Shown piece by piece: positions 1 through 64,000 of a stretch of 64,000 nt of DNA. The stretch is taken from NCBI RefSeq assembly GCF_000746825.1, contig NZ_JQIV01000006.1, positions 372,001 to 436,000 on the forward strand, read 5' to 3'. This stretch comes from Carnobacterium inhibens subsp. inhibens DSM 13024 (GTDB taxonomy: Bacteria > Bacillota > Bacilli > Lactobacillales > Carnobacteriaceae). Within the stretch, counting starts at the first letter, position 1, and the number at the start of each line of letters is the position of its first letter. Below the pieces are notes generated by a model. It did not search any database. It saw nothing but the letters and a program-made list of their open reading frames with translations, and was not told the DNA's origin. The position numbers and the translations under genes were made by a program.

Positions 1-442
1 AGTAGTCATTCAGCGTTCAAAGCAAGCAAGCGTACGTATTGAAGAAACAGTTATAGGAGAAATATCGCATGGGTTTGTTTTGTTAGTCGGTATAGAGGAA
101 GAAGATCAGCAAGAAGATATTGATTATATGGTACGTAAAATCAGCAAAATGCGTATTTTTGAAGATTCTCAAGGGAAAATGAATTTAAGCCTAGCAGAAG
201 TCAATGGAGAAATATTGTCGATTTCTCAGTTTACACTTTATGCAGATACAAAAAAAGGAAATCGCCCCAGTTTCACTAAAGCCGCAAGACCTCAAATTGC
301 TATTCCACTGTATGAAGCCTTTAATGCTGGTTTAAGAGAAACTGGAGTAACGGTTCAAACGGGTGAATTTGGTGCAGATATGCAAGTCTCAATCTTAAAT
401 GATGGCCCAGTGACCATTATTATTGATAGCAAACAGCGTTGA
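1..442 (+). CDS. dtd: D-aminoacyl-tRNA deacylase, 5' end cut by window edge
   Basis: Hydrolyses D-amino acids wrongly attached to tRNA; cytosolic proofreading enzyme. The frame is open to the left edge and its first full codon (position 2) reads [11 protein letters not shown]. In this family that string follows Met-Arg, so only about two codons are missing. The family motifs SQFTLYAD and the Gly-cisPro loop NDGPVT near the C-terminus are both present and intact. The visible part is 146 residues, close to the family's usual 145-150. A first internal start would be at 80, but the upstream residues clearly belong to the protein. A strong terminator follows immediately. In Firmicutes this gene usually sits downstream of the stringent-response gene relA, which would lie outside the window. 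Confidence 0.95.
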
Positions 443-450
443 GTTAAAGA

Positions 451-500
451 AAAGAGCTAACAACGATAGGAATATTTCCTCCGTTGTTAGCTCTTTTTAT
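451..500. terminator. Bidirectional rho-independent terminator between dtd and the amidase gene
   Basis: Perfect 15-bp inverted repeat: AAAGAGCTAACAACG at 451-465 and its complement at 482-496, with a 16-nt loop. A T run follows on the plus strand and an A run precedes it, so it can terminate both converging genes. Confidence 0.9.
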
Positions 501-1817
501 TTATGGGATAAAGTATTGATTTAAAGATTGATAAATGATTTCAGCAATGGATGTTTGGTAGGATGAAGTATTGACAGTAATTTGATCCACATCACTATTT
601 AAATACCCTAATTCAATTAAGATAGCAGGCTGGGTATTTTCTCTCGTAACATAGAAATCTCCAAAACGAACACCATTATTAGGTAGGATCCCATTTTGTT
701 TTAAGTTTCCATTTACGATTTCAGCTAAAGGCATATCTTTGTCATGGTAGTAATAAGTTGTCGTACCACTGATTTCATTAGCGTGTTCCGTTGAATCATA
801 ATGTAAACTGATAAAAACATCGGCATTAGCCTGATTGCTGATAACTGTTCGTTCATCTAAGCTAACAAACGTATCATCAGAACGAGTCAATATCACATTT
901 GCTCCCGCATCGCGTAATCGATTAGCAACAAGTTGAGCTGTGTCTAACGTTACTTCTTTTTCATAGAATGTATTGGCTAAAGCACCAGGATCGTTTCCGC
1001 CATGTCCTGCATCAATCACGATCGTTGCTTCAGCTAATGAAGTGACATTAGCTGTAGGCGCTGGTTGTTGATCAGCTGATAAGTCTACTACCCAATTGGC
1101 TACATAGCCGGTTTGTCCATCTGCTAATGTGATTTTGTACCAATCTCCTTCAGTAGAGAGGTAGGTAAAGCTTTCTCCTTTGTCAACTGTTGTGACAACT
1201 GTACTTTCAACTGAAGGACCACTTCGAATATTTGTTCCGGAGCTACGTGTGGTCACTGTTTGAATAGGAGCTGAATTATCTTCGGCACTAGCGACCGTCG
1301 TTGTAGCTAATGGTGTTTCATTGATTTTAATCAAATCTGAACTGATCCAAGCGACTTGGCCGTAATATTGAATTTGAGTCCAACCTTCTTGTTGGAATAA
1401 TACGGTAAGTTCTGTTCCATTGGCTACTTTACCAAGAATTTCAGAATCCAGATTGCTTTCGCTTCGGATATTTACTTCTTCACCGGTTACAATACCTATT
1501 TTATTGGTTGCGGCACTTACTTCCGTATTTTCAATCAACCAGCTAGCGATCCATCCAATCTGATCGTTGCTTAGGCGTACTTTGTACCATTCATTTTCTT
1601 CGGTAAGCATCGTTACTTTTTCGCCACCAGTGACCTGTGTCATGATATCATAGGAAAGACCTGGCCCTGTACGAACATTGACCACACTAGCATCAACTTT
1701 GATCGTTCCTTGATTAGCAAGAACAACTGTAGCAAATGCAGTTAGTCCAATGAATAGTGTAATGATAAGCAATGAAACCATTTTTTTTATTTTTTTTAAT
1801 GTCAATTTATTTTCCAT
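501..1817 (-). CDS. Secreted N-acetylmuramoyl-L-alanine amidase with three SH3b domains
   Basis: Peptidoglycan hydrolase that cleaves the bond between N-acetylmuramic acid and L-alanine outside the cell. Residues 14-35 are a hydrophobic signal segment ending near VLANQG. Three bacterial SH3 domains follow (about 37-97, 106-164 and 186-245), each with the NVRTGP/NIRSE/NIRSGP-type motif and a W-Y/W-I signature; these probably bind the wall. The Amidase_3 catalytic domain covers about 264-437. It has the expected zinc ligands His272 (DAGHGG), Glu286 (EKEV) and His339 (SLHYDS), and the catalytic Glu402 (IELGYL). The domain set is complete and no catalytic residue is missing. The ribosome binding site before the ATG is weak. 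The gene stands alone on the minus strand, convergent with dtd and divergent from hisS. Confidence 0.92.
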   Translation of the reverse strand: MENKLTLKKIKKMVSLLIITLFIGLTAFATVVLANQGTIKVDASVVNVRTGPGLSYDIMTQVTGGEKVTMLTEENEWYKVRLSNDQIGWIASWLIENTEVSAATNKIGIVTGEEVNIRSESNLDSEILGKVANGTELTVLFQQEGWTQIQYYGQVAWISSDLIKINETPLATTTVASAEDNSAPIQTVTTRSSGTNIRSGPSVESTVVTTVDKGESFTYLSTEGDWYKITLADGQTGYVANWVVDLSADQQPAPTANVTSLAEATIVIDAGHGGNDPGALANTFYEKEVTLDTAQLVANRLRDAGANVILTRSDDTFVSLDERTVISNQANADVFISLHYDSTEHANEISGTTTYYYHDKDMPLAEIVNGNLKQNGILPNNGVRFGDFYVTRENTQPAILIELGYLNSDVDQITVNTSSYQTSIAEIIYQSLNQYFIP

Positions 1818-2029
1818 TAGAAGTTCACTACTTTCTTAATTACGAAAACGCAATCAATTATAAAATATATGTACTATTTGATTATAGCAATGTTACACTT
1901 TAATATGCAATTAAATCCTTATATTCATCAACTTTTTTTAGAATGAGAAAAAAAGTAAGCAAGGATTAAACTTTCTGTCCTTGACAATGTTTAGACTTTC
2001 TTGTAATCTTACATTATTATATCAATCAC

Positions 2030-2260
2030 CCAATGAAAGAAAAAGTAAGTAATTCTAGCGTGTGAATAGAGAGGGTTTCCTTAGGCTGAAAGAAATCCCC
2101 GTAGACTTAACTGAAAGACATTCTGGAGGGTTAGCAGTGAAAAGCTGCTACGTTACGAGCGTTAATCGTTGAGGAAAACTTAGGTTTTCAAACAAAGGTG
2201 GTACCACGTATAATGAACAGTCATTCGTCCTTATTCTATTTAGAATAAGGGCGTTTTTTT
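2030..2260 (+). promoter_or_regulatory. T-box riboswitch leader of hisS-aspS, probable Asp (GAC) specifier
   Basis: tRNA-sensing leader. The T-box core AAAGGTGGTACCACG lies at 2194-2208, followed by a terminator stem at 2226-2237/2242-2253 with a T run. A possible -35 TTGACA is at 1981-1986, but the -10 (TAATCT at 2004) is poor. The block TGAAAGACATTCTGGAG at 2112-2128 matches the glyQS leader of this window except at the specifier second base: GAC at 2117-2119 here, GGC there. I therefore read the specifier as Asp, although the first gene is hisS; aspS is second in the operon. The 490-bp gap before hisS contains nothing else that I recognise. Confidence 0.88.
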
Positions 2261-2307
2261 GTATTTTTTAATAAAAAGATTTGTAGAAACTAAAGGAGTG
2301 TTGAATA

Positions 2308-3633
2308 ATGGCAATTCAAAAACCAAAAGGAACAGCTGATTTATTACCAGAAGAGTCAAGAAAATGGCAATATGTTGAAGAAATTTTAAATATGGTGTTG
2401 GCTGACTATCAATTTGGAGAAATCAGAACACCTATTTTTGAAAGTTATGATTTATTTTCTCGTGGAGTAGGCGAAACAAGTGATATTGTTTCAAAAGAAA
2501 TGTACGATTTTTATGATAAAGGCGAACGTCATATGTCACTTCGTCCTGAAGGAACAGCACCAGTTGTTCGTGCGTTTGTTGAAAATAAATTATTTGGTCC
2601 AGAGCATGCGAAACCTTATAAAGTTTATTACAAAGGTCCAATGTTCCGTTATGAACGTCCTCAAGGCGGAAGAATGAGACAGTTCCATCAATTAGGTGTG
2701 GAAGTATTCGGAAGTACGAATCCTGCAACTGATGTAGAGACAATGGCTCTTGCAATGGCTTTATTTAAAGAACTTGGGTTAGAAAAGTTGACATTAGTCA
2801 TCAACTCTTTAGGTGATGCTCAAAGCCGGATTGATTATAAAGAAGCACTTGTTGCTTATTTAGAACCTCATTTTGAAGAACTAAGCAAAGATTCTCAAAC
2901 ACGTTTGCACAAAAATCCATTACGTGTATTAGATAGTAAAGATACAAAAGATAAAGAAATTGTGAAAAATGCGCCTTCTATTTTAGATTACCTCAGTGAA
3001 GATTCAAAACAACATTTTGAAGTGGTCAAAGAAATGTTAACGGCACTAGATATTCCTTTTGTGGTAGACAGCAACATGGTAAGAGGATTAGATTATTATA
3101 CGCATACAATTTTTGAGGTCATGAGTGATGCTCCTGGATTTGGCGCAATCACAACAATTTGTGCTGGCGGACGTTATGACGGATTGGTAGAAGAAGTAGG
3201 CGGACCGGCTACACCTGGATTTGGTTTCGCACTAGGCTTGGAACGTTTGATGATGACGTTAGAAGCAGAAGAAATCGAGATTCCAGATCTTCATGAAGTA
3301 GACGTTTATGTTGTTGGTTTAGGGGATGCAACGAATATTGAGACTCTTAAAATTGTTCAAGCCGTTCGTGAAGCTGGGTTATCTGGTGAGCGTGATTATA
3401 TGTACCGCAAAATCAAAGGGCAATTTAAAACAGCGTCAAAAATGAACGCTAAGGTGGTCATTACACTAGGCGATGCAGAGTTAGAAAATAAAGAAGTCAA
3501 TTTTAAAGTTATGAAGACAGGGAAAGAATTTAAAGTTTCATTAGCAGAAATTTATAAAGACTTTGAAAAATTATTTAATTTAAAACTAGCAGATATGACA
3601 GCTTTTAATGATTTTTTCAATAAAGAAGACTAA
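2308..3633 (+). CDS. hisS: Histidyl-tRNA synthetase
   Basis: Charges tRNA-His; class II cytosolic homodimer. 441 residues, slightly longer than the usual 420-430. Motif 2 is at about 106-127 ([14 protein letters not shown]). The histidine-specific motifs HisA (RGLDYYT, 259-265) and HisB (AGGRYDG, 286-292) are present, as is motif 3 ([10 protein letters not shown], 305-314). A C-terminal anticodon-binding domain follows from about residue 330. The start has the binding site AAAGGAG. It is the first gene of an operon with aspS, 31 bp downstream, and is controlled by the T-box leader in front of it. Confidence 0.97.
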
Positions 3634-3664
3634 AACGATTAATTAGTGATAGGAGCTGGAATAA

Positions 3665-5434
3665 ATGGGAAAAAGAACAGAATATTGCGGGAAAATTTCT
3701 CGCGATTTATTAGGACAAGAAATAGTGTTAAAAGGATGGGTACAAAAAAGACGAGACTTTGGCGATTTGATTTTCATCGATTTACGAGATCGTGAAGGAA
3801 TCGTTCAAATCGTTTTTAATCCAACTTTTTCAAAAGAAGCATTAGCTATTGCTGAAGACATTCGCAGTGAATTTGTACTGGAAGTAAAAGGGAAAGTGGT
3901 TGAAAGAAAAGAAGCTGTTATCAATAAAAACATTTCAACAGGAGAACTTGAAGTAGAAGTATATGAAGTGACTGTTTTAAACACTTCAAAAACAACGCCT
4001 TTTTATATCGAAGATGGTGTAGCAGTATCGGACGATAAAAGAATGCAATACAGATACTTGGATCTAAGACGTCCTGAAATGACACAAAACATGATTCTAC
4101 GTCACCAAATGACAAAATCAATTCGTCATTATTTGGATGATCATAACTTTATTGACACTGAAACACCTTATTTAACAAAATCAACTCCAGAAGGAGCGCG
4201 AGACTATTTGGTACCATCTCGAGTTCATCCAGGTCATTTTTATGCATTGCCTCAATCACCACAATTATTCAAACAACTCTTGATGGGTGCAGGATTTGAT
4301 CGTTATTACCAAATTGTTCGCTGTTTTAGAGATGAAGATCTGCGCGGGGATCGTCAACCTGAATTTACCCAAGTGGATATTGAAACAAGCTTTTTAGAAC
4401 CAGAAGAAATTCAATCATTTACTGAAGAATTATTAGCTAAAGTACTAAAAGATACAAAAGGTATTGAATTAACTTTACCATTCCCACGTATGGGATATGA
4501 CGAAGCAATCAGTCGTTACGGTAGTGATAAACCCGATGTTCGTTTCGGGCTAGAATTAGTAGACGTTAGTGAGTTAGTTAAAGAATCTAGTTTCAAGGTA
4601 TTTAGTGGAGCAGTAGAAAATGGCGGAGCTGTTAAGGCTATTAATGCTAAAGGCGCTGCAAGCAATTATTCTCGAAAAGACATTGATGCTTTAGGTGAAT
4701 TTGTCTCTGTTTATGGAGCAAAAGGCCTAGCTTGGTTGAAAGTTGAAGACGATGGCTTAAAAGGACCAATCGCTAAATTCTTTAAAGAAGATGCTGAAGC
4801 ATTGATTGAAAAAATGGATGCTGAAGCAGGCGATCTATTGTTGTTTGTGGCTGATAAAAAATCAGTTGTCCATGATTCATTAGGTGCGTTGCGTTCAAAA
4901 TTAGGGAAAGAACTAAAATTGATCGATGAATCAGTTTATGCCTTTATGTGGATCGTCGACTGGCCATTACTAGAGTACGATGAAGAAGCAGGACGCTATT
5001 CAGCTGCTCATCACCCGTTCACAATGCCGAAAGAATCGGACATCGAATTGCTTGAAACAGATCCTGGGAAAGTATACGCTCAAGCTTATGATATTGTATT
5101 AAATGGATATGAATTAGGTGGAGGATCACTTAGAATCCATACTCGTGAATTACAAGAAAAAATGTTTGCTGCATTAGGTTTCTCAAAAGAAGAAGCAGAA
5201 GAACAATTTGGTTTCTTATTAGAAGCATTAGAATATGGTTTCCCTCCTCATGGTGGAATTGCATTAGGTCTTGATCGGTTTGCTATGCTGCTTGCTGGCA
5301 AAGAAAATATTCGTGAAGTGATCGCTTTCCCTAAAAACGGAAAAGCAACAGATCCATTAACGGAAGCACCAAGCTTAGTTAGTGAAGCTCAACTTGATGA
5401 ATTATCGATTACAACAACTAAAATTGAAGATTAA
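3665..5434 (+). CDS. aspS: Aspartyl-tRNA synthetase
   Basis: Charges tRNA-Asp (and tRNA-Asn in organisms that use the transamidation route). 589 residues, normal for the bacterial type. There is an N-terminal OB-fold anticodon-binding domain (about 1-105) and a class II core. The core carries motif 2 [14 protein letters not shown] near residue 221 and motif 3 [13 protein letters not shown] near 530. The bacterial GAD insertion lies between them (about 290-415). Ribosome binding site AGGAG precedes the ATG. It is second in the hisS-aspS operon and ends before a strong terminator. Confidence 0.97.
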
Positions 5435-5462
5435 GAGTCAATAAATCGGCTTTGATAGTTAG

Positions 5463-5500
5463 AAGACGCGAGTACATTAGTTTGCTCGCGTCTTTATTTT
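5463..5500 (+). terminator. Terminator of hisS-aspS
   Basis: Perfect 10-bp stem AAGACGCGAG (5463-5472) and CTCGCGTCTT (5485-5494), followed by a T-rich tract. Confidence 0.88.
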
Positions 5501-5591
5501 TTAAAGAATAGATTAAATAAAAATTTTGCTTGTTATTCATAGGCAGTTTTGACAAAATAGAATCAGAAAACTATTTTATGGAGGTTTATAC

Positions 5592-6629
5592 ATGAACGCA
5601 AAAAGATGGAGTGCAATCGGGATTGCATTAGGTATATTTATATTCTCATTCTTTTTCAGCAATTATTTTTCTTACGTTGCACAAAAACAAGAAACATCTG
5701 AATCCCTAAGTGATAGCTTAGTAGGTTTATTGGGTACAGAAGCGCTTGAAGAAAGAGTGATAGAAGCGGGAGACAGTTCAAATCGTATTGTAGTTCTAAC
5801 TGTAGATGGAACCATCTTAGCTGGCCAATCGTCTGGTTTAACAGGAGACATTACATATAGTCATGATTATTTTATGCAACAATTGGAACAAGTCTTATTA
5901 GATGATACGATCAGTGGGATCGTTTTATCCGTTAATTCTCCAGGTGGCGGAACCTATGAAAGCGCTCAGATAAAAGATAAATTAGTTGCAATCCAAAAAA
6001 ATACCAATAAACCCATGTATGTTTCAATGGGGAGTATGGCTGCTAGTGGTGGTTATTATATTTCAGCATCAGCTGAAAAAATATTTGCTGCTGAAGAAAC
6101 GATGACAGGATCTATCGGAGTCATTATGTCTGGTATGAATGTTAGTGAGTTACTGGAAAAACTTGGTGTGGATGATACCACGGTCAAGAGCGGCGAATTT
6201 AAAGATATTGGATCTTCTACAAGAGCAATGACTGAAGAAGATACCGAAATATTACAAACAATGGTCAATACTTCCTACGATCGTTTTGTAGAGGTTATTG
6301 TCGAAGGTCGTGGGATGTCAGAAGAAGAAGTCAGAAAAATAGCAGATGGTCGTATATATGATGGAGTTCAAGCCGTTGATAATGGATTAGTAGACGAGAT
6401 TGGCTACCAAGAAGATGCTATTAAAGCCATTCAAAAAGATTATACACTAGAAGATGCAGAGATTTTTAGTTATCAAGTCCCTACATTATCCTTTTCATCA
6501 TTATTTAGTTCGAAATTAAGCGGATTATTTCAATCAACTAGCACCCAAGAATCAGAGCTTACTGAATTGATCTCCGCTATTGGAACAGTAGATTCTCCGA
6601 AGATGATGTATTATTACGGAGGTGAATAA
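5592..6629 (+). CDS. sppA: Signal peptide peptidase SppA (S49 family)
   Basis: Membrane-anchored serine protease that degrades cleaved signal peptides. 345 residues with one N-terminal membrane segment (about 8-28) and the catalytic domain outside. The Ser/Lys dyad is Ser152 (AASGGYY) and Lys204 (GEFKDIGS). The 52-residue spacing equals that of the Bacillus subtilis enzyme (Ser147/Lys199). The oxyanion-region motif NSPGGG is at 115-120. Ribosome binding site GGAGG precedes the ATG. The last codons of the gene supply the ribosome binding site of the next gene, which starts one base after the stop, so the two are probably translationally coupled. Confidence 0.93.
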   Translation: MNAKRWSAIGIALGIFIFSFFFSNYFSYVAQKQETSESLSDSLVGLLGTEALEERVIEAGDSSNRIVVLTVDGTILAGQSSGLTGDITYSHDYFMQQLEQVLLDDTISGIVLSVNSPGGGTYESAQIKDKLVAIQKNTNKPMYVSMGSMAASGGYYISASAEKIFAAEETMTGSIGVIMSGMNVSELLEKLGVDDTTVKSGEFKDIGSSTRAMTEEDTEILQTMVNTSYDRFVEVIVEGRGMSEEEVRKIADGRIYDGVQAVDNGLVDEIGYQEDAIKAIQKDYTLEDAEIFSYQVPTLSFSSLFSSKLSGLFQSTSTQESELTELISAIGTVDSPKMMYYYGGE

Positions 6630-6630
6630 T

Positions 6631-7404
6631 ATGACCACAACTCTTGAAAACAAAGAGCAGGATAAAGCAAAAAAAGGAGATACAAAAGAGTTAGATCTAA
6701 ATGAGTTGAAAAAATCATTAGCTCAGGAAGAAGCAGAACTTGAAAGATTAAAACGACTAAAACGCTTAAAACAACAAGAAGAAAAAACATCCGAAATAAG
6801 TCCAACAGAAGATCAACCAATGGATGATTCTAAAATTGAGACAGATAAGCATGAAAGAAAAAATATGAGTCCTCAAGAACTTAGAGATGCAAGGAGATAT
6901 TATTGGCAACAAAAGCAAAAAGAAGAAGAACGCAAGAAAAAGCCTTATAATCATTTTCCGTCATTTTTTTATGCGGGTTTTTGGTTCCGTTTATTTGCTT
7001 TCATTATTGATCTGATTTTGATCTGGAGTATCAATCGATTAGTTGTCCAAACGATCTTTCTATTGTTGCGTTTACCACTTAACGATAATGATTTTTCAGC
7101 TTATTCATTAAGTAAATTAGTTGTTTATCTTTTATACTTTGTACTTTTAACAAAAGCTACAAATGGTCAAACAGTTGGAAAGATTATTTTTGGACTTCGA
7201 TTGATCAGTTTTAAAGAAGAACAGTTAAGTTGGGGAACGGTTCTCATTCGGGAATGTTTTGGCCGCTATATTTTAAAAACATTTCCATTTATCTATTTAA
7301 TGGTATTGTTTACTCAAGAGAAGCAACACTTAGCTGATTTTTTCAGTGATACAGCCGTTGTTTCTGAAAATCTGATTCGAGCGAGTAAATTATCTTTAGA
7401 GTAA
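6631..7404 (+). CDS. RDD-family membrane protein
   Basis: 257 residues. The N-terminal half (about 1-105) is highly charged, rich in K/E/Q and probably coiled coil. An RDD domain follows (about 110-245) with three hydrophobic segments: GFWFRLFAFIIDLILIW, the SKLVVYLLYFVLLT region and FPFIYLMVLF. A GTG at 6622 would overlap sppA. I prefer ATG 6631 because GGAGGTGA at 6618-6625 is correctly spaced for it. RDD proteins are poorly characterised; some are linked to ion transport or membrane stress. The partner sppA suggests a membrane-quality role, which is inference. The long charged extension is not part of the RDD family core. Confidence 0.8.
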   Translation: MTTTLENKEQDKAKKGDTKELDLNELKKSLAQEEAELERLKRLKRLKQQEEKTSEISPTEDQPMDDSKIETDKHERKNMSPQELRDARRYYWQQKQKEEERKKKPYNHFPSFFYAGFWFRLFAFIIDLILIWSINRLVVQTIFLLLRLPLNDNDFSAYSLSKLVVYLLYFVLLTKATNGQTVGKIIFGLRLISFKEEQLSWGTVLIRECFGRYILKTFPFIYLMVLFTQEKQHLADFFSDTAVVSENLIRASKLSLE

Positions 7405-7497
7405 CAACCTAAATGAAACTAATCTAATCTGGGTTGTTCTTTCGATAAAACTAGCTTAGAATAAAAGAAAATGTACTTAACGTTAGGAGAAAAAAAG

Positions 7498-8388
7498 ATG
7501 GTTTTATTAGGTTCACATGTTTCAATGGGTGGAAAAAAGATGCTGCTTGGCTCTGCTGAGGATGCTGCAAGTTATGGTGCTACAACATTCATGATTTATA
7601 CAGGTGCCCCTCAAAATACAAGACGAAAAGCAATTGAAGATATGAATATTCCTACAGGAACAGCTTTCATGAAAGAAAACAACTTATCAAATATTGTTGT
7701 ACATGCGCCTTATATCATAAATTTAGGCAATACGATCAAACCTGAAAATTTCAGTTTTGCTATTGAGTTTTTAAGAGCAGAAATTTTAAGAGCTGAAGCT
7801 TTAGGTGCAAGACAGATCACAATGCATCCAGGTGCACATGTTGGAGCTGGAGCGGATGCAGGAATCGCGCAAATTATTAAAGGGCTAAATGAAGTCTTGC
7901 ATAAAGATCAACTAGCTCATATCGCACTTGAAACAATGGCTGGTAAAGGAACTGAAGTAGGCAGAACGTTTGATGAATTGGCAAAAATAATGGATGGTGT
8001 GACATTAAATGAAAAATTATCCGTCACACTGGATACTTGTCATCTAAACGATGCAGGCTATAATGTAAAAGAAGATTTTGACGGTGTTTTAAATGAGTTT
8101 GATAAAATTATAGGATTAGACCGTCTAAAAGTTGTCCATGTGAACGACTCGAAAAATCCCCAAGGCAGTCATAAAGATAGACATGCAAACATTGGATTTG
8201 GAACGATCGGGTTTGAAGCTTTGAATAAAGTGGTTCATCACCCACAATTAGAATTGTTACCTAAAATATTGGAAACACCTTTTGTAGGAGAAGATAAGAA
8301 AACTAAAAAAGCACCTTATGCACATGAAATCAAAATGCTAAAAGAGCAAATTTTTAATCCAAAATTATTAGAAGATTGTTTAAATTAA
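7498..8388 (+). CDS. nfo: Endonuclease IV (apurinic/apyrimidinic endonuclease)
   Basis: Cleaves the DNA backbone 5' to abasic sites in base-excision repair; trinuclear zinc TIM-barrel enzyme. 296 residues from ATG 7498, which has AGGAGA seven bases upstream; an in-frame ATG at 7471 lacks a binding site. The metal ligands are in place: His69 (VVHAPY), His110 (MHPGAH), Glu145 (LETMAG), Asp179 and His182 (DTCHLNDAG), His214 (VVHVNDSK), and Asp227/His229 (KDRHANIG). It appears to be a single-gene unit. Confidence 0.95.
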
Positions 8389-8621
8389 AGAACTAAAGAG
8401 TCAGCATAGTATGCTTGCTGAAAAAAGGGAAAAATAAATTTTGTTTTTCTTTTTTTCTTACGCTATTATTTCCTAAAATAAGCATTTTATGTCATACTTA
8501 ACTTAAAAGGACAGCTTATAAAAAAGGACAGCAATTTCTTTTCATCCTTAAGTCGGATGTGTTGATTTAGGAATTAAAGTATACTTAGTCTATTAAATAA
8601 TGAAAGAAAGAAGGATGACAA
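8389..8621. other. Intergenic region before lemA with a short direct repeat
   Basis: No gene. It holds two copies of AAAAGGACAGC (8505-8515 and 8522-8532), 17 bp apart start to start. A TATACT at 8580-8585 could be a -10 element, but no well-spaced -35 was found. Confidence 0.4.
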
Positions 8622-9206
8622 ATGAAAAATATGAAGAGTGGAACAAAAGTAATTATAGGGATTATTATAGCTGTCGTTATCATTGCGATACCTCTGATTA
8701 GTTCATATAATGGATTGATCAATGAAGAAAGTAAAGTAGATTTAGCTTGGTCACAAGTTGAATCACAATTACAACGTAGAAATGATTTGATACCTAACCT
8801 AGTTAATTCAGTTCAAGGAGCTATGGATCAAGAAGAGGATGTGTTTACTGCAATCGCAGATGCACGTGCTTCACTGAGCAGTGCTGGATCAATGGAAGAA
8901 GAAGTAGAAGCGAATAATGAAATGAACTCTGCTTTATCTAGATTATTAGTTGTAGTAGAGAGCTATCCAGAATTGAAATCTAATGACAACGTAACCGCAT
9001 TGATGGATGAACTTGCTGGAACAGAAAATCGAATTGCTGTTGAAAGACAACGTTACAATGAATCTGTACAAGGTTATAATAACAAAGTGAAACGTTTCCC
9101 TGGATCTATTATTGCCGGCATAACTGGATTCTCAGAAAAACCTTATTTTGAAGCCGTTGAAGGTGCAGAAATCGCGCCTGAAGTTAACTTTGATGATGAA
9201 GAATAA
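8622..9206 (+). CDS. lemA: LemA family protein
   Basis: 194 residues, typical length. One N-terminal membrane segment (about 8-28) is followed by the helical LemA domain. The hallmark stretch runs from the LAWSQVESQLQRRNDLIPNL region to the GxENRIAVERQRYNE motif near residues 130-145 and FPGSIIAG near 165. The biochemical function is unknown. The family is repeatedly found beside TPM-domain proteins, as here. The start has a GAAGGATGA-type binding site. Confidence 0.9.
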   Translation: MKNMKSGTKVIIGIIIAVVIIAIPLISSYNGLINEESKVDLAWSQVESQLQRRNDLIPNLVNSVQGAMDQEEDVFTAIADARASLSSAGSMEEEVEANNEMNSALSRLLVVVESYPELKSNDNVTALMDELAGTENRIAVERQRYNESVQGYNNKVKRFPGSIIAGITGFSEKPYFEAVEGAEIAPEVNFDDEE

Positions 9207-9238
9207 TCGTTATGTCTTATGCACGAGGAGGAAATCTA

Positions 9239-10078
9239 GTGAAAAAAATTAAGCATATTTCATTTTTGAGCACCTTATCGCTACTTTTCAGCTTATTGCT
9301 TTTAAGTTTATTTCCTCTAACGGTTAAGGCTGCTGTTGATTATCCTGAACCCTCTAATGAATTTTATGTTTTTGATGAAGCAGATTTACTTTCAGATGAA
9401 ACAGAAAAATTTATAATAGATGTAAATAAACACTATGAAGATACTCAAGAAAAACCACAGATAGTAGTGGCGACCGTAAATAGTTTACAGGATGTTACGA
9501 TTGAAGAATATACCGTTGAATTGTTTGAAAAATGGAAAATTGGTGGGGCTGATTTAGATAATGGAGTCTTGATTCTATTATCTGCTGAAGAACGTGAAAT
9601 CCGGTTTGAAATTGGGTATGGTTTAGAAGGTGCTCTTACTGACAGTGGAACAGGAGCCATATTAGATCGTAATATCGATGCTTTATCGAACAATAATTTT
9701 GATGCTGCCTTGAAAAATATTTTTACTGAAACAGCTGTAAAAGTTAATGAAGAGTATCAATATGATGATGACACGATTTTTTCTGGTTATAATGTAGATA
9801 CTTCAGAGTACAATGATGATGATGGAGGTTTTTCATCCATTATTGTTGTGGTGATCATCTTTTTTGTTATCAGCAGCTTCTTTGGCGGTGGCGGATCTGG
9901 TGGCGGAAGAAGACGAGGCGGTATGTGGCCTTTATTACTAGGAATGTCTGGTGGAAGTCGTTACCGTGGCGGTGGCGGTTTTGGCAGCGGAGGTTTCGGT
10001 GGCGGCGGCTTCGGCGGAGGTGGAGGATTTGGCGGTGGCGGAAGTTCCGGTGGCGGAGGTTCCAGTCGTGGATTTTAA
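9239..10078 (+). CDS. Secreted TPM-domain protein with glycine-rich C-terminal tail
   Basis: 279 residues from GTG 9239, which has AGGAGG at 9226-9231. An upstream in-frame ATG (9212) has no binding site and would spoil the signal peptide. A signal peptide ends near TVKA-AVDYPEP (about residue 30). The TPM domain (about 38-165) begins with YVFDEADLLS and contains the GVLILLS and EIGYGLEG motifs. A membrane segment (IIVVVIIFFVISSFF) follows. The last 70 residues are almost pure Gly with Phe, Ser and Arg, ending SSRGF. It forms a two-gene unit with lemA. The family is annotated as YgcG-like, with a suggested phosphatase or membrane-protein quality function that I cannot confirm. Confidence 0.88.
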   Translation: MKKIKHISFLSTLSLLFSLLLLSLFPLTVKAAVDYPEPSNEFYVFDEADLLSDETEKFIIDVNKHYEDTQEKPQIVVATVNSLQDVTIEEYTVELFEKWKIGGADLDNGVLILLSAEEREIRFEIGYGLEGALTDSGTGAILDRNIDALSNNNFDAALKNIFTETAVKVNEEYQYDDDTIFSGYNVDTSEYNDDDGGFSSIIVVVIIFFVISSFFGGGGSGGGRRRGGMWPLLLGMSGGSRYRGGGGFGSGGFGGGGFGGGGGFGGGGSSGGGGSSRGF

Positions 10079-10282
10079 AGTATAGCCAAATTCCTTTAAC
10101 TTAAAACATTAAAATCAAAGAAAAATTTTTCAATAGTTGGACCATTAACAAGACAAAAAGACATTGAACCAAGATTTGGACTGTGCCCTGTCAAATAGAC
10201 AGGGCACTAATCAACTAATGGTCTAATAGTGAAGTATACGGTATGAAAATAGAAACCGAATCAGATGATTAAGAGGGATAAA
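10079..10282. other. Intergenic nested inverted repeat between the TPM gene and truA
   Basis: An 11-bp outer stem (TTGGACCATTA at 10137-10147 with TAATGGTCTAA at 10216-10226, one G-U pair) encloses a perfect 10-bp hairpin (GTGCCCTGTC 10183-10192 / GACAGGGCAC 10198-10207, loop AAATA). No T run follows, so it is not a typical terminator. Confidence 0.65.
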
Positions 10283-11023
10283 ATGAGAAATATTAAAATG
10301 ACAATTGAGTATGATGGCGGCAGATATTTGGGTTGGCAAAGACTCAGTGATTCAGACAAAACCATTCAAGGAAAAATAGAGAATGTTTTGACGTCAATGA
10401 CAGGAACCAAAATTGAAATAATCGGATCAGGTCGTACGGATGCCGGAGCTCATGCTAAGGGGCAGGTGGCTAATTTCAAAACAACATCTACCATGGACTG
10501 TGCAGCGATGCTGGACCATCTAAATCGCTACCTCCCAAGGGATATTGTCGTGAAAGATCTTGAGGAAGTACCGGAAAGATTCCATGCTAGATATAATACT
10601 AACGGGAAAAAATACAGCTATTATGTCTGGAATAATAATGTGCCTTCTGCATTTGAGCGCAACTACAGCTACCATCTTCCTGTAGAACTTGATATTGACA
10701 AAATGAACGAGGCTTGCAGCAAACTTGTCGGAACCCACGACTTTATTGGTTTCTCTTCTCTTAAAAAGTCGAAAAAATCAACTGTTAGAACTATCAATGA
10801 AATCACGATCCAAAAGGAAGGCGATTTATTGCACTTTACGTTTATTGGTGAAGGATTCCTTTATAAAATGATTAGAATCATCATGGGGACGCTTCTGGAG
10901 ATTGGGGAAGGGATAACTGATCTGGAAAATATTGATGCCATATTTGAGAGTGGAATCAGAAGCAATGCCGGAATGACGGTGCCTTCTCAAGGACTATTCC
11001 TAGATGAAGTTTATTACAATTAA
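10283..11023 (+). CDS. truA: tRNA pseudouridine synthase TruA, probable second paralogue
   Basis: Converts uridines 38-40 of tRNA anticodon arms to pseudouridine. 246 residues from ATG 10283, which has AAGAGGG at 10271-10277; the ATG at 10265 lacks a binding site. The catalytic Asp53 lies in GSGRTDAGAHA. The family blocks RFHARYNTNGKKYSYYV, HDFIGFSS and the C-terminal YKMIRIIMGTLLEIG are intact. In Lactobacillales the usual truA sits between ecfT and rplM. This copy stands alone, so a second, possibly acquired, paralogue is likely (inference). Its codon choice (more ATC, CTG, GGC) looks slightly different from its neighbours. Confidence 0.9.
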   Translation: MRNIKMTIEYDGGRYLGWQRLSDSDKTIQGKIENVLTSMTGTKIEIIGSGRTDAGAHAKGQVANFKTTSTMDCAAMLDHLNRYLPRDIVVKDLEEVPERFHARYNTNGKKYSYYVWNNNVPSAFERNYSYHLPVELDIDKMNEACSKLVGTHDFIGFSSLKKSKKSTVRTINEITIQKEGDLLHFTFIGEGFLYKMIRIIMGTLLEIGEGITDLENIDAIFESGIRSNAGMTVPSQGLFLDEVYYN

Positions 11024-11127
11024 CAAGGCCGAGATGGTCATCTGTATGAAAGTATTCTTCTAAGTAATCTGCAAAAATATACCTATATACTTTTATGAAG
11101 ATACCAGAATATTTACCAAGAAAAATA

Positions 11128-11180
11128 AAAGAACTTGAAGAATAAAGCTACTAGGCTATTATTCTTCAAGTTCTTTATTT
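11128..11180 (+). terminator. Terminator after truA
   Basis: Perfect 18-bp stem at 11128-11145 and 11159-11176 (core GAACTTGAAGAATAA), 13-nt loop, ending in a T-rich tract. It can serve both strands. A weaker inverted repeat nearer the minus-strand gene (AATCATA at 11212 / TATGATT at 11245) may help terminate that gene. Confidence 0.85.
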
Positions 11181-11249
11181 TAGTGTGTGGGTTGGGTAGA
11201 GGGATGTAAAAAATCATAACTTATTGAGTAATTTTTTTGTGAGCTATGA

Positions 11250-12083
11250 TTAGTTTTGTTCATACTTCTTGTGTTCGATTTGAAGAGTATTGATAATGAT
11301 GGCAGCCGTTTCTTCAATAGATTTTTTAGAAACATTAATGACCAAACAACCTAATTTTTCGTATAATTCTTTTGCAAAATCTAATTCTCTATCAATGCGA
11401 TCTAATTTAGAATACTCCGTATCGGGATTCATTCCATACGTTAACATTCTTTCTCGACGTATAGAGTTTAAGGCTTCTCTATCACTTGTTAAACCGACTA
11501 TTTTTTTAGGATCAACTTGCCAAATTTGTTCTGGAATATGCGCTTCTGGGATAAGAGGCAAATTAGCTACTTTATAATTTTGGTTCGCTAAAAACATGCT
11601 TAATGGTGTTTTAGATGTTCTTGAAATCCCAAGCAATACGATGTCTGCTTCTAAAAAGCCTTTAGGATCTCGTCCATCATCAAATTTTACCGCAAATTCA
11701 ATTGCCTTTATTCGATTGAAATAGGTTTCATCTAAAAGATGCAAAGCTCCTGGCTTTTGTATAGGAACCATTTCAGAACGTTTTTCAAGTTCGCTTATGA
11801 TTGGAGAGAGTGGGTCAAAAAAAACCAATTCATGTTTTTCACAAAACGTTTTAGCTGTCTTATTTAATTTTTCATCTACCAATGTATGAAGGACGATCGC
11901 ATTATCGATTTCTGCTTTTTCTAGAATAGATAAAAGGGTGTCCGATCCGCGAATGAAAGGGTAAGCTGAAACTTTAATATCTGCATCAGGAAACTGAGTC
12001 ATAGCAGCTTGTCCAAGTTGACTAGCTGTCCCGCCTACTGAATCGGAGATAATATAAAAATTAATAGTTGATTTTGAAGACAT
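11250..12083 (-). CDS. Pyruvate, phosphate dikinase regulatory protein (DUF299 kinase/pyrophosphorylase)
   Basis: Bifunctional ADP-dependent kinase and phosphate-dependent phosphorylase that switches PPDK or PEP synthase off and on. 277 residues. The P-loop-like motif GISRTSKT lies at 152-159 and the N-terminal family motif SDSVGGTA at 13-20. AGGAGG precedes the ATG. In Bacillus the orthologue YqfL sits next to ccpN between glyS and dnaG. Here it is alone, divergent from zur, and no PPDK gene is visible. Its promoter (minus strand: TTGTCG, 18 bp, TATACT) is overlapped by a perfect palindrome at 12107-12128. Confidence 0.9.
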   Translation of the reverse strand: MSSKSTINFYIISDSVGGTASQLGQAAMTQFPDADIKVSAYPFIRGSDTLLSILEKAEIDNAIVLHTLVDEKLNKTAKTFCEKHELVFFDPLSPIISELEKRSEMVPIQKPGALHLLDETYFNRIKAIEFAVKFDDGRDPKGFLEADIVLLGISRTSKTPLSMFLANQNYKVANLPLIPEAHIPEQIWQVDPKKIVGLTSDREALNSIRRERMLTYGMNPDTEYSKLDRIDRELDFAKELYEKLGCLVINVSKKSIEETAAIIINTLQIEHKKYEQN

Positions 12084-12106
12084 GTTTTTCCTCCTTGTAG
12101 TTCTGT

Positions 12107-12128
12107 CTGTATACTTATTAGTATACAG
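12107..12128. promoter_or_regulatory. Palindromic operator over the -10 of the DUF299 gene
   Basis: Arms CTGTATACT (12107-12115) and AGTATACAG (12120-12128), spacer TATT. On the minus strand the TATACT within it is the best -10. I do not recognise the regulator. Confidence 0.6.
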
Positions 12129-12181
12129 GAACTCTCAACTAAACGACAATGAATCACTTAAATAACTCTCAGATTTACAGC

Positions 12182-12211
12182 TTGATTATACACCAATAAA
12201 TACGTTATACT
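12182..12211 (+). promoter_or_regulatory. Probable promoter of zur
   Basis: TTGATT at 12182-12187 and TATACT at 12206-12211 with 18 bp between them, about 40 bp before the zur start. No convincing Zur box was seen around it. Confidence 0.55.
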
Positions 12212-12254
12212 ACTTGTTGGTAAATGGATCATGTAAAAGGAGGCGATCACTTAT

Positions 12255-12668
12255 ATGACAGCAGTAGAACAAGCCATTGAAACGTTAAAAGAACATGGTT
12301 ACAAATATACAGATAAAAGAGAAAATATGTTATCCGTATTTGCAGCTGAAAATCGATATTTAACAGCTAAAGAAGTACAGCTTGGATTAAAAGAAAGATA
12401 TCCTTCTATTAGTTATGATACGATTTATCGAAATATCTATACGTTTGTAGAATTAAATGTGCTAGAAGAAACAGAATTAAATGGTGAAAAAATGTTCCGT
12501 TTTGGATGTAAACATACTGGACATCATCATCATTTTATCTGTACAAGCTGTGGGAAAACAAAACAAATTGAAATGTGTCCCATGAATTTTTTTGAAAATC
12601 AGCTAAATGGATGTAAAATCGAGTCTCATCGATTTGAAATTTTTGGGAAATGTGAAAAATGTTCTTAA
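12255..12668 (+). CDS. zur: Fur-family zinc uptake regulator Zur
   Basis: Zinc-responsive DNA-binding repressor of zinc uptake genes. 137 residues, normal for the family. A winged helix lies at about 1-82 with the recognition region YDTIYRNIYTF. The dimerisation half carries the GHHHHFIC motif and two structural CxxC zinc pairs, Cys96/Cys99 and Cys133/Cys136. The block from KYTDKRENML through LTAKEV and SYDTIYRN to FICTSCGKTKQIE resembles Bacillus subtilis Zur more than PerR or Fur, by memory of those sequences. AGGAGG lies 11 bp before the ATG, slightly long. It is divergent from the DUF299 gene. PerR is the main alternative. Confidence 0.82.
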   Translation: MTAVEQAIETLKEHGYKYTDKRENMLSVFAAENRYLTAKEVQLGLKERYPSISYDTIYRNIYTFVELNVLEETELNGEKMFRFGCKHTGHHHHFICTSCGKTKQIEMCPMNFFENQLNGCKIESHRFEIFGKCEKCS

Positions 12669-12726
12669 AAAAACAACTGAAAATGCAATAAACTGGTTAT
12701 TTTTATTAAAATAATGAAATGTTGTA

Positions 12727-12755
12727 TTGACGTGAAAAAATACATTCGATATAAT
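12727..12755 (+). promoter_or_regulatory. Promoter of rpsU-yqeY
   Basis: TTGACG at 12727-12732, 17 bp, then a consensus TATAAT at 12750-12755. Confidence 0.8.
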
Positions 12756-12844
12756 AAGGAAGGACAGTGTTTATGAATACGCTAATAAATTAGTGTGTTC
12801 TAAATAACGGTTACTTTTTAAAGCACGGAGGGAGGGAATTTAAT

Positions 12845-13018
12845 ATGTCAAAAACAGTTATTAAGAAAAATGAATCTCTTGATGATGCTCTTCGTCGCTT
12901 CAAACGTTCCGTTTCAAAAACAGGTACTTTACAAGAAGCTCGTAAACGCGAATTCTATGAAAAACCAAGTGTGAAACGTAAGAAAAAATCTGAAGCAGCT
13001 AGAAAACGTAAATTCTAG
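12845..13018 (+). CDS. rpsU: Small ribosomal subunit protein bS21
   Basis: 57-residue, highly basic ribosomal protein of the 30S subunit, starting [18 protein letters not shown] and ending AARKRKF. The length and the [20 protein letters not shown] region match the family. A strong GGAGGGAGGG binding site precedes the ATG. It is followed by yqeY 33 bp downstream, the common Firmicutes order, and both are served by a consensus promoter. Confidence 0.95.
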
Positions 13019-13051
13019 TAAATTGCTTTTAGGATTGAGGGTGGGAAAGTC

Positions 13052-13498
13052 TTGTCACTTTTAGAAACCATTAATGAAGACATTAAAACTGCGATGAAAG
13101 CCAAAGATAAAGAAACTTTAGCTATTCTACGTATGTTAAAAGCTGCATTGCAAAATGATCAAATCAGCAAAGGTAATGATTTAAGTGAGGATGAAGAGTT
13201 AACAGTTCTTTCTCGCGAAATGAAGCAACGTCGTGAATCGCTTGCAGAGTTTAAAGATGCTGGTCGAGAAGACTTGGTTGATCAAACAGAAGCTGCTATT
13301 CATACCGTTGAAAAATATTTACCTCAACAACTTTCTGAAAACGAACTTAAAGCGATTATTCAAGATGCTGCTACGAAAGTAGATGCTAAATCTATGAAAG
13401 ATTTTGGCAAAGTTATGGGAGTTGTTATGCCTTTAACAAAAGGTAAAGCAGACGGTAATGAAGTCAATCGTTTAGTAAAAGAGCAATTGAATGCATAA
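13052..13498 (+). CDS. yqeY: GatB/YqeY domain protein
   Basis: 148 residues, TTG start with a GAGGGTGGG binding site. The whole length is the GatB/YqeY helical domain: KAKDKETLAILRMLKAALQN at the start, EKYLPQQLSE near residue 90 and MGVVMPLTKGKADGNEVNRL at the end. The family shares a fold with the tail of the GatB amidotransferase, which suggests tRNA binding. Its own role is not established. It is co-transcribed with rpsU. Confidence 0.92.
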   Translation: MSLLETINEDIKTAMKAKDKETLAILRMLKAALQNDQISKGNDLSEDEELTVLSREMKQRRESLAEFKDAGREDLVDQTEAAIHTVEKYLPQQLSENELKAIIQDAATKVDAKSMKDFGKVMGVVMPLTKGKADGNEVNRLVKEQLNA

Positions 13499-13520
13499 AG
13501 GGTAAGTTATTACCTTTTAT

Positions 13521-13563
13521 AAAAAGAGGAGGTGAGACAATTGTCTCATCTCCTCTTTTTTAC
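13521..13563 (+). terminator. Terminator after yqeY
   Basis: Near-perfect 20-bp inverted repeat with no loop, AAAAAGAGGAGGTGAGACAA at 13521-13540 and its complement at 13541-13560 (one G-U pair), flanked by A and T runs. Confidence 0.88.
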
Positions 13564-13665
13564 ATAGTGTATTAAACTGTTTTTAATAAATAAACTAATT
13601 ATTTTTAACTATACTGTATACTTATTTGTAAGAAGTTTATTACCTACTAAAGAAGGGGTGATAAT

Positions 13666-14169
13666 ATGAATGAACAATTTCAAGAAGCACTAACATTGAG
13701 AAAAAAATCAAATTATGAAGAGTCAAAAAATTTGTTTTTAAACTTAGTAAAAAAAATCCTGATCATGCTTCTATCAACTATCAATGTGCTTGGAGTTATG
13801 ACCTATTGGGAGAAGAAAAAAAAGCTGTTCCATTCTACGAACAGTCGATTAAATTAGGATTAGTTGGTGAAGATCTAGAGGGCGCTTATGTTGGTCTTGG
13901 AAGTACTTATCGCACTCTAGGGGGAATACAAAAAAGCTAAGTAAATATTGTTAGAGGGGATAGAAAAACATCCAAGTAATGAAGCTATGAAAGTATTTTT
14001 ATCAATGACGCTTTACAATCTAAAAGAACACAAAAAAGCAACAGAACTATTATTGACTATATTGTTAGATACTAAAAAAAATGAAAATATTATTATGTAT
14101 AGAAAAGCCATTGAACTTTATAGTGCAAACTTAGACACTGTATGGGATAAAGATAATATAGATATATAA
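13666..14169 (+). pseudogene. Tetratricopeptide-repeat protein, broken by two frameshifts and a stop
   Basis: Reading across three lesions gives one TPR-like protein of about 167 residues. It starts MNEQFQEALTLRKKSNYEES and continues NPDHASINYQCAWSYDLLGE, AVPFYEQSIKLGL and YVGLGSTYRTLG, then KHPSNEAMKVFLSMTLYNLK and the C-terminus. Lesions: one A missing in the A run at about 13749-13756; one G extra in the run 13920-13924; and an in-frame TAA at 13942-13944. The frameshifts restore each other, but the stop remains. AGAAGGGGTG is a good binding site before the ATG. Function unknown. With three lesions it is probably dead, unless the homopolymer shifts are sequencing errors. Confidence 0.8.
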
Positions 14170-14430
14170 TTTTTTTGTTAAATTCGTTTATGTTTTATGT
14201 TTAATCTCTAAGTAAATGAAATTGTATAAAATCAAGTGACAAGAATCCTATTACATTAGAGTTGTTTTTTATAGAGGGCTCTAATACACAATTATGAGGT
14301 ATGCTAAACAAATTCGCGTATCGCTTTTGTGATAGGAAGGGGATTTTATAGTAACCACGAATGTCAGACTTTTTTTGGAGTGGAGAAAACCACTTCTTTT
14401 TTTGTACACTATTATCCGCAAAGAACCTAT

Positions 14431-14575
14431 CGTTCTAAGCGATGTTTTCAGATGTTTCACGATAGTCGATGGACTTAACCAATGAGTTTCTGCTTGATTC
14501 TTTTGTAATTGTAATAGTCGATAAAGGGAATGAGTGTCCGTCCTATTTCTTCATAGCTATGAAAAACTTATTCAT
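14431..14575 (-). mobile_element. IS3-family transposase (OrfB) C-terminal remnant
   Basis: Read on the minus strand from 14558 the frame gives SYEEIGRTLIPFIDYYNYKR, then IKQKLIG, then a stop. Restoring one missing T there continues as LSPSTIVKHLKTSLRT. The pattern F-I-D/H-Y-Y-N-x-K-R-I-x-x-K-L-x-G-L-S-P is the conserved end of IS3/IS150-group integrases. Upstream codons are interrupted by a stop and the rest of the transposase is absent. It is a dead fragment beside the broken TPR gene. Confidence 0.75.
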
Positions 14576-14602
14576 AATCTAATTATTAATTCAAAAATAG
14601 TG

Positions 14603-14830
14603 AGAGTGGGACAAAAAGCGTTTAGACCCGAATCACTGGAACGAATAAGCGCAGTATGGTCATCGACCATCGAGCATAAGCACTGTAGGCTAACGCCTAA
14701 GTGTATCATGTCTGTACGTAGCTGAAGCTACTACAGTCATGACAAAGTGGACGTCGGGTTTGCTTTTTGGAGCACGTTTTAGAATAAACATTCGTATATA
14801 AAGAAGTGGCTGGGATTTTTGTATCAGCCT
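14603..14830. repeat. Structured intergenic element of consecutive hairpins inside an outer inverted repeat
   Basis: The outer arms AAAAGC...ACCCGA (about 14615-14631) and TCGGGTTTGCTTTT (about 14754-14767) pair. Inside lie ATGGTC/GACCAT (14656-14670, 3-nt loop) and CACTGTAGGC-TAAC-GCCTAAGTG (14681-14703). A long imperfect hairpin at 14706-14742 has GTAGC-TGAA-GCTAC at its tip. It starts with GAGAGTGGGACAAAAAG and ends with GTGGCTGGGATTTTTG. It codes for nothing evident. It resembles a dispersed intergenic repeat or MITE, or a structured RNA; only one copy lies in this window. Confidence 0.6.
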
Positions 14831-15120
14831 CTTAAAAATTATACAGCCGTTTATTCCGGAAGAAAATTCATTTGAATACCAACACTATATAACAAATATC
14901 TCTATTTACTTATGAAAATAGTAGATTCCTTATAGATTGATTTAGTTATATTAAAGAAGAAGTATGTGTTAGAGATTAAGATTTAAACACTCTTTTAACT
15001 TCCATTTTACCAGTTTTCCTTTTTTTAATTGGTTTTCTATCTAAAGAAGGAAAGCTTCATTTTATACGAAAAATGTGCTATTCTTTAAAGTATAGAAAGA
15101 TAAAGGAGAGTGTTGTTTGT

Positions 15121-16140
15121 TTGACTAATTTAACGAACGAAACACGTTTGGTAGACTTGAAAAATGAAAATCATACATCTTTATTATTTGGTGCCCAAGA
15201 TAAGCATTTAGCTTTATTAGAAGACGCAATGGATGTTGTTATCAACAGTCGTGGAAGTCATCTAGAAATTATTGGCACAGAAGAAAATACAGCTACAGTT
15301 GAAGAAATCTTTAATCATTTAGAAGAATTAATTAAACGTTCGATTCAAGTAGGGCCTTCCGACGTTGTAACGGCCATCAAAATGGCAAAAAATAACACTC
15401 TACATTTTTTTATTAGTATGTATGAGGAAGAAATTGGAAAAGATCATGCTGGAAAACCGATTCGAGCAAAAACGTTTGGTCAACGTCAATATATCCAATC
15501 GATTAAAAAAAATGATGTTACCTTTGGTGTTGGTCCAGCCGGAACTGGTAAAACTTATTTAGCAGTAGTAATGGCCGTGTCAGCAATGAAAAAAGGGGAA
15601 GTAAAAAAAATTATATTAACTCGTCCAGCAGTTGAAGCAGGAGAAAATCTTGGTTTTTTACCGGGTGATTTAAAAGAAAAAGTGGATCCTTATCTACGTC
15701 CGATTTATGATGCTTTATATAATGTGTTTGGTTTAGAGCATACCACTCGTCTAATGGATAGAAACGTAATTGAAATCGCACCCTTAGCTTATATGAGAGG
15801 ACGTACACTAGAAGACGCTTTTGTTATTCTTGATGAAGCACAAAATACAACAAAAGCTCAAATGAAAATGTTTCTTACGCGACTTGGTTTTGGTTCAAAA
15901 ATGATCGTCAATGGTGATGTTACGCAAATTGACTTGCCAAGAGGGGCAATGAGCGGATTAGTCCATGCGGAGAAAGTCTTGAACCAAGTTAAAGGAATCA
16001 ATTTTGTTCAATTTGATTCAAATGATGTTGTGCGTCATCCAGTAGTAGCAAATATTATAAATGCATACAGCCAAGAAAAAACAATGACTGAAAGTAAAAA
16101 ATCGGATACTGAAAAAGTGAGTACTGAAAAAAACAATTAG
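15121..16140 (+). CDS. phoH: PhoH-family ATPase
   Basis: 339 residues from TTG 15121, with AAAGGAGAG upstream. An in-frame ATG at 15073 has no binding site and adds residues atypical of the family. Walker A GPAGTGKT lies at 138-145 and Walker B FVILDEAQ at 234-241. An N-terminal KH-like region (about 20-105) is present, as in YqfG/PhoH-like proteins. The family is a cytosolic ATPase linked to RNA metabolism, but its substrate is not settled. It heads the phoH-pgpH-ybeY-dgkA-cdd-era gene cluster, the conserved Firmicutes order. Confidence 0.93.
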   Translation: MTNLTNETRLVDLKNENHTSLLFGAQDKHLALLEDAMDVVINSRGSHLEIIGTEENTATVEEIFNHLEELIKRSIQVGPSDVVTAIKMAKNNTLHFFISMYEEEIGKDHAGKPIRAKTFGQRQYIQSIKKNDVTFGVGPAGTGKTYLAVVMAVSAMKKGEVKKIILTRPAVEAGENLGFLPGDLKEKVDPYLRPIYDALYNVFGLEHTTRLMDRNVIEIAPLAYMRGRTLEDAFVILDEAQNTTKAQMKMFLTRLGFGSKMIVNGDVTQIDLPRGAMSGLVHAEKVLNQVKGINFVQFDSNDVVRHPVVANIINAYSQEKTMTESKKSDTEKVSTEKNN

Positions 16141-16151
16141 GAAGTGAATGA

Positions 16152-18359
16152 ATGAGAAGAAATTTACGACGCCTCCAGAAAAAAATGGGCAATTTTTATA
16201 TTCCTTCTATTCTATTACTTTCATCTGTGGCGTTGTTTTTTATTATGTATAGTACGGTTAAACCAAAAGCCTTAGATATTAAATTATTTCAGGTGGCAGA
16301 AGAGACCATACGAGCAAATGCAACAGTTGAAGATACAGAAAAAACAGAAGAAAATAAAGAAACGATTGCTGCAACCGTTTCTCCTGTATATACGTACAAC
16401 TCAGATTTAAAAGACTTGCAAACGTCTAAAATAGAAATACTATTTGCTACAATTGATGAAATAAAACAAGACGCTGATAAGAAATATCAAGATGACCTAA
16501 AAGAAGCGAGGAAAAAAGCTTCTGAAAATAATTCATCTATAACCTCTCAAGAACTAGCAGAAATAAAAGTAAATAAACTAACGAATGAGGAATTACTGGG
16601 CTTATTTAAAGAAAAATTAAATAACTTAGAAGATTCGACTAAAGAGTTTATTGAAATGCTTCCAGATTGGGCTGTTTTAGATTTAATAGAAATTGATCAA
16701 TCCGTTTTAACAAGTATGAAAGAATCAATAACTTCAGTAGTTTCAGAGTTTATGTCTCAGCCTATCAAAAATGAAGAATTAAATGACATTAAATTAGAAG
16801 CAAATAATAATTTAGATTATTCAGACTTAGATTCTAACAATCAAAGGATAGCTAGTTTGATCATTGATAATGCGATCGTAGAAAACAACATCTACAATGC
16901 TAATGCTACTGAACAAAAGAAAGAAGAAGAGAAAGCGAATGTTCAACCTGCTTTGATCTTACAAGGGCAAGTGATTGTTCAAGAAGGCCATGTTGTGGAT
17001 AGCAATGATATGCATCAACTTGAATTGTTGGGTATGCTAGATGATACTTCATCAAGACAATCCTTATATGGTTTGATCGTATTGATTTTTACACAAGCCT
17101 TGTTATTATTTTACTTAGGAAAATTCAAGAAAGAAGACGAAGTTGATCACGGCAGTCAAGTCACATTTTATTCTTTGATTATGATTGCTTCTTTATTATT
17201 GATGAAAAGTTTGCAATTGATTCAAGATACTGACTTAGAATATATTGGTTTATTGTTTCCAGCTGCCTTGGGTTCCATGCTACTAACAGCATTTGGATCT
17301 CGCAGGTTTGGAATATTGGCGAATGGATTTACTGCAGTATTTTCAATTTTTATTTTTAGCCCAGATTCTGGAACAAGTTTTAGTATTGTCTTAGTGCTAT
17401 TTTATCTGCTAAGCGGTATGATGGGTACCATGATCACACGAAAAAAGATCACGACTCAGTTTTGGACGAGTTTCATTTGGGTCACTGTATTTAATGCTTT
17501 GTTTATCCTTTCATTTATTTTATACTTAAACATACACATCTGGTCGCACCAAGTTTTTCTGATGATCATATATGCACTTTCAAGCGGGATTATTTCATAT
17601 TTATTGGCTATTCTATTAACACCTTATGTTGAAGTATTATTTAAAGATAATGCTGTATTAACATTGACAGAATTATCCAATCCGAATAGTCCGTTGTTAA
17701 AAGAATTGCTGACGAAAGCACCTGGAACCTATCACCATAGTTTAATGGTAGCGAATTTAAGTGCAAATGCAGTTGGAGCTATTGGCGGAGATTCATTATT
17801 TGCGCGTGTGGCTTGTTATTATCATGATGTTGGCAAATTACGTCATTCGCTCTTCTTTGTAGAAAATCTACCGCCTGGAATGGAGAATCCACATAATTTA
17901 TTAACTCCTTTTGAGAGCAAAGAAATTATTTTTGGACATGTTTCTGAAGGCGTAAAGATGTTGGAAAAAGCTAAATTTCCTCAATCTATTATTGATATTT
18001 GTGCTCAGCATCATGGAACAACCCTCATGAAATATTTTTATGTTACAGCTAAAGAACAGGATGACACAGTAACAGAAAGTGATTTTAGGTATCCAGGACC
18101 AAAACCTCAAACAAAAGAAGCAGCTGTTATTAATATTGCGGATAGTGCTGAAGCGGCCACTAGGGCAATGTCACATCCAACAAAAGAAACTATTGAAAAA
18201 TTCGTTCATGATTTAATCAATAGTAGGATTACGGATGGTCAGTTTGATGAGTGTTCTATATCATTGCAAGAGTTGAAAATCGTTGAAAAGGCAATTTGTG
18301 AAGGGCTGAATGGAACATTCCATTCAAGGATTGAATACCCGGCTTTAAAAAAAGAATAA
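16152..18359 (+). CDS. pgpH: Cyclic-di-AMP phosphodiesterase PgpH (7TM-HD protein)
   Basis: Membrane phosphodiesterase that hydrolyses c-di-AMP to 5'-pApA. 735 residues: one N-terminal membrane helix (about 17-37), then an extracellular 7TM-HDED domain (about 50-295). Seven membrane helices follow (about 300-495), then a cytosolic HD domain. The HD motif residues are visible: GTYHHS with His528/His529, YYHDVGK with His558-Asp559, and the downstream HHGTT and IADSAEAA blocks. It starts 11 bp after phoH with AGGAAGTGA. The acidic extracellular part is Asn/Glu/Lys rich but complete. The product is expected to affect potassium and osmotic homeostasis. Confidence 0.93.
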   Translation: MRRNLRRLQKKMGNFYIPSILLLSSVALFFIMYSTVKPKALDIKLFQVAEETIRANATVEDTEKTEENKETIAATVSPVYTYNSDLKDLQTSKIEILFATIDEIKQDADKKYQDDLKEARKKASENNSSITSQELAEIKVNKLTNEELLGLFKEKLNNLEDSTKEFIEMLPDWAVLDLIEIDQSVLTSMKESITSVVSEFMSQPIKNEELNDIKLEANNNLDYSDLDSNNQRIASLIIDNAIVENNIYNANATEQKKEEEKANVQPALILQGQVIVQEGHVVDSNDMHQLELLGMLDDTSSRQSLYGLIVLIFTQALLLFYLGKFKKEDEVDHGSQVTFYSLIMIASLLLMKSLQLIQDTDLEYIGLLFPAALGSMLLTAFGSRRFGILANGFTAVFSIFIFSPDSGTSFSIVLVLFYLLSGMMGTMITRKKITTQFWTSFIWVTVFNALFILSFILYLNIHIWSHQVFLMIIYALSSGIISYLLAILLTPYVEVLFKDNAVLTLTELSNPNSPLLKELLTKAPGTYHHSLMVANLSANAVGAIGGDSLFARVACYYHDVGKLRHSLFFVENLPPGMENPHNLLTPFESKEIIFGHVSEGVKMLEKAKFPQSIIDICAQHHGTTLMKYFYVTAKEQDDTVTESDFRYPGPKPQTKEAAVINIADSAEAATRAMSHPTKETIEKFVHDLINSRITDGQFDECSISLQELKIVEKAICEGLNGTFHSRIEYPALKKE

Positions 18360-18409
18360 TTAGCTGAATTTGATTATAGTGGAGTAAAAAAGGAGTGAGG
18401 AAGTTACTT

Positions 18410-18886
18410 ATGGAATTAGATTTGTATGATGAAACAAACCAGGTTACGCTGGAACAAAAAAAATTAGTGAATTCTTTACTAGCATTCGCAGGGGATCATC
18501 TACAGTTGCCGGCAGATACTGAAATGTCGGTAACATTCGTAGACGATGAAAATATTCAAAAAATCAATAAAACATATCGTGGCAAAGATCAACCAACCGA
18601 CGTGATCAGTTTTGCTATGGAAGATGAAGTTGAAGATGAATTAATGATCAACTTTGATAATTTAGATGAACCCATTCCGAGAAATATTGGGGATATTATT
18701 ATTTCAGTTGATAAAACAGCAACCCAAGCCGAAGAATATGGACATTCTTTTGATCGTGAATTAGGATTTCTTGCTTTACATGGTTTCTTACATTTAAATG
18801 GATATGATCATATGAATCCTGAGGATGAAAAAGAAATGTTTGGGTTGCAGAAAGAGATATTAGAAGCCTATGGACTTAAAAGATAA
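18410..18886 (+). CDS. ybeY: Endoribonuclease YbeY (rRNA maturation factor)
   Basis: Metal-dependent RNase involved in 16S rRNA 3'-end maturation and ribosome quality control. 158 residues from ATG 18410. The binding site AGGAGTGAGG (18391-18400) lies before it, and a GTG at 18395 inside that site is unlikely to be the start. The zinc motif HGFLHLNGYDH supplies His124, His128 and His134. The upstream family motif YRGKDQPTDVISFA is present. Its 3' end overlaps dgkA by 17 bp. Confidence 0.95.
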   Translation: MELDLYDETNQVTLEQKKLVNSLLAFAGDHLQLPADTEMSVTFVDDENIQKINKTYRGKDQPTDVISFAMEDEVEDELMINFDNLDEPIPRNIGDIIISVDKTATQAEEYGHSFDRELGFLALHGFLHLNGYDHMNPEDEKEMFGLQKEILEAYGLKR

Positions 18887-19265
18887 AGAACAGGTCGGTA
18901 AAAACTCAAGCTTCTTTGACTCTTTTAAGTATGCATTTAAAGGAGTTTTAACGGCCTTTCAAGAAGAAAGAAATATGCGATCACATATTTTAATTGGGTC
19001 TATTGTCTTAATTTTATGTGCATTCCTTGATCTGACTATCAATGAATGGTTATGGGTTCTTTTCAGTATTTTTTTAGTAGTAATAATGGAAATTTGGAAT
19101 ACTGTTATAGAGAATGTAGTTGATTTGGTGACTGGTGATACTTTTCATCCTCTGGCAAAAAAGGCAAAAGATATGGCAGCATCGGCTGTACTACTAACAG
19201 CTGGTTTTTCAATTATTGTAGCGTTGATTATCATTTTACCAAAATTATGGCAAATACTATTCTAA
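18870..19265 (+). CDS. dgkA: Undecaprenol/diacylglycerol kinase, DgkA family
   Basis: Small integral membrane kinase; in Gram-positives it mainly phosphorylates undecaprenol and so recycles the lipid carrier. 131 residues with three membrane segments. The family active-site run EIWNTVIENVVDL is followed by KAKDMAASAVLL. A cytoplasmic N-terminus carries the YAFKGVLTAFQEERNMRSH motif. The start codon lies inside the end of ybeY, suggesting translational coupling in this operon. Confidence 0.93.
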   Translation: MDLKDKEQVGKNSSFFDSFKYAFKGVLTAFQEERNMRSHILIGSIVLILCAFLDLTINEWLWVLFSIFLVVIMEIWNTVIENVVDLVTGDTFHPLAKKAKDMAASAVLLTAGFSIIVALIIILPKLWQILF

Positions 19266-19690
<425 letters not shown>

Positions 19691-19691
<1 letters not shown>

Positions 19692-20599
19692 TGAAAAATA
19701 CGAATGAGCACAAATCAGGTTTTGTTTCTATTGTTGGGCGTCCAAACGTTGGTAAATCAACATTATTAAATAGAATTGTAGGACAAAAAATAGCAATAAT
19801 GAGTGATAAAGCTCAAACAACAAGAAATAAAATACAAGGTATCTATACTACGCCAGAATCACAAATTGTATTTATCGATACTCCTGGTATCCATAAACCT
19901 AAACACCGTCTAGGAGACTTTATGGTAGACTCGGCTTTTAGTGCTTTTAGAGAAGTAGATGTTATTTTGTTCATGGTAAATATTGCAGAAAAACGCGGTC
20001 CTGGAGATAACTTCATTATTGAAAGATTAAAAACAGTCAAAAGCCCAGTATTTTTAGTGCTGAATAAAATTGATAAAATTCATCCTGATCAATTGCTGCC
20101 AATTATTGAAGATTACCGTTCATTAGTAGATTTTGAACAAATCATTCCAATTTCTGCTTCAGAAGGCAATAATGTTGATACATTATTATCAGAAGTAACA
20201 AAATACTTGCCTGAAGGACCTCAATTTTATCCAGAAGACCAAGTAACCGATCACCCAGAATACTTTATCGTTTCTGAATTAATCCGTGAAAAAGTTCTGG
20301 AATTAACGAGAGAAGAAGTTCCACATTCTGTTGCTGTTGTTGTTGAAAGTATGCAACGAAATGAACTTGGAAAAGTTCAAGTACATGCAGCGATCATTGT
20401 TGAGCGTTCAAGTCAAAAAGGAATTATTATTGGAAAAGGCGGGAAAATGTTAAAAGACATTGGTATCCGTGCTCGAAAAGATATTGAAGTTTTATTAGGA
20501 GATAAAATTTATTTAGATCTTTGGGTAAAAGTTCAAAAAGATTGGCGTGATCGCCAAACGAATTTACAAGATTATGGTTACCGTAAAGACGATTATTAA
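19691..20599 (+). CDS. era: GTPase Era
   Basis: Essential GTPase that binds the 3' end of 16S rRNA and aids 30S maturation. 302 residues. G1 is GRPNVGKS (16-23), G3 is DTPG, G4 is NKID. A C-terminal KH domain carries [19 protein letters not shown]. The start ATG shares a base with the cdd stop, and GGAGG lies in the cdd tail. A terminator follows, separating it from recO. Confidence 0.97.
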
Positions 20600-20611
20600 A
20601 AAAATAGATAA

Positions 20612-20647
20612 AAAATAAAACCATAAATTTTTGTGGTTTTATTTTTT
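20612..20647 (+). terminator. Terminator between era and recO
   Basis: Stem AAAATAAAACCA (20612-20623) with TGGTTTTATTTT (20634-20645), followed by further Ts. Confidence 0.75.
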
Positions 20648-20677
20648 AAGCGCGGATCGTGTGTAGGAGGTTTTTTT

Positions 20678-21475
20678 ATGGCTCAGGTAGAAGAAGTAGA
20701 AGGCATCGTGTTATCTGTGCGAAATCATCGCGAAAATGATCAATTGGTTAAGTTGTTTACAAATCGTTTTGGTAAACGCATGTTTTTTGTTAAAGGAACC
20801 AGAAAGCAAGCAAACAAACTAAAAACAGCTGTATTGCCTTTTACAAAAGCGACTTATATCGCTGACATCCGTGACACTGGACTTTGTTTTATCCGTGATG
20901 CAAAAGAGGTAGAACAGTATAAAAGCATGCAAACGGATATCTTCTTGAACGCCTATGCTACTTATATCTTAAGTTTAGCAGATTCGGCCTTAGAAGATGG
21001 CATAGTGGACAGTACACTCTTTCACAGAATTGATCGCTGTTTGACTGAGATCGATGAAAAAACCGATCCAGAAATTGTGGTAAACATATTCGAAATTCAA
21101 ATTTTGCCTTATTTTGGAGTTGCACCTGAATTTAGAGGTTGTCGTGTGTGTGGAATAACAGAAGGTGTATTTGATTACTCTGGCAGTTATGGTGGACTGC
21201 TATGTCAGAATCATTGGCATTTAGATAAACACCGGTACCATGCCAGTAGGAGAGCCATTCATTTTGTACGTTTATTTTCAGTCGTTTCTTTAGACCAATT
21301 AGGATCTATCAATGTCAAAGAAGAGACAAAGCGCGAAATTAGAACATTGATCGATATGATCTACGAAGAATCAGTTGGAATCAAGTTGAAAAGCAAAAAG
21401 TTTATTGATCAGATGTATTCCTGGGGTGATCTTTTAGTGAATAAAAGAGTTCCACCTGAGGAAACCACAGACTAG
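20678..21475 (+). CDS. recO: DNA repair protein RecO
   Basis: Loads RecA on SSB-coated DNA together with RecR in recombinational repair. 265 residues from ATG 20678, which has GTAGGAGG upstream; the frame extends further upstream but into the era terminator. An OB-fold N-terminal domain starts with VEGIVLSVRNHRENDQLVKLF. A cysteine-containing region CRVCGITEGVFDYSGSYGGL lies in the helical C-terminal half. It lies just before the T-box of glyQS, the standard order era-recO-glyQS. Confidence 0.93.
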   Translation: MAQVEEVEGIVLSVRNHRENDQLVKLFTNRFGKRMFFVKGTRKQANKLKTAVLPFTKATYIADIRDTGLCFIRDAKEVEQYKSMQTDIFLNAYATYILSLADSALEDGIVDSTLFHRIDRCLTEIDEKTDPEIVVNIFEIQILPYFGVAPEFRGCRVCGITEGVFDYSGSYGGLLCQNHWHLDKHRYHASRRAIHFVRLFSVVSLDQLGSINVKEETKREIRTLIDMIYEESVGIKLKSKKFIDQMYSWGDLLVNKRVPPEETTD

Positions 21476-21498
21476 GATATAGGATAAGAAAGTAACTG

Positions 21499-21528
21499 TT
21501 GACAATAGTCAATAGTGAAGGTTATTAT
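21499..21528 (+). promoter_or_regulatory. Promoter of glyQS
   Basis: Consensus -35 TTGACA at 21499-21504 and -10 TATTAT at 21523-21528, with 18 bp between them, just before the T-box leader. Confidence 0.75.
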
Positions 21529-21540
21529 AGGTTTAAGTAA

Positions 21541-21750
21541 ATAACCAGCGATGAAAGAAAAAAGTAAAGACTTTACCTCTATAGGAGCGAATTTGGGATA
21601 GTGTGAGCCAAATATAGACAAAGTTTTGAAAGGCATTCTGGAGCTGTTCGATAAAAGAGATGCTAGTTTTTATTAAACTAGAATTAGGGTGGAACCGCGA
21701 TTGTACTATCGTCCCTATGCTGACACACTTGTTAGCATAGGGATTTTTTT
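21541..21750 (+). promoter_or_regulatory. Glycine T-box riboswitch leader of glyQS
   Basis: T-box core AGGGTGGAACCGCG at 21686-21699. A terminator follows: CCCTATGCTGACA (21713-21725) with TGTTAGCATAGGG (21730-21742), one G-T pair, plus a T run. The probable specifier GGC (Gly) is at 21632-21634 in TGAAAGGCATTCTGGAG, matching the first downstream gene. Confidence 0.93.
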
Positions 21751-21810
21751 GTATTGTTTTTAATAAAGTCGTTACTAAACGATCTAAAAATTTAAGAGGA
21801 GAATGACATT

Positions 21811-22731
21811 ATGAAAGAGAATAGCTTAACATTTCAAGAAATAATCATGACATTACAGAAATATTGGTCTGATCAAGGTTGTCTACTGCTTCAATCCTAC
21901 GATACAGAAAAAGGAGCAGGAACAATGAGTCCGTACACATTTTTACGCGCTATTGGACCAGAACCTTGGAACGCGGCCTATGTAGAACCTTCAAGACGTC
22001 CAGCAGATGGTCGTTATGGTGAAAATCCTAATCGTTTATTCCAACACCATCAATTCCAAGTAGTTATGAAACCTTCTCCAGATAATATTCAAGAACTTTA
22101 TTTAGAAAGTCTTCGCTTACTAGGAATCGATCCTCTTGAACATGACATCCGCTTTGTAGAAGACAACTGGGAAAATCCTTCAATGGGTTGTGCAGGTCTT
22201 GGATGGGAAGTATGGTTAGACGGTATGGAAATTACTCAATTTACTTACTTCCAACAAGTTGGGGGATTAGAATGCAATCCTGTAACCAGTGAGATTACTT
22301 TTGGATTAGAACGATTAGCTTCTTATATTCAAGATGTTGACAGTGTTTATGATATTGAATGGACTAAAGGGGTTAAATATGGTGAGATCTTTATTCAACC
22401 TGAATACGAACACTCTAAGTATGCTTTTGAAAACAGCAATCAAGAATTGCTTTTAATGTTGTTTAATGAATATGAAAAAGAAGCAACTGCACAAATTGAA
22501 GCTGGATTAGTTCATCCTGCTTATGACTACGTGTTGAAATGTAGCCATACATTTAATTTGCTGGATGCTAGAGGTGCCGTTTCCGTTACGGAACGTGCTG
22601 GATACTTAGCTCGTATTCGTAACATGGCTCGTGCGATCGCAAAAGCTTTTGTTATTGAACGCGAAAAATTAGGTTTCCCTTTGCTTCAAGCTCAATCTGC
22701 TGAAAATAAGGAGGCAAAAGAAAATGACTAA
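21811..22731 (+). CDS. glyQ: Glycyl-tRNA synthetase alpha subunit
   Basis: Catalytic class II subunit of the heterotetrameric bacterial GlyRS. 306 residues. The family signature starts [19 protein letters not shown] and continues with [19 protein letters not shown] and [23 protein letters not shown] precedes the start. It overlaps glyS by 8 bp, consistent with coupled synthesis of the two subunits. Controlled by a Gly T-box. Confidence 0.97.
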
Positions 22732-24808
22732 AAATTTATTATTAGAAATTGGTTTAGAAGAAATTCCAGCTCACATCGTAACTCCAAGCAGCAAACAGTT
22801 AGTCCAAAAATTAACAGCTTTTCTAAAAGAAAACCGCTTAGAACATGGAGAAGTGATCCCGTATTCTACTCCCAGAAGATTAGCGGTGGTTGTTAAAGAT
22901 ATCGCGGAAAAACAAGAAGATATTCAAGAATCTGTTAAAGGACCTGCTAAAAAAATCGCTCAGGATGCTGAAGGGAACTGGAGTAAAGCTGCTATTGGTT
23001 TTGCTCGCGGACAAGGAGCTACTACAGAAGATATCTACTTTAAAGAAATCAAAGACGTTTCTTATGTTTATGTTGATAAATTTATTTCAGGTAAAACCGT
23101 TAATGAAATCCTTATTGGTTTAGGTGAAGTGATTGCATCAATGACATTCCCTGTAAGCATGCACTGGGCAAATCATTCATTTAAATACATTCGCCCGTTC
23201 CACTGGTTAACAGCTATGTTAGATGAAGAAGTGATTCCATTCGAATTATTAGATATCAAAACGTCTAATACCTCTCGGGGACACCGCTTTTTAGGCACAG
23301 ATGTCACTTTTGCTAGTGCTTTAGATTATGAAAAAACATTAGAAGCAGTCTTTGTTATTGCAGATAGCGAAAAACGCAAACAGATGATTGTTACGCAAAT
23401 CGAAAAATTAGCGAAAGATAATAAGTGGTCTGTTTCTTTAGATGAAGAATTACTTGAAGAAGTAACGAATTTGATTGAATACCCTACTGCTTTTTATGGC
23501 ACATTTGATAAAAAATATTTAGATTTACCAGAAGAAGTATTGATTACTTCAATGAAAGATCATCAACGTTATTTCGGAGTAAAAAACAATGAAGGAGCTA
23601 TCTTACCTTACTTTATCTCTGTACGTAATGGAAATGCTGAACACCTTGATATGGTTGCTAAAGGAAATGAAAAAGTGCTGACAGCTCGTTTAGATGATGG
23701 TCAATTCTTCTATGAAGAAGATCAAAAATTAACGATTGCTGCTTGTGTTGACCGCCTGAAACAAGTAACTTTTCATGAAAAAATTGGTTCGATTTATGAA
23801 AAAATGAACCGAGTGAAAGCAATTGCTCAACTTATCGGGAAAAATGTAGGGTTAAATGATACTGAATTAAAAGATTTGAACCGTGCTTCTGAAATATACA
23901 AATTTGATTTAGTAACCAATATGGTTGGCGAATTTCCTGAACTACAAGGAATTATGGGTGAAAAATATGCTATGATGCAAGGTGAAAATCCAGCAGTCGC
24001 TGCCGCTATTAGAGAACATTATATGCCTACTTCAAGTGAAGGGGAACTTCCTGAAACGGCTGTTGGAGCGGTATTAGCTATTGCAGATAAATTAGAAAGT
24101 GTTCTTAGCTTCTTTGCAGTTGGTATGATCCCGACTGGCTCGAATGATCCTTACGCGTTGAGACGTCAAACATATGGTATCGTGCGTATTATTGAATCAA
24201 AAAATTGGAGTTTCCCTATGGAATCTCTTAAAAAAGATATCTTAGCTGCAACGGTTATCGAACAAAGTGCATTAGCCCAAGGGTATGCTTCAAGTAACTT
24301 AGAAGTGATCGACTTTATTAAAGCTCGTATTCGTCAGTTGCTAGTTGGGAAAAATATCCGTCATGATGTGATTGATGCTGCATTGCATTCTCGTCAGGAA
24401 GATATGATCAAATTGATAGAAGCTGGACGTGAAATCAACCGTCATTTATCAGATACGGTCTTTAAACCAACTATAGAAGCGTTGACTCGTGTATTGAATC
24501 TAGCTGCTAAAGGGAAAGAATTGCTTAACCAAACAGAATTAACTGTAAATACCGATTTATTTGAAACAAAATCTGAACATGAATTATATGAAGCATTTAG
24601 TGCAATCGAAAAAACTGCTCATGATAGTACTAGCGATCAAAACTATCAAGCGTTTGAACAACTACAACCGTTGATTGATACCTTTTTCAATGAAAACATG
24701 GTCATGGCAGATGATGAAGCTGTTCGTAATAATCGTTTAGCTTTATTAATGAAAATTTCTAAATTTGTTTTATCTTTTGCAAGTGTAGATAAGTTAGTCG
24801 TTAAATAA
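22724..24808 (+). CDS. glyS: Glycyl-tRNA synthetase beta subunit
   Basis: tRNA-binding subunit of GlyRS. 694 residues, normal for the family. The N-terminal signature is [18 protein letters not shown], with [18 protein letters not shown] and DHQRYFGV in the middle. An HD-like region follows ([15 protein letters not shown]), then a C-terminal anticodon-binding domain of DALR type. AAGGAGG lies inside the end of glyQ. It ends before a clear terminator. Confidence 0.97.
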
Positions 24809-24834
24809 ATTTCCGCAAATAAGTTTACTTTGTG

Positions 24835-24874
24835 CTCCATTAAGGATAGAATTTTCCTTAGTGGAGTTTTTTTT
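24835..24874 (+). terminator. Terminator of glyQS
   Basis: CTCCATTAAGGA (24835-24846) pairs with TCCTTAGTGGAG (24855-24866, one mismatch), followed by eight Ts. Confidence 0.88.
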
Positions 24875-24900
24875 AGTCAGCCTTATAAAGGAGTGGAAAA

Positions 24901-25275
24901 ATGGATGATTATCAGTTAAATATGAAGCGAGTCTATGAAAAACCTGAGAAGGAAGACGGTTACCGCATTTTAGTTGATCGAATATGGCCTAGAGGGGTAT
25001 CAAAAGATAAAGCAGCTATCAATGAATGGGCAAAAGAGATCACTCCATCTTCAACCATTCGCAAAGAGTTTGATCATCAACCTCAAAAGTTTGAATGGTT
25101 TAAACAAGCTTACTGGACGGAATTAACAGATAATCCTAGATTAGAGTCATTTCTAATTCATGTATTTGAGCAATTAGAACAGACACCTGTAACATTTGTC
25201 TATGCCGCAAAAGATGAAGAATTCAATCATGTGGTTGTTTTGATGGATTACATTAAGACAATAAAAGCGACATGA
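24901..25275 (+). CDS. DUF488 family protein
   Basis: 124 residues covering the whole DUF488 (YeaO-like) family. Key blocks are RVYEKPEKEDGYRILVDRIW, PRGVSKDKAAINEWAKEI and FVYAAKDEEFNH. The biochemical function is not established. AAAGGAG precedes the ATG. It lies alone between the glyQS terminator and an ABC transporter gene 41 bp downstream. Confidence 0.85.
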   Translation: MDDYQLNMKRVYEKPEKEDGYRILVDRIWPRGVSKDKAAINEWAKEITPSSTIRKEFDHQPQKFEWFKQAYWTELTDNPRLESFLIHVFEQLEQTPVTFVYAAKDEEFNHVVVLMDYIKTIKAT

Positions 25276-25316
25276 TTTTTTATTATGAAAGTATATAAGC
25301 ACGTTTGGAGGTCCTT

Positions 25317-27029
25317 ATGTTAAAACGTTTTTTAAGTTATTATAAGCCGTATAAAAATTTATTTATTTTGGATTTTGGATGTGCTATTGTAGCAGCTATC
25401 TTAGAGCTGTCATTTCCACTAGTTGTTAATCGAGTCATTGATGATTTACTGCCTTCAGAAAACTGGACACTCATTGTGACTGCATCGTTGTCTTTGCTAT
25501 TTTTATACATTGTAAATACATCACTGCAATATGTAGTCGTTTATTTTGGTCATAAACTAGGAGTAAACATTGAAACAGATATGCGTCGAGAACTATATGG
25601 ACATCTACAGAAACAGCCTTTCAGTTATTACGACAATCAGAAAACAGGTAAACTGATGACACGCTTGACGACTGATTTGTTCGAAATATCAGAAGTGGCT
25701 CACCATGGTCCAGAAGATGTATTTATCACATTTATTACTTTAGGCGGTGCCTTCGCCCTTATGCTGACGGTACATGTCCAATTAGCTTTAGCTACATTTG
25801 TGATGATTCCTTTTATCACGATTGCTTTAGTTTTTTTCAACAAACGAATGACCAAGATCAATACAAAAATCTTTAATGACTTAGGTGAATTTAGTGCTGG
25901 AATTGAAGCCTCTGTCAGCGGAATACGTGTTGTACAAGCTTTTGCAAATGAAGAACATGAAGCTGGCAGATTTGAGATTCTGAACCAAGCTTACCGAAAA
26001 TCAAAAATCTTATTTTATAAAATGATGGGGATCAGTTCTTCATATAATTACTTGCTCATCCGTTTGATTAATTTATTTGCTTTATTTTTTGGAGCATATT
26101 ACACGATACAAGGTGAAATTACTTATGGTGATTTTGTAGGATTTATTTTATTGTCCAATATTTTTGTTCGACCAATTGAAAAAGTAAATACAATGATTGA
26201 AAGTTATCCTAAAGGAATTGCTGGATTTAAACGTTTAACAGAAGAATTGGATAAAGAACCGGCGATTCAAGATAAAGAGGATGCCATTGAAGTGAAACGA
26301 TTGAATGGAAATATTGACTATAAAAGCGTTTCTTTTTGGTATGATTCTTCCAAAAAAGTTTTAGATGGAATTGATTTATCCATTCAAGCTGGTGAAACTG
26401 TGGCCTTTGTGGGTCCTAGTGGAGCAGGTAAGACAACAATTTGTAATTTATTGCCTCGTTTTTATGAAGTTAATGAAGGTGAGATAACGATTGATGGCAT
26501 CAATATCCAAGATATGTCGATGCATTCACTGAGAGAACAAGTTGGTGTAGTGCAACAAGACGTGTATCTTTTTCCAGGTAGTATCAGAGAAAATGTCGCT
26601 TATGGAAAATTGGATGCAAGTGAAGAAGAAATACGACGTGCTGTTCAATTGGCTCATTTGGAAAAAGTAGTTGCTGATATGCCTGAGGGACTAGATACGA
26701 TCATTGGTGAGAGAGGTGTTAAATTATCCGGTGGTCAAAAGCAACGTCTATCTATTGCTCGGATGTTTTTAAAGAATCCGCCTATTTTGATCTTAGATGA
26801 GGCTACTTCTGCTTTAGATACTGAAACAGAACAAGTCATCCAAGAATCCTTAAACTCATTAGCAAAAGGTCGTACCACATTGATTATTGCTCATCGCTTA
26901 GCGACAATCAAGCATGCTACACGGATTATCGTTGTCAATGAAGAAGGAATTGCTGAACAAGGTAGCCATGATGAGTTATTAGCAAAAAATGGCGCATACA
27001 AAAAGCTGCATGACGCGCAATTTAGTTAA
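25317..27029 (+). CDS. ABC exporter half-transporter, MdlB/MsbA-like
   Basis: 570 residues with six predicted membrane helices (about 1-305) fused to an ATPase domain (about 330-570). The ATPase has Walker A GPSGAGKTT, signature LSGGQKQR, Walker B ILILDEATSALD and the switch His in IIAHRLATI. ATG 25317 has GGAGG five bases upstream; a TTG at 25305 overlapping that site is less likely. A half-transporter of this type works as a homodimer or with a partner, and no partner gene is adjacent. Substrate unknown; multidrug or lipid export is the family norm. Confidence 0.9.
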   Translation: MLKRFLSYYKPYKNLFILDFGCAIVAAILELSFPLVVNRVIDDLLPSENWTLIVTASLSLLFLYIVNTSLQYVVVYFGHKLGVNIETDMRRELYGHLQKQPFSYYDNQKTGKLMTRLTTDLFEISEVAHHGPEDVFITFITLGGAFALMLTVHVQLALATFVMIPFITIALVFFNKRMTKINTKIFNDLGEFSAGIEASVSGIRVVQAFANEEHEAGRFEILNQAYRKSKILFYKMMGISSSYNYLLIRLINLFALFFGAYYTIQGEITYGDFVGFILLSNIFVRPIEKVNTMIESYPKGIAGFKRLTEELDKEPAIQDKEDAIEVKRLNGNIDYKSVSFWYDSSKKVLDGIDLSIQAGETVAFVGPSGAGKTTICNLLPRFYEVNEGEITIDGINIQDMSMHSLREQVGVVQQDVYLFPGSIRENVAYGKLDASEEEIRRAVQLAHLEKVVADMPEGLDTIIGERGVKLSGGQKQRLSIARMFLKNPPILILDEATSALDTETEQVIQESLNSLAKGRTTLIIAHRLATIKHATRIIVVNEEGIAEQGSHDELLAKNGAYKKLHDAQFS

Positions 27030-27040
27030 TCTACTTCAAA

Positions 27041-27095
27041 AAAAGAAACCACTAAAGGGAATTTTAATTTTCCTTGTAATAGTGGTTTTTCTTAT
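27041..27095. terminator. Bidirectional terminator between the ABC exporter and the phosphoesterase
   Basis: AAAGAAACCACTA near 27042-27054 pairs with TAGTGGTTTTTCTT near 27080-27093 (one bulge), with an inner AAGGGAA/TTCCTT extension. A and T tracts flank both sides. Confidence 0.78.
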
Positions 27096-27928
27096 TTCGT
27101 GCGTTCAAGAGTAATGACTAACAAATGAGGTTTGTTGTTGATTCGAAATGGGAATAGGCTATTTCCAATTCCTCGGCTTACCACTAGTTTTTTTGAAGCA
27201 TCTTGTTCGCTGTCGTAAATGCCAGTTGTATACTTAGGGGAAAATCCTTGGCCAGGAGCGTATAAAGGACCGACAAGGGGTACTCTTATTTGACCACCGT
27301 GTGCATGACCGCTGAATGTGATATCTGGCTGAATCAAAGGATTAGAAGTTAAATACTGTTCGAAGTACTCAGGATGATGAGCGAGTAAAAGTATTGGCAT
27401 ATCGTCTAGTGGACCTTGTACAGGTACTTCGCTAGGATAACTTTCATCTCTAACGCCCACTAAAGCTAGTTGAGTACCTTTTAAGTCTAAGGTGATTTGT
27501 GTATTGTTTAATAATAGGACACCGCTTTGGCTAATTTCTTTTTCCCATTCTGCCAATTGTCCGCTGCTTGTCTCATGATTTCCTGAAACAGCATAAGTTG
27601 GTGCGATAGCCATTAAAGAACTGCCGAATTCCGCTAGAGGGATATTTTTCAAATCAGCTGTACGATCCATTAAATCACCCGTTAGAAAAATTAGATCCGG
27701 TTGTACTTTTTCAATTTCAGAAAGTAACGTCTCAATTGAAATGCGATTTCTTTCAAAATGAGTATCTGATAGATGAACAATTTTTAATTGGTTTAATTCT
27801 TGAGGAAGGTCCTCTAGTGCAATAGTTTGGTATTCAATGTCTAATGAACGATTCTGGTAATAACCATAGACACAAAAAGAAATAGTTGGAATTATGAGTA
27901 AAAATAAAATAAGTTTAAATTTCTTCAT
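27092..27928 (-). CDS. Membrane-anchored metallophosphoesterase, YkuE/YaeI-like
   Basis: 278 residues. One N-terminal membrane helix (about 5-24) is followed by a calcineurin-type phosphoesterase domain. All metal motifs are present in order: LSDTH, TGDLMD, SGNHE, LAHHPE and GHAHGGQ. Relatives such as B. subtilis YkuE are exported; the helix suggests this one faces outward. AAGGAG precedes the ATG. It is convergent with the ABC exporter. The natural substrate is unknown. Confidence 0.9.
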   Translation of the reverse strand: MKKFKLILFLLIIPTISFCVYGYYQNRSLDIEYQTIALEDLPQELNQLKIVHLSDTHFERNRISIETLLSEIEKVQPDLIFLTGDLMDRTADLKNIPLAEFGSSLMAIAPTYAVSGNHETSSGQLAEWEKEISQSGVLLLNNTQITLDLKGTQLALVGVRDESYPSEVPVQGPLDDMPILLLAHHPEYFEQYLTSNPLIQPDITFSGHAHGGQIRVPLVGPLYAPGQGFSPKYTTGIYDSEQDASKKLVVSRGIGNSLFPFRINNKPHLLVITLERTK

Positions 27929-28126
27929 TTGGTCTCCTTAGTGAAAACGTTTTTTAAAGTATAGCATATTACGTATTCTTCCTTGTTAATTAAATTAAAA
28001 AAAGTTATGGTTGTAAAGATGAAAAATAGTTTTAATAATAAGATGGCTGGTTTTAAAGCTTAAAATTAAATTGACTAAGGTATAATGAACGTAAGAAGAA
28101 TTCAACAATTGAAAAGGACTGATTTT

Positions 28127-28645
28127 ATGGATGCAACTAAAAGAAGAAACAGTATCGTTTCTATTTTATTACAAGAGAATAGAGCTGTAAGTGCGAGAAA
28201 ATTAGCGTCAGAACTGAATGTGAGTCGTCAGATCATAGTTGGGGATGTGGCTTTATTGAGAGCAAGCGGAATGGATGTAATCGCTACACCAAAAGGATAT
28301 GTTTTGGAATCAGAATCTATGACGAATAAATATATTGGCAAATTGGCCAGCCAACATAATGCTGCTGAAACCAAAGACGAGCTGTATGACATAGTAGATA
28401 ATGGTGGAGAAATAGTAGATGTTATAGTGGAACACCCGGTTTACGGAGAATTGAAAGGACGATTAGCCATTTCTTCTCGTTATGATGCAGATAAATTTTT
28501 AGAAGCCATTGAAAATAAACAGGCTAATTTATTATCTGAATTAACAGATGGAGTACACTTGCATACTATTGCTTGTGCAGACAAAAAAGCCTTTGAAAGA
28601 ATCAAAGATACCCTTGAGAATCATGGGTTTATCTATAAAAATTAA
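28127..28645 (+). CDS. niaR: Niacin-responsive transcriptional repressor NiaR
   Basis: Repressor of NAD salvage and niacin transport genes. 172 residues from ATG 28127, which has AAAAGGA upstream; the in-frame ATG at 28085 lies in a promoter-like TATAAT. An HTH_11 domain spans about 6-60 (VSARKLASELNVSRQIIVGD). The 3H ligand-binding domain carries His77, His103 (VEHPVYGE) and His144/His146 (GVHLHT). The next gene looks like the niacin transporter niaX, and matching palindromes lie between them, which supports the assignment. Confidence 0.9.
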   Translation: MDATKRRNSIVSILLQENRAVSARKLASELNVSRQIIVGDVALLRASGMDVIATPKGYVLESESMTNKYIGKLASQHNAAETKDELYDIVDNGGEIVDVIVEHPVYGELKGRLAISSRYDADKFLEAIENKQANLLSELTDGVHLHTIACADKKAFERIKDTLENHGFIYKN

Positions 28646-28647
28646 AA

Positions 28648-28708
28648 GGTGTCTTGACATCTTTTGATAAACGCCTATAATTAAGTTTGCCAACGTGTCA
28701 AGACACGT
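28648..28708 (+). promoter_or_regulatory. niaX promoter with two probable NiaR operators
   Basis: The promoter is TTGACA (28654-28659), 16 bp, TATAAT (28676-28681). One palindrome, GGTGTCTTGACATC (28648-28661), covers the -35. A second, ACGTGTCAAGACACGT (28693-28708), lies just downstream of the start region. They share TGTCAAGACA on opposite strands. NiaR as the binder is inferred from its adjacent gene. Confidence 0.75.
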
Positions 28709-28740
28709 GTAAAGCACATCTGAAATTAGGAGTTGTCAAA

Positions 28741-29307
28741 ATGAAAACAAGTAAAGTTCATAAGTTAACCATAGCAGCACTATTAGTAGCTGTTGGTATT
28801 TTAATACCGATGATTTCACCGATCAAAATTGTTTTAGAACCCGCTTCTTTTACATTAGCTAGTCACGTATCCATTTTTATAGCCATGTTTATCTCTCCAA
28901 TCATTGCTATAACGGTAGCATTAGGAACAGCTGTTGGATTTTTATTGGGTGGTTTTCCCATTATTATTACTTTAAGAGCATTGACGCATGTCGTATTTGC
29001 AGGTGTTGGATCTTATATTCTGCTCAAAAAACCTGAGATACTCCAATCAGCCGTAAAAACGCAACTCTTTTCTTTGTTTATCGGCTTCCTTCATGCTGTT
29101 TGTGAAGTAATTGTGGTTTCAGCTTTTTATTTTGGTGGAGAAATGACAACTGCTTACTATGCTCAAGGGTTTCTTCAATCGGTCTTCTTGTTAGTCGGAG
29201 TAGGTACCATTATACATAGCATGATTGATTTTATGCTGGCACATATTGTATGGAAAGCATTAATCAGTCGTAAAACATTTGCAGCAACTGTTGCAAAGTT
29301 AAAATAA
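28741..29307 (+). CDS. niaX: Niacin ECF transporter S component NiaX
   Basis: 188 residues, mostly hydrophobic with five to six membrane helices. It is an S-component type protein that would capture niacin and dock with a shared EcfAAT module encoded elsewhere. ATG 28741 has TAGGAG upstream; the longer frame from 28687 would run through the operator. The family-like N-terminus reads KLTIAALLVAVGILIPMISP. Niacin specificity comes from the NiaR neighbour and operators, not from a visible binding motif. A terminator follows. Confidence 0.82.
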   Translation: MKTSKVHKLTIAALLVAVGILIPMISPIKIVLEPASFTLASHVSIFIAMFISPIIAITVALGTAVGFLLGGFPIIITLRALTHVVFAGVGSYILLKKPEILQSAVKTQLFSLFIGFLHAVCEVIVVSAFYFGGEMTTAYYAQGFLQSVFLLVGVGTIIHSMIDFMLAHIVWKALISRKTFAATVAKLK

Positions 29308-29329
29308 ACAACTCATTCTGTTCAACTAA

Positions 29330-29380
29330 CCCTTATTCTTTAGAAACTTTCTTCGGTTTACTAAAGGATAAGAGTTTTTT
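29330..29380 (+). terminator. Terminator of niaX
   Basis: CCCTTATTCTTTAG near 29330-29343 pairs with CTAAAGGATAAGAG at 29361-29374 (one G-T pair and one end mismatch), then six Ts. Confidence 0.82.
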
Positions 29381-29734
29381 ATTTTCAGAAAAGTAACTTG
29401 ATTGATTCAACAAATAAAAAGGGGCGGTAAGGTTGAAATGATATCTTGCAATGAAGAATCTAAAATGTAGATTCTAGAAAAACAGTTATAGGATAAGAAA
29501 GCAATAACCATATAAATCCTAACGACTGTTATAAATACTAAATTGACTTTTGTGCATCAATTTTAAAATTTGTTTTATTGTACAAGATGTGCTAATATAA
29601 AACATGTATATTTCTGTCTGAGAATAGATTTTGTGAGTAGAGTCGCACTTGTTTTTTTGGTGCGGCTTTTAGAGACTTAATGTTATTTAGGATTAGGCGT
29701 AGCGTTCTTTATTTTTTAGTAAGAGGTGAACGAA
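29381..29734. other. Gap and leader before dnaG with hairpins
   Basis: No gene. It holds a perfect small hairpin GAATCTA-AAATG-TAGATTC (29457-29475) and the string TATAGGATAAGAAAG (29488-29502), identical to one before glyQS (21478-21492). An imperfect inverted repeat lies around 29484-29531. A terminator-like hairpin AGTCGCAC/GTGCGGCT (29641-29667) is followed by TTTT. The last could be an attenuator of dnaG-rpoD; no confident promoter was found. Confidence 0.55.
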
Positions 29735-31591
29735 TTGGCAATGATGATTCCAGAAGAAACGGTCAATAAAATACGACAAGAAACCAATATAGCGGATGTT
29801 GTCAGTCAATATGTTCAGTTGAAAAAGAAAGGAAAAAACCTATTTGGCTTTTGTCCATTTCATGAAGAACGAACTCCTTCCTTTTCAGTTACAGAAGAAA
29901 AACAAATTTTCCACTGTTTTAGTTGTGGACGAGGCGGAAACGTCTTCACTTTTCTAATGGAAGTTGATGGATTAACTTTTCCAGAGGCTGTTATTAAAAC
30001 AGCTGAAATGAGTCAAGTACAACTAGATGATTCTTTGGTGCAAAACCACGATCATAACAATCAAGCGACTGACTCAACAAAAGAAAAACTTATCCGCGTT
30101 CACGAAGATAGTGCTGAATTGTTTCATCACATTTTATTGAATACTAAAATTGGAGAAGATGCTCTAGACTATTTGACTCAAAGAGGATTGACTAGAGACA
30201 TAATTGATACCTTTAATATTGGTTTTGCTCCACAAGAAAGAACTATGTTGCATCAGTATTTAATTGGAAAAAATAATGAGCAAGAGTTATTGCAAAAAAC
30301 AGGTTTGTTTGTTGAAAAAGATAATGGAGATTTAATTGACCGATTTTACAATCGAATCATGTTTCCTATTCGAAATCAGCAAGGAAAAACGGTTGGTTTC
30401 TCTGGCCGGATTTTTCAACAAGACACTGAAGGAGCACCAAAATATTTAAATAGTCCTGAAACTCAGTTGTTTAACAAGCGAAATATTCTTTTTAACTTCG
30501 ATCTTGCACGAGCCTCTATCAGACGAGAAAAAGAAGTTATCTTATTTGAGGGTTTTATGGATGTAATCGGTGCTTGGCAAGCAGGGGTGACCAATGGAAT
30601 TGCTTCAATGGGAACCAGTCTGACAAATGAGCAGATTCATTTGATTGATCGAGTAACGGATCACGTATTAATTGCTTATGATGGAGATTCTGCAGGGATA
30701 GAAGCCACCAAAAGGGCTAGTGAACTTTTAGCGACAGAGACCAATTTTGATATTGAGATTATTCGTTTCTCTGAAGGTATGGATCCTGATGAATATATCA
30801 AAAAAAATGGGTCAGATGCTTTTAAAGAATTGATTGCTCACGGAAGAGATACACTATTTAGTTTCAAGATGGCTTATTACCGCAGATCGCTCAACTTATC
30901 AAATGAAAGTGAACGGTTAGGGTATATCGAAAAGATATTAACAGAACTGCTTAGTGTAACATCAGCTGTTGAAAGAGAACTTTATTTCAAGCAATTAGCG
31001 AATGAGTTTGAGCTTTCAATGGATTCTTTAAAAGAGCAATTTCAACAAAAGTTTCATGATTCTCGTAAAGAACGAACAAAAGAGAAGCATCAGCAAATGC
31101 AACAACGTTCTTCAATCGAGGTAACTGTTCCTCAAGTACAAAGGCAAAAAAGAAAGCCGGATAACATTGAATATGCAGAGCGTTTATTGTTAAATCGCCT
31201 ATTTCATTTTGAAGAAGCGTGGATAATCGTAAAAAACGCTGCAGATGAATTCCACTTTGCACACGATGAGTATCAGATGGTGTTTATTTTGTATGAGAGC
31301 TTCCGTGAACATACAAATCATGAAGGTTCGATTGATGCATTCATTGATTTTGTTAAAGAACCGGAGTTGAAAAATTTAATTGTTGAAATTGAACTGTTAT
31401 CTATCAGTGATGAAATTTCTACCAGAGAAGTTGAAGATTATTTAGATGTGATTTCAAGAAAATCCGTTCTTCAGACGCAGTTAAAGGAAAAACAAGAAGC
31501 CTTAACAGAAGCATCACGAAGAGGCGATAAAGAACAACTTCGAGTATTAATGATTGAAGTAGTCAATTTATCTCGATTATTGAAAAATTAA
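29735..31591 (+). CDS. dnaG: DNA primase
   Basis: Synthesises RNA primers at the replication fork. 618 residues from TTG 29735, which has AGAGGTG upstream and gives MAMMIPEETVNKI; GTG 29726 overlaps that site. The N-terminal zinc finger is CPFHEERTPSF...HCFSCGRGGNVF (about 37-62). The TOPRIM core has ILFEGFMDVIGAWQAG and YDGDSAGIEA. The C-terminal third is the helicase-binding domain. It is paired with rpoD 53 bp downstream, a reduced macromolecular synthesis operon. Confidence 0.95.
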   Translation: MAMMIPEETVNKIRQETNIADVVSQYVQLKKKGKNLFGFCPFHEERTPSFSVTEEKQIFHCFSCGRGGNVFTFLMEVDGLTFPEAVIKTAEMSQVQLDDSLVQNHDHNNQATDSTKEKLIRVHEDSAELFHHILLNTKIGEDALDYLTQRGLTRDIIDTFNIGFAPQERTMLHQYLIGKNNEQELLQKTGLFVEKDNGDLIDRFYNRIMFPIRNQQGKTVGFSGRIFQQDTEGAPKYLNSPETQLFNKRNILFNFDLARASIRREKEVILFEGFMDVIGAWQAGVTNGIASMGTSLTNEQIHLIDRVTDHVLIAYDGDSAGIEATKRASELLATETNFDIEIIRFSEGMDPDEYIKKNGSDAFKELIAHGRDTLFSFKMAYYRRSLNLSNESERLGYIEKILTELLSVTSAVERELYFKQLANEFELSMDSLKEQFQQKFHDSRKERTKEKHQQMQQRSSIEVTVPQVQRQKRKPDNIEYAERLLLNRLFHFEEAWIIVKNAADEFHFAHDEYQMVFILYESFREHTNHEGSIDAFIDFVKEPELKNLIVEIELLSISDEISTREVEDYLDVISRKSVLQTQLKEKQEALTEASRRGDKEQLRVLMIEVVNLSRLLKN

Positions 31592-31644
31592 TAAAATGAA
31601 ATTTAATCATAAGTACTAGTAAGATTGAAAGAGGAGGCTTTTTA

Positions 31645-32769
31645 ATGGCTGATAAAAAACCGAAAACAACAAAAAAAGCGTACGATAGTGAAGTAAAAGT
31701 GTTAATTAAAGAGTATAAAGCAGCAGGAACGATTCATTACGATGAGTTAACAAATAAAATAGTAACTCCTTTTTCTTTAAGTGTAGATGAAATGGATGAA
31801 CTTATCCAAACTGTTGAAGATGCAGGCGTTGGGGTAGTTGGAGACGATGGTGGCCCAACAGCTCGTCAATTGAAACTGAAAGAATTAAAAGCAGAAAAAG
31901 ATGCAGAGAAACCTGAAGACCTAACAGCTCCTCCTGGTGTGAAAATCAATGATCCGGTTAGAATGTATTTGAAAGAAATCGGACGAGTTAACTTATTAAC
32001 AGCTTCTGAAGAAGTTGAATTAGCAATTAAAATCGAAGAAGGCGACCAAGAAGCTCGTCAACGTCTTGCGGAAGCTAACTTACGTTTAGTTGTTAGTATT
32101 GCCAAGCGTTATGTTGGACGCGGAATGCAATTCCTAGATTTGATCCAAGAAGGTAACATGGGATTAATGAAAGCTGTTGAAAAATTTGATTACAAAAAAG
32201 GATTTAAATTTTCAACGTATGCAACTTGGTGGATTCGTCAAGCCATTACGCGTGCAATTGCCGACCAAGCTCGTACAATCCGTATTCCAGTTCATATGGT
32301 TGAAACAATCAACAAATTGATTCGTATCCAACGTCAATTGTTGCAAGATTTAGGCCGCGAACCAACTCCAGAAGAAATTGGAGCAGAAATGGATCTGCCA
32401 ACTGAAAAAGTTCGTGAAATTCTAAAAATTGCTCAAGAACCTGTTTCTTTAGAAACACCTATTGGGGAAGAAGACGATTCTCATTTAGGCGATTTTATCG
32501 AAGACCACGATGCAACTAGTCCAGCTGAAAATGCTGCTTATGAGTTGTTAAAAGAACAATTAGAAGATGTACTAGATACTCTGACAGACCGTGAAGAAAA
32601 TGTATTACGTTTACGTTTTGGTCTTGATGATGGACGTAATCGTACTCTTGAAGATGTGGGCAAAGTATTTGGCGTTACGCGCGAACGTATTCGTCAAATC
32701 GAAGCTAAAGCTCTTCGTAAATTACGTCACCCTAGTCGTTCTAAACAATTAAAAGACTTTTTAGAATAA
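31645..32769 (+). CDS. rpoD: Primary sigma factor SigA/RpoD
   Basis: Housekeeping sigma factor of RNA polymerase. 374 residues. There is a Lys-rich region 1.1 and region 1.2 with [11 protein letters not shown]. Region 2 carries [31 protein letters not shown] and the -10 recognition helix [18 protein letters not shown]. Region 3 and region 4.2 ([20 protein letters not shown]) complete it. AGAGGAGG precedes the ATG. It ends before a strong terminator. Confidence 0.98.
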
Positions 32770-32778
32770 AATGAGTGA

Positions 32779-32818
32779 AGGCCGCCTAAATAAGTTCGTT
32801 TATTAGGTGGCCTTTTTC
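32779..32818 (+). terminator. Terminator of dnaG-rpoD
   Basis: AAGGCCGCCTAAATAA pairs with TTTATTAGGTGGCCTT (two wobble or mismatch positions), small GTTCG loop, then Ts. Confidence 0.88.
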
Positions 32819-32834
32819 TATGGGAACAGATAAA

Positions 32835-32865
32835 TTGTACGTTTAATAAGAAAAACTGGTATAAT
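32835..32865 (+). promoter_or_regulatory. Extended -10 promoter before the uncharacterised gene at 32896
   Basis: TTGTAC at 32835-32840, 19 bp, then TGgTATAAT (TATAAT 32860-32865). The TGn extension compensates for the long spacer. Confidence 0.65.
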
Positions 32866-32895
32866 AAACGATGTAGGAATGAAGGGATGAATGAC

Positions 32896-33354
32896 ATGTT
32901 ATCATTTGAAGAAAAAAAGGCTATCTTTGATAGTTACGAGGAATTAACGGCAACAAAAGTATCGATGAATCGATTGAACTACCATTTTAAAGACAGTGCA
33001 GTACCTAAAACAATGGCGATACGTTTCCTTCACCCGAATGGAAATGCGCTGATTTATGCAGGTTATTTGCCTAAAGAGGAAACAGATAAAGGATATGTTT
33101 CTGTTAGAGACGAAACGGAAGAAACGATTCGTTCTATGGTGGATCAAGCAATTGCTCACTTAAAGAAAACAGCTGATGGATATGAAGAAGGCTATACTGA
33201 ATTATGGTTTGACAATAAAGGCGACATTTTACGGTTGGTTTATGATAATCCGACATGGGTGGTTGCCTTACCAAATGATCAAGTTGAAGGAGTTTTTAAT
33301 ACTAAAGATGCCGCAGAAGGCTATTTGATGGATGAGGAATTCTTCGAAGGATAA
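32896..33354 (+). CDS. Conserved-looking protein of unknown function
   Basis: I do not recognise this family. The start could be 32887 or 32896; AAGGG at 32882-32886 fits 32896 better, giving 152 residues. The protein is soluble and acidic (pI clearly low), with no signal peptide, membrane segment or cysteine cluster. Notable stretches are MAIRFLHPNGNALIYAGYLP, a helix rich in Glu/Asp (RDETEETIRSMVDQAIAHLK) and WFDNKGDILRLVYDNP. It has its own extended -10 promoter and lies 32 bp before trmK, so it may be transcribed with trmK, the Nif3 gene and pepT. Confidence 0.75.
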   Translation: MLSFEEKKAIFDSYEELTATKVSMNRLNYHFKDSAVPKTMAIRFLHPNGNALIYAGYLPKEETDKGYVSVRDETEETIRSMVDQAIAHLKKTADGYEEGYTELWFDNKGDILRLVYDNPTWVVALPNDQVEGVFNTKDAAEGYLMDEEFFEG

Positions 33355-33386
33355 AGAAAAATCACTAAATGAAAGAAGTGTTGAGT

Positions 33387-34091
33387 ATGGACGAAAGTCA
33401 ACTATCCTTGCGTTTAAGTAGTGCTGCGGCTTATGTTGAACCAGGAGATCGTTTAGCGGATATCGGTTCTGATCATGCTTATCTACCTTGCGCTATCGTT
33501 AGCAAAGACCCTACTGTTTTTGCCATAGCAGGTGAAGTTGTGGATGGACCATTTCAAGCAGCGAAAAATCAAGTTCAGCGTCTTGGATTAACAGATCAAA
33601 TCAGCGTTCGGTTGGGAGACGGTTTAGAAGTTCTCTCTTCAAAAGATGAAGTGAGTGTGATTACGATTTGTGGTATGGGAGGATCGTTAATTGCTTCTAT
33701 CTTAGATAATGGGTTCAATAAAGGTCATTTAACAGGGGCCGAACGCTTGGTCTTGCAGCCTAACGTAGGAGAAAGAACCTTGCGTGAGTGGTTAGTAAAC
33801 CATCAATATTCCGTCATATCTGAAGAGATCATTGAAGAAAATGATAAGATTTATGAGTTGATGGTTGCCAAAAAAGTACCTTCAAAAAAAATAACCGCAA
33901 CAGAAACTGATTTAACATTTGGCTTTTATTTAAAAGATGAACAGTCAGCTGTTTTTAAAAAGAAATGGCAACGGGAACTTGAAAAAAACCAATATATTTT
34001 AAATAGTTTAACAAAATCAAGTACAGATCAACAAGCTAAAATAAAACAGTTCCAAGCAGAAATTCAAAAAATAGAAGAGGTGCTAAAATGA
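33387..34091 (+). CDS. trmK: tRNA (adenine(22)-N1)-methyltransferase TrmK
   Basis: SAM-dependent enzyme that methylates A22 of tRNA. 234 residues from ATG 33387; an in-frame ATG at 33369 is possible but would add six atypical residues. SAM motif I is ADIGSDHAYLPC (24-35). CGMGGSLIASIL is the following family motif and LQPNVGERTLREWL the next. The C-terminal coiled coil (about 185-234) is typical. It overlaps the Nif3-family gene by 4 bp (ATGA), the standard Firmicutes pair. Confidence 0.92.
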   Translation: MDESQLSLRLSSAAAYVEPGDRLADIGSDHAYLPCAIVSKDPTVFAIAGEVVDGPFQAAKNQVQRLGLTDQISVRLGDGLEVLSSKDEVSVITICGMGGSLIASILDNGFNKGHLTGAERLVLQPNVGERTLREWLVNHQYSVISEEIIEENDKIYELMVAKKVPSKKITATETDLTFGFYLKDEQSAVFKKKWQRELEKNQYILNSLTKSSTDQQAKIKQFQAEIQKIEEVLK

Positions 34092-35212
34092 CCGAGACCT
34101 ATGGAAATGAGTTTGTTCAAAAATTTGAATCATTTGCTCCAAAACAACTAGCTGAATCTGGAGATCCAGTTGGACTAGCTGTCGGAACATTAAATAAACC
34201 GATAAAAAAAATGATGATCACATTGGATGTACGTCCTGAAGTGGTGCAAGAAGCGATCGAACAACATGTCGATTTTATCTTTGCTCATCATCCGCCTATT
34301 TTTAGACCTTTAAAAAACTTAGCAACTGATGATGCACAAAATAAAATGCTTGCTGATTTACTTAAAAATGATATAACGGTTTATTCCGCGCATACAAATT
34401 TAGATGTGGCAACAAATGGTATGAATACATGGTTAGCTGATGAAATTGGGTTAAAAGAAACAGAAATCATGCACGTAACAAAAAGACTTTCTTATAAAAA
34501 AATTGCAGTATTCGTCCCGAAAGAAAATGAAGAAGAAGTTCGAAAAGCATTAACAGCTGCTGGAGCGGGTCAAATTGGGCCGAATTACAAAGATTGCACG
34601 TATACATTTGAAGGTATTGGACGATTTACACCAATCAATCACGCTAATCCGACTATTGGCGAAATCGATCAAGTTGAACAAGTATCTGAAGCTCGTATTG
34701 AAGTCGTTTTTCCAGAACATTTGACACAAACAATTGAGAAAGCTTTATTTGAGGCTCATCCTTATGAAGAACCACCTTACGATTTGTATACCATTGAGAA
34801 CTTTGTCGATGAATACGGATTGGGAAGGGTCGGAAATCTAGCAGAACCGATTTCAGTTCAGGAATTTGCTCAAAAGGTAAAAGATGTTTTTGGTGTGACT
34901 GGTTTGCGCTACATTACACCGGATAATCAAAAATTGATCCAACGCGTAGCAGTTTGTGGGGGAGACGCTGGGAAATATTATCCAGAGGCTCTTAGAAAAA
35001 AAGCAGATGTCTTCATTACTGGAGATGTTTATTACCACACGGCACACGATATGTTAGCGGATGGTTTGACGGTTATCGATCCTGGGCATCACATTGAAAG
35101 TATTTGCAAGCCAAGATTAGCTGACTTGTTTACACAATGGAAAACCGAAGCAAATTGGAATTTTGATATTATTCAGTCATCAATAAATACTAATCCTTAT
35201 GAGTTCATTTAA
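34088..35212 (+). CDS. Nif3-like dinuclear metal protein (YqfO type)
   Basis: 374 residues: a split Nif3 domain with an inserted CutA/PII-like domain at about 130-235 (with [15 protein letters not shown] at its end), the YqfO architecture. Metal-site motifs are [13 protein letters not shown] near residue 63 and [10 protein letters not shown] near 325. Often annotated GTP cyclohydrolase I type 2, but its physiological function remains unsettled. It is translationally coupled to trmK by the ATGA overlap. pepT starts 28 bp downstream. Confidence 0.92.
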
Positions 35213-35240
35213 AAACAATGTTGAAAGGAAGTTAATTCTT

Positions 35241-36476
35241 ATGTATGAAAATTTAGTCCCTCGTTTTATTCGTTATGTAAAAACAGAAACACGTTCTGAT
35301 GAAAATAGCACAACCATTCCATCTACGCAAAGCCAAGTCGCATTTGCTAAAACGTTAATGGAAGAATTAAAAGACCTTGGTTTAAGCGATATTGCCTATA
35401 ATGAAGCCAATGGTTACGTTACGGCAACTTTGCCTAGCAATACAGAAAAAACAGTTCCCACAGTAGGCTTTATTGCTCATATGGATACGGCCGATTTTAA
35501 TGCTGAAAATGTGAATCCACAATTTCATGAAAACTATAATGGAACAGCAATCGTTTTAAACGAAGAACAACAAGTTGTTTTAGATCCAAAAGATTTTCCT
35601 AATCTGAAAAATTACGTTGGGCAAACATTGATCACAACAGATGGAACAACGTTATTAGGAGCCGATGACAAAGCAGGAATCGCTGAAATTATGACAGCTA
35701 TGGAAGTATTGATCAATGATGATTCAATTGAGCATGGTGATATTCGTGTTGGGTTTGGACCAGATGAAGAAATTGGGATCGGGGCAGATCGTTTTGATGT
35801 TCCGGGTTTTAATGCAACATTTGCGTACACAATGGATGGCGGACCTGTTGGCGAATTAGAATTTGAAAGTTTTAATGCAGCTTCAGCTATTGTAAAGATT
35901 CAAGGTAAAAATGTTCACCCTGGAACGGCTAAAAATACAATGGTCAATGCAGTAAAAATTGGAATGGCTTTTGATGCTTTATTGCCTCAAGATGAAGTAC
36001 CAGAGAAAACAGATGGACGTGAAGGATTCTATCACTTAGTTGGAATCACTGGTGAAGTAGACGAAGCGACTTTGACTTATATTATTCGCGACCATGACCG
36101 TGAGCAATTTGAAGCGCGTAAAGCCTTTATGTTGGAACAAGTTGCAACATTAAATAAAGAATATGGCAGTGAACGAATCACGATCGAATTAAATGATTCT
36201 TACTACAACATGGGTGAGATCATCGAAAAAGATATGACTGTAGTTGATATAGCTGAAGAAGCGATGAAAAATCTTTCTATCGAGCCGATCATTGAACCGA
36301 TTCGTGGCGGTACAGATGGATCTAAGATTTCATTCATGGGTCTTCCGACACCAAATATTTTTGCCGGTGGAGAAAACTTCCATGGCCGCTATGAATTTGT
36401 AGCAGTGGAAAGCATGGAAAAAGCGACTGCTGTTATTGTTGAGATCGCTCGTTTGAACGCTTTAAAAGGAGCATAA
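35241..36476 (+). CDS. pepT: Peptidase T (tripeptide aminopeptidase)
   Basis: Zinc M20-family enzyme that removes the N-terminal residue of tripeptides, in the cytosol. 411 residues from ATG 35241 with AAAGGAAG upstream; a longer frame would overlap the Nif3 gene. Metal and catalytic motifs are [23 protein letters not shown] and [13 protein letters not shown]. The dimerisation insert and the C-terminal [21 protein letters not shown] follow. Peptide use is important in lactic acid bacteria. Confidence 0.95.
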
Positions 36477-36478
36477 AG

Positions 36479-36739
36479 ATGATTTTTTTATGGATCTATC
36501 TGCTTTTGTGCAATAGTTTATTATTTGTACTGATGCGTGTAGATAAACAAAAAGCCATAAAACATCAATGGAGAATCCCTGAAAAAACACTTTTATTTTT
36601 AGGCCTCATTGGTGGTGGAATAGGCGGTATCTTAGGGATGCGACTGTTTCGACATAAAACGACAAAAATTTCTTTTAAGTTTACATTTGCTTTAGGAACG
36701 CTTTTAGCTGTTTTAATGTTGGTGTATGTTAATTATTAA
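36479..36739 (+). CDS. DUF1294 small membrane protein
   Basis: 86 residues with about three membrane helices: the N-terminal FLWIYLLLCNSLLFVL, the middle LFLGLIGGGIGGILGM and the C-terminal FALGTLLAVLMLVYV. The conserved DUF1294 signature is DKQKAIKHQWRIPEKTL...GGIGGxLGMxxFRHKT. Function unknown. It starts 2 bp after the pepT stop, with AAAGGAG in the end of pepT, so the two are co-translated. Confidence 0.85.
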   Translation: MIFLWIYLLLCNSLLFVLMRVDKQKAIKHQWRIPEKTLLFLGLIGGGIGGILGMRLFRHKTTKISFKFTFALGTLLAVLMLVYVNY

Positions 36740-36743
36740 TAGT

Positions 36744-36777
36744 AGTGGGGTTGAGACACAAGTCTCAACCTCTTTTT
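36744..36777 (+). terminator. Terminator after the pepT-DUF1294 unit
   Basis: GGTTGAGAC (36749-36757) pairs with GTCTCAACC (36762-36770), 4-nt loop, then a T run. Confidence 0.88.
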
Positions 36778-37040
36778 GCTGTGTTATGAATCATTAGCCT
36801 AAAACGTGCTCATTTTTATGTGGAATGCCCATCACGTAAAAGTGGGCTTCAAAACTAACGTCACTCTTTCGTCAACTGTAGTTTCACAAAAAAAGTTGAA
36901 TTGTCTTATTTTTGAAGAGAACTTAATTTTCTGATTCATAAATTAAAGAATGGAAATGACACCTATTTCTCTCCTCATTATTATTTTGCGTATGTTAAAA
37001 TAAGAGAGAATTGAGTTGAATGAGAGGATGTGTGAATACA
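36778..37040. other. Intergenic region before addB
   Basis: No gene or clear promoter. Only a weak hairpin GCCCA/TGGGC around 36827-36847. The last 20 bases hold the addB binding site AGAGGATG. Confidence 0.4.
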
Positions 37041-40000
37041 ATGGGATTGCAATTTGTATTAGGCCGTGCGAACCGAGATAAACGATCTGTACTATTGGAT
37101 GAAATAGCAGAAAGTCTGACAAAAAATAGTGAAGAGTCTATCTTTTATTTAGTTCCGGACCATATTAAATTCCAAGCGGAAATGACTGTTTTGGAAAATT
37201 TAAGTCAATATCCTTATTTTAAAAAGAAACCCATAATGGGTATGATGCATTTACAAGTATTCAGTTTTACACGTTTAGCTTGGTATTGGTTAAAAGATAC
37301 AGATATTTATGCTAAACCACAATTGACGAACACTGGATTATCGATGCTGATCCGTAAATTGTTGATCGAACATGAAGAAAAATTGACCATTTACCGTGGT
37401 GAAGTTCGAAAAGAAGGCTTTGTGCAACAGATGACAGATCTGTTTTTAGAGTTGCGTGGTGGACGCATTAGACAAGAAGATTTGGATCAAATGATGATTA
37501 ATTTAGGGAATACACCTAAAGAAGCGGATTTTAAGTTAAAATTACAAGATTTATCTTTGATTTATCAAGCATTTGATGCAGCTTTATTGAATAAATATAT
37601 TGAATCGGAAGACATTGTTTCTGCTTTGATCCAAAAAGTGGAAGAATTGGATTTATCTCAAACGACTATTTATATTGAAAGTTACTATCAATTTACAGCT
37701 CAAGAACAAAGTCTTGTGTTAGCTTTAATGAAAGCTGCTAAAAACGTGACAATAGCCTTGACCATAGATAAGGCGTACGCCGTTGAAAGACCTGAAATGT
37801 ATAATTTGTTCCAGACGACAGGTATGACTTACTATAAATTGTATCAATTAGCTCGCCAGAATAATGTTCCAGTCTATAAAGACAAAATTATTCAAGTAAA
37901 AGACCAAGCTTATTGTGAGGAATTGAATCAACTGGAAGAGTTTTGGGTTGAGTCAAGTCAACTTACACCGACGAATACGGATGCTATTAACTCAACTCAC
38001 TCGATGGGCAACTGTATTGAGGTATGGGCAGCAGAAAATAAACAAGCTGAAGTAACACATGTGGCTAAAGAAATTCGTAAATTAGTCGCATCTGGCAACT
38101 ATCGCTATAGGGATATTCTCGTTCTTACTCGAAATATGGATGATTATTTATCTATTATAGAACCACTATTTACGAATCATGCAATTGAACTTTTTATTGA
38201 TAGTGCAGAATTGATGAATCAGCATCCGTTAATAGAAGTTATTGATGCTTTAGTCAATATTTATAAACGGAATTGGCGGTATGCAGATGTTATGAGACTG
38301 CTCAGAACAGAGCTGGTCATTCCAATAACTGAAGGGGAAGAATCACTTTCTAAAGAACGAAGTCAACGAGTGAGTCAATTGGTATACCATACGCAAAAAT
38401 TTAGAGAACGCGTAGACATAACTGAGAATGTTCTATTGGCGTATGGATATGAAGGCTACCAGTGGACGAAAACCGATCCATGGCATTACACACGCTATTT
38501 CTATGAAGATGCAGAATTTCAATCGGATAATGATCAACGTATTGAGCAAATAGCTAACTCCGTCAAAACAGATCTTACAGCATTAATTGTTCCCTTTTTT
38601 AAACGTTTAGAAAAAGCTCAAACGAGTAGAGAAGCCGCTAAAGAGCTGTATTTATTTATGGAAAAAGTTGGTATAAAAGATCAAATAGGTTTTTGGAGAG
38701 ATCAAGCAATTGAAAATAATGATCTTGAAGAAGCACGTAAACATGAACAGACATGGCAGACATTTTTACAGTTGCTAGATGAATATGTGGAAGTATTAGG
38801 GGATGAACCTTTCGATTTAGATAGTTTCCATGCCATATTGATGACTGGGTTCGATAATGCTACTTATAGTATGGTTCCGCCAAGTATCGATCAAGTTACA
38901 TTTTCTGGGATCGAAGGAACTCGTATTGGAACGGCTAAAGTTACCTTTATGTTGGGGGTTACAGATGCTCATTTACCTGCTAAAACAGAAAATAAAAGTA
39001 TTTTAACGGAAGAGGACCGTGATTTCTTTTCACTTTTCTTAGATGAAACGCAGTATTTAAAACCAACTGTTGAAGCTGTTATGGCATCAGAACCATTTAT
39101 TGCTTATCAAGCATTTTTAGATTCTTCAGAAAAACTAATATTCAGTTACCCAACGAGCGACGAAACAAAAAATGGACCGAAATTATCGCCTTATGTGGAT
39201 CGAATTGCTAAAGCATTTGCTCTGCCGATCCAATCGAAATTAATGGATGTTACGTCAGTAGAAACGCCTAGTGAGCGAGACTTAATGGATTTTGTTGGGA
39301 CAAAGAAAACAACAATGAGTCAGCTCTTAATGGTCTTACGCAAAGAGCAAGATCAAAGAGGCCAATTAACTGCTTTTTGGCAACACTTGTACTATGAGTT
39401 TAAAAGAGATAAACAAGTTGCCCGAACGTTTAATCATTTGCTGGTCAGTTTAGTCAAAAAGAATTTGCCAAAACCGCTTAAACCCGAAATCGCAACGGAT
39501 CTATATGGAAAAGATCTGTATTTATCGGTTTCACGTTTAGAAGCTTTTTATGCAGATCATTACGGACATTTTTTAACTTATGGATTGAAATTGAAAGATC
39601 GAGATGTCTTTGAACTTTCTCCAGCAGGTACAGGAGAATTTTTCCATGATGCCCTGGACCATCTTTTTAAAATAGTCATTCAAAAAAATCTAACTCTAGA
39701 TCAGTTAAACGAAGAAACCCTTGAACAACTGACAACAGAGGTTTTAAATGAACTTTACGGCAAACCAAAGTTCTCAATTCTAACGGCGTCTAACCGTATG
39801 AAATACATTCGCGATCAATTAGGCGCAACCATCAAAAAAATGGTGTGGGTCATTGGAAATCAAAGCCGGCGTACCAATATGAAAAATATTCAAACAGAAG
39901 TATTGTTTGGACAAGTTGCGAATCAACAAGGGATCAAAGGATTGTCTTTTCCGCTGAACAATGGCGGGACTCTTCATTTGCGTGGGAAAATAGATCGTGT

Positions 40001-40661
40001 AGATGCTATGACATTAGGCGATGATCATTATTTAAGCATCGTTGATTATAAATCAAGTGCGCATAAATTCAATTATCAAGATGCTTATTATGGCTTAGCT
40101 ATGCAAATGATCACGTACCTAGATACAGCCCTTCAAAATGCCGTTGATCTGATCGGTCATAAAGCTAAACCTGCTGGAGCTTTTTATCTGCATGTATCGA
40201 ATCCTTTTATGAAAAAAGGAACGTTCTTAGATGAAACAGCTTATATCAATGAGTTATTAAAATCCTATAAAATGGATGGCCTGCTGCTTGAAGATGAAGA
40301 AATGCTGCTTTCATTGGATCCGACAATCGAGCCGACAAAGGCTTCATTGGTTTATCCATTCAATCAATTGAAAAGTGAAGCTTTAAAGTCAAATAAATTT
40401 GTTACATTAGATGAAATGACTGCTTTGCGTCAGCACAATCAAAAACTGATTATAGAGGCAGGAAATAAAATAGTGGACGGTGTGACTACATTAAACCCGT
40501 TCTATGAAAAAAGACAGTTTATTCCTACTGTGAATGGTCCGTTACGGGCGGTTTCTCAATTCGATGCCATGTTGCCTGAAAATAACTACCGACGAATGGA
40601 TGCTTTAAAAAGAGAAGATATTCTTAAAAAAATGCAAGAAGAGGAGGAAGATGAAGAATGA
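37041..40661 (+). CDS. addB: ATP-dependent helicase/nuclease subunit B, RexB type
   Basis: Second subunit of the AddAB (RexAB) double-strand-break resection complex. 1206 residues; GTG 37032 or ATG 37020 are alternative starts. The N-terminal helicase-like half has lost its Walker A: where Bacillus AddB has a GRSGSGKT-type loop this reads GRANRDKR. The C-terminal PD-(D/E)XK nuclease is intact (GKIDRVD...LSIVDYKSSA). Only two cysteines are visible, both in the N-terminal third, so the four-Cys iron-sulphur cluster of Bacillus AddB is absent. A 4-bp overlap couples it to addA. Confidence 0.93.
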   Translation: MGLQFVLGRANRDKRSVLLDEIAESLTKNSEESIFYLVPDHIKFQAEMTVLENLSQYPYFKKKPIMGMMHLQVFSFTRLAWYWLKDTDIYAKPQLTNTGLSMLIRKLLIEHEEKLTIYRGEVRKEGFVQQMTDLFLELRGGRIRQEDLDQMMINLGNTPKEADFKLKLQDLSLIYQAFDAALLNKYIESEDIVSALIQKVEELDLSQTTIYIESYYQFTAQEQSLVLALMKAAKNVTIALTIDKAYAVERPEMYNLFQTTGMTYYKLYQLARQNNVPVYKDKIIQVKDQAYCEELNQLEEFWVESSQLTPTNTDAINSTHSMGNCIEVWAAENKQAEVTHVAKEIRKLVASGNYRYRDILVLTRNMDDYLSIIEPLFTNHAIELFIDSAELMNQHPLIEVIDALVNIYKRNWRYADVMRLLRTELVIPITEGEESLSKERSQRVSQLVYHTQKFRERVDITENVLLAYGYEGYQWTKTDPWHYTRYFYEDAEFQSDNDQRIEQIANSVKTDLTALIVPFFKRLEKAQTSREAAKELYLFMEKVGIKDQIGFWRDQAIENNDLEEARKHEQTWQTFLQLLDEYVEVLGDEPFDLDSFHAILMTGFDNATYSMVPPSIDQVTFSGIEGTRIGTAKVTFMLGVTDAHLPAKTENKSILTEEDRDFFSLFLDETQYLKPTVEAVMASEPFIAYQAFLDSSEKLIFSYPTSDETKNGPKLSPYVDRIAKAFALPIQSKLMDVTSVETPSERDLMDFVGTKKTTMSQLLMVLRKEQDQRGQLTAFWQHLYYEFKRDKQVARTFNHLLVSLVKKNLPKPLKPEIATDLYGKDLYLSVSRLEAFYADHYGHFLTYGLKLKDRDVFELSPAGTGEFFHDALDHLFKIVIQKNLTLDQLNEETLEQLTTEVLNELYGKPKFSILTASNRMKYIRDQLGATIKKMVWVIGNQSRRTNMKNIQTEVLFGQVANQQGIKGLSFPLNNGGTLHLRGKIDRVDAMTLGDDHYLSIVDYKSSAHKFNYQDAYYGLAMQMITYLDTALQNAVDLIGHKAKPAGAFYLHVSNPFMKKGTFLDETAYINELLKSYKMDGLLLEDEEMLLSLDPTIEPTKASLVYPFNQLKSEALKSNKFVTLDEMTALRQHNQKLIIEAGNKIVDGVTTLNPFYEKRQFIPTVNGPLRAVSQFDAMLPENNYRRMDALKREDILKKMQEEEEDEE

Positions 40662-43600
40662 TGAGCCCACTTCCGCTTAAACCTGATAATAGTCGTTTTA
40701 CAGATGGACAATGGCAAGCAATCTATGAAGCAGGTCATAATATCTTAGTCTCTGCTTCAGCTGGTTCTGGTAAAACGACCGTTCTTGTCCAACGTGTGAT
40801 CGAAAAAATAAAATCTGGGACAAATGTTGATGAAATGTTGATCGTGACGTATACCGAAGCTGCAGCAAAAGAAATGAAAGCTCGTATCCAGACTGCTATC
40901 CAGGAATCTGTTACTTCTGAAAGCGATATGGAACTGAAGAAACATCTCACCAGACAAGTGACTTTGATCCATCAAGCGTCTATCAGTACGCTGCATGCTT
41001 TTTGTCTGCAAGTGATCCGTCGTTACTACTATTTGATTAATCTAGATCCAATTTTCAGATTACTGACAGATGAGACAGAAATACTGCTGTTGAAAGAAAG
41101 TGTTTGGGAAGAAGTACGAGAAGAACTATATGGTGAAGAAGAAAGCTTATTCAAATCTTTGACAGCCTCTTATTCGAACGATCGAAGTGATGCCGGTCTA
41201 ACCGACTTGATTTTCTCATTATACGAATTTTCAAGAGCCAATCCTAGACCAGCTGTATGGTTGGAACAGCTTTCTTATTTGTATCAGGTAGAAGACAATG
41301 ATCTGACAAAAGGAGTTCTATACAAAGAACTGTTAAAACCGCAAATAATATCGGTGTTAGATAGTCTGGTAGAATTGTCACAAACGGCTGGTCAACTTGG
41401 AGAAGGCACTGATGAACTCGACAAACAAACGGAATTAGTAAAAAATGAATGGACCGCGTTACAAGAGATCCAAAATCACATTCAACAAGACAACTATCAA
41501 GCTGCGTACAATTGCTGCAAGTCTATTGAATTTGCTCGTTGGAAAGCTGTAAAAAAAGGTACTGATGAAGCAATCAAAGAAACGGCCGAAGAAATGAAGT
41601 TGTTGAGAGATGAGTACAAAAATCGGTTCAAAGAATTGATCAATGATTATTTTTCAGCATCGCCTCAAGAACAAATTGATCTTATGTTGAGTGCTGCTCC
41701 GCTGGTAGAGGAAATGGCACGTGTTACTCAGCTATTTACGGATGCTTACCGTCAACGTAAAGATGAACGTAATCTACTAGATTTTAACGATTTAGAACAT
41801 TTGACTCTTCAAATCCTTGCTCAAATCAAAGACGAAGAATGGATTCCTACAGAAGCATCTATGCATTACCGAGATAAATTTAAAGAAGTCATGGTTGATG
41901 AATACCAAGACATCAACCAATTGCAAGAAAATATTTTACGTTGGTTAGCTCATGATCAAGCCGACCAAGGAAACCTATTTATGGTAGGAGACGTGAAACA
42001 ATCCATTTATTCTTTCAGGTTAGCTGATCCAGGGTTGTTTTTACAGAAATACGAACAGTATGAGCATCATCAATCGGGTGAACGGATTATTTTAGCCGAA
42101 AATTTTCGTTCAAGGGGTGAAGTTCTGCAGTTTACGAACTTGATTTTTGAGCAATTGATGGATAAAGCAGTGGGGCAAATGGACTATGATGAAGCTGCTC
42201 AGCTCATTCAAGGTTTTACTGATTTTCCAGAGCTGCAAAAGCATCAACCTGAAATTTTGATTTATGAGAAAGGCACTAATGACCGTGAAGATGAGGAAGA
42301 AAACACAGAATCGGTCAATTGGGATATGCGGATCGAAGACAAAACGGAAGGCGAATTGTTGATGGTAGGGCAAAAAATACAAGAACTCATCCAATCACAA
42401 TTCCCGATTTATGATAAACGGTCTAAAACGACTCGACCAATCAGCTATCGTGATATCGTGCTGTTGACTCCTACCAAGAAAAACAATCTGGTGTTGATGG
42501 AAATGTTCAAGCGTTTGTCGATTCCACTTCAGGTAAATGACACGCAGAATTATTTCCAAACAACAGAGATCACGATTATGATGTCTTTACTAAAAGTAAT
42601 CGATAATCCTTATCAAGATATTCCTTTAGCTGCTGTTTTGCGTTCTCCAATAGTTGGATTGGATGAAAATGAATTGGCTTCAATCAGGATCAGCCAAAAA
42701 ACGGGTGATTATTATGAAGCACTCAAAACTTTTTATCAAACGTATGCCGGTGAAGAAAAAGCCAGTCGATTTACTTCCCACTTATATAAGAAAGTCGATG
42801 TCTTTTTGAATCTATTAAATAAGTGGCGCGAACTTGCACGCAGAGACCATCTGGTTGCACTTATTTGGACGATTTATGATGATACAGGGTTTTTAGACTA
42901 TGTTGGAGGAATGAGTTCAGGGAAACAACGAAAAGCTAATTTACATGCGTTATATGAGCGTGCAGCGAGTTACGAAAAAACGAGTTTTAAAGGATTGTTT
43001 CAATTTGTCCGTTTTATTGAAAAGATGCAAGAAAAAGATAAAGACTTAGCCGAACCGACTGCCATCTCTGAAGATGAAAACGCTGTTCGTGTCATGACGA
43101 TTCATGCGAGTAAAGGATTAGAGTTTCCAGTTGTGTTTGTTCTTGATTTAACGAAGAAATTCAATTTACAAGATATCAAAAAAAGCTATGTGTTTAATGA
43201 ACAATATGGAGTAGGAACGGATTTTAAAGATCTAGACCGCCGTATCCGATATCCATCTTTACCCGAAACGGCATTAAAAGTAGAAAAGAAAACAAAATTA
43301 TTATCTGAAGAAATGCGAAAATTATACGTGGCTTTAACTAGAGCAGAAGAAAAACTGTTCTTAGTGGGTTCGTATAAAGATGAGGAAACAGCTTGGAAAG
43401 AATGGGGTGTTGTTACTGCGCATGCCTCTACTGTTTTACCAGCCGATATCCGGTTTACAGCAAGCAGTTTAATGAAATGGATCGGATTATCTCTTGTCCG
43501 CCATCCTTCAAGCAAAAACGACTATACCTCATTTACAGCCAGAAACGGATCTATTACCAACCATTCAGCACATTTCAGTATTCAATTTTATAATGAGACT

Positions 43601-44461
43601 GCGATTCAAGAACAAATGCATTCAACAGACACTGAACCAGATGAAGATTGGTTGGAAAAGTTAGATCAGCAGCAGGAGAAGGTAACCGCAAATGATGTTG
43701 CTACGCAGACCATCAAACAAGCTGTTGAATTGATGAATTATACCTATGAACATGAAGGAGCAACACACACGACCAGTTACCAATCGGTTTCAGAAATCAA
43801 ACGGTTATTTGAAGAACCAGGTAGTGATCAAATGGTTAAAATTGATGTTAATCAACCGCGCAGCCGCAATCGGTATGTCGAAGAAACATTAGATAGACCT
43901 TTGTTTATGGCTGAACTGACCGCTCCTTCAAGCGCTGAAATAGGGACTGCTACTCACTCAGTTATGCAAGCAGTTGATTTGACTACTTTACCTACGAGAG
44001 AGTCACTTGAAACGTTGATTGCTTCATTGATTAAAATGGGTGTGTTAAAAGAAGACGTTGCTTCAAAAATCAAAATAGAACAATTGGTTCAATTTTTTAC
44101 CACACCGTTAGGAAAAATGATTTTGGCCAATTCAAAAGTGGTTCATCGTGAAGAACCGTTCTCACTTTTACTAGAGGCTGAAAAAATATTTACCGATATG
44201 AACGGGGACGCGAATGATAAAATCTTAATCCACGGAATCATAGATGGGTATATTGAGTTGGAAGACCACATTGTTTTGTTTGACTACAAAACAGATAGGG
44301 TCAGCCCTTATGGAGCACAAGCTGGAGAAAAGATGTTAGAGAAGTACAAAGGGCAATTAAATTTATACCGCTCTGCATTAGAATCTATTCTAGATAAAAA
44401 AGTTACTGAAACGTATCTTTGTTTACTTGAAACAGGAGAGATCGTATCCGTTCCATCATAA
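40658..44461 (+). CDS. addA: ATP-dependent helicase/nuclease subunit A, RexA type
   Basis: Main helicase-nuclease of the AddAB complex. 1267 residues. Walker A SASAGSGKTT is at 32-41. UvrD-like motifs include DLEHLT, VDEYQDINQLQ, VGDVKQSIYSFRLADPGLF and TIHASKGLEFPVVFV. The C-terminal RecB-type nuclease has GTATHSVMQ, HGIIDGYIE and VLFDYKTDRV. GAGGAGGAAG lies in the tail of addB. As the only helicase motor with an intact P-loop in the pair, it must supply the ATPase activity. Confidence 0.96.
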   Translation: MMSPLPLKPDNSRFTDGQWQAIYEAGHNILVSASAGSGKTTVLVQRVIEKIKSGTNVDEMLIVTYTEAAAKEMKARIQTAIQESVTSESDMELKKHLTRQVTLIHQASISTLHAFCLQVIRRYYYLINLDPIFRLLTDETEILLLKESVWEEVREELYGEEESLFKSLTASYSNDRSDAGLTDLIFSLYEFSRANPRPAVWLEQLSYLYQVEDNDLTKGVLYKELLKPQIISVLDSLVELSQTAGQLGEGTDELDKQTELVKNEWTALQEIQNHIQQDNYQAAYNCCKSIEFARWKAVKKGTDEAIKETAEEMKLLRDEYKNRFKELINDYFSASPQEQIDLMLSAAPLVEEMARVTQLFTDAYRQRKDERNLLDFNDLEHLTLQILAQIKDEEWIPTEASMHYRDKFKEVMVDEYQDINQLQENILRWLAHDQADQGNLFMVGDVKQSIYSFRLADPGLFLQKYEQYEHHQSGERIILAENFRSRGEVLQFTNLIFEQLMDKAVGQMDYDEAAQLIQGFTDFPELQKHQPEILIYEKGTNDREDEEENTESVNWDMRIEDKTEGELLMVGQKIQELIQSQFPIYDKRSKTTRPISYRDIVLLTPTKKNNLVLMEMFKRLSIPLQVNDTQNYFQTTEITIMMSLLKVIDNPYQDIPLAAVLRSPIVGLDENELASIRISQKTGDYYEALKTFYQTYAGEEKASRFTSHLYKKVDVFLNLLNKWRELARRDHLVALIWTIYDDTGFLDYVGGMSSGKQRKANLHALYERAASYEKTSFKGLFQFVRFIEKMQEKDKDLAEPTAISEDENAVRVMTIHASKGLEFPVVFVLDLTKKFNLQDIKKSYVFNEQYGVGTDFKDLDRRIRYPSLPETALKVEKKTKLLSEEMRKLYVALTRAEEKLFLVGSYKDEETAWKEWGVVTAHASTVLPADIRFTASSLMKWIGLSLVRHPSSKNDYTSFTARNGSITNHSAHFSIQFYNETAIQEQMHSTDTEPDEDWLEKLDQQQEKVTANDVATQTIKQAVELMNYTYEHEGATHTTSYQSVSEIKRLFEEPGSDQMVKIDVNQPRSRNRYVEETLDRPLFMAELTAPSSAEIGTATHSVMQAVDLTTLPTRESLETLIASLIKMGVLKEDVASKIKIEQLVQFFTTPLGKMILANSKVVHREEPFSLLLEAEKIFTDMNGDANDKILIHGIIDGYIELEDHIVLFDYKTDRVSPYGAQAGEKMLEKYKGQLNLYRSALESILDKKVTETYLCLLETGEIVSVPS

Positions 44462-44537
44462 AAAACATTCAGTTGTCTTTTTAAGTCTCCGGAAAGAACT
44501 ATCCAGAGAAAATTAAGCTGACTCCACATGAACAATT

Positions 44538-44594
44538 AAAAAAAGACTGATTCAAAAATCGAGGAATACTCGAATATTGAGTCAGTCTTTTTTA
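44538..44594. terminator. Bidirectional terminator between addA and mapP
   Basis: AAAAAAGACTGATTCAA pairs with TTGAGTCAGTCTTTTTT (one G-T pair), with an inner CGAG/CTCG hairpin. A and T tracts on both sides serve the converging genes. Confidence 0.85.
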
Positions 44595-44616
44595 TAGTTA
44601 TTCAACGAAACACTTT

Positions 44617-45438
44617 TTAAGTATACGACGCTATTTCGACGACAACGCCAAAGTGATCAGAAACGATCGGTTCATTGATGTTATTAAAAATCACTTGAGA
44701 AGAAGTTGTTTTTACCGGTTGATTGGCAAAAATATAATCGATCCTTAACCCACTTTGATTTTCTGCCCATCCATCGATAGCCTCTGCAACTGTCAAACCG
44801 TTGTCTTTTTGTTCTGCTAAATGATAGGTATCGAACCAATTTTGTGTGACTAGTTCATAACCTTCGTGTCTGATATGAGCTGGGTTATTGAAATCACCCA
44901 ATAAAAAAATTGGTCCTTTTAAAGTATCGAAAAGTGCAGTGCATTTTTCCCATTGACCTGGAAAAGAATCGTGTTCATCTTGCCACCAACCCAAATGCAA
45001 GTTAAAGAACCACTGATTTTCTGATTTGATGCCAATAACTTTTCGGCTCTTATAGTCAGTATAAGCCGTATTTTCGGAAGCGAAGAAAGAGCGAGTTTCT
45101 TGAATAGGCTTCAAACTCAAAACAGCCACACCTTCATCATACCGATCATAACCGATATGTGAAGGTTCCCACGTCCAGTAGTACTCCAATCCATTCTTCT
45201 GCAGTTCTTGTTGCAACAAGAATGCGAAGTTATCTTCTTTGATAGGGTGCTCATTGTTCGTAGGTGAAAAAGTAATCAATAATGATTGATCTACTATAGG
45301 AGAAGTCATAAGTTGATTGACTTCTTGCAGTGCAATCACATCAAATGAATAGCGAGTAATCGCATCACATAAGTTGTTCAATTTTATTAAAGGATCCTCT
45401 TCCATCCAACTGTGTGTGTTTAACGTTAAAAATTTCAA
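44617..45438 (-). CDS. mapP: Maltose 6'-phosphate phosphatase MapP (EEP family)
   Basis: 273 residues of the endonuclease/exonuclease/phosphatase fold. The active-site set is complete: Asn7 (LNTH), Glu39 (LQEV), His148 (LHLGWW), Asp182/Asn184 (GDFNNP), Asp234 (RIDYIF) and Asp261/His262 (SDHFG). On fold alone it would be called a generic phosphatase. The specific name rests on context. In Enterococcus faecalis the gene directly downstream of malT and facing away from malP encodes MapP, which dephosphorylates PTS-delivered maltose 6'-phosphate. The same order and a 3-bp gap to malT are seen here. No 6-phospho-alpha-glucosidase is visible in the locus. Confidence 0.85.
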   Translation of the reverse strand: MKFLTLNTHSWMEEDPLIKLNNLCDAITRYSFDVIALQEVNQLMTSPIVDQSLLITFSPTNNEHPIKEDNFAFLLQQELQKNGLEYYWTWEPSHIGYDRYDEGVAVLSLKPIQETRSFFASENTAYTDYKSRKVIGIKSENQWFFNLHLGWWQDEHDSFPGQWEKCTALFDTLKGPIFLLGDFNNPAHIRHEGYELVTQNWFDTYHLAEQKDNGLTVAEAIDGWAENQSGLRIDYIFANQPVKTTSSQVIFNNINEPIVSDHFGVVVEIASYT

Positions 45439-45441
45439 AAA

Positions 45442-47103
45442 TTACACTCCTAATACATCATTGATATCTGATTTTAAAACATCAGCTTTTGGTCCATAAA
45501 TCGCTTGAATACCAGTTCCTTTTTTTACTAATCCTAAAGCGCCAAGTCTTTTCCAAGCAGATTCGTCTTTAACTGCCTCAGGATCTTTAACCGTTACACG
45601 CAAGCGTGTCATACAAGCATCTACATCCGAAATGTTTTCTCTTCCACCTAAAGCTTCGATAATCCCATTAACTTGTGCATCTGCAGTACTCATTGCAACT
45701 GCAGGAATTCCTTCAGTTGCAACACCATCTTCGGTAGCACTTTCTTCAATATAATTACCTAAACGACCTGGAGTAGCAATTTTGAATTTGCCGATCATCC
45801 AGTAAGAAATAAAGTAAGCTAAGAAGAAGAAGACCACACAAGAGATAATAAAGTTGACAACATCCCAGACTAATCCGGCATTGATAGACATCGGAATACG
45901 CGTCAAGAATTCAAGGGTACCGAATGAGTGAACACGTAAAGCAATCACATCTGCCAGCGCAAATGAAATTCCTTGAAGAACAGCATATACTCCGTATAAA
46001 GCAGGAGCAGCAAACATAAACATAAATTCAAGAGGTTCAGTAACACCAGTTAAGAAAACAGCTATACCAGCAGATAGAAACATTGATTTGTATTTTGAAC
46101 GTTTGTCTTTATCTGTACGACGATACATAGCAAATGCAATACCTAATAAAGTACCTGCTGCACCAATCATCTGTCCAACTTTGAAACGAGCAGGAGTAAT
46201 AGAAGTCAATAATTCATTGTAAGCAGCAGTATCGCCAGCGTTTTTCAAGTTCACTAAGTCGCTGACCCAAGCTAACCATAATGGATCTTGTCCGAATACT
46301 TGTCCACCAGCACCAGAGCCTGTTAAGACAGTATAAGTACCACCAAGAGCAGTATAGTTTATTGGAATCGTCAACATATGGTGTAAACCAAATGGAAGCA
46401 ATAGACGTTCTAATGTTCCATAAATAAATGGTGCGAATACGGGTGCAGTTTCGCTAGAAGTTGCGATCCATTGCCCAAAGTTGTTGATTCCTGTTTGAAT
46501 GACCGGCCATACAAGAGCCAATCCTACTGAAATAATTACAGACCATAAAATAACTACGAAAGGTACAAAACGCTTTCCATTAAAGAAAGAAAGGGCTTCC
46601 GGTAATTTGCGGTAGTTATAATACTTGTTAAAAATAACCGCTCCCACAAATCCAGAAATAATTCCGACGAATACACCCATATTCAAAGCAGGTGAGCCTA
46701 GAACAGAAGTGAAGTAACCATCTACAGGGATTACTTGTCCGAATAGAGTGGATGTTGTAGCGCCTTCAGTTACTAACATATCTGAGGTTACTCCGAAGAC
46801 AGCACCTGAAGTCATATTAATTAAGATAAAAGCTAAAAGAGCAGCGAAGGCTCCACCGGCACGTTCTTTAGCCCAAGAACCACCAATAGCAACCGCAAAC
46901 AAGATATGTAGATTGCTAATAACAGCCCAACCTAGATTTTCCATCACACTACCAATGGTCAACACAAGAGTGATATCCCCGCTGAACATGGCAATCATTT
47001 TTCCAATACTAATCATTAATCCGGCAGCAGGCATAACAGCCACAACGACCATTAACGCTTTACCTAGTTTCTGCCAAAAATCAAATGAAAAAAGTTTTTT
47101 CAT
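45442..47103 (-). CDS. malT: Maltose-specific PTS permease EIICB (MalT)
   Basis: Imports and phosphorylates maltose at the membrane. 553 residues. An EIIC domain of the glucose/glucoside family spans about 1-430, with GTLERLLLPFGLHHML and GVTEPLEFMFMF motifs. A linker follows, then an EIIB domain (about 475-553) with phosphorylation Cys497 in DACMTRLRV. No EIIA domain is present, so a separate glucose-type EIIA is needed. AGGAGG precedes the ATG. Its promoter (minus strand: TTGCAA, 17 bp, TATATT) carries an operator at the start region and a cre upstream. Maltose specificity is inferred from the surrounding genes. Confidence 0.9.
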   Translation of the reverse strand: MKKLFSFDFWQKLGKALMVVVAVMPAAGLMISIGKMIAMFSGDITLVLTIGSVMENLGWAVISNLHILFAVAIGGSWAKERAGGAFAALLAFILINMTSGAVFGVTSDMLVTEGATTSTLFGQVIPVDGYFTSVLGSPALNMGVFVGIISGFVGAVIFNKYYNYRKLPEALSFFNGKRFVPFVVILWSVIISVGLALVWPVIQTGINNFGQWIATSSETAPVFAPFIYGTLERLLLPFGLHHMLTIPINYTALGGTYTVLTGSGAGGQVFGQDPLWLAWVSDLVNLKNAGDTAAYNELLTSITPARFKVGQMIGAAGTLLGIAFAMYRRTDKDKRSKYKSMFLSAGIAVFLTGVTEPLEFMFMFAAPALYGVYAVLQGISFALADVIALRVHSFGTLEFLTRIPMSINAGLVWDVVNFIISCVVFFFLAYFISYWMIGKFKIATPGRLGNYIEESATEDGVATEGIPAVAMSTADAQVNGIIEALGGRENISDVDACMTRLRVTVKDPEAVKDESAWKRLGALGLVKKGTGIQAIYGPKADVLKSDINDVLGV

Positions 47104-47138
47104 TTTTAAATCCTCCTTATGAATCTAAATTCGTTTAT

Positions 47139-47150
47139 GCAAACGATTGC
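47139..47150. promoter_or_regulatory. Probable MalR operator at the malT promoter
   Basis: GCAAACGATTGC, a LacI-type palindrome-like 12-mer centred on CG. It lies just downstream of the malT -10 (AATATA on the plus strand at 47155-47160; -35 TTGCAA at 47178-47183). It is the exact reverse complement of the site at 47303-47314. Confidence 0.75.
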
Positions 47151-47205
47151 TTTAAATATACGGCTTGCTTTAAAAAATTGCAAGCGTTTTTAGTGTTCGA
47201 AAAAT

Positions 47206-47219
47206 TGTTATCGGTAACA
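47206..47219. promoter_or_regulatory. Catabolite-responsive element (cre) between malT and malP
   Basis: TGTTATCGGTAACA matches the CcpA consensus TGWNANCGNTNWCA at every position. It lies between the two divergent promoters, so it could repress both when glucose is present. A poorer cre-like sequence overlaps the malT -35 (47179-47192). Confidence 0.8.
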
Positions 47220-47294
47220 TTTTTCAGAAACTCCTTTATATCAAGCTTTTTTTACTAATGATTTCTTGGAGACAGAGAAATAAACCATTTCAAA

Positions 47295-47323
47295 TTGACA
47301 ATGCAATCGTTTGCGTTTAAACT
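47295..47323 (+). promoter_or_regulatory. malP promoter with MalR operator in the spacer
   Basis: TTGACA (47295-47300), 17 bp, TAAACT (47318-47323). The 12-mer GCAATCGTTTGC (47303-47314) sits between the two boxes, a classical repressor position. Confidence 0.75.
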
Positions 47324-47343
47324 TGCGTTAGCTAATAAAGAAA

Positions 47344-47381
47344 GCAGGAATTGCACTAAGATATTTTTACGCAATCCCTGC
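47344..47381 (+). promoter_or_regulatory. Leader hairpin before the malP ribosome binding site
   Basis: GCAGGAATTGC (47344-47354) pairs with GCAATCCCTGC (47371-47381, one wobble), ending four bases before AGGAGG at 47385-47390. It may affect mRNA stability or translation. Confidence 0.5.
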
Positions 47382-47397
47382 GTCAGGAGGAAAAAAA

Positions 47398-49683
47398 GTG
47401 TCACATACAAGATTATTTGAAATAGATGAATGGAAAGTTAAAACAACTGAATTGAACAAAGAGGAACGTCGCTTACAAGAAAGTTTAACGAGTATTGGAA
47501 ATGGTTATATGGGGATGCGTGGTAACTTTGAAGAAACATATTCAGGTGACCATCATCAAGGTAGTTATATTGGAGGCGTTTGGTATCCAGACAAAACACG
47601 TGTCGGATGGTGGAAAAACGGTTATCCAGAATACTTTGGTAAGGTGATCAACACAATGAACTTTATTCAATTAGATCTATTGATCGATGGAGCAAAAGTT
47701 GATTTGTATACGGATAAGGTATCTGATTTTGAAATGGAATTGGACATGCAACACGGAATTTTGAGAAGAAGTTACGTAGTAGAAAAAGCCGGTAAAGAAG
47801 TGCAAGTTGTTATAGAGCGATTTGTCAGCTTGGATCAAAAAGAACTGTGTGCCATAAAAATGGAAGTTACTAGTCTATCAGATGAAGTGAAAGTAGAATT
47901 GATCCCAGCTCTTGATGGGAATGTGACCAATGAAGATTCGAATTACGACGAACAATTTTGGCTTCCAGTTTCTCAAGGAACGAATCGTTTAGTGATCGAA
48001 ACAAAAGCAAATGATTTTGGAATTGAACAGTTTACAGTAGGCGCTGTGATGTCGAACCGCGTTATAAACGTTGAGAAAACATCTGATGAAGTGTCTGAGA
48101 TGAAAGTAACAGAAACATACACTGGAATCTTAACAGTTGGAGAAAAAGCAGTCATTGAAAAACGTATTGTATTAACGACTTCACGTGATTACAGCAAAAC
48201 AGATGTGGAGAAGCAAAGTCAGACGATCAGTGAACTAGTTAATCAATTATCATTTGAAGAATTGCGGATGCGTCATGAATCTCTTTGGTTGGAACGGTGG
48301 AAAAAGGCCGATATTGAAATTGGCGGCGATCCTGCAGCTCAACAAGGTATTCGTTTCAACTTATTCCAATTGTTCTCTACTTATTATGGCGAGGATACTC
48401 GTTTGAACATTGGACCTAAAGGCTTTACGGGTGAAAAATATGGTGGAGCAACCTATTGGGATACCGAAGCTTATGCTGTGCCGTTATACTTAGCATTGGC
48501 GGATCCAAAAGTAACGGAAAACCTATTGACGTATCGTCACAATCAATTACCTCAAGCAGAACACAATGCAAGACAGCAAGGGTTGAAAGGTGCTTTATAT
48601 CCAATGGTGACTTTCACAGGAGTGGAGTGCCACAATGAATGGGAAATCACTTTTGAAGAGATCCACCGGAATGGTGCGATGGCTTATGCCATTTACAACT
48701 ATACAAACTACACAGGCGACGAAAGCTACCTAAAAGAAAAAGGATTGGATGTTCTAGTGGGCATCAGCCGTTTCTGGGCAGACCGCGTACATTACAACCG
48801 CAGAAAAGACCAATATATGATGCATGGTGTGACCGGTCCGAATGAATACGAAAATAATGTCAATAACAACTGGTATACAAATAAGTTAGCAGTTTGGACA
48901 TTGAAGTATACTTTAGAATCTTTGCTGTTGTCAGCAGATAAAAAAGAGTGTTTACAAGTAACAGATCAAGAGACCACAAAATGGCAAGAAATCATTGAGA
49001 AAATGTACTATCCTTATGATGAAGAAGAGCAAGTTTTTGTTCAACACGATACCTTCCTAGACAAAGAATTGCGTCCAGTTTCTGAATTGGATCCATCTGA
49101 TCTACCATTGAACCAAAAATGGTCATGGGATAAAATTCTACGTTCGCCATTTATCAAACAGGCAGATGTCTTACAAGGAATCTACTTCTTTAAGGAAATG
49201 TACTCGATAGAAGAAATTGAACGCAATTTCGACTTTTACGAACCGATGACGGTACATGAATCTAGTTTGTCTCCAAGTATTCATGCGATTTTAGCAGCTG
49301 ATATCGGTAAAATGGACAAAGCAGTAGAGTTTTATGCTCGCACGGCTCGTTTAGATTTGGACAACTACAATAATGACACAGAAGATGGATTGCACATCAC
49401 ATCTATGACAGGCAGTTGGTTGACGATTGTTCAAGGATTTGCCGGTATGCAGACCGTTAACGGACAGTTATCGTTTAGACCTTATTTGCCAGAAAACTGG
49501 ACAAATTATGCTTTCCATATCAACTACCGCGGACGTTTACTGAAGATCTCTGTAACAAGTGAAGAAGTATCGATCGTGTTGCTTGAAGGCGAAGCATTGG
49601 AATTATCTGTTTATGATGAATCAATCGTATTGAACGATGTTTATACTTCTACAACTAAAACACCCAAAAAAGCTACTAACTAA
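47398..49683 (+). CDS. malP: Maltose phosphorylase (GH65)
   Basis: Cleaves intracellular maltose with phosphate to glucose and beta-glucose 1-phosphate. 761 residues, GTG start with AGGAGG. An N-terminal beta-sandwich (about 1-270) precedes the (alpha/alpha)6 barrel. The general acid is Glu483 in [11 protein letters not shown], and the phosphate-site region [13 protein letters not shown] is conserved. It acts on free maltose, not on maltose 6'-phosphate, which is why mapP is needed. First gene of the operon malP-pgmB-galM-malR. Confidence 0.94.
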
Positions 49684-49705
49684 CAAACAGAGAGGAAGAT
49701 AAAGT

Positions 49706-50377
49706 ATGAAAGCAGTACTATTTGATTTAGACGGTGTTATCACAGATACAGCTGTTTACCACTATGAAGCATGGAAAGCATTAGGAACTAAGATTGGTAT
49801 CGACATCGACGAAGAGTTCAATGAACAATTAAAAGGTGTTAGCCGGACAGACTCATTGAACCTTATCTTAGAAAAAGGGAACAAACAAAATGCTTATACA
49901 GAAGCAGAAAAAACAGCTATGGCTACTGAAAAAAATGATCTGTACAAAACATTGATTGAAAAAATGTCTCCAGCGGATTTGTTACCCGGGATCAAAAACT
50001 TGCTAGACGAACTAAAAGCAAAGGATACCTTGATCGGGCTAGCTTCTGCTAGTCAAAACGGACCTGTGATCTTAGATAAATTACAAATTAACGACTACTT
50101 TAATGAAATTGTTGATCCAGCCAAATTAAAAGCGGGCAAACCAGATCCGGAAATTTTTGTGACTGGTGCTCAACAACTAGGTGTTGCTGTGAGCGAATGT
50201 GTGGGCGTAGAAGATGCGGCTGCTGGTGTGGATTCTATCAATGCTGCCAATATGGTTTCCATTGGTGTTGGTGAAGCTAAGAATCTAGGCAAAGCTACAA
50301 AAGTTGTACCAAGTACTGCTGATTTGACAGCAGGATTATTAGAAGATGTATGGAGTGATACTGTTGGACGCGCGTAA
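49706..50377 (+). CDS. pgmB: Beta-phosphoglucomutase
   Basis: Converts beta-glucose 1-phosphate to glucose 6-phosphate. 223-residue HAD protein. Nucleophile and acid/base are Asp8 and Asp10 (FDLDGVITDT). The cap has HYEAWKALG, and the KAGKPDPEIF and GVEDAAAGVDSINAA motifs follow. AGAGAGGAAG precedes the ATG. It uses the MalP product directly. Its 3' end overlaps the galM start region. Confidence 0.95.
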   Translation: MKAVLFDLDGVITDTAVYHYEAWKALGTKIGIDIDEEFNEQLKGVSRTDSLNLILEKGNKQNAYTEAEKTAMATEKNDLYKTLIEKMSPADLLPGIKNLLDELKAKDTLIGLASASQNGPVILDKLQINDYFNEIVDPAKLKAGKPDPEIFVTGAQQLGVAVSECVGVEDAAAGVDSINAANMVSIGVGEAKNLGKATKVVPSTADLTAGLLEDVWSDTVGRA

Positions 50378-51371
50378 ACAACATTACGGTTGGTATGAAG
50401 AACAAGAAGTTTTTGAATACGTCCTTACCAATGATCACCATGCTGTTTTTCGTTGTATCGATTATGGAGCAGTAGTAACAGGGATCGAAGTGCCTGATCA
50501 GTTTGGAAAAATAGAAAATGTTGTGCTTGGCTTTAAACAGTTTGAAAATTATGTAAATGATTCGCCTTATTTTGGTGCTTTTGTCGGAAGAGTAGCAGGG
50601 CGTATCGCTGATGGTGCATGGTCTGATTATCAACTAACTAAAAACGAAGGACAACACCATATTCATGGCGGAAATCATACCTTCAGTCAACGTGTTTGGG
50701 AAAGTCGAGTGGTGAAAGAACAAGATAAAATCGGTGTTGCTTTTTTGTTGGTCAGTCCAGACGGAGACAATGGATATCCAGGTAATCTCAATGTGACGGT
50801 GACTTATTACTGGACTAATGATAATGTTTGGGAGATGCTAGTTACTGCCGAATCGGACCAAAAAACACTGTTTAACCCGACCAATCATACGTATTTTAAT
50901 TTGAGCGGACACACAAAACGAGACATATTGAACCATACGCTTCAAATGGATGCACAAAATTATGCGGAAACGAATGAGTCTAAATTACCGACCGGGTGCT
51001 TACTGCCGGTTGCGAATACAGCTTTCGATTTTAGAAGGGCTAAAAAAATGACAACAGCGATCAAAGAACGGCCTGAAGGATTTGATACACCCTTCAAATT
51101 AACAGGAGGTAAAACGATTCAACTTCATGATCCAGACAATGGCCGTACTTTAGTGGTGGAAACCGACCGAGAAGCGGTAGTGGTTTTTTCAACGACGGGT
51201 ATGGAAGAAGATTACTTGGTGGATGGTGAGAAAATGAGCAGTCATCGAGGAATAGCATTGGAAACACAAGAATTACCTGATGCAATAAATCATCCTGAGT
51301 TTCGCACTATTGTCATCGAACCCGAAAAGACCTATCGTTATTGGACAAAGTACATGTTTACAACTCAATAG
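50364..51371 (+). CDS. galM: Aldose 1-epimerase (galactose mutarotase family)
   Basis: Interconverts alpha and beta anomers of the free hexose released by MalP. About 335 residues. I prefer TTG 50364, which has GGAGTGA six bases upstream; ATG 50346 is an alternative, and both overlap pgmB. Family motifs are HIHGGNHTFSQRVWE, NPTNHTYFNLSGH (catalytic His) and the C-terminal GIALETQELPDAINHPEF (catalytic Glu). It completes the malP-pgmB-galM metabolic set, as in E. faecalis malPBM. Confidence 0.92.
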   Translation: MDARKQHYGWYEEQEVFEYVLTNDHHAVFRCIDYGAVVTGIEVPDQFGKIENVVLGFKQFENYVNDSPYFGAFVGRVAGRIADGAWSDYQLTKNEGQHHIHGGNHTFSQRVWESRVVKEQDKIGVAFLLVSPDGDNGYPGNLNVTVTYYWTNDNVWEMLVTAESDQKTLFNPTNHTYFNLSGHTKRDILNHTLQMDAQNYAETNESKLPTGCLLPVANTAFDFRRAKKMTTAIKERPEGFDTPFKLTGGKTIQLHDPDNGRTLVVETDREAVVVFSTTGMEEDYLVDGEKMSSHRGIALETQELPDAINHPEFRTIVIEPEKTYRYWTKYMFTTQ

Positions 51372-51408
51372 GTATAGCTTAAAATGAAGGCAGAAAGGAT
51401 GTGCGTAG

Positions 51409-52434
51409 ATGTCAGTCACAATCAAAGATGTAGCCAAAAAAGCTGGAGTAGCCACTTCAACTGTATCGCGTACCATCCAAGATTCTCCCAGTATAAGTGA
51501 AAAAACAAAACAAAATGTTCGGCGTGTGATGAAAGAAATCGGATACCGTCCAAATTTAACGGCACGCGGGTTGGTTAATCAGGCTACTCAAACGATTGGA
51601 GTCATTTTACCAGTATCTCAAGGGCAAGGTTTTCAAAACACCTTTTTCCTCAGTATGATTCGTGGAATCAGCAAAGCGTGCAACGAAAAGAAATATATGG
51701 TGTCGCTTGCTTCTGGAACTACAGAAGCAGAGTTGCTGGAAAGTATCCAAACGATGGCTGAAGGTGGTCGTGTTGATGGGTTTATCGTCTTGTATTCCAA
51801 GAAAGACGATCCGATCATTGAATACCTGCATCAAGAGAAAGTGCCTTATGCTATGATCGGAAAACCGTATAAATACGAAAATGAGATGCTTTATGTAGAC
51901 AATGACAATGTTATTGCTGGAAAAGATGCTGCAAATTATTTGTTGCAATTGGGACATAAAAAAATTGCGTTCATAGGGGAAGATGCCCATCAAATGGTGA
52001 TTCGAGAGCGTTTAAAAGGCTACACGCAAGCTTTAGAAGATGCTGGAATTCAAGTAGACCAAGATTTGATTCTGGATGTCACTCTCCCCGAAGCAGCTTA
52101 TCGAAGAAAAATGGAGCAGCTTTTTGGGAACAATGATTTTCCAACGGGCATCGTTGCCAGTGATGATTTGATTGCTTTGAATATGAGTTATTTACTTAGT
52201 GGATTTGGTTTGAAAATACCAACAGATGTTTCGATCATCGGATTCAACAATTCGATTTTTGCTGAAAAATCCCGACCAGAATTGACCTCAATCGATCTGC
52301 ATACAGATTCATTAACTTCTCAGACCGTCTATCAATTGATTGAATTGATGGTAGGTAAACAAACGTTAGCAGTCAAAATCATTTTGCCTCATCAAATCAT
52401 TGAACGACAGTCTTGTATAAGAAACGACAACTAG
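51409..52434 (+). CDS. malR: LacI-family maltose operon repressor MalR
   Basis: 341 residues. A LacI helix-turn-helix lies at 4-25 (TIKDVAKKAGVATSTVSRTI), then the hinge helix YRPNLTARGLV and a periplasmic-binding-protein-like sensor domain. The gene is last in the malP operon, so it is likely autoregulated through the two GCAAACGATTGC-type sites in the divergent control region. AGAAAGGATGTG is the binding site before the ATG. A strong terminator follows. The binding assignment is inference from position and operator type. Confidence 0.88.
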   Translation: MSVTIKDVAKKAGVATSTVSRTIQDSPSISEKTKQNVRRVMKEIGYRPNLTARGLVNQATQTIGVILPVSQGQGFQNTFFLSMIRGISKACNEKKYMVSLASGTTEAELLESIQTMAEGGRVDGFIVLYSKKDDPIIEYLHQEKVPYAMIGKPYKYENEMLYVDNDNVIAGKDAANYLLQLGHKKIAFIGEDAHQMVIRERLKGYTQALEDAGIQVDQDLILDVTLPEAAYRRKMEQLFGNNDFPTGIVASDDLIALNMSYLLSGFGLKIPTDVSIIGFNNSIFAEKSRPELTSIDLHTDSLTSQTVYQLIELMVGKQTLAVKIILPHQIIERQSCIRNDN

Positions 52435-52435
52435 A

Positions 52436-52486
52436 AAAATCTCCTACACTCCTTTGTTGAAAAGGAGTGTGAGAGATTTTTTTAAT
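52436..52486 (+). terminator. Terminator of the malP operon
   Basis: AAAATCTC-CT-ACACTCCTTT pairs with AAAGGAGTGT-GA-GAGATTTT, a long stem with one internal mismatch, followed by Ts. Confidence 0.88.
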
Positions 52487-52573
52487 AGGATCTCCTCTCT
52501 TTTTCAGTAAGTGATATTGACATGGTAAAAAATTCAATTACAATATATAAAATTGGATAAAGTCGTGCGTGCA

Positions 52574-52614
52574 CTAAATGTAAACCAATGGTTGCTAGAT
52601 GTAAATCAAATGGT
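52574..52614 (+). repeat. Phased direct repeat upstream of small membrane genes
   Basis: CTAAATGTAAACCAATGGT (52574-52592) and CTAGATGTAAATCAAATGGT (52595-52614), 21 bp apart start to start (two helical turns). A TAATAG/TAGTAT -10 candidate lies about 30 bp downstream (52642-52650) with no good -35. The layout resembles promoters driven by LytTR-type response regulators, though the sequence is not a match I know. The rest of the 300-bp gap (52,487-52,739) is featureless. Confidence 0.55.
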
Positions 52615-52739
52615 GCGTTACTTTTCAATTAAAATAAGAGATAATAGTATTCGTAAGTATTATATCCGGTATTTTTTTCACTAACTAAAATAATAAGATC
52701 TGCTTAAATTATTTTAAAAGGGAATAGGAGAAAATCAAT

Positions 52740-52937
52740 ATGAAAACAATGAAAATACTAGTTCATTTGTTTGCAATTGCAATGCTAATCTTCCTTGGAT
52801 TTTTGTATGCCGCATATGTCAAACGTGATGGTAGCTTATTGTGGATTCCAGGTATTTTATACTTTTTTGGTATTTGTTTTAATTGGTACATCTATTCTAG
52901 GTTATTTAATAGATTGAGTAAGCATAAGGGGGTATAA
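52740..52937 (+). CDS. Small membrane protein, 65 aa, unknown
   Basis: Two membrane helices (about 6-26 and 34-53) joined by a short loop YVKRDGSL, with a basic C-terminus RLSKHKGV. AATAGGAG precedes the ATG. I do not recognise the family. The stop is 2 bp before the next small membrane gene, so the two form a unit. The size, two helices and basic tail would suit a bacteriocin immunity protein, but no bacteriocin gene was found, so this is speculation. Confidence 0.6.
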   Translation: MKTMKILVHLFAIAMLIFLGFLYAAYVKRDGSLLWIPGILYFFGICFNWYIYSRLFNRLSKHKGV

Positions 52938-52939
52938 CA

Positions 52940-53116
52940 ATGAAAATAACAAAAATATCCATAATAATAGCTATTCTTATTGGAATAGTATTCTTATTTA
53001 TTATTCCTTCTGCTAAACAAACCCTTTATTTTTTGCCGCTAATAATTATTGTTAATGTAATTAGAATTTGGGAAATGGCTGTAAAAAAAAATAATAACGA
53101 TCAAACTAAAAATTGA
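52940..53116 (+). CDS. Small membrane protein, 58 aa, unknown
   Basis: Begins MKITKISIIIAILIGIVFLF and ends KKNNNDQTKN. Two hydrophobic helices (about 6-23 and 29-42) and a charged tail. AAGGGGG binding site overlaps the end of the previous gene. The terminator stem starts inside its last codons. Function unknown; probably co-translated with the 65-aa protein. Confidence 0.6.
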   Translation: MKITKISIIIAILIGIVFLFIIPSAKQTLYFLPLIIIVNVIRIWEMAVKKNNNDQTKN

Positions 53117-53135
53117 TTGTTATTATTTTAAAACG
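53089..53135 (+). terminator. Terminator overlapping the end of the 58-aa gene
   Basis: 16-bp stem AAATAATAACGATCAA (53089-53104) with TTGATTGTTATTATTT (53113-53128), one wobble pair, then TTAA. Confidence 0.7.
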
Positions 53136-53220
53136 TATGAATCATAGTAGTTAACATTAAAATTAATACAAGAAATTATGTAAATTAACGTATTTAATAA
53201 TTGAACTAGGAGAAAAAATT

Positions 53221-53352
53221 ATGTTTGAATTTTTTGATTATAAGTTTTATATTTCAGAAAAACTGAAAGTTTATTTAGACCCTGCTTCGCAAAGATTTGC
53301 AGTTTTAACTAAAGAAGACGATGACATACAAAATACTCTTTTAAAAGTGTGA
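53221..53352 (+). CDS. Short hypothetical protein, 43 aa
   Basis: Starts MFEFFDYKFYISEKLKVYLD and ends DIQNTLLKV. ACTAGGAG lies eight bases before the ATG, which supports translation. The protein is acidic and soluble, and I recognise no family. It could be a truncated remnant of a longer gene. It lies between two secreted or membrane small genes on the same strand. Confidence 0.4.
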   Translation: MFEFFDYKFYISEKLKVYLDPASQRFAVLTKEDDDIQNTLLKV

Positions 53353-53378
53353 AAGCCTAATTCATGGGAGGTTTTAAA

Positions 53379-53869
53379 ATGAAAACTAGAAAGAGTTTAA
53401 TTATTTTTTTTATAGGATGTGCAGTAGGATGTATTTTTTACTTAATTGGCAATAATAACACCTTATCCAATAACCCATCAGAAGCTAGTGATAACCCTAA
53501 CAGCATCTCAACAGGAACTTTCTCTGCTAGAGAAGCAAGTAACTCACTTGAAACAGATATAAATTCCGAATTAGATAATACAGCGGATAGTAATACTGAA
53601 GTAAACAGCTCATCGGTTAATCCAACAGAATCCACTAGTATATCAGAATTTAGTGATACAACTACTAGTTCTATAGAAAATAAAAGAAAAGATCTTCAAC
53701 CGAATTGGAAAATTATTTTTGAAAAAGAACTTAAAGAATCTTACAATGTTACGGTTAAGAAATATGAGGATCTAGGAGACGGATTGTATGGTGTTATATA
53801 AATGAAATTGATACTGGCGAGATGCCTTATGTTACAGTAGATTCTCAAACTGGTAATTTTCATGGATAA
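53379..53869 (+). pseudogene. Secreted or membrane-anchored Ser/Thr-rich protein, frameshifted near its C-terminus
   Basis: From ATG 53379 (GGGAGG upstream) the frame gives 140 residues. It has an N-terminal membrane helix with FIGCAVGC, a long Ser/Thr/Asn/Glu-rich spacer (about 35-105) and a folded start NWKIIFEKELKESYNVTVKK, then a stop at 53801. Restoring one T near 53793 continues as GVYINEIDTGEMPYVTVDSQ, TGNFHG and stop at 53869. That reads as the proper end of the small domain. Either the gene is decayed or the base is a sequencing error. Function unknown. Confidence 0.65.
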
Positions 53870-54030
53870 AAAAATTAAACCAACTGCTGAATATGGTAGT
53901 TACTTTTGGTTTAAAGATGGACATATATATAAAATTAAATTTAGGGCTTGTTTTTTTCTTGAATTATAATAAAAATTTATACTGTTTTTATAAGCAATTA
54001 CATAATAAAAAGCGATAAAAGGAGATTAGT

Positions 54031-54126
54031 ATGCTGAATTCATTTGATTACGGTTTACTTAATTTGGGTAGTTTAGTACTTGGATTATTCCTGTTTTTAA
54101 TATTATACGACGTAAGAAAAGAATAA
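54031..54126 (+). CDS. Single-helix membrane peptide, 31 aa
   Basis: MLNSFDYGLLNLGSLVLGLF followed by LFLILYDVRKE. A strong AAAGGAG lies eight bases before the ATG. One membrane helix with a charged C-terminus, the shape of a small toxin or regulatory peptide. A hairpin directly follows (CCCAAATG...TAGAT / ATCTA...CATTTTGGG, 54130-54163). I cannot name it. Confidence 0.5.
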   Translation: MLNSFDYGLLNLGSLVLGLFLFLILYDVRKE

Positions 54127-54286
54127 TGAACCCAAATGCTAGATCAAAAATCTAACATTTTGGGGTCAGTATAGGGATTATTTGTGCAGAGGTTGATTGG
54201 TTTTTCTATGTTAAAATTTATTGAATACTTTTCCATTTTGTCAAACTGAGATATAGTACATAATTAAATTTGTGGGAGGTAATTGT

Positions 54287-54643
54287 ATGGTCAATCGTTC
54301 AGATGTTTTAAGATATGCAGAAGAAATCTATAAAACTATTTCAGAGCATTTGTGGGATAAATATCCAAGTTATGAAGTGTTACGACATAAGCATAATGAA
54401 AAATGGTATGCGATTATCATGAATGTGCCTAAAAATAAAGTTGGCTTAGAAGGCGATGAAGTTATTGATATATTAGACATAAAGTGTGAACCTGAAATGG
54501 TTGCGCCTTTGTCATCACGAGAAGGATTTTCCCGTGCATACCATATGAATAAGGAACACTGGTTAACGGTTATTTTAAACGGAACTGTTTCGGATGAAGA
54601 AATATATAGTTTGATTGGTACAAGTTATAAAATGACAAAATAA
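54287..54643 (+). CDS. MmcQ/YjbR family DNA-binding-fold protein
   Basis: 118 residues from ATG 54287, which has GGGAGG upstream. It shows the family pattern YPSYEVLRHKHNEKWYAIIM, NVPKNKVGL and the downstream KCEPEMV..GFSRAYHMNKEHWLTVIL. These proteins have a CyaY-like fold and are described as possible DNA-binding proteins; the role is not known. It stands alone downstream of a cluster of small genes and upstream of a decayed toxin gene. Confidence 0.85.
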   Translation: MVNRSDVLRYAEEIYKTISEHLWDKYPSYEVLRHKHNEKWYAIIMNVPKNKVGLEGDEVIDILDIKCEPEMVAPLSSREGFSRAYHMNKEHWLTVILNGTVSDEEIYSLIGTSYKMTK

Positions 54644-54787
54644 CCACTTAACTTCGTAAAAGCAATATAAGAAAGCGACACATGCAATTTCATAAAGTTC
54701 TGTATTAAGGACCATTTTTGACCAGAGCTTTTTGTCTCATTATTTTAGATAAAAAAGATAGAAACTTACTTTGAAAAAAATAAGTTT

Positions 54788-55053
54788 TTATCTGTCATCA
54801 TGTGTCCAAGCAGACCACATGATGGCTTTTTTTGCGTCAGTATCAGCAGAGTAAACTACCCGATGCTGGATATTTTAACGGCGTGAATACTTGTCTTTTA
54901 AATTTCAAACTAACTTATCATAAGGCGGTGGATTTTGAAAAGGGTTCTTTTTTATTACTTCCATTAAATCTTTAAATTCGTGATCTAAATGAGCTCCTTT
55001 TAAATGTCTTAGGTCTTTTGTAGTTGATCTGGGCTAGGGTTTACGATCGACAT
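54788..55053 (-). pseudogene. Decayed Txe/YoeB-family toxin gene
   Basis: On the minus strand one frame reads KDLRHLKGAHLDHEFKDLME, VIKKNPFQNPPPYDKLV, stop, NLKDKYSRR, stop, NIQHRVVYSADTDAKKAIMW and SAWTHDD. The string NPxQNPPPYxKLVxxLKxKYSRRxNIQHRxVY...MW/SxWTH is characteristic of the Txe/YoeB family of mRNA-cleaving toxins. Two internal stops (TGA and TAA) and a frame change near the start (ATG at 55053) make it inactive. Just upstream the frame ELKEGITYVDRKP with a stop at 55034-55036 could be the tail of the lost antitoxin. Confidence 0.75.
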
Positions 55054-55500
55054 AAGTTATACCTTCTTTTAATTCCGTTTATTAAAACGTACTTATTTAG
55101 GTACGTCAAAATTTTGTAAAAACGCTGAACTGCTTAAAACGTATATCAAGAACCTTATAAAAATAAGGTTCCTTTTTTTTATATTTTAACGGTTACTTAA
55201 ATTATATACAGAAGCCGAATAAAAATTATAATCATTTTTTATTTATTGTTACTATTAGTTTTACCATTACCACTGTATTCAAAATCAATGTTCAAAATCA
55301 TTACGTAGTAGTTTTTTGTTAGGAATTAGTTCCAATTTTTTGGTGTGAAATTAGTAAAAAATTCCTTTCTATATTTTTTAAAAGATTCTAAGGAAAATAT
55401 TTTCAAATTAATTATATTAACAGTAGTTACCTGAATAATTCATAGAATTTCTGAAACTCTATTAAAAGCCTATTAACGCGCGGTTCTTCTTTTCTTTTTC
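55054..55500. other. AT-rich gap between the toxin remnant and the IS1380 element
   Basis: No gene. One terminator-like hairpin GAACCTTAT/ATAAGGTTC (55150-55171) followed by eight Ts. The remainder is very AT-rich with many stops in all frames. Confidence 0.5.
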
Positions 55501-55522
55501 CGCACCCTTTGGGTGTACAAAA

Positions 55523-55581
55523 AGAACCCCAATCTGCTATGGTTAAAGTGACTAAACTAAACCATAGCAGATTGGGGTTCT
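55523..55581 (+). promoter_or_regulatory. 22-bp hairpin covering the transposase translation start region
   Basis: Arms 55523-55544 and 55560-55581 (core CCCCAATCTGCTATGG) are exact complements with a 15-nt loop. The right arm holds the only G-rich binding site candidate (TTGGGG), five bases before the ATG at 55586. Transcripts entering from outside would fold and block it. Confidence 0.7.
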
Positions 55582-55585
55582 CTCA

Positions 55586-56905
55586 ATGGCTACATTACAG
55601 GAAAAACACGTAAAATTCAACTCTAAAATGGTGGTGTCAAACACCGGTGGTAATCTTTCGTCGGATGCCGGTCTCATCTTGGTGAAGGAATTCATGGATT
55701 CGCTTGGATTTTATTCGTTCGCGAAGCAATTCCTCCACTTCAAAGAGGACCGTATTTATTGGACCCATGACAGCATCTCCTTGCTCGAACAGCTGCTCTT
55801 CCAGTTGATTGCCGGATATTCCGCGGATTCGTCCGCCAATCTCTTGAAGGAAGATCCCATTTTTCGGTTGGTTTTGGATAAGGAAGCTATTGCCTCCCAG
55901 GCCTCGCTATCCCGCTTCTGGGATCGGATCAGCGAGGAGAACATTGCACAGTTCCAGGAACTGAACCAAGCTATGCTGGACAAGGTCCGCATAGAACGGA
56001 ATAATACCCAAATGATCATCGATTTAGATTCCACACATTCGGATACGTTCGGGAACCAAGAAAAGACTGATTACAATGCCCATTATGGCACACAGGGCTA
56101 TCATCCGTTGGTGGCCTTCGATGGCCTCACAGGAGACTTTCTGAAAGCAGAACTTCGTTCTGGCAATGTGTATACGTCAAAAGGTGTAAAAGATTTTCTG
56201 GCACCGATGCTCACACATTACCGTCAAGTCCTTCCCAGCACTGATATTTTGGTCCGGGGAGACAGCGGCTTTGCGACGCCCGAGGTCTATGATACGTGTG
56301 AATGCAACGGAAGTTTCTATGCCATCCGCCTGAAATCAAATAAAGTCGTGGAAAAACTAGCTGAATCCTTTGTCCTGGTTGGGGACGACCATCCCTGGGA
56401 GGAAAGGGAAGTCCACTACTATTCCGCGTTCTATCAAGCCAATAGCTGGTCTCAAAAACGTCGAATCTGTATCAAATCGACTCGGGAAGCGAATCATCTG
56501 GTGTTCAGTCACGAGTACGTAGTCACTAATCTTCACGATGAATTATCCGCGAAAACCATCTTCCAGATTTACCATAAACGTGGCACCATGGAGAACTTCA
56601 TCAAGGAAGCGAAAAATGGGTTCTATTTCGACAAGACGGATAGCTCAAGCTTCTTGGAAAATCATGCGCGGATGATGGTAAGCCTGTTGGCTTACAACCT
56701 GGTCAACTTCATGAAGACCATCTGTCTACCTGAAAAGGAAGCGACATTCCAAGTCGACACATTGCGGCTCCGCCTGTTCAAGGTGGCGGGTAAATTGGTC
56801 CGCAGTGGCCGTAGATTGCTTTTACGGATGAGCTCCTCCCATGTCTATCAAGACTTGTTTTATCAGTCACTGGACAAAATCCAGCAACTCAGTTGGCAAG
56901 CGTAA
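55586..56905 (+). CDS. IS1380-family transposase
   Basis: 439 residues, apparently intact. IS1380-type DDE (IS4-like fold) features are the N-terminal SNTGGNLSSDAGLILVKEF, the first catalytic Asp region MIIDLDSTHSDTFG, the second block DILVRGDSGFATPEVYD, and the C-terminal YHKRGTMENFIKEAKNGF with the catalytic Glu. Codon use is clearly GC-richer than in neighbouring genes. The start is preceded by a long hairpin that hides the binding site. Likely active or recently active. Confidence 0.9.
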   Translation: MATLQEKHVKFNSKMVVSNTGGNLSSDAGLILVKEFMDSLGFYSFAKQFLHFKEDRIYWTHDSISLLEQLLFQLIAGYSADSSANLLKEDPIFRLVLDKEAIASQASLSRFWDRISEENIAQFQELNQAMLDKVRIERNNTQMIIDLDSTHSDTFGNQEKTDYNAHYGTQGYHPLVAFDGLTGDFLKAELRSGNVYTSKGVKDFLAPMLTHYRQVLPSTDILVRGDSGFATPEVYDTCECNGSFYAIRLKSNKVVEKLAESFVLVGDDHPWEEREVHYYSAFYQANSWSQKRRICIKSTREANHLVFSHEYVVTNLHDELSAKTIFQIYHKRGTMENFIKEAKNGFYFDKTDSSSFLENHARMMVSLLAYNLVNFMKTICLPEKEATFQVDTLRLRLFKVAGKLVRSGRRLLLRMSSSHVYQDLFYQSLDKIQQLSWQA

Positions 56906-57240
56906 AACAGCAATCAGCTTTTAAAAAGACATGGAATCACTAAGGGATTCGTGCGCCCAAAAACGGCTCCAGATTCCCTATCTTCGTTAAAAAACCAAAA
57001 GGAAATCTGTTTTCGAAAGTACAAACTGGTTGAAAAAAAGAAAATTCAACTCAAATCGATGTATAAACGTTATTTTCCAAAAAAAATTAGGTCTATGAAT
57101 TATTCAGGAGTTATATTCTTTTTAGGAAATTTTATTTCTGATAAGAAACGTGATAGCGTTCATAAAATAAACCTAATATGTGAATAGCTAAAATACTTGT
57201 GCTAAAATTAAGTAGAACTTTTTGCTACATAAATTTAAAT
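56906..57240. other. Right flank of the IS1380 element up to the LysR gene
   Basis: It holds the end of the insertion sequence (to about 56946) and then AT-rich sequence. A 78-codon open frame from 56951 has no binding site, and I do not support it as a gene. Confidence 0.45.
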
Positions 57241-58134
57241 TCAACGATTATTGAAGTTCTTAGCGATTTCAATCATTACTTCATTAAATTCCTTTTGGAA
57301 ATAGGTGATGTTGTTGTGGTCCTTATTCACGATGAGGCTAATGTAAAAGCGCGGCGCATTTTCAATGGGAACTCTGACTAGCCGTGGGCGATTATCTACT
57401 AAAATATCGCTCATAAAAGCAACCATGTTAGTGGAAGAAGCAATGGACAATGCCGTTTGGATTTCCTTGGTATAAAGAGTTTGTGGCTGTTTAATTTGGT
57501 TGTCTTTAGTCCACTCCTCAAAAATACGTTGGTGGGTGTAACCTTGCGCTAAGGAGATAAAAAGCTCATCTTGAAGCTCCGATGCCATGATGATGCTTTT
57601 CTTGGCTAAGGGATTGTCAGGGGATACCCAAAGCGCTATTTCTTCTGTTCGCAAAGGAATTTGCAATAAATTTTCTGCTGAAAAAGTAGGGCAGTCGCTT
57701 CCAATAATGGCCAATGGAACTTGACCTTTACATACCAAATCCAACATCGCATCGGAACTTTCTTTTTCAATGAGCTTCATAGAGGCCGAAAACTTTGTTA
57801 AGCGTGGCATTAATTGCGCCATAAAATGGCCGCCAATGGTTGGCAAGAAGCCAAAGTATACGACTTGATTTTTTAAATCATGAATTTCTTCTTTAACTTG
57901 TTCGACTGTTTGTAAAATATGAGTTGAATGCTTAACTAAAATTTCACCGGTTTCTGTCAAACGCAATTGTTTGTGAAGTCTTTTTCTATCTATTAATACC
58001 GTTTCAAGTTCCTTTTCAAGGCGTTGTAAAGCCATCGAAATGGAAGGCTGAGAGACGTAAAAATGTTCTGCTGTTGCAGTAAAGTTCAAGGTTTCAGCCA
58101 ATTGATTAAAGTATACTAAATCTTGTAGGTTCAT
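57241..58134 (-). CDS. LysR-family transcriptional regulator
   Basis: 297 residues: an N-terminal winged helix (about 1-60; LNFTATAEHFYVSQPSISMALQRLEKEL) and a type 2 periplasmic-like effector domain (about 90-295). AGGAGG precedes the ATG. It is divergent from the lactate oxidase and permease genes, the usual arrangement for a LysR activator of its neighbour. Lactate or a related metabolite as effector is inference. Confidence 0.88.
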   Translation of the reverse strand: MNLQDLVYFNQLAETLNFTATAEHFYVSQPSISMALQRLEKELETVLIDRKRLHKQLRLTETGEILVKHSTHILQTVEQVKEEIHDLKNQVVYFGFLPTIGGHFMAQLMPRLTKFSASMKLIEKESSDAMLDLVCKGQVPLAIIGSDCPTFSAENLLQIPLRTEEIALWVSPDNPLAKKSIIMASELQDELFISLAQGYTHQRIFEEWTKDNQIKQPQTLYTKEIQTALSIASSTNMVAFMSDILVDNRPRLVRVPIENAPRFYISLIVNKDHNNITYFQKEFNEVMIEIAKNFNNR

Positions 58135-58574
58135 TGTGTCCTCCTGTAAGCTTTTGTGAATTTAATAACATAAGTAAAACGTATACTAAACTATCTTTCC
58201 ATAAATATTATTTATCATACCATAAAAAAACGATATTTTCTAAGTGTAAAGGAACGTGATAAAGTAATACATGTACCGAACCACTGAAGCGCTTCCAAAA
58301 TAATTGTGAAAGGTGTGACATTTTTTAAAACGATTAAACAGTTTAAAAAGTATTCAACATTGGATGACTTAGTTGCTCGAGAGACGCTTTAGGAAGCTCC
58401 TCTCATAAATTAAAATGGGGGGATAATCAAGTCGCAATGTCTAGATTACTCTTTAGTAATGGCGAATTGTAGCAAAAATTATAGTTCCGTTAATTGTAAT
58501 GATCGCCAAATAGCTGTTTTAAACTTAGGTATAAAATTTAAAACTCATTATATAAAAAGGATGGTTGACAATAT
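58135..58574. promoter_or_regulatory. Divergent control region between the LysR gene and lactate oxidase
   Basis: 440 bp without a gene. A GC-rich palindromic core TGAAGCGCTTCC (58285-58296) is cre-like but matches the consensus imperfectly. Several T-N11-A motifs that LysR proteins favour are possible. TATAAA at 58530 may be a -10. AAAAGGATGG is the binding site of the oxidase. Confidence 0.45.
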
Positions 58575-59693
58575 ATGGCAATTGAACAAACGATAAAATA
58601 CGATGCACCAACAGTAGAACAAGAAATCGAAGTAGTAAGCACTTACCGACTTGAAGAAAGAGCTCGTGAAGTCGTTCCAGCTGGCGGATTTGATTATATG
58701 TCAGGTGCTTCAGGAGATGAATTCACATTAAAACAAAATAATGAAGCTTGGTCACACAAAGGAATTCTGCCTCGTGTATTAGCTGATGTAGAAAATCCGG
58801 ATACATCGACTTCTATTTTAGGACATGACATTAAAGTACCTTTTATTATGGCGCCTATTGCAGCTCATGGGTTAGCTCATGAAACAAAAGAAGCAGGAAC
58901 AGCTAAAGGAATCGCTGAATTTGGCGGTACGATTATGTCTATCAGTGCTTATTCAGGAGCTACATTTGAAGAAATCGAAGATGGCTTGAAAGGCAATCCT
59001 CGTTGGTTCCAAATTTATATGAGTAAAGATGATGAAATGAATAGAAATATTCTTGATGAAGCTAAATCTGATGGTGCGACAGCGATTATCTTAACAGCAG
59101 ACTCAACGTTAAGTGGTAATCGTGAGAAAGATATGCTGAATAAATTTGTTTACCCATTCGGTATGCCAATTGTTTCTCGTTACTTGACTGGATCAGGAAA
59201 GAATATGTCTTTGAACAATATCTATGCTCAATCCAAACAAAAAATCACACCAAGAGATGTGAAGTTCATTTCAGATTACTCTGGCTTGCCAGTATTTGTT
59301 AAAGGAATTCAAACGCCTGAAGATGCTTCATTAGCGATTGGTGCAGGAGCAGCTGGTATTTGGGTATCCAACCATGGTGGACGTCAATTAGATGGTGCGC
59401 CTGGTTCATTTGATACTTTGGAAAGCATTTCTAAAGTTGTTGCTGGTCGCGTTCCAATCGTATTTGACAGTGGTATTCGTCGTGGAGAACACATATTCAA
59501 AGCTTTAGCAAGCGGTGCAGATATCGTGGCTCTAGGTCGTCCTGTATTATACGGATTAGCTTTAGGCGGATGGAAAGGCGTTAAATCTGTTTTAGATTAC
59601 TTCGAAACAGACCTGAAACGTGTTATGCAATTAGCTGGAACCCAAACGATTGAAGACGTTAAAAATGCTCGTTTGTTTGATATGAAAAAATAA
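58575..59693 (+). CDS. lox: L-lactate oxidase (FMN-dependent)
   Basis: Oxidises L-lactate with O2 to pyruvate and hydrogen peroxide. 372-residue alpha-hydroxy-acid oxidase TIM barrel. Catalytic His267 lies in [21 protein letters not shown] and substrate motifs include [39 protein letters not shown], and [20 protein letters not shown] followed by [15 protein letters not shown]. The sequence is very close in style to Aerococcus viridans lactate oxidase, including the [12 protein letters not shown] block, which supports oxidase over monooxygenase or quinone-linked dehydrogenase. It is followed by a lactate permease gene. Confidence 0.92.
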
Positions 59694-59712
59694 ATTTATG
59701 TGAATTTGCGGG

Positions 59713-59738
59713 AGCGGTGCCGACTAAACGGCGCCGCT
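59713..59738 (+). other. GC-rich hairpin between lox and the lactate permease gene
   Basis: AGCGGTGCCG (59713-59722) and CGGCGCCGCT (59729-59738), loop ACTAAA, one wobble pair. No T run follows, so read-through to the permease remains possible. It may act as an mRNA-processing or partial termination site. Confidence 0.6.
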
Positions 59739-59850
59739 ATATATTAAGTGGATCAGAGGATTTATGGAAGATGAAAAAAATGCACTTATACAAAAGAATC
59801 AAGCTCTGAAACTCACTTAATAAAAAACGGATAATGGAAGGAAAAAAATT

Positions 59851-61398
59851 ATGATATTACAGACATTACTTGCAGTACTGCCTATTGCATGGCTGATTAT
59901 CTCACTTGGCGTATTAAAGATGCCAGGTACAAAAGCCTGCTTGATCGGACTGCTTCTTACACTTGGAATCAGCATCGTTGGTTTTGATTTCCCAATCATA
60001 GATGCATTTACAGCAACATTAGAAGGCGTTACTAATGGCATTTGGCCAATTGTTTATATTATTGTAGCCGCTTTATTTACGTATAATTTAGCTACTTATT
60101 CTGGAAGTATGAAAATTATCAACCAATTGTTGACAGGAGTCTCCAAAGATATGCGAGTATTAGTTTTACTGATTGCTTGGGGATTTGGTGGATTTTTGGA
60201 ATCAATTGCTGGATTTGGTACGGCAGTTGCAATCCCGGCTGGAATTCTAGCTTCATTAGGTGTAAGCCCAGTTATGGCAGCTGTTATTTGTTTGATTGCG
60301 AATACTACTCCAACAGCATTTGGAGCAATAGGATTGCCTGTGACATCATTAGCTCAAGCAGGAGGGCTAGAGGTTATGCAAACATCTTATATAGTCTCAT
60401 TGCAGTTATTTTTGCTTATTCTAATCGTTCCTTTTATTTTAATTATGCTATCAGGCGAAAGTATAAAAGCATTAAAAGGTGTTACTCTCATTACTTTACT
60501 ATCAGGGCTTGCATTTGGTTTGCCTCAGATTTTTGTGGCTCGCTACATTGGCCCTGAGTTGCCGGCTGTTATTGGTTCTTTAATTTGTATTTTGGTCACG
60601 GTCTTGGCGGCCCGTTTTGTAAAAACGTCAGAAAATTCTCCTTACTTGATCAAAGATAATAATCACGTAGGGAAGTCATCAATTACCTTCTCGGTAGCCT
60701 TTAGGGCTTGTCTGCCTTATATTTTTGTTTTTCTATTTATCATTTTATCTTCATCTTTATTCCCGGCCATCAGTGGTACATTGGGAAAAGTACAGTCTTC
60801 ATTTGTAATTTATTCTGGAGAAGGTGCAAAACCTTATGTGATCAAGTGGTTGACTACTCCAGGGACATTGATTATCTTAGCTACTTATTTAGGTGGATTG
60901 ATTCAAGGTGTTTCTTTTGGCAAAATTACTGGCATTCTTTGGAGTACGATCAAGCAGCTTAAAAATACCGCTGTGACTGTAAGCGCAATCGTAGCCCTAT
61001 CTAAATTAATGGGATATAGTGGTATGATCAGTGTACTATCAACTTCACTTGTTACCTTTACAGGATCTTTATTCCCATTGATATCTCCTCTAATTGGAGC
61101 CGTTGGTACATTTATTACGGGTAGCGATACGAACGCGAACGTTCTCTTTGGATCGTTGCAAGTTAATGCTGCTCAATCGTTAGGTGCGAATGAATACTGG
61201 TTAGCTTCAGCTAATATGGCAGGAGCAACAGCCGGTAAGATGATCTCTCCTCAAAGTATAGCTGTAGCAACTGCAGCTACAGGTTTGATTGGACAAGAAG
61301 GTGCAATCACTAAAAAAGTATTTAAATACTTTGCCTTGTATTTGGGTGTTATTTGTTTGATTGTATTCTTCTTAGGCAAACTGTTAGGTATGATTTAA
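59851..61398 (+). CDS. lctP: L-lactate permease (LctP family)
   Basis: 515-residue polytopic membrane protein with about 13 helices, spanning the whole LctP family. Signature blocks are GFGGFLESIAGFGTAVAIPA, ANTTPTAFGAIGLPV, and the C-terminal GSDTNANVLFGSLQVNAAQS followed by NMAGATAGKMISPQSIAVA. AATGGAAGGA precedes the ATG. It lies 157 bp after the oxidase gene with a hairpin between. It would bring in lactate for the oxidase (or export it). The IS1182 element begins 43 bp after its stop. Confidence 0.92.
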   Translation: MILQTLLAVLPIAWLIISLGVLKMPGTKACLIGLLLTLGISIVGFDFPIIDAFTATLEGVTNGIWPIVYIIVAALFTYNLATYSGSMKIINQLLTGVSKDMRVLVLLIAWGFGGFLESIAGFGTAVAIPAGILASLGVSPVMAAVICLIANTTPTAFGAIGLPVTSLAQAGGLEVMQTSYIVSLQLFLLILIVPFILIMLSGESIKALKGVTLITLLSGLAFGLPQIFVARYIGPELPAVIGSLICILVTVLAARFVKTSENSPYLIKDNNHVGKSSITFSVAFRACLPYIFVFLFIILSSSLFPAISGTLGKVQSSFVIYSGEGAKPYVIKWLTTPGTLIILATYLGGLIQGVSFGKITGILWSTIKQLKNTAVTVSAIVALSKLMGYSGMISVLSTSLVTFTGSLFPLISPLIGAVGTFITGSDTNANVLFGSLQVNAAQSLGANEYWLASANMAGATAGKMISPQSIAVATAATGLIGQEGAITKKVFKYFALYLGVICLIVFFLGKLLGMI

Positions 61399-61477
61399 TT
61401 TTAAAATCAGGGAGTACACTTATAAAAAATTTTTAAAATCAAGGGGCTGGGGGAAAACTCAGTCTCTGAATAAAGAA

Positions 61478-61520
61478 AATCCCCAACTCTTTCATTTTGG
61501 AAGAGTTGGGGATTTTTATC
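61478..61520 (+). terminator. Terminator-like hairpin at the left end of the IS1182 element
   Basis: Perfect 15-bp stem AAATCCCCAACTCTT (61478-61492) with AAGAGTTGGGGATTT (61501-61515), 8-nt loop, then TTT. It would end lctP transcripts and shield the transposase from outside transcription. Confidence 0.8.
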
Positions 61521-61591
61521 GTTTTAAAAGACACAGTGAGCCAAATACCTTATAATTTAAGTACGACCAAAAACCAAAGGAGTGACTCACC

Positions 61592-63298
61592 ATGTATCAA
61601 AATTATAACACAATGGAAACGGCCTTAACACTACAATTGGATTTTACAATCCCGAATGATCATGAAGCCCGCCTCATTAGCCGTTTTGTCGATTCTATTC
61701 CTTCGGAATTTCTTCTTGAAGAGACGTCTCATACGGGACGCCCTGCCTTTCATCCCGCCATGCTTTTAAAGATGTGTTTGTTTGCCTATAGTCGCACAAC
61801 CTTTTCTGGACGCAAAATGGAACGGATGAATGAAGAATCCATTCCTATGAAGTGGTTAACGGGCGATACTTCTGTTAGCTACAAGACAATCAATAACTTC
61901 CGTTCAAGCGAGCACGCATCAAAACTCATCAAGTATGCATTCATTCTTTTCACAACACTCTTAAGTGACAACGGCTTGATTCACGAAGACGCGCTCTATA
62001 TCGATGGTACAAAGATACAAGCCGATGCAAATATTTATAGTTTCACTTGGAAGAAAGCAATCGAACGCTATGAAGCAAAACTCAATGCCAACGTTTCGGA
62101 ATTGTATGATGAACTTATCCAGGCAAAAGTAAACCTCGCTTTATCGGAAGAGATATTAAAAACTTCGAAAGGTATTGAAGAAATAATCGTTTCCCTGGAC
62201 AAAGAACTTGTGGCCGTTGAAGCTGCGATTACAGAAGAAAAAGTGATTCCCAAAGGTGGTTCGAAACAGAAGCGACGTCGTCGCATCCTCAAGAAACATC
62301 GAAATAAATGCGAAAAAGATTTCTTGCCGCGTAAGCAACGCTATGAAGAAGCAAACGCCACATTTGAAGGCCGCAACAGTTTCTCAAAAACAGATACAGA
62401 CGCAACATTCATGTGCATGAAAGAAGATCCGATGAAGAACCGTGAGTTAAAACCGGGTTATAATCTTCAAGTCGCATCGAGCAATCAGTTTGTCATTGCC
62501 TATGATATTTTTTCCAATCCGACGGATACACGCACGTTTATCCCTTTTTTAGAATCCATTCAAACGTTAGATTTATTTAAATACATCGCCGCAGACGCCG
62601 GCTATGGCAGTGAAGAAAATTACGAGGCGGTTATGGATACCTTTCAGAAAGTACCGCTCATCCCATATGGCATGTATCAGTAAGAGAACAGTAAAGCCTA
62701 TCGCTCTAACCCTAAACAACGCGCCAACTGGGATTATGACGAGATTGAAGATGCTTATACGGATTTAGACGGCGTCCGTTTTAGTTTCTCACATATAGTA
62801 CGCAAAATGATAAGAATGGTTTCCGCAGACAATTTAAAGTATACAAGGCTGATGTGGAACAACTGGACGAGACACGCAAGCAACTAGCCAAGACACCCAA
62901 AGGTGCCCAACGCCAGACAGCGGTCAACTATAACTGGGAATACTTCAAGCAGCATGCAAAAGAGAACCTTGAAAGCGATCGTGGCAAAGCCATCTACGCA
63001 CAACGAAAAGTTGACGTAGAAACTGTTTTTGGTCGTATGAAAGGTTTATTTGGCATGCGCAGAACCCATGTCAGAGGCAAGCAAGCCCGTTCATAATGAC
63101 ATCGGGATCATGCTTATGAGCATGAATCTTACAAAACTAGCCCTTGAGGCTAGAAGAAAAGCGGATGCTTTTTACAAAAAATCAGTCAAAAATAAAAATC
63201 GCAATGAAACAATCAGAATTTTGATTATTTCATTACGATTTTTTTATTTGAGGCTAGTTTTTTCCCAGCCCCTTTGTTTACATATTGTTATTTTCTGA
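61592..63298 (+). pseudogene. IS1182-family transposase with one stop and two frameshifts
   Basis: The first 363 residues are open from ATG 61592 (AAAGGAG upstream). The N-terminal DUF772 helix domain contains [20 protein letters not shown], and the DDE part has [14 protein letters not shown] and [16 protein letters not shown]. An in-frame TAA is at 62681-62683. The frame then continues ENSKAYRSNPKQRANWDYDE and loses one base near 62793. It resumes YSTQNDKNGFRRQFKVYKAD to VETVFGRMKGLFGMRRTHVR, and gains a C in 63086-63088. It resumes HNDIGIMLMSMNLTKLALEA and then runs out through the right end. Inactive. Confidence 0.85.
63196..63246 (+). terminator. Terminator-like hairpin at the right end of the IS1182 element
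   Basis: An imperfect 24-bp stem, AAAATCGCAATGAAACAATC... with ...GATTATTTCATTACGATTTT (two mismatches, one wobble), and T runs after it. Confidence 0.65.
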
Positions 63299-63350
63299 TA
63301 AGACTTGGTTTTTCCAGTTTGATTCAGTATTAAAATTTTTGCCTGATAGG

Positions 63351-64000
63351 CTATTCCATATTGTAATTTACGCCTGTTGTATAACTATTAGAAGCATCCC
63401 AAAGTAAAAATTCATTTACTCCAGCATCGTGCAACGCTCTTACTTGATCTTCAACTTGTGCTGCGCCGTATTGTTGGTAATTTCCAGCTCCTAAGTAAGA
63501 AGCGGTGAAATCTTGCAACCAAGGTCTTGATTTCGGAGGCGTTTCTAAACCTGAAAGTAATTTATTTTCTACTTTCATATACTCAGCGACTAATTTATAA
63601 GGTTCTAAGTCTGGTTTACTGATACCGAAGTAAGAGTTCCAATGACTTGGGTAGATCATAGAAGAAATAACATCAACATTTTCAGAGATTTTAGAGAAGT
63701 TTTGACCGATTCCGGGAGCTTCTGGAACAGTTGCTGAATACCCAAAGATATCAACAGAAACCTCTACGTCATAAGCTTTTAGTTGTTCTCGGGCATAGGC
63801 CACAAAGTCACTAACTGCTGAAACTCGTTGTTGAATGTCATCAAGATCGCTTGTTTCGTAATCACCAAGAGTGTAATCTAACGATTTGCTTTCGTTCTCA
63901 AAACCTTCCGGGAAACGAACATAGTCAAATTGAATTTCTTTGAAGCCCATTTTTGCCGCTTGTTTAGCAACTTCTATATTGTAATCCCACACTTCTTTAG
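63351..64000 (-). CDS. Putative glycoside hydrolase (DUF4015), 5' end cut by window edge
   Basis: The frame is open to the right edge; the residues just before the GTG at 63992 read KE-VWDYN, which fit the family, so the true start lies outside. The visible 216 residues are the C-terminal part of a TIM-barrel family (DUF4015, GH-like). It has AAKMGFKEIQFDYVRFPEG, VDIFGYSATVPEAPGIGQN, DVISSMIYPSHWNSYFGI and FLLWDASNSYTTGVNY. Relatives are usually secreted, and the Asp in FDYVRFP is the likely catalytic-region residue. Substrate unknown. It is convergent with the IS1182 element. Confidence 0.85.
   Translation of the reverse strand, partial: KEVWDYNIEVAKQAAKMGFKEIQFDYVRFPEGFENESKSLDYTLGDYETSDLDDIQQRVSAVSDFVAYAREQLKAYDVEVSVDIFGYSATVPEAPGIGQNFSKISENVDVISSMIYPSHWNSYFGISKPDLEPYKLVAEYMKVENKLLSGLETPPKSRPWLQDFTASYLGAGNYQQYGAAQVEDQVRALHDAGVNEFLLWDASNSYTTGVNYNME

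What the first reader, a model, noticed from the sequence alone, without database searches (positions are those of the whole stretch)
14603..14830. Multi-hairpin intergenic element with outer inverted repeat
Three successive well-formed hairpins (3-4-nt loops) are enclosed by a pairing outer arm, with a GAGAGTGGGACAAAAAG start and GTGGCTGGGATTTTTG end. Such tidy structure in 200 bp of non-coding DNA suggests a dispersed repeat family (BOX/MITE-like) or an undescribed structured RNA.
Basis: partly seen in the sequence, partly recalled or inferred. Interest (0 to 1): 0.5.

Follow-up and report, generated by a model that had tools for sequence, protein, structure and literature searches.

The report
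Mobile hairpin repeat occupying transcription terminators
A modular, strongly folded repeat scattered through the genomes of lactic-acid-type bacteria sits at the ends of genes, often in the place where related species keep an ordinary transcription stop signal, so it may spread by taking over stop signals.

Summary
The hairpins are real (fold z -4.71). The element (14602-14831) is one of about 20 dispersed copies or pieces in this genome. It is modular: ends A and E enclose core C, with optional hairpin modules B and D; this copy is A-C-D-E. A covariance model finds the fold in 80 of 395 genomes of the order (30 of 80 genera). Of 398 genomes drawn from the class, two matched, both of the same order. 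Covariation is very strong: 37 of 38 pairs change on both sides. No Rfam family matches. Of 74 copies, 4 lie between divergent genes. At 11 of 14 sites comparable with relatives, at least one relative has a terminator-like hairpin at the junction; at 9 of these the element genome shows no second hairpin beside it. Best reading: a BOX-like, non-autonomous mobile element that replaces terminator hairpins and supplies a substitute. Termination, the mobilising enzyme and any role of the conserved fold are inferred. It resembles pneumococcal BOX in kind; a published E. faecalis family (Efa-1) may be a relative, but I could not test it.

The parts
14602..14831 (+). whole element, module order A-C-D-E plus terminal hairpin
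   Evidence: ends set by alignment with copies of this genome; CM match 14602-14798, 124.8 bits
14602..14634 (+). module A: conserved left end GAGAGTGGGACAAAAAGCGTTTAGACCCGAATC, 5' arms of stems P0, P1 and P2
   Evidence: alignments A1-A3
14606..14608 (+). P0 5' arm GTG (pairs 14773-14775 CAC)
   Evidence: helix 1, 96.3% of cells paired
14612..14619 (+). P1 5' arm (pairs 14762-14769)
   Evidence: helix 2, all 8 pairs with changes on both sides
14624..14631 (+). P2 5' arm (pairs 14754-14761)
   Evidence: helix 3, all 8 pairs with changes on both sides
14635..14677 (+). module C with the ATGGTC/GACCAT hairpin (14656-14670)
14678..14744 (+). optional module D: two hairpins (about 14681-14703 and 14706-14742); the short-form copies have about 8 nt here instead
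   Evidence: D is also in a copy of family f6, L140
14745..14798 (+). module E: 3' arms of P2, P1 and P0, conserved GGAGCACGTTTTAGAAT and small hairpin 14782-14793
14806..14831 (+). terminal hairpin, intrinsic-terminator-like; mismatched in this copy and not scored as a terminator by either scan
   Evidence: sequence; well paired in other copies

Best explanation
The element is a non-autonomous, BOX-like mobile repeat of Lactobacillales. It spreads by replacing the stem-loop of intrinsic (often two-way) transcription terminators, often leaving the flanking A- or T-tracts. Its own terminal hairpin in one direction, and its long stem in the other, then stop transcription of the adjacent genes, so the insertion costs little. 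Shown: dispersal, copies with identical scores at different sites, modular make-up, covarying fold, gene-end location, and orthologous sites with an ordinary hairpin where the element stands. Inferred: that the element terminates transcription, that an unidentified enzyme or recombination process acting on hairpins moves it, and that the + strand fold is what is recognised or used.
For: Copies: 39 BLAST pieces at E<=1, which I group into 22 places; 19 CM matches at E<=0.01. Recent spread: in G009 all 8 scored candidates (the cap) have the same score, 167.8 bits, at different gene ends. Empty sites: 14 sites, 46 site-relative pairs. In 31 of 46 the best hairpin near the junction is rarely matched by shuffles (p<=0.03, 60 shuffles) and is centred within 25 nt of the junction, covering 11 of 14 sites (recounted, which counts 32 and 12 because it includes L151, itself a relic of the element; alignments). 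In the element genomes 19 of 24 sites have no second hairpin at p<0.05 in the 70 nt on either side. Context: 30 convergent, 38 tandem, 4 divergent and 2 flagged inside an ORF, of 74; in the window's gene pairs with gaps >=60 nt 4 convergent, 17 tandem, 5 divergent of 26. Fold: 93.6% of cells paired against 69.4% shuffled and 30-47% slid. G-U against A-C cells 94:38, leaning to the + strand.
Against: Termination is untested. Elements lie at gene 3' ends, where relatives are expected to have a terminator nearby anyway, so the case for replacement rests on the missing second hairpin, and no random gene-end control was run. Only 11 of 24 junctions have both three A's on the left and three T's on the right (left 16, right 13; L002 has neither). 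The window copy has a mismatched terminal hairpin and lies about 430 nt beyond the nearest upstream ORF end (14169), and its site could not be compared. At L080, L045 and L044 no native hairpin was found at the junction. L042 and L038 have a possible second hairpin in a flank, as do L044, L109 and L110. No target duplication and no enzyme were identified. Terminators differ between element-free relatives at some sites (L088: L144 versus L145-L147), so ordinary terminator turnover could explain part of it.
Confidence: 0.55

Rival explanations
1. Ordinary MITE/BOX-type element that inserts beside terminators; gene ends are simply tolerated sites, and the redundant native terminator is lost later.
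For: BOX, RUP and SPRITE are also over-represented between convergent genes (PMC3049150, passages). The element has inverted-repeat-like ends (14 of 16 letters, read from the sequence).
Against: The compared G009 copies, which look recent, lack the native hairpin that relatives have (L111, L088, L107). No direct repeat longer than 1 nt at 24 junctions.
Confidence: 0.25
2. A structured RNA with its own job (3'-UTR-derived small RNA, protein decoy or mRNA stabiliser), kept by host selection and copied by recombination.
For: Covariation across the order; G-U bias; conserved motifs CACTGGARCGAA...TTCGTGAAGTG.
Against: Patchy presence among close relatives (10 of 18 genomes of the family by BLAST; 12 of 18 by CM); 0 to 76 matches per genome in 20 genomes searched deeply; both orientations relative to the adjacent gene; tandem arrays.
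Confidence: 0.2
3. Transposase-free spread: hairpin-for-hairpin swapping by recombination or template switching between A-tract/stem/T-tract terminators (a mechanism that could also underlie the best explanation).
For: A or T runs at many junctions and no target duplication.
Against: Any shared homology is only a few nucleotides and is missing at some junctions; the common ends of the copies fit an enzyme better.
Confidence: 0.25

Closest known systems
BOX elements of Streptococcus pneumoniae / S. suis (PMC3049150, passages read)
   Same: modular (end modules plus optional internal modules; alternative end pairs in S. suis), over-represented between convergent genes, predicted to fold when transcribed
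   Different: no BOX sequence or model was compared here; this element has a terminator-like terminal hairpin and often stands where relatives have a terminator
SPRITE (S. [quoted passage not shown] PMC3049150, passages read)
   Same: terminator-like repeat, most strongly enriched between convergent genes
   Different: SPRITE is described as an 18-bp duplex plus a U-rich tract; this is an element of about 170-280 bp with several stems
Efa-1 of Enterococcus faecalis (PMC2267715, passages read)
   Same: 163 bp, listed with 65(18) copies, type I (read as intergenic), a pair of adjacent stem-loops: similar size and layout
REP/BIME elements with RAYT transposases (recalled; PMC2817692 seen only in search listings)
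   Same: palindromic repeats outside genes
   Different: much shorter; RAYT genes were not searched for here

Membership tests
MITE | short, dispersed, little coding capacity | tested here: met
   230 bp; the only ORF of 60 aa or more listed over it is a 63-aa frame, 14534-14725; dispersed
MITE | terminal inverted repeats | tested here: inconclusive
   GAGAGTGGGACAAAAA against GAGGCTGGGACAAAAA, 14 of 16, but the right copy is half of the terminal hairpin; end motif 26 forward / 24 reverse in the genome against a control of 7/7, the element's own copies included
MITE | target-site duplication | tested here: not met
   longest direct repeat at 24 junctions is 1 nt
MITE | related autonomous transposon in the host | tested here: inconclusive
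   end-motif hits read by eye over 350-400 nt at ten places; no transposon recognised, no protein or ORF search done
MITE | AT-rich | tested here: not met
   G+C 0.443 against 0.361 for the window
BOX (Streptococcus) | modular organisation with end modules and optional inner modules | tested here: met
   analogy only: A-(B)-C-(D)-E
BOX (Streptococcus) | boxA/boxB/boxC sequences | not tested
   no BOX sequence or model was compared
Intrinsic terminator | G+C-rich hairpin followed by T-tract at a gene 3' end | tested here: inconclusive
   27 of 46 copies of family f1 score in the + direction by my own scan; the window copy does not
Efa-1 | sequence of the E. faecalis family | not testable with these tools
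Known Rfam RNA family | score at or above the gathering threshold | tested here: not met
   window and 20 loci with copies; the hits reported there lie elsewhere

The most novel reading that the evidence does not exclude
A family of mobile elements spread through an order, conserved as a single-strand fold, that moves by exchanging one hairpin for another: an enzyme or repair process recognises a terminator stem-loop and swaps it for the element without target duplication, making terminators a renewable niche for a mobile element.
Probability: 0.3. Interest if true: 0.85.

Novelty: new variant of a known kind. Interest (0 to 1): 0.6.

Why it matters
If the replacement reading holds, a selfish repeat has found a low-cost niche: it removes a gene's stop signal and supplies its own. 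That would help explain how such repeats reach up to 76 copies in compact genomes. It gives a testable route by which 3' ends of bacterial genes are rewired in an order that includes food, gut and pathogenic species. The covariance model could annotate many gene ends that are now blank.

Tried and rejected
Chance hairpins: rejected. Known RNA family: no Rfam match at the element. tRNA/tmRNA: none. Phage cargo: no match for two queries in phages and none for two exact patterns in viral contigs. Plasmids: one 592-kb Aerococcus tenax record and three Pediococcus damnosus plasmids; a query from G162 of family f8 found none. Autonomous transposon with the same ends: none recognised by eye; no protein-family search was run. 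Replication-strand bias: looked at by eye only, no claim. Kink-turn and integron attC resemblance: considered from memory, dropped. Literature: ten searches plus passages of a MITE review (PMC10969869); I found no description of this family, but only openly licensed papers are held, and the letter-string search listed 25 of 131 papers, none recognisably on this subject.

Weak points: L126, L138 and L141 were left out of A3 (L126 because one search showed the wrong strand), and 15 of the 36 rows of A2 were not used in A3. L250 was lost (left end not found). L109 had no usable ortholog on its right side; L110, L032 and the window site had no match on both sides that I could use; L084 was left out of the query. 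In one search the typed query is 3116 letters and the right flank of L080 is cut short. One search scored 2 and one search scored 8 candidates per genome, so their copy numbers are lower bounds. A4 is fitted to the model and holds two weak reverse-strand matches that overlap stronger ones (L105, L193). The hairpin score and shuffles are my own, single-base shuffles.

Full report
OBSERVATION. The element runs from 14602 to 14831. Rfam has no match to it.

A DISPERSED MODULAR REPEAT. BLAST of 14600-14836 against the genome gives 39 pieces at E<=1, which I group into 22 places, some of them short or weak; the covariance model later gave 19 matches at E<=0.01. Reading the copies shows modules: A (left end), optional B (about 52 nt), C, optional D (two hairpins), and E with a terminal hairpin. 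The short form, about 171 bp, is A-C-E. The window copy is A-C-D-E. Copies in relatives L101, L103 and L055 and one piece in this genome (L049) carry the same core or left part inside quite different outer arms, which recalls the alternative end pairs of S. suis BOX elements (PMC3049150, passages read).

DISTRIBUTION. The short form matches 6 of 6 genomes of the genus and 10 of 18 of the family. A BLAST query from another genus finds 29 of 395 genomes of the order. The covariance model R1 finds 80 of 395 genomes, 30 of 80 genera, at E<=1e-4, with weaker scores in the more distant families. Of 20 hit genomes searched more deeply, 19 match at E<=1e-5, with up to 76 matches, several as tandem arrays. 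Of 398 genomes drawn from the whole class, two match, the window's own and one of the same order; the answer does not say how many of the 398 lie outside the order. Other named carriers are Aerococcus tenax and Pediococcus damnosus.

CONSERVED FOLD. On 36 sequences from families f1, f4 and f6 (A3), a structure I wrote from the folds has 93.5% of cells paired and 20 of 38 pairs changed on both sides, against a shuffle mean of 7.1 (0 of 500) and 4-9 for slid versions. On 79 distinct model-aligned sequences from more families (A4), 37 of 38 pairs show changes on both sides and 93.6% of cells pair, against 69.4% shuffled and 30-47% slid. A4 is fitted to the model, which leans towards the structure. 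G-U cells outnumber A-C cells on the + strand, 42 to 23 in A3 and 94 to 38 in A4; this points to a single strand, RNA or DNA, read as written. Cells are not independent.

WHERE IT SITS. Of 74 copies examined with a simple ORF caller, 30 lie between convergent genes, 38 between genes in the same direction (20 of them with the gene reading into the element from its right side), 4 between divergent genes, and 2 were flagged inside an ORF. In the window's gene pairs with gaps of at least 60 nt the figures are 4 convergent, 17 tandem and 5 divergent of 26 (Fisher p 0.017 for convergent and 0.053 for divergent, with 72 copies). A second baseline from the held loci gives 10 convergent, 30 tandem and 6 divergent of 46 (p 0.029 and 0.19). 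So the excess between convergent genes is supported, the shortage between divergent ones only weakly. Both orientations occur.

EMPTY SITES. Flanks of six G009 copies and of twelve G000 copies, the window's included (L032 in both), were searched in relatives of the same genus. Orthologous stretches were fetched and aligned. Fourteen sites could be compared, giving 46 site-relative pairs. In 31 of 46 the best hairpin near the junction is rarely matched by shuffles (p<=0.03) and is centred within 25 nt of the junction; these cover 11 of 14 sites (recount). L151, itself a relic of the element, fits too but is left out; two of the 31 (L174, L176) have a relic of the element beside the hairpin. The cases I find clear by eye are L111, L088 and L107 in G009 and L036, L033, L002, L035, L039, L042 and L031 in G000. 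In the element-bearing genomes 19 of 24 sites have no second hairpin at p<0.05 in the 70 nt on either side; L038, L042, L044, L109 and L110 have one (L250 failed). Nine of the 11 sites with a native hairpin in a relative are among the 19. The junctions show three A's on the left in 16, three T's on the right in 13, and both in 11 of 24; the longest direct repeat is 1 nt. At L080 the hairpins of three relatives lie 43-76 nt away and the fourth holds a relic; L045 and L044 show none at p<=0.03. Because gene ends have terminators anyway, the telling part is the missing second hairpin; a random gene-end control was not run.

HOW IT MOST LIKELY WORKS. The simplest account is a non-autonomous mobile repeat that exchanges its long folded body for the stem-loop of an intrinsic terminator and then takes over the stop function. 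In the + direction the terminal hairpin plus a T-tract would act; in the other direction the long stem next to the left A-tract (a T-tract on the other strand) would. My terminator scan scores 27 of 46 copies in the + direction. The window copy, mismatched in its terminal hairpin, does not score and may be decaying. The enzyme is unknown. Insertion beside a terminator with later loss of the native hairpin remains the main rival.

KNOWN OR NEW. In kind it is closest to BOX: modular, structured, over-represented between convergent genes. SPRITE is terminator-like but smaller. The 163-bp Efa-1 family of E. faecalis, listed with 65(18) copies and two adjacent stem-loops (PMC2267715, passages read), may be a member; I could not compare sequences. 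Two features usually named for MITEs were tested and not met: target duplication and AT-richness. Ten literature searches (listed in Tried and rejected) did not turn up this family, its spread through the order, or terminator replacement; the library holds only openly licensed papers.

Noticed in passing
window 2024-2235 and 21542-21719, + strand: Two T-box leaders above the Rfam gathering score.
   Followed up: no
window 55515-55584, - strand: Match to RF02847 (Ref64, Enterococcus sRNA 64), 47 bits.
   Followed up: no
L039:715-863 and L092:1514-1662: A second short repeat, two near-identical copies in opposite orientation, whose ends GAGGCTGGGACAAAA resemble the element's right end.
   Followed up: partly
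L101, L103, L055, L049, L280, L283: A larger repeat whose left arm holds GAGGAATAGG and, where seen, whose right arm holds CTATTCCAG or similar; in some copies it frames the same core, in L280 and L283 something else.
   Followed up: partly
L216, L234, L236 and G103/G117 places: Head-to-tail arrays of related hairpin units, about 120 or 230 nt apart, in genomes of family f4.
   Followed up: no
L149: In G012 the site orthologous to L107 holds a different large repeat that appears to contain the D module in reverse, ahead of a terminator-like hairpin (read by eye).
   Followed up: no
window 14377-14396: A terminator-like hairpin with a T-run lies upstream of the element in the long gap after the 13948-14169 ORF; the ORFs at 13666-13857 and 13948-14169 may be pieces of one broken gene (a guess by eye).
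   Followed up: no
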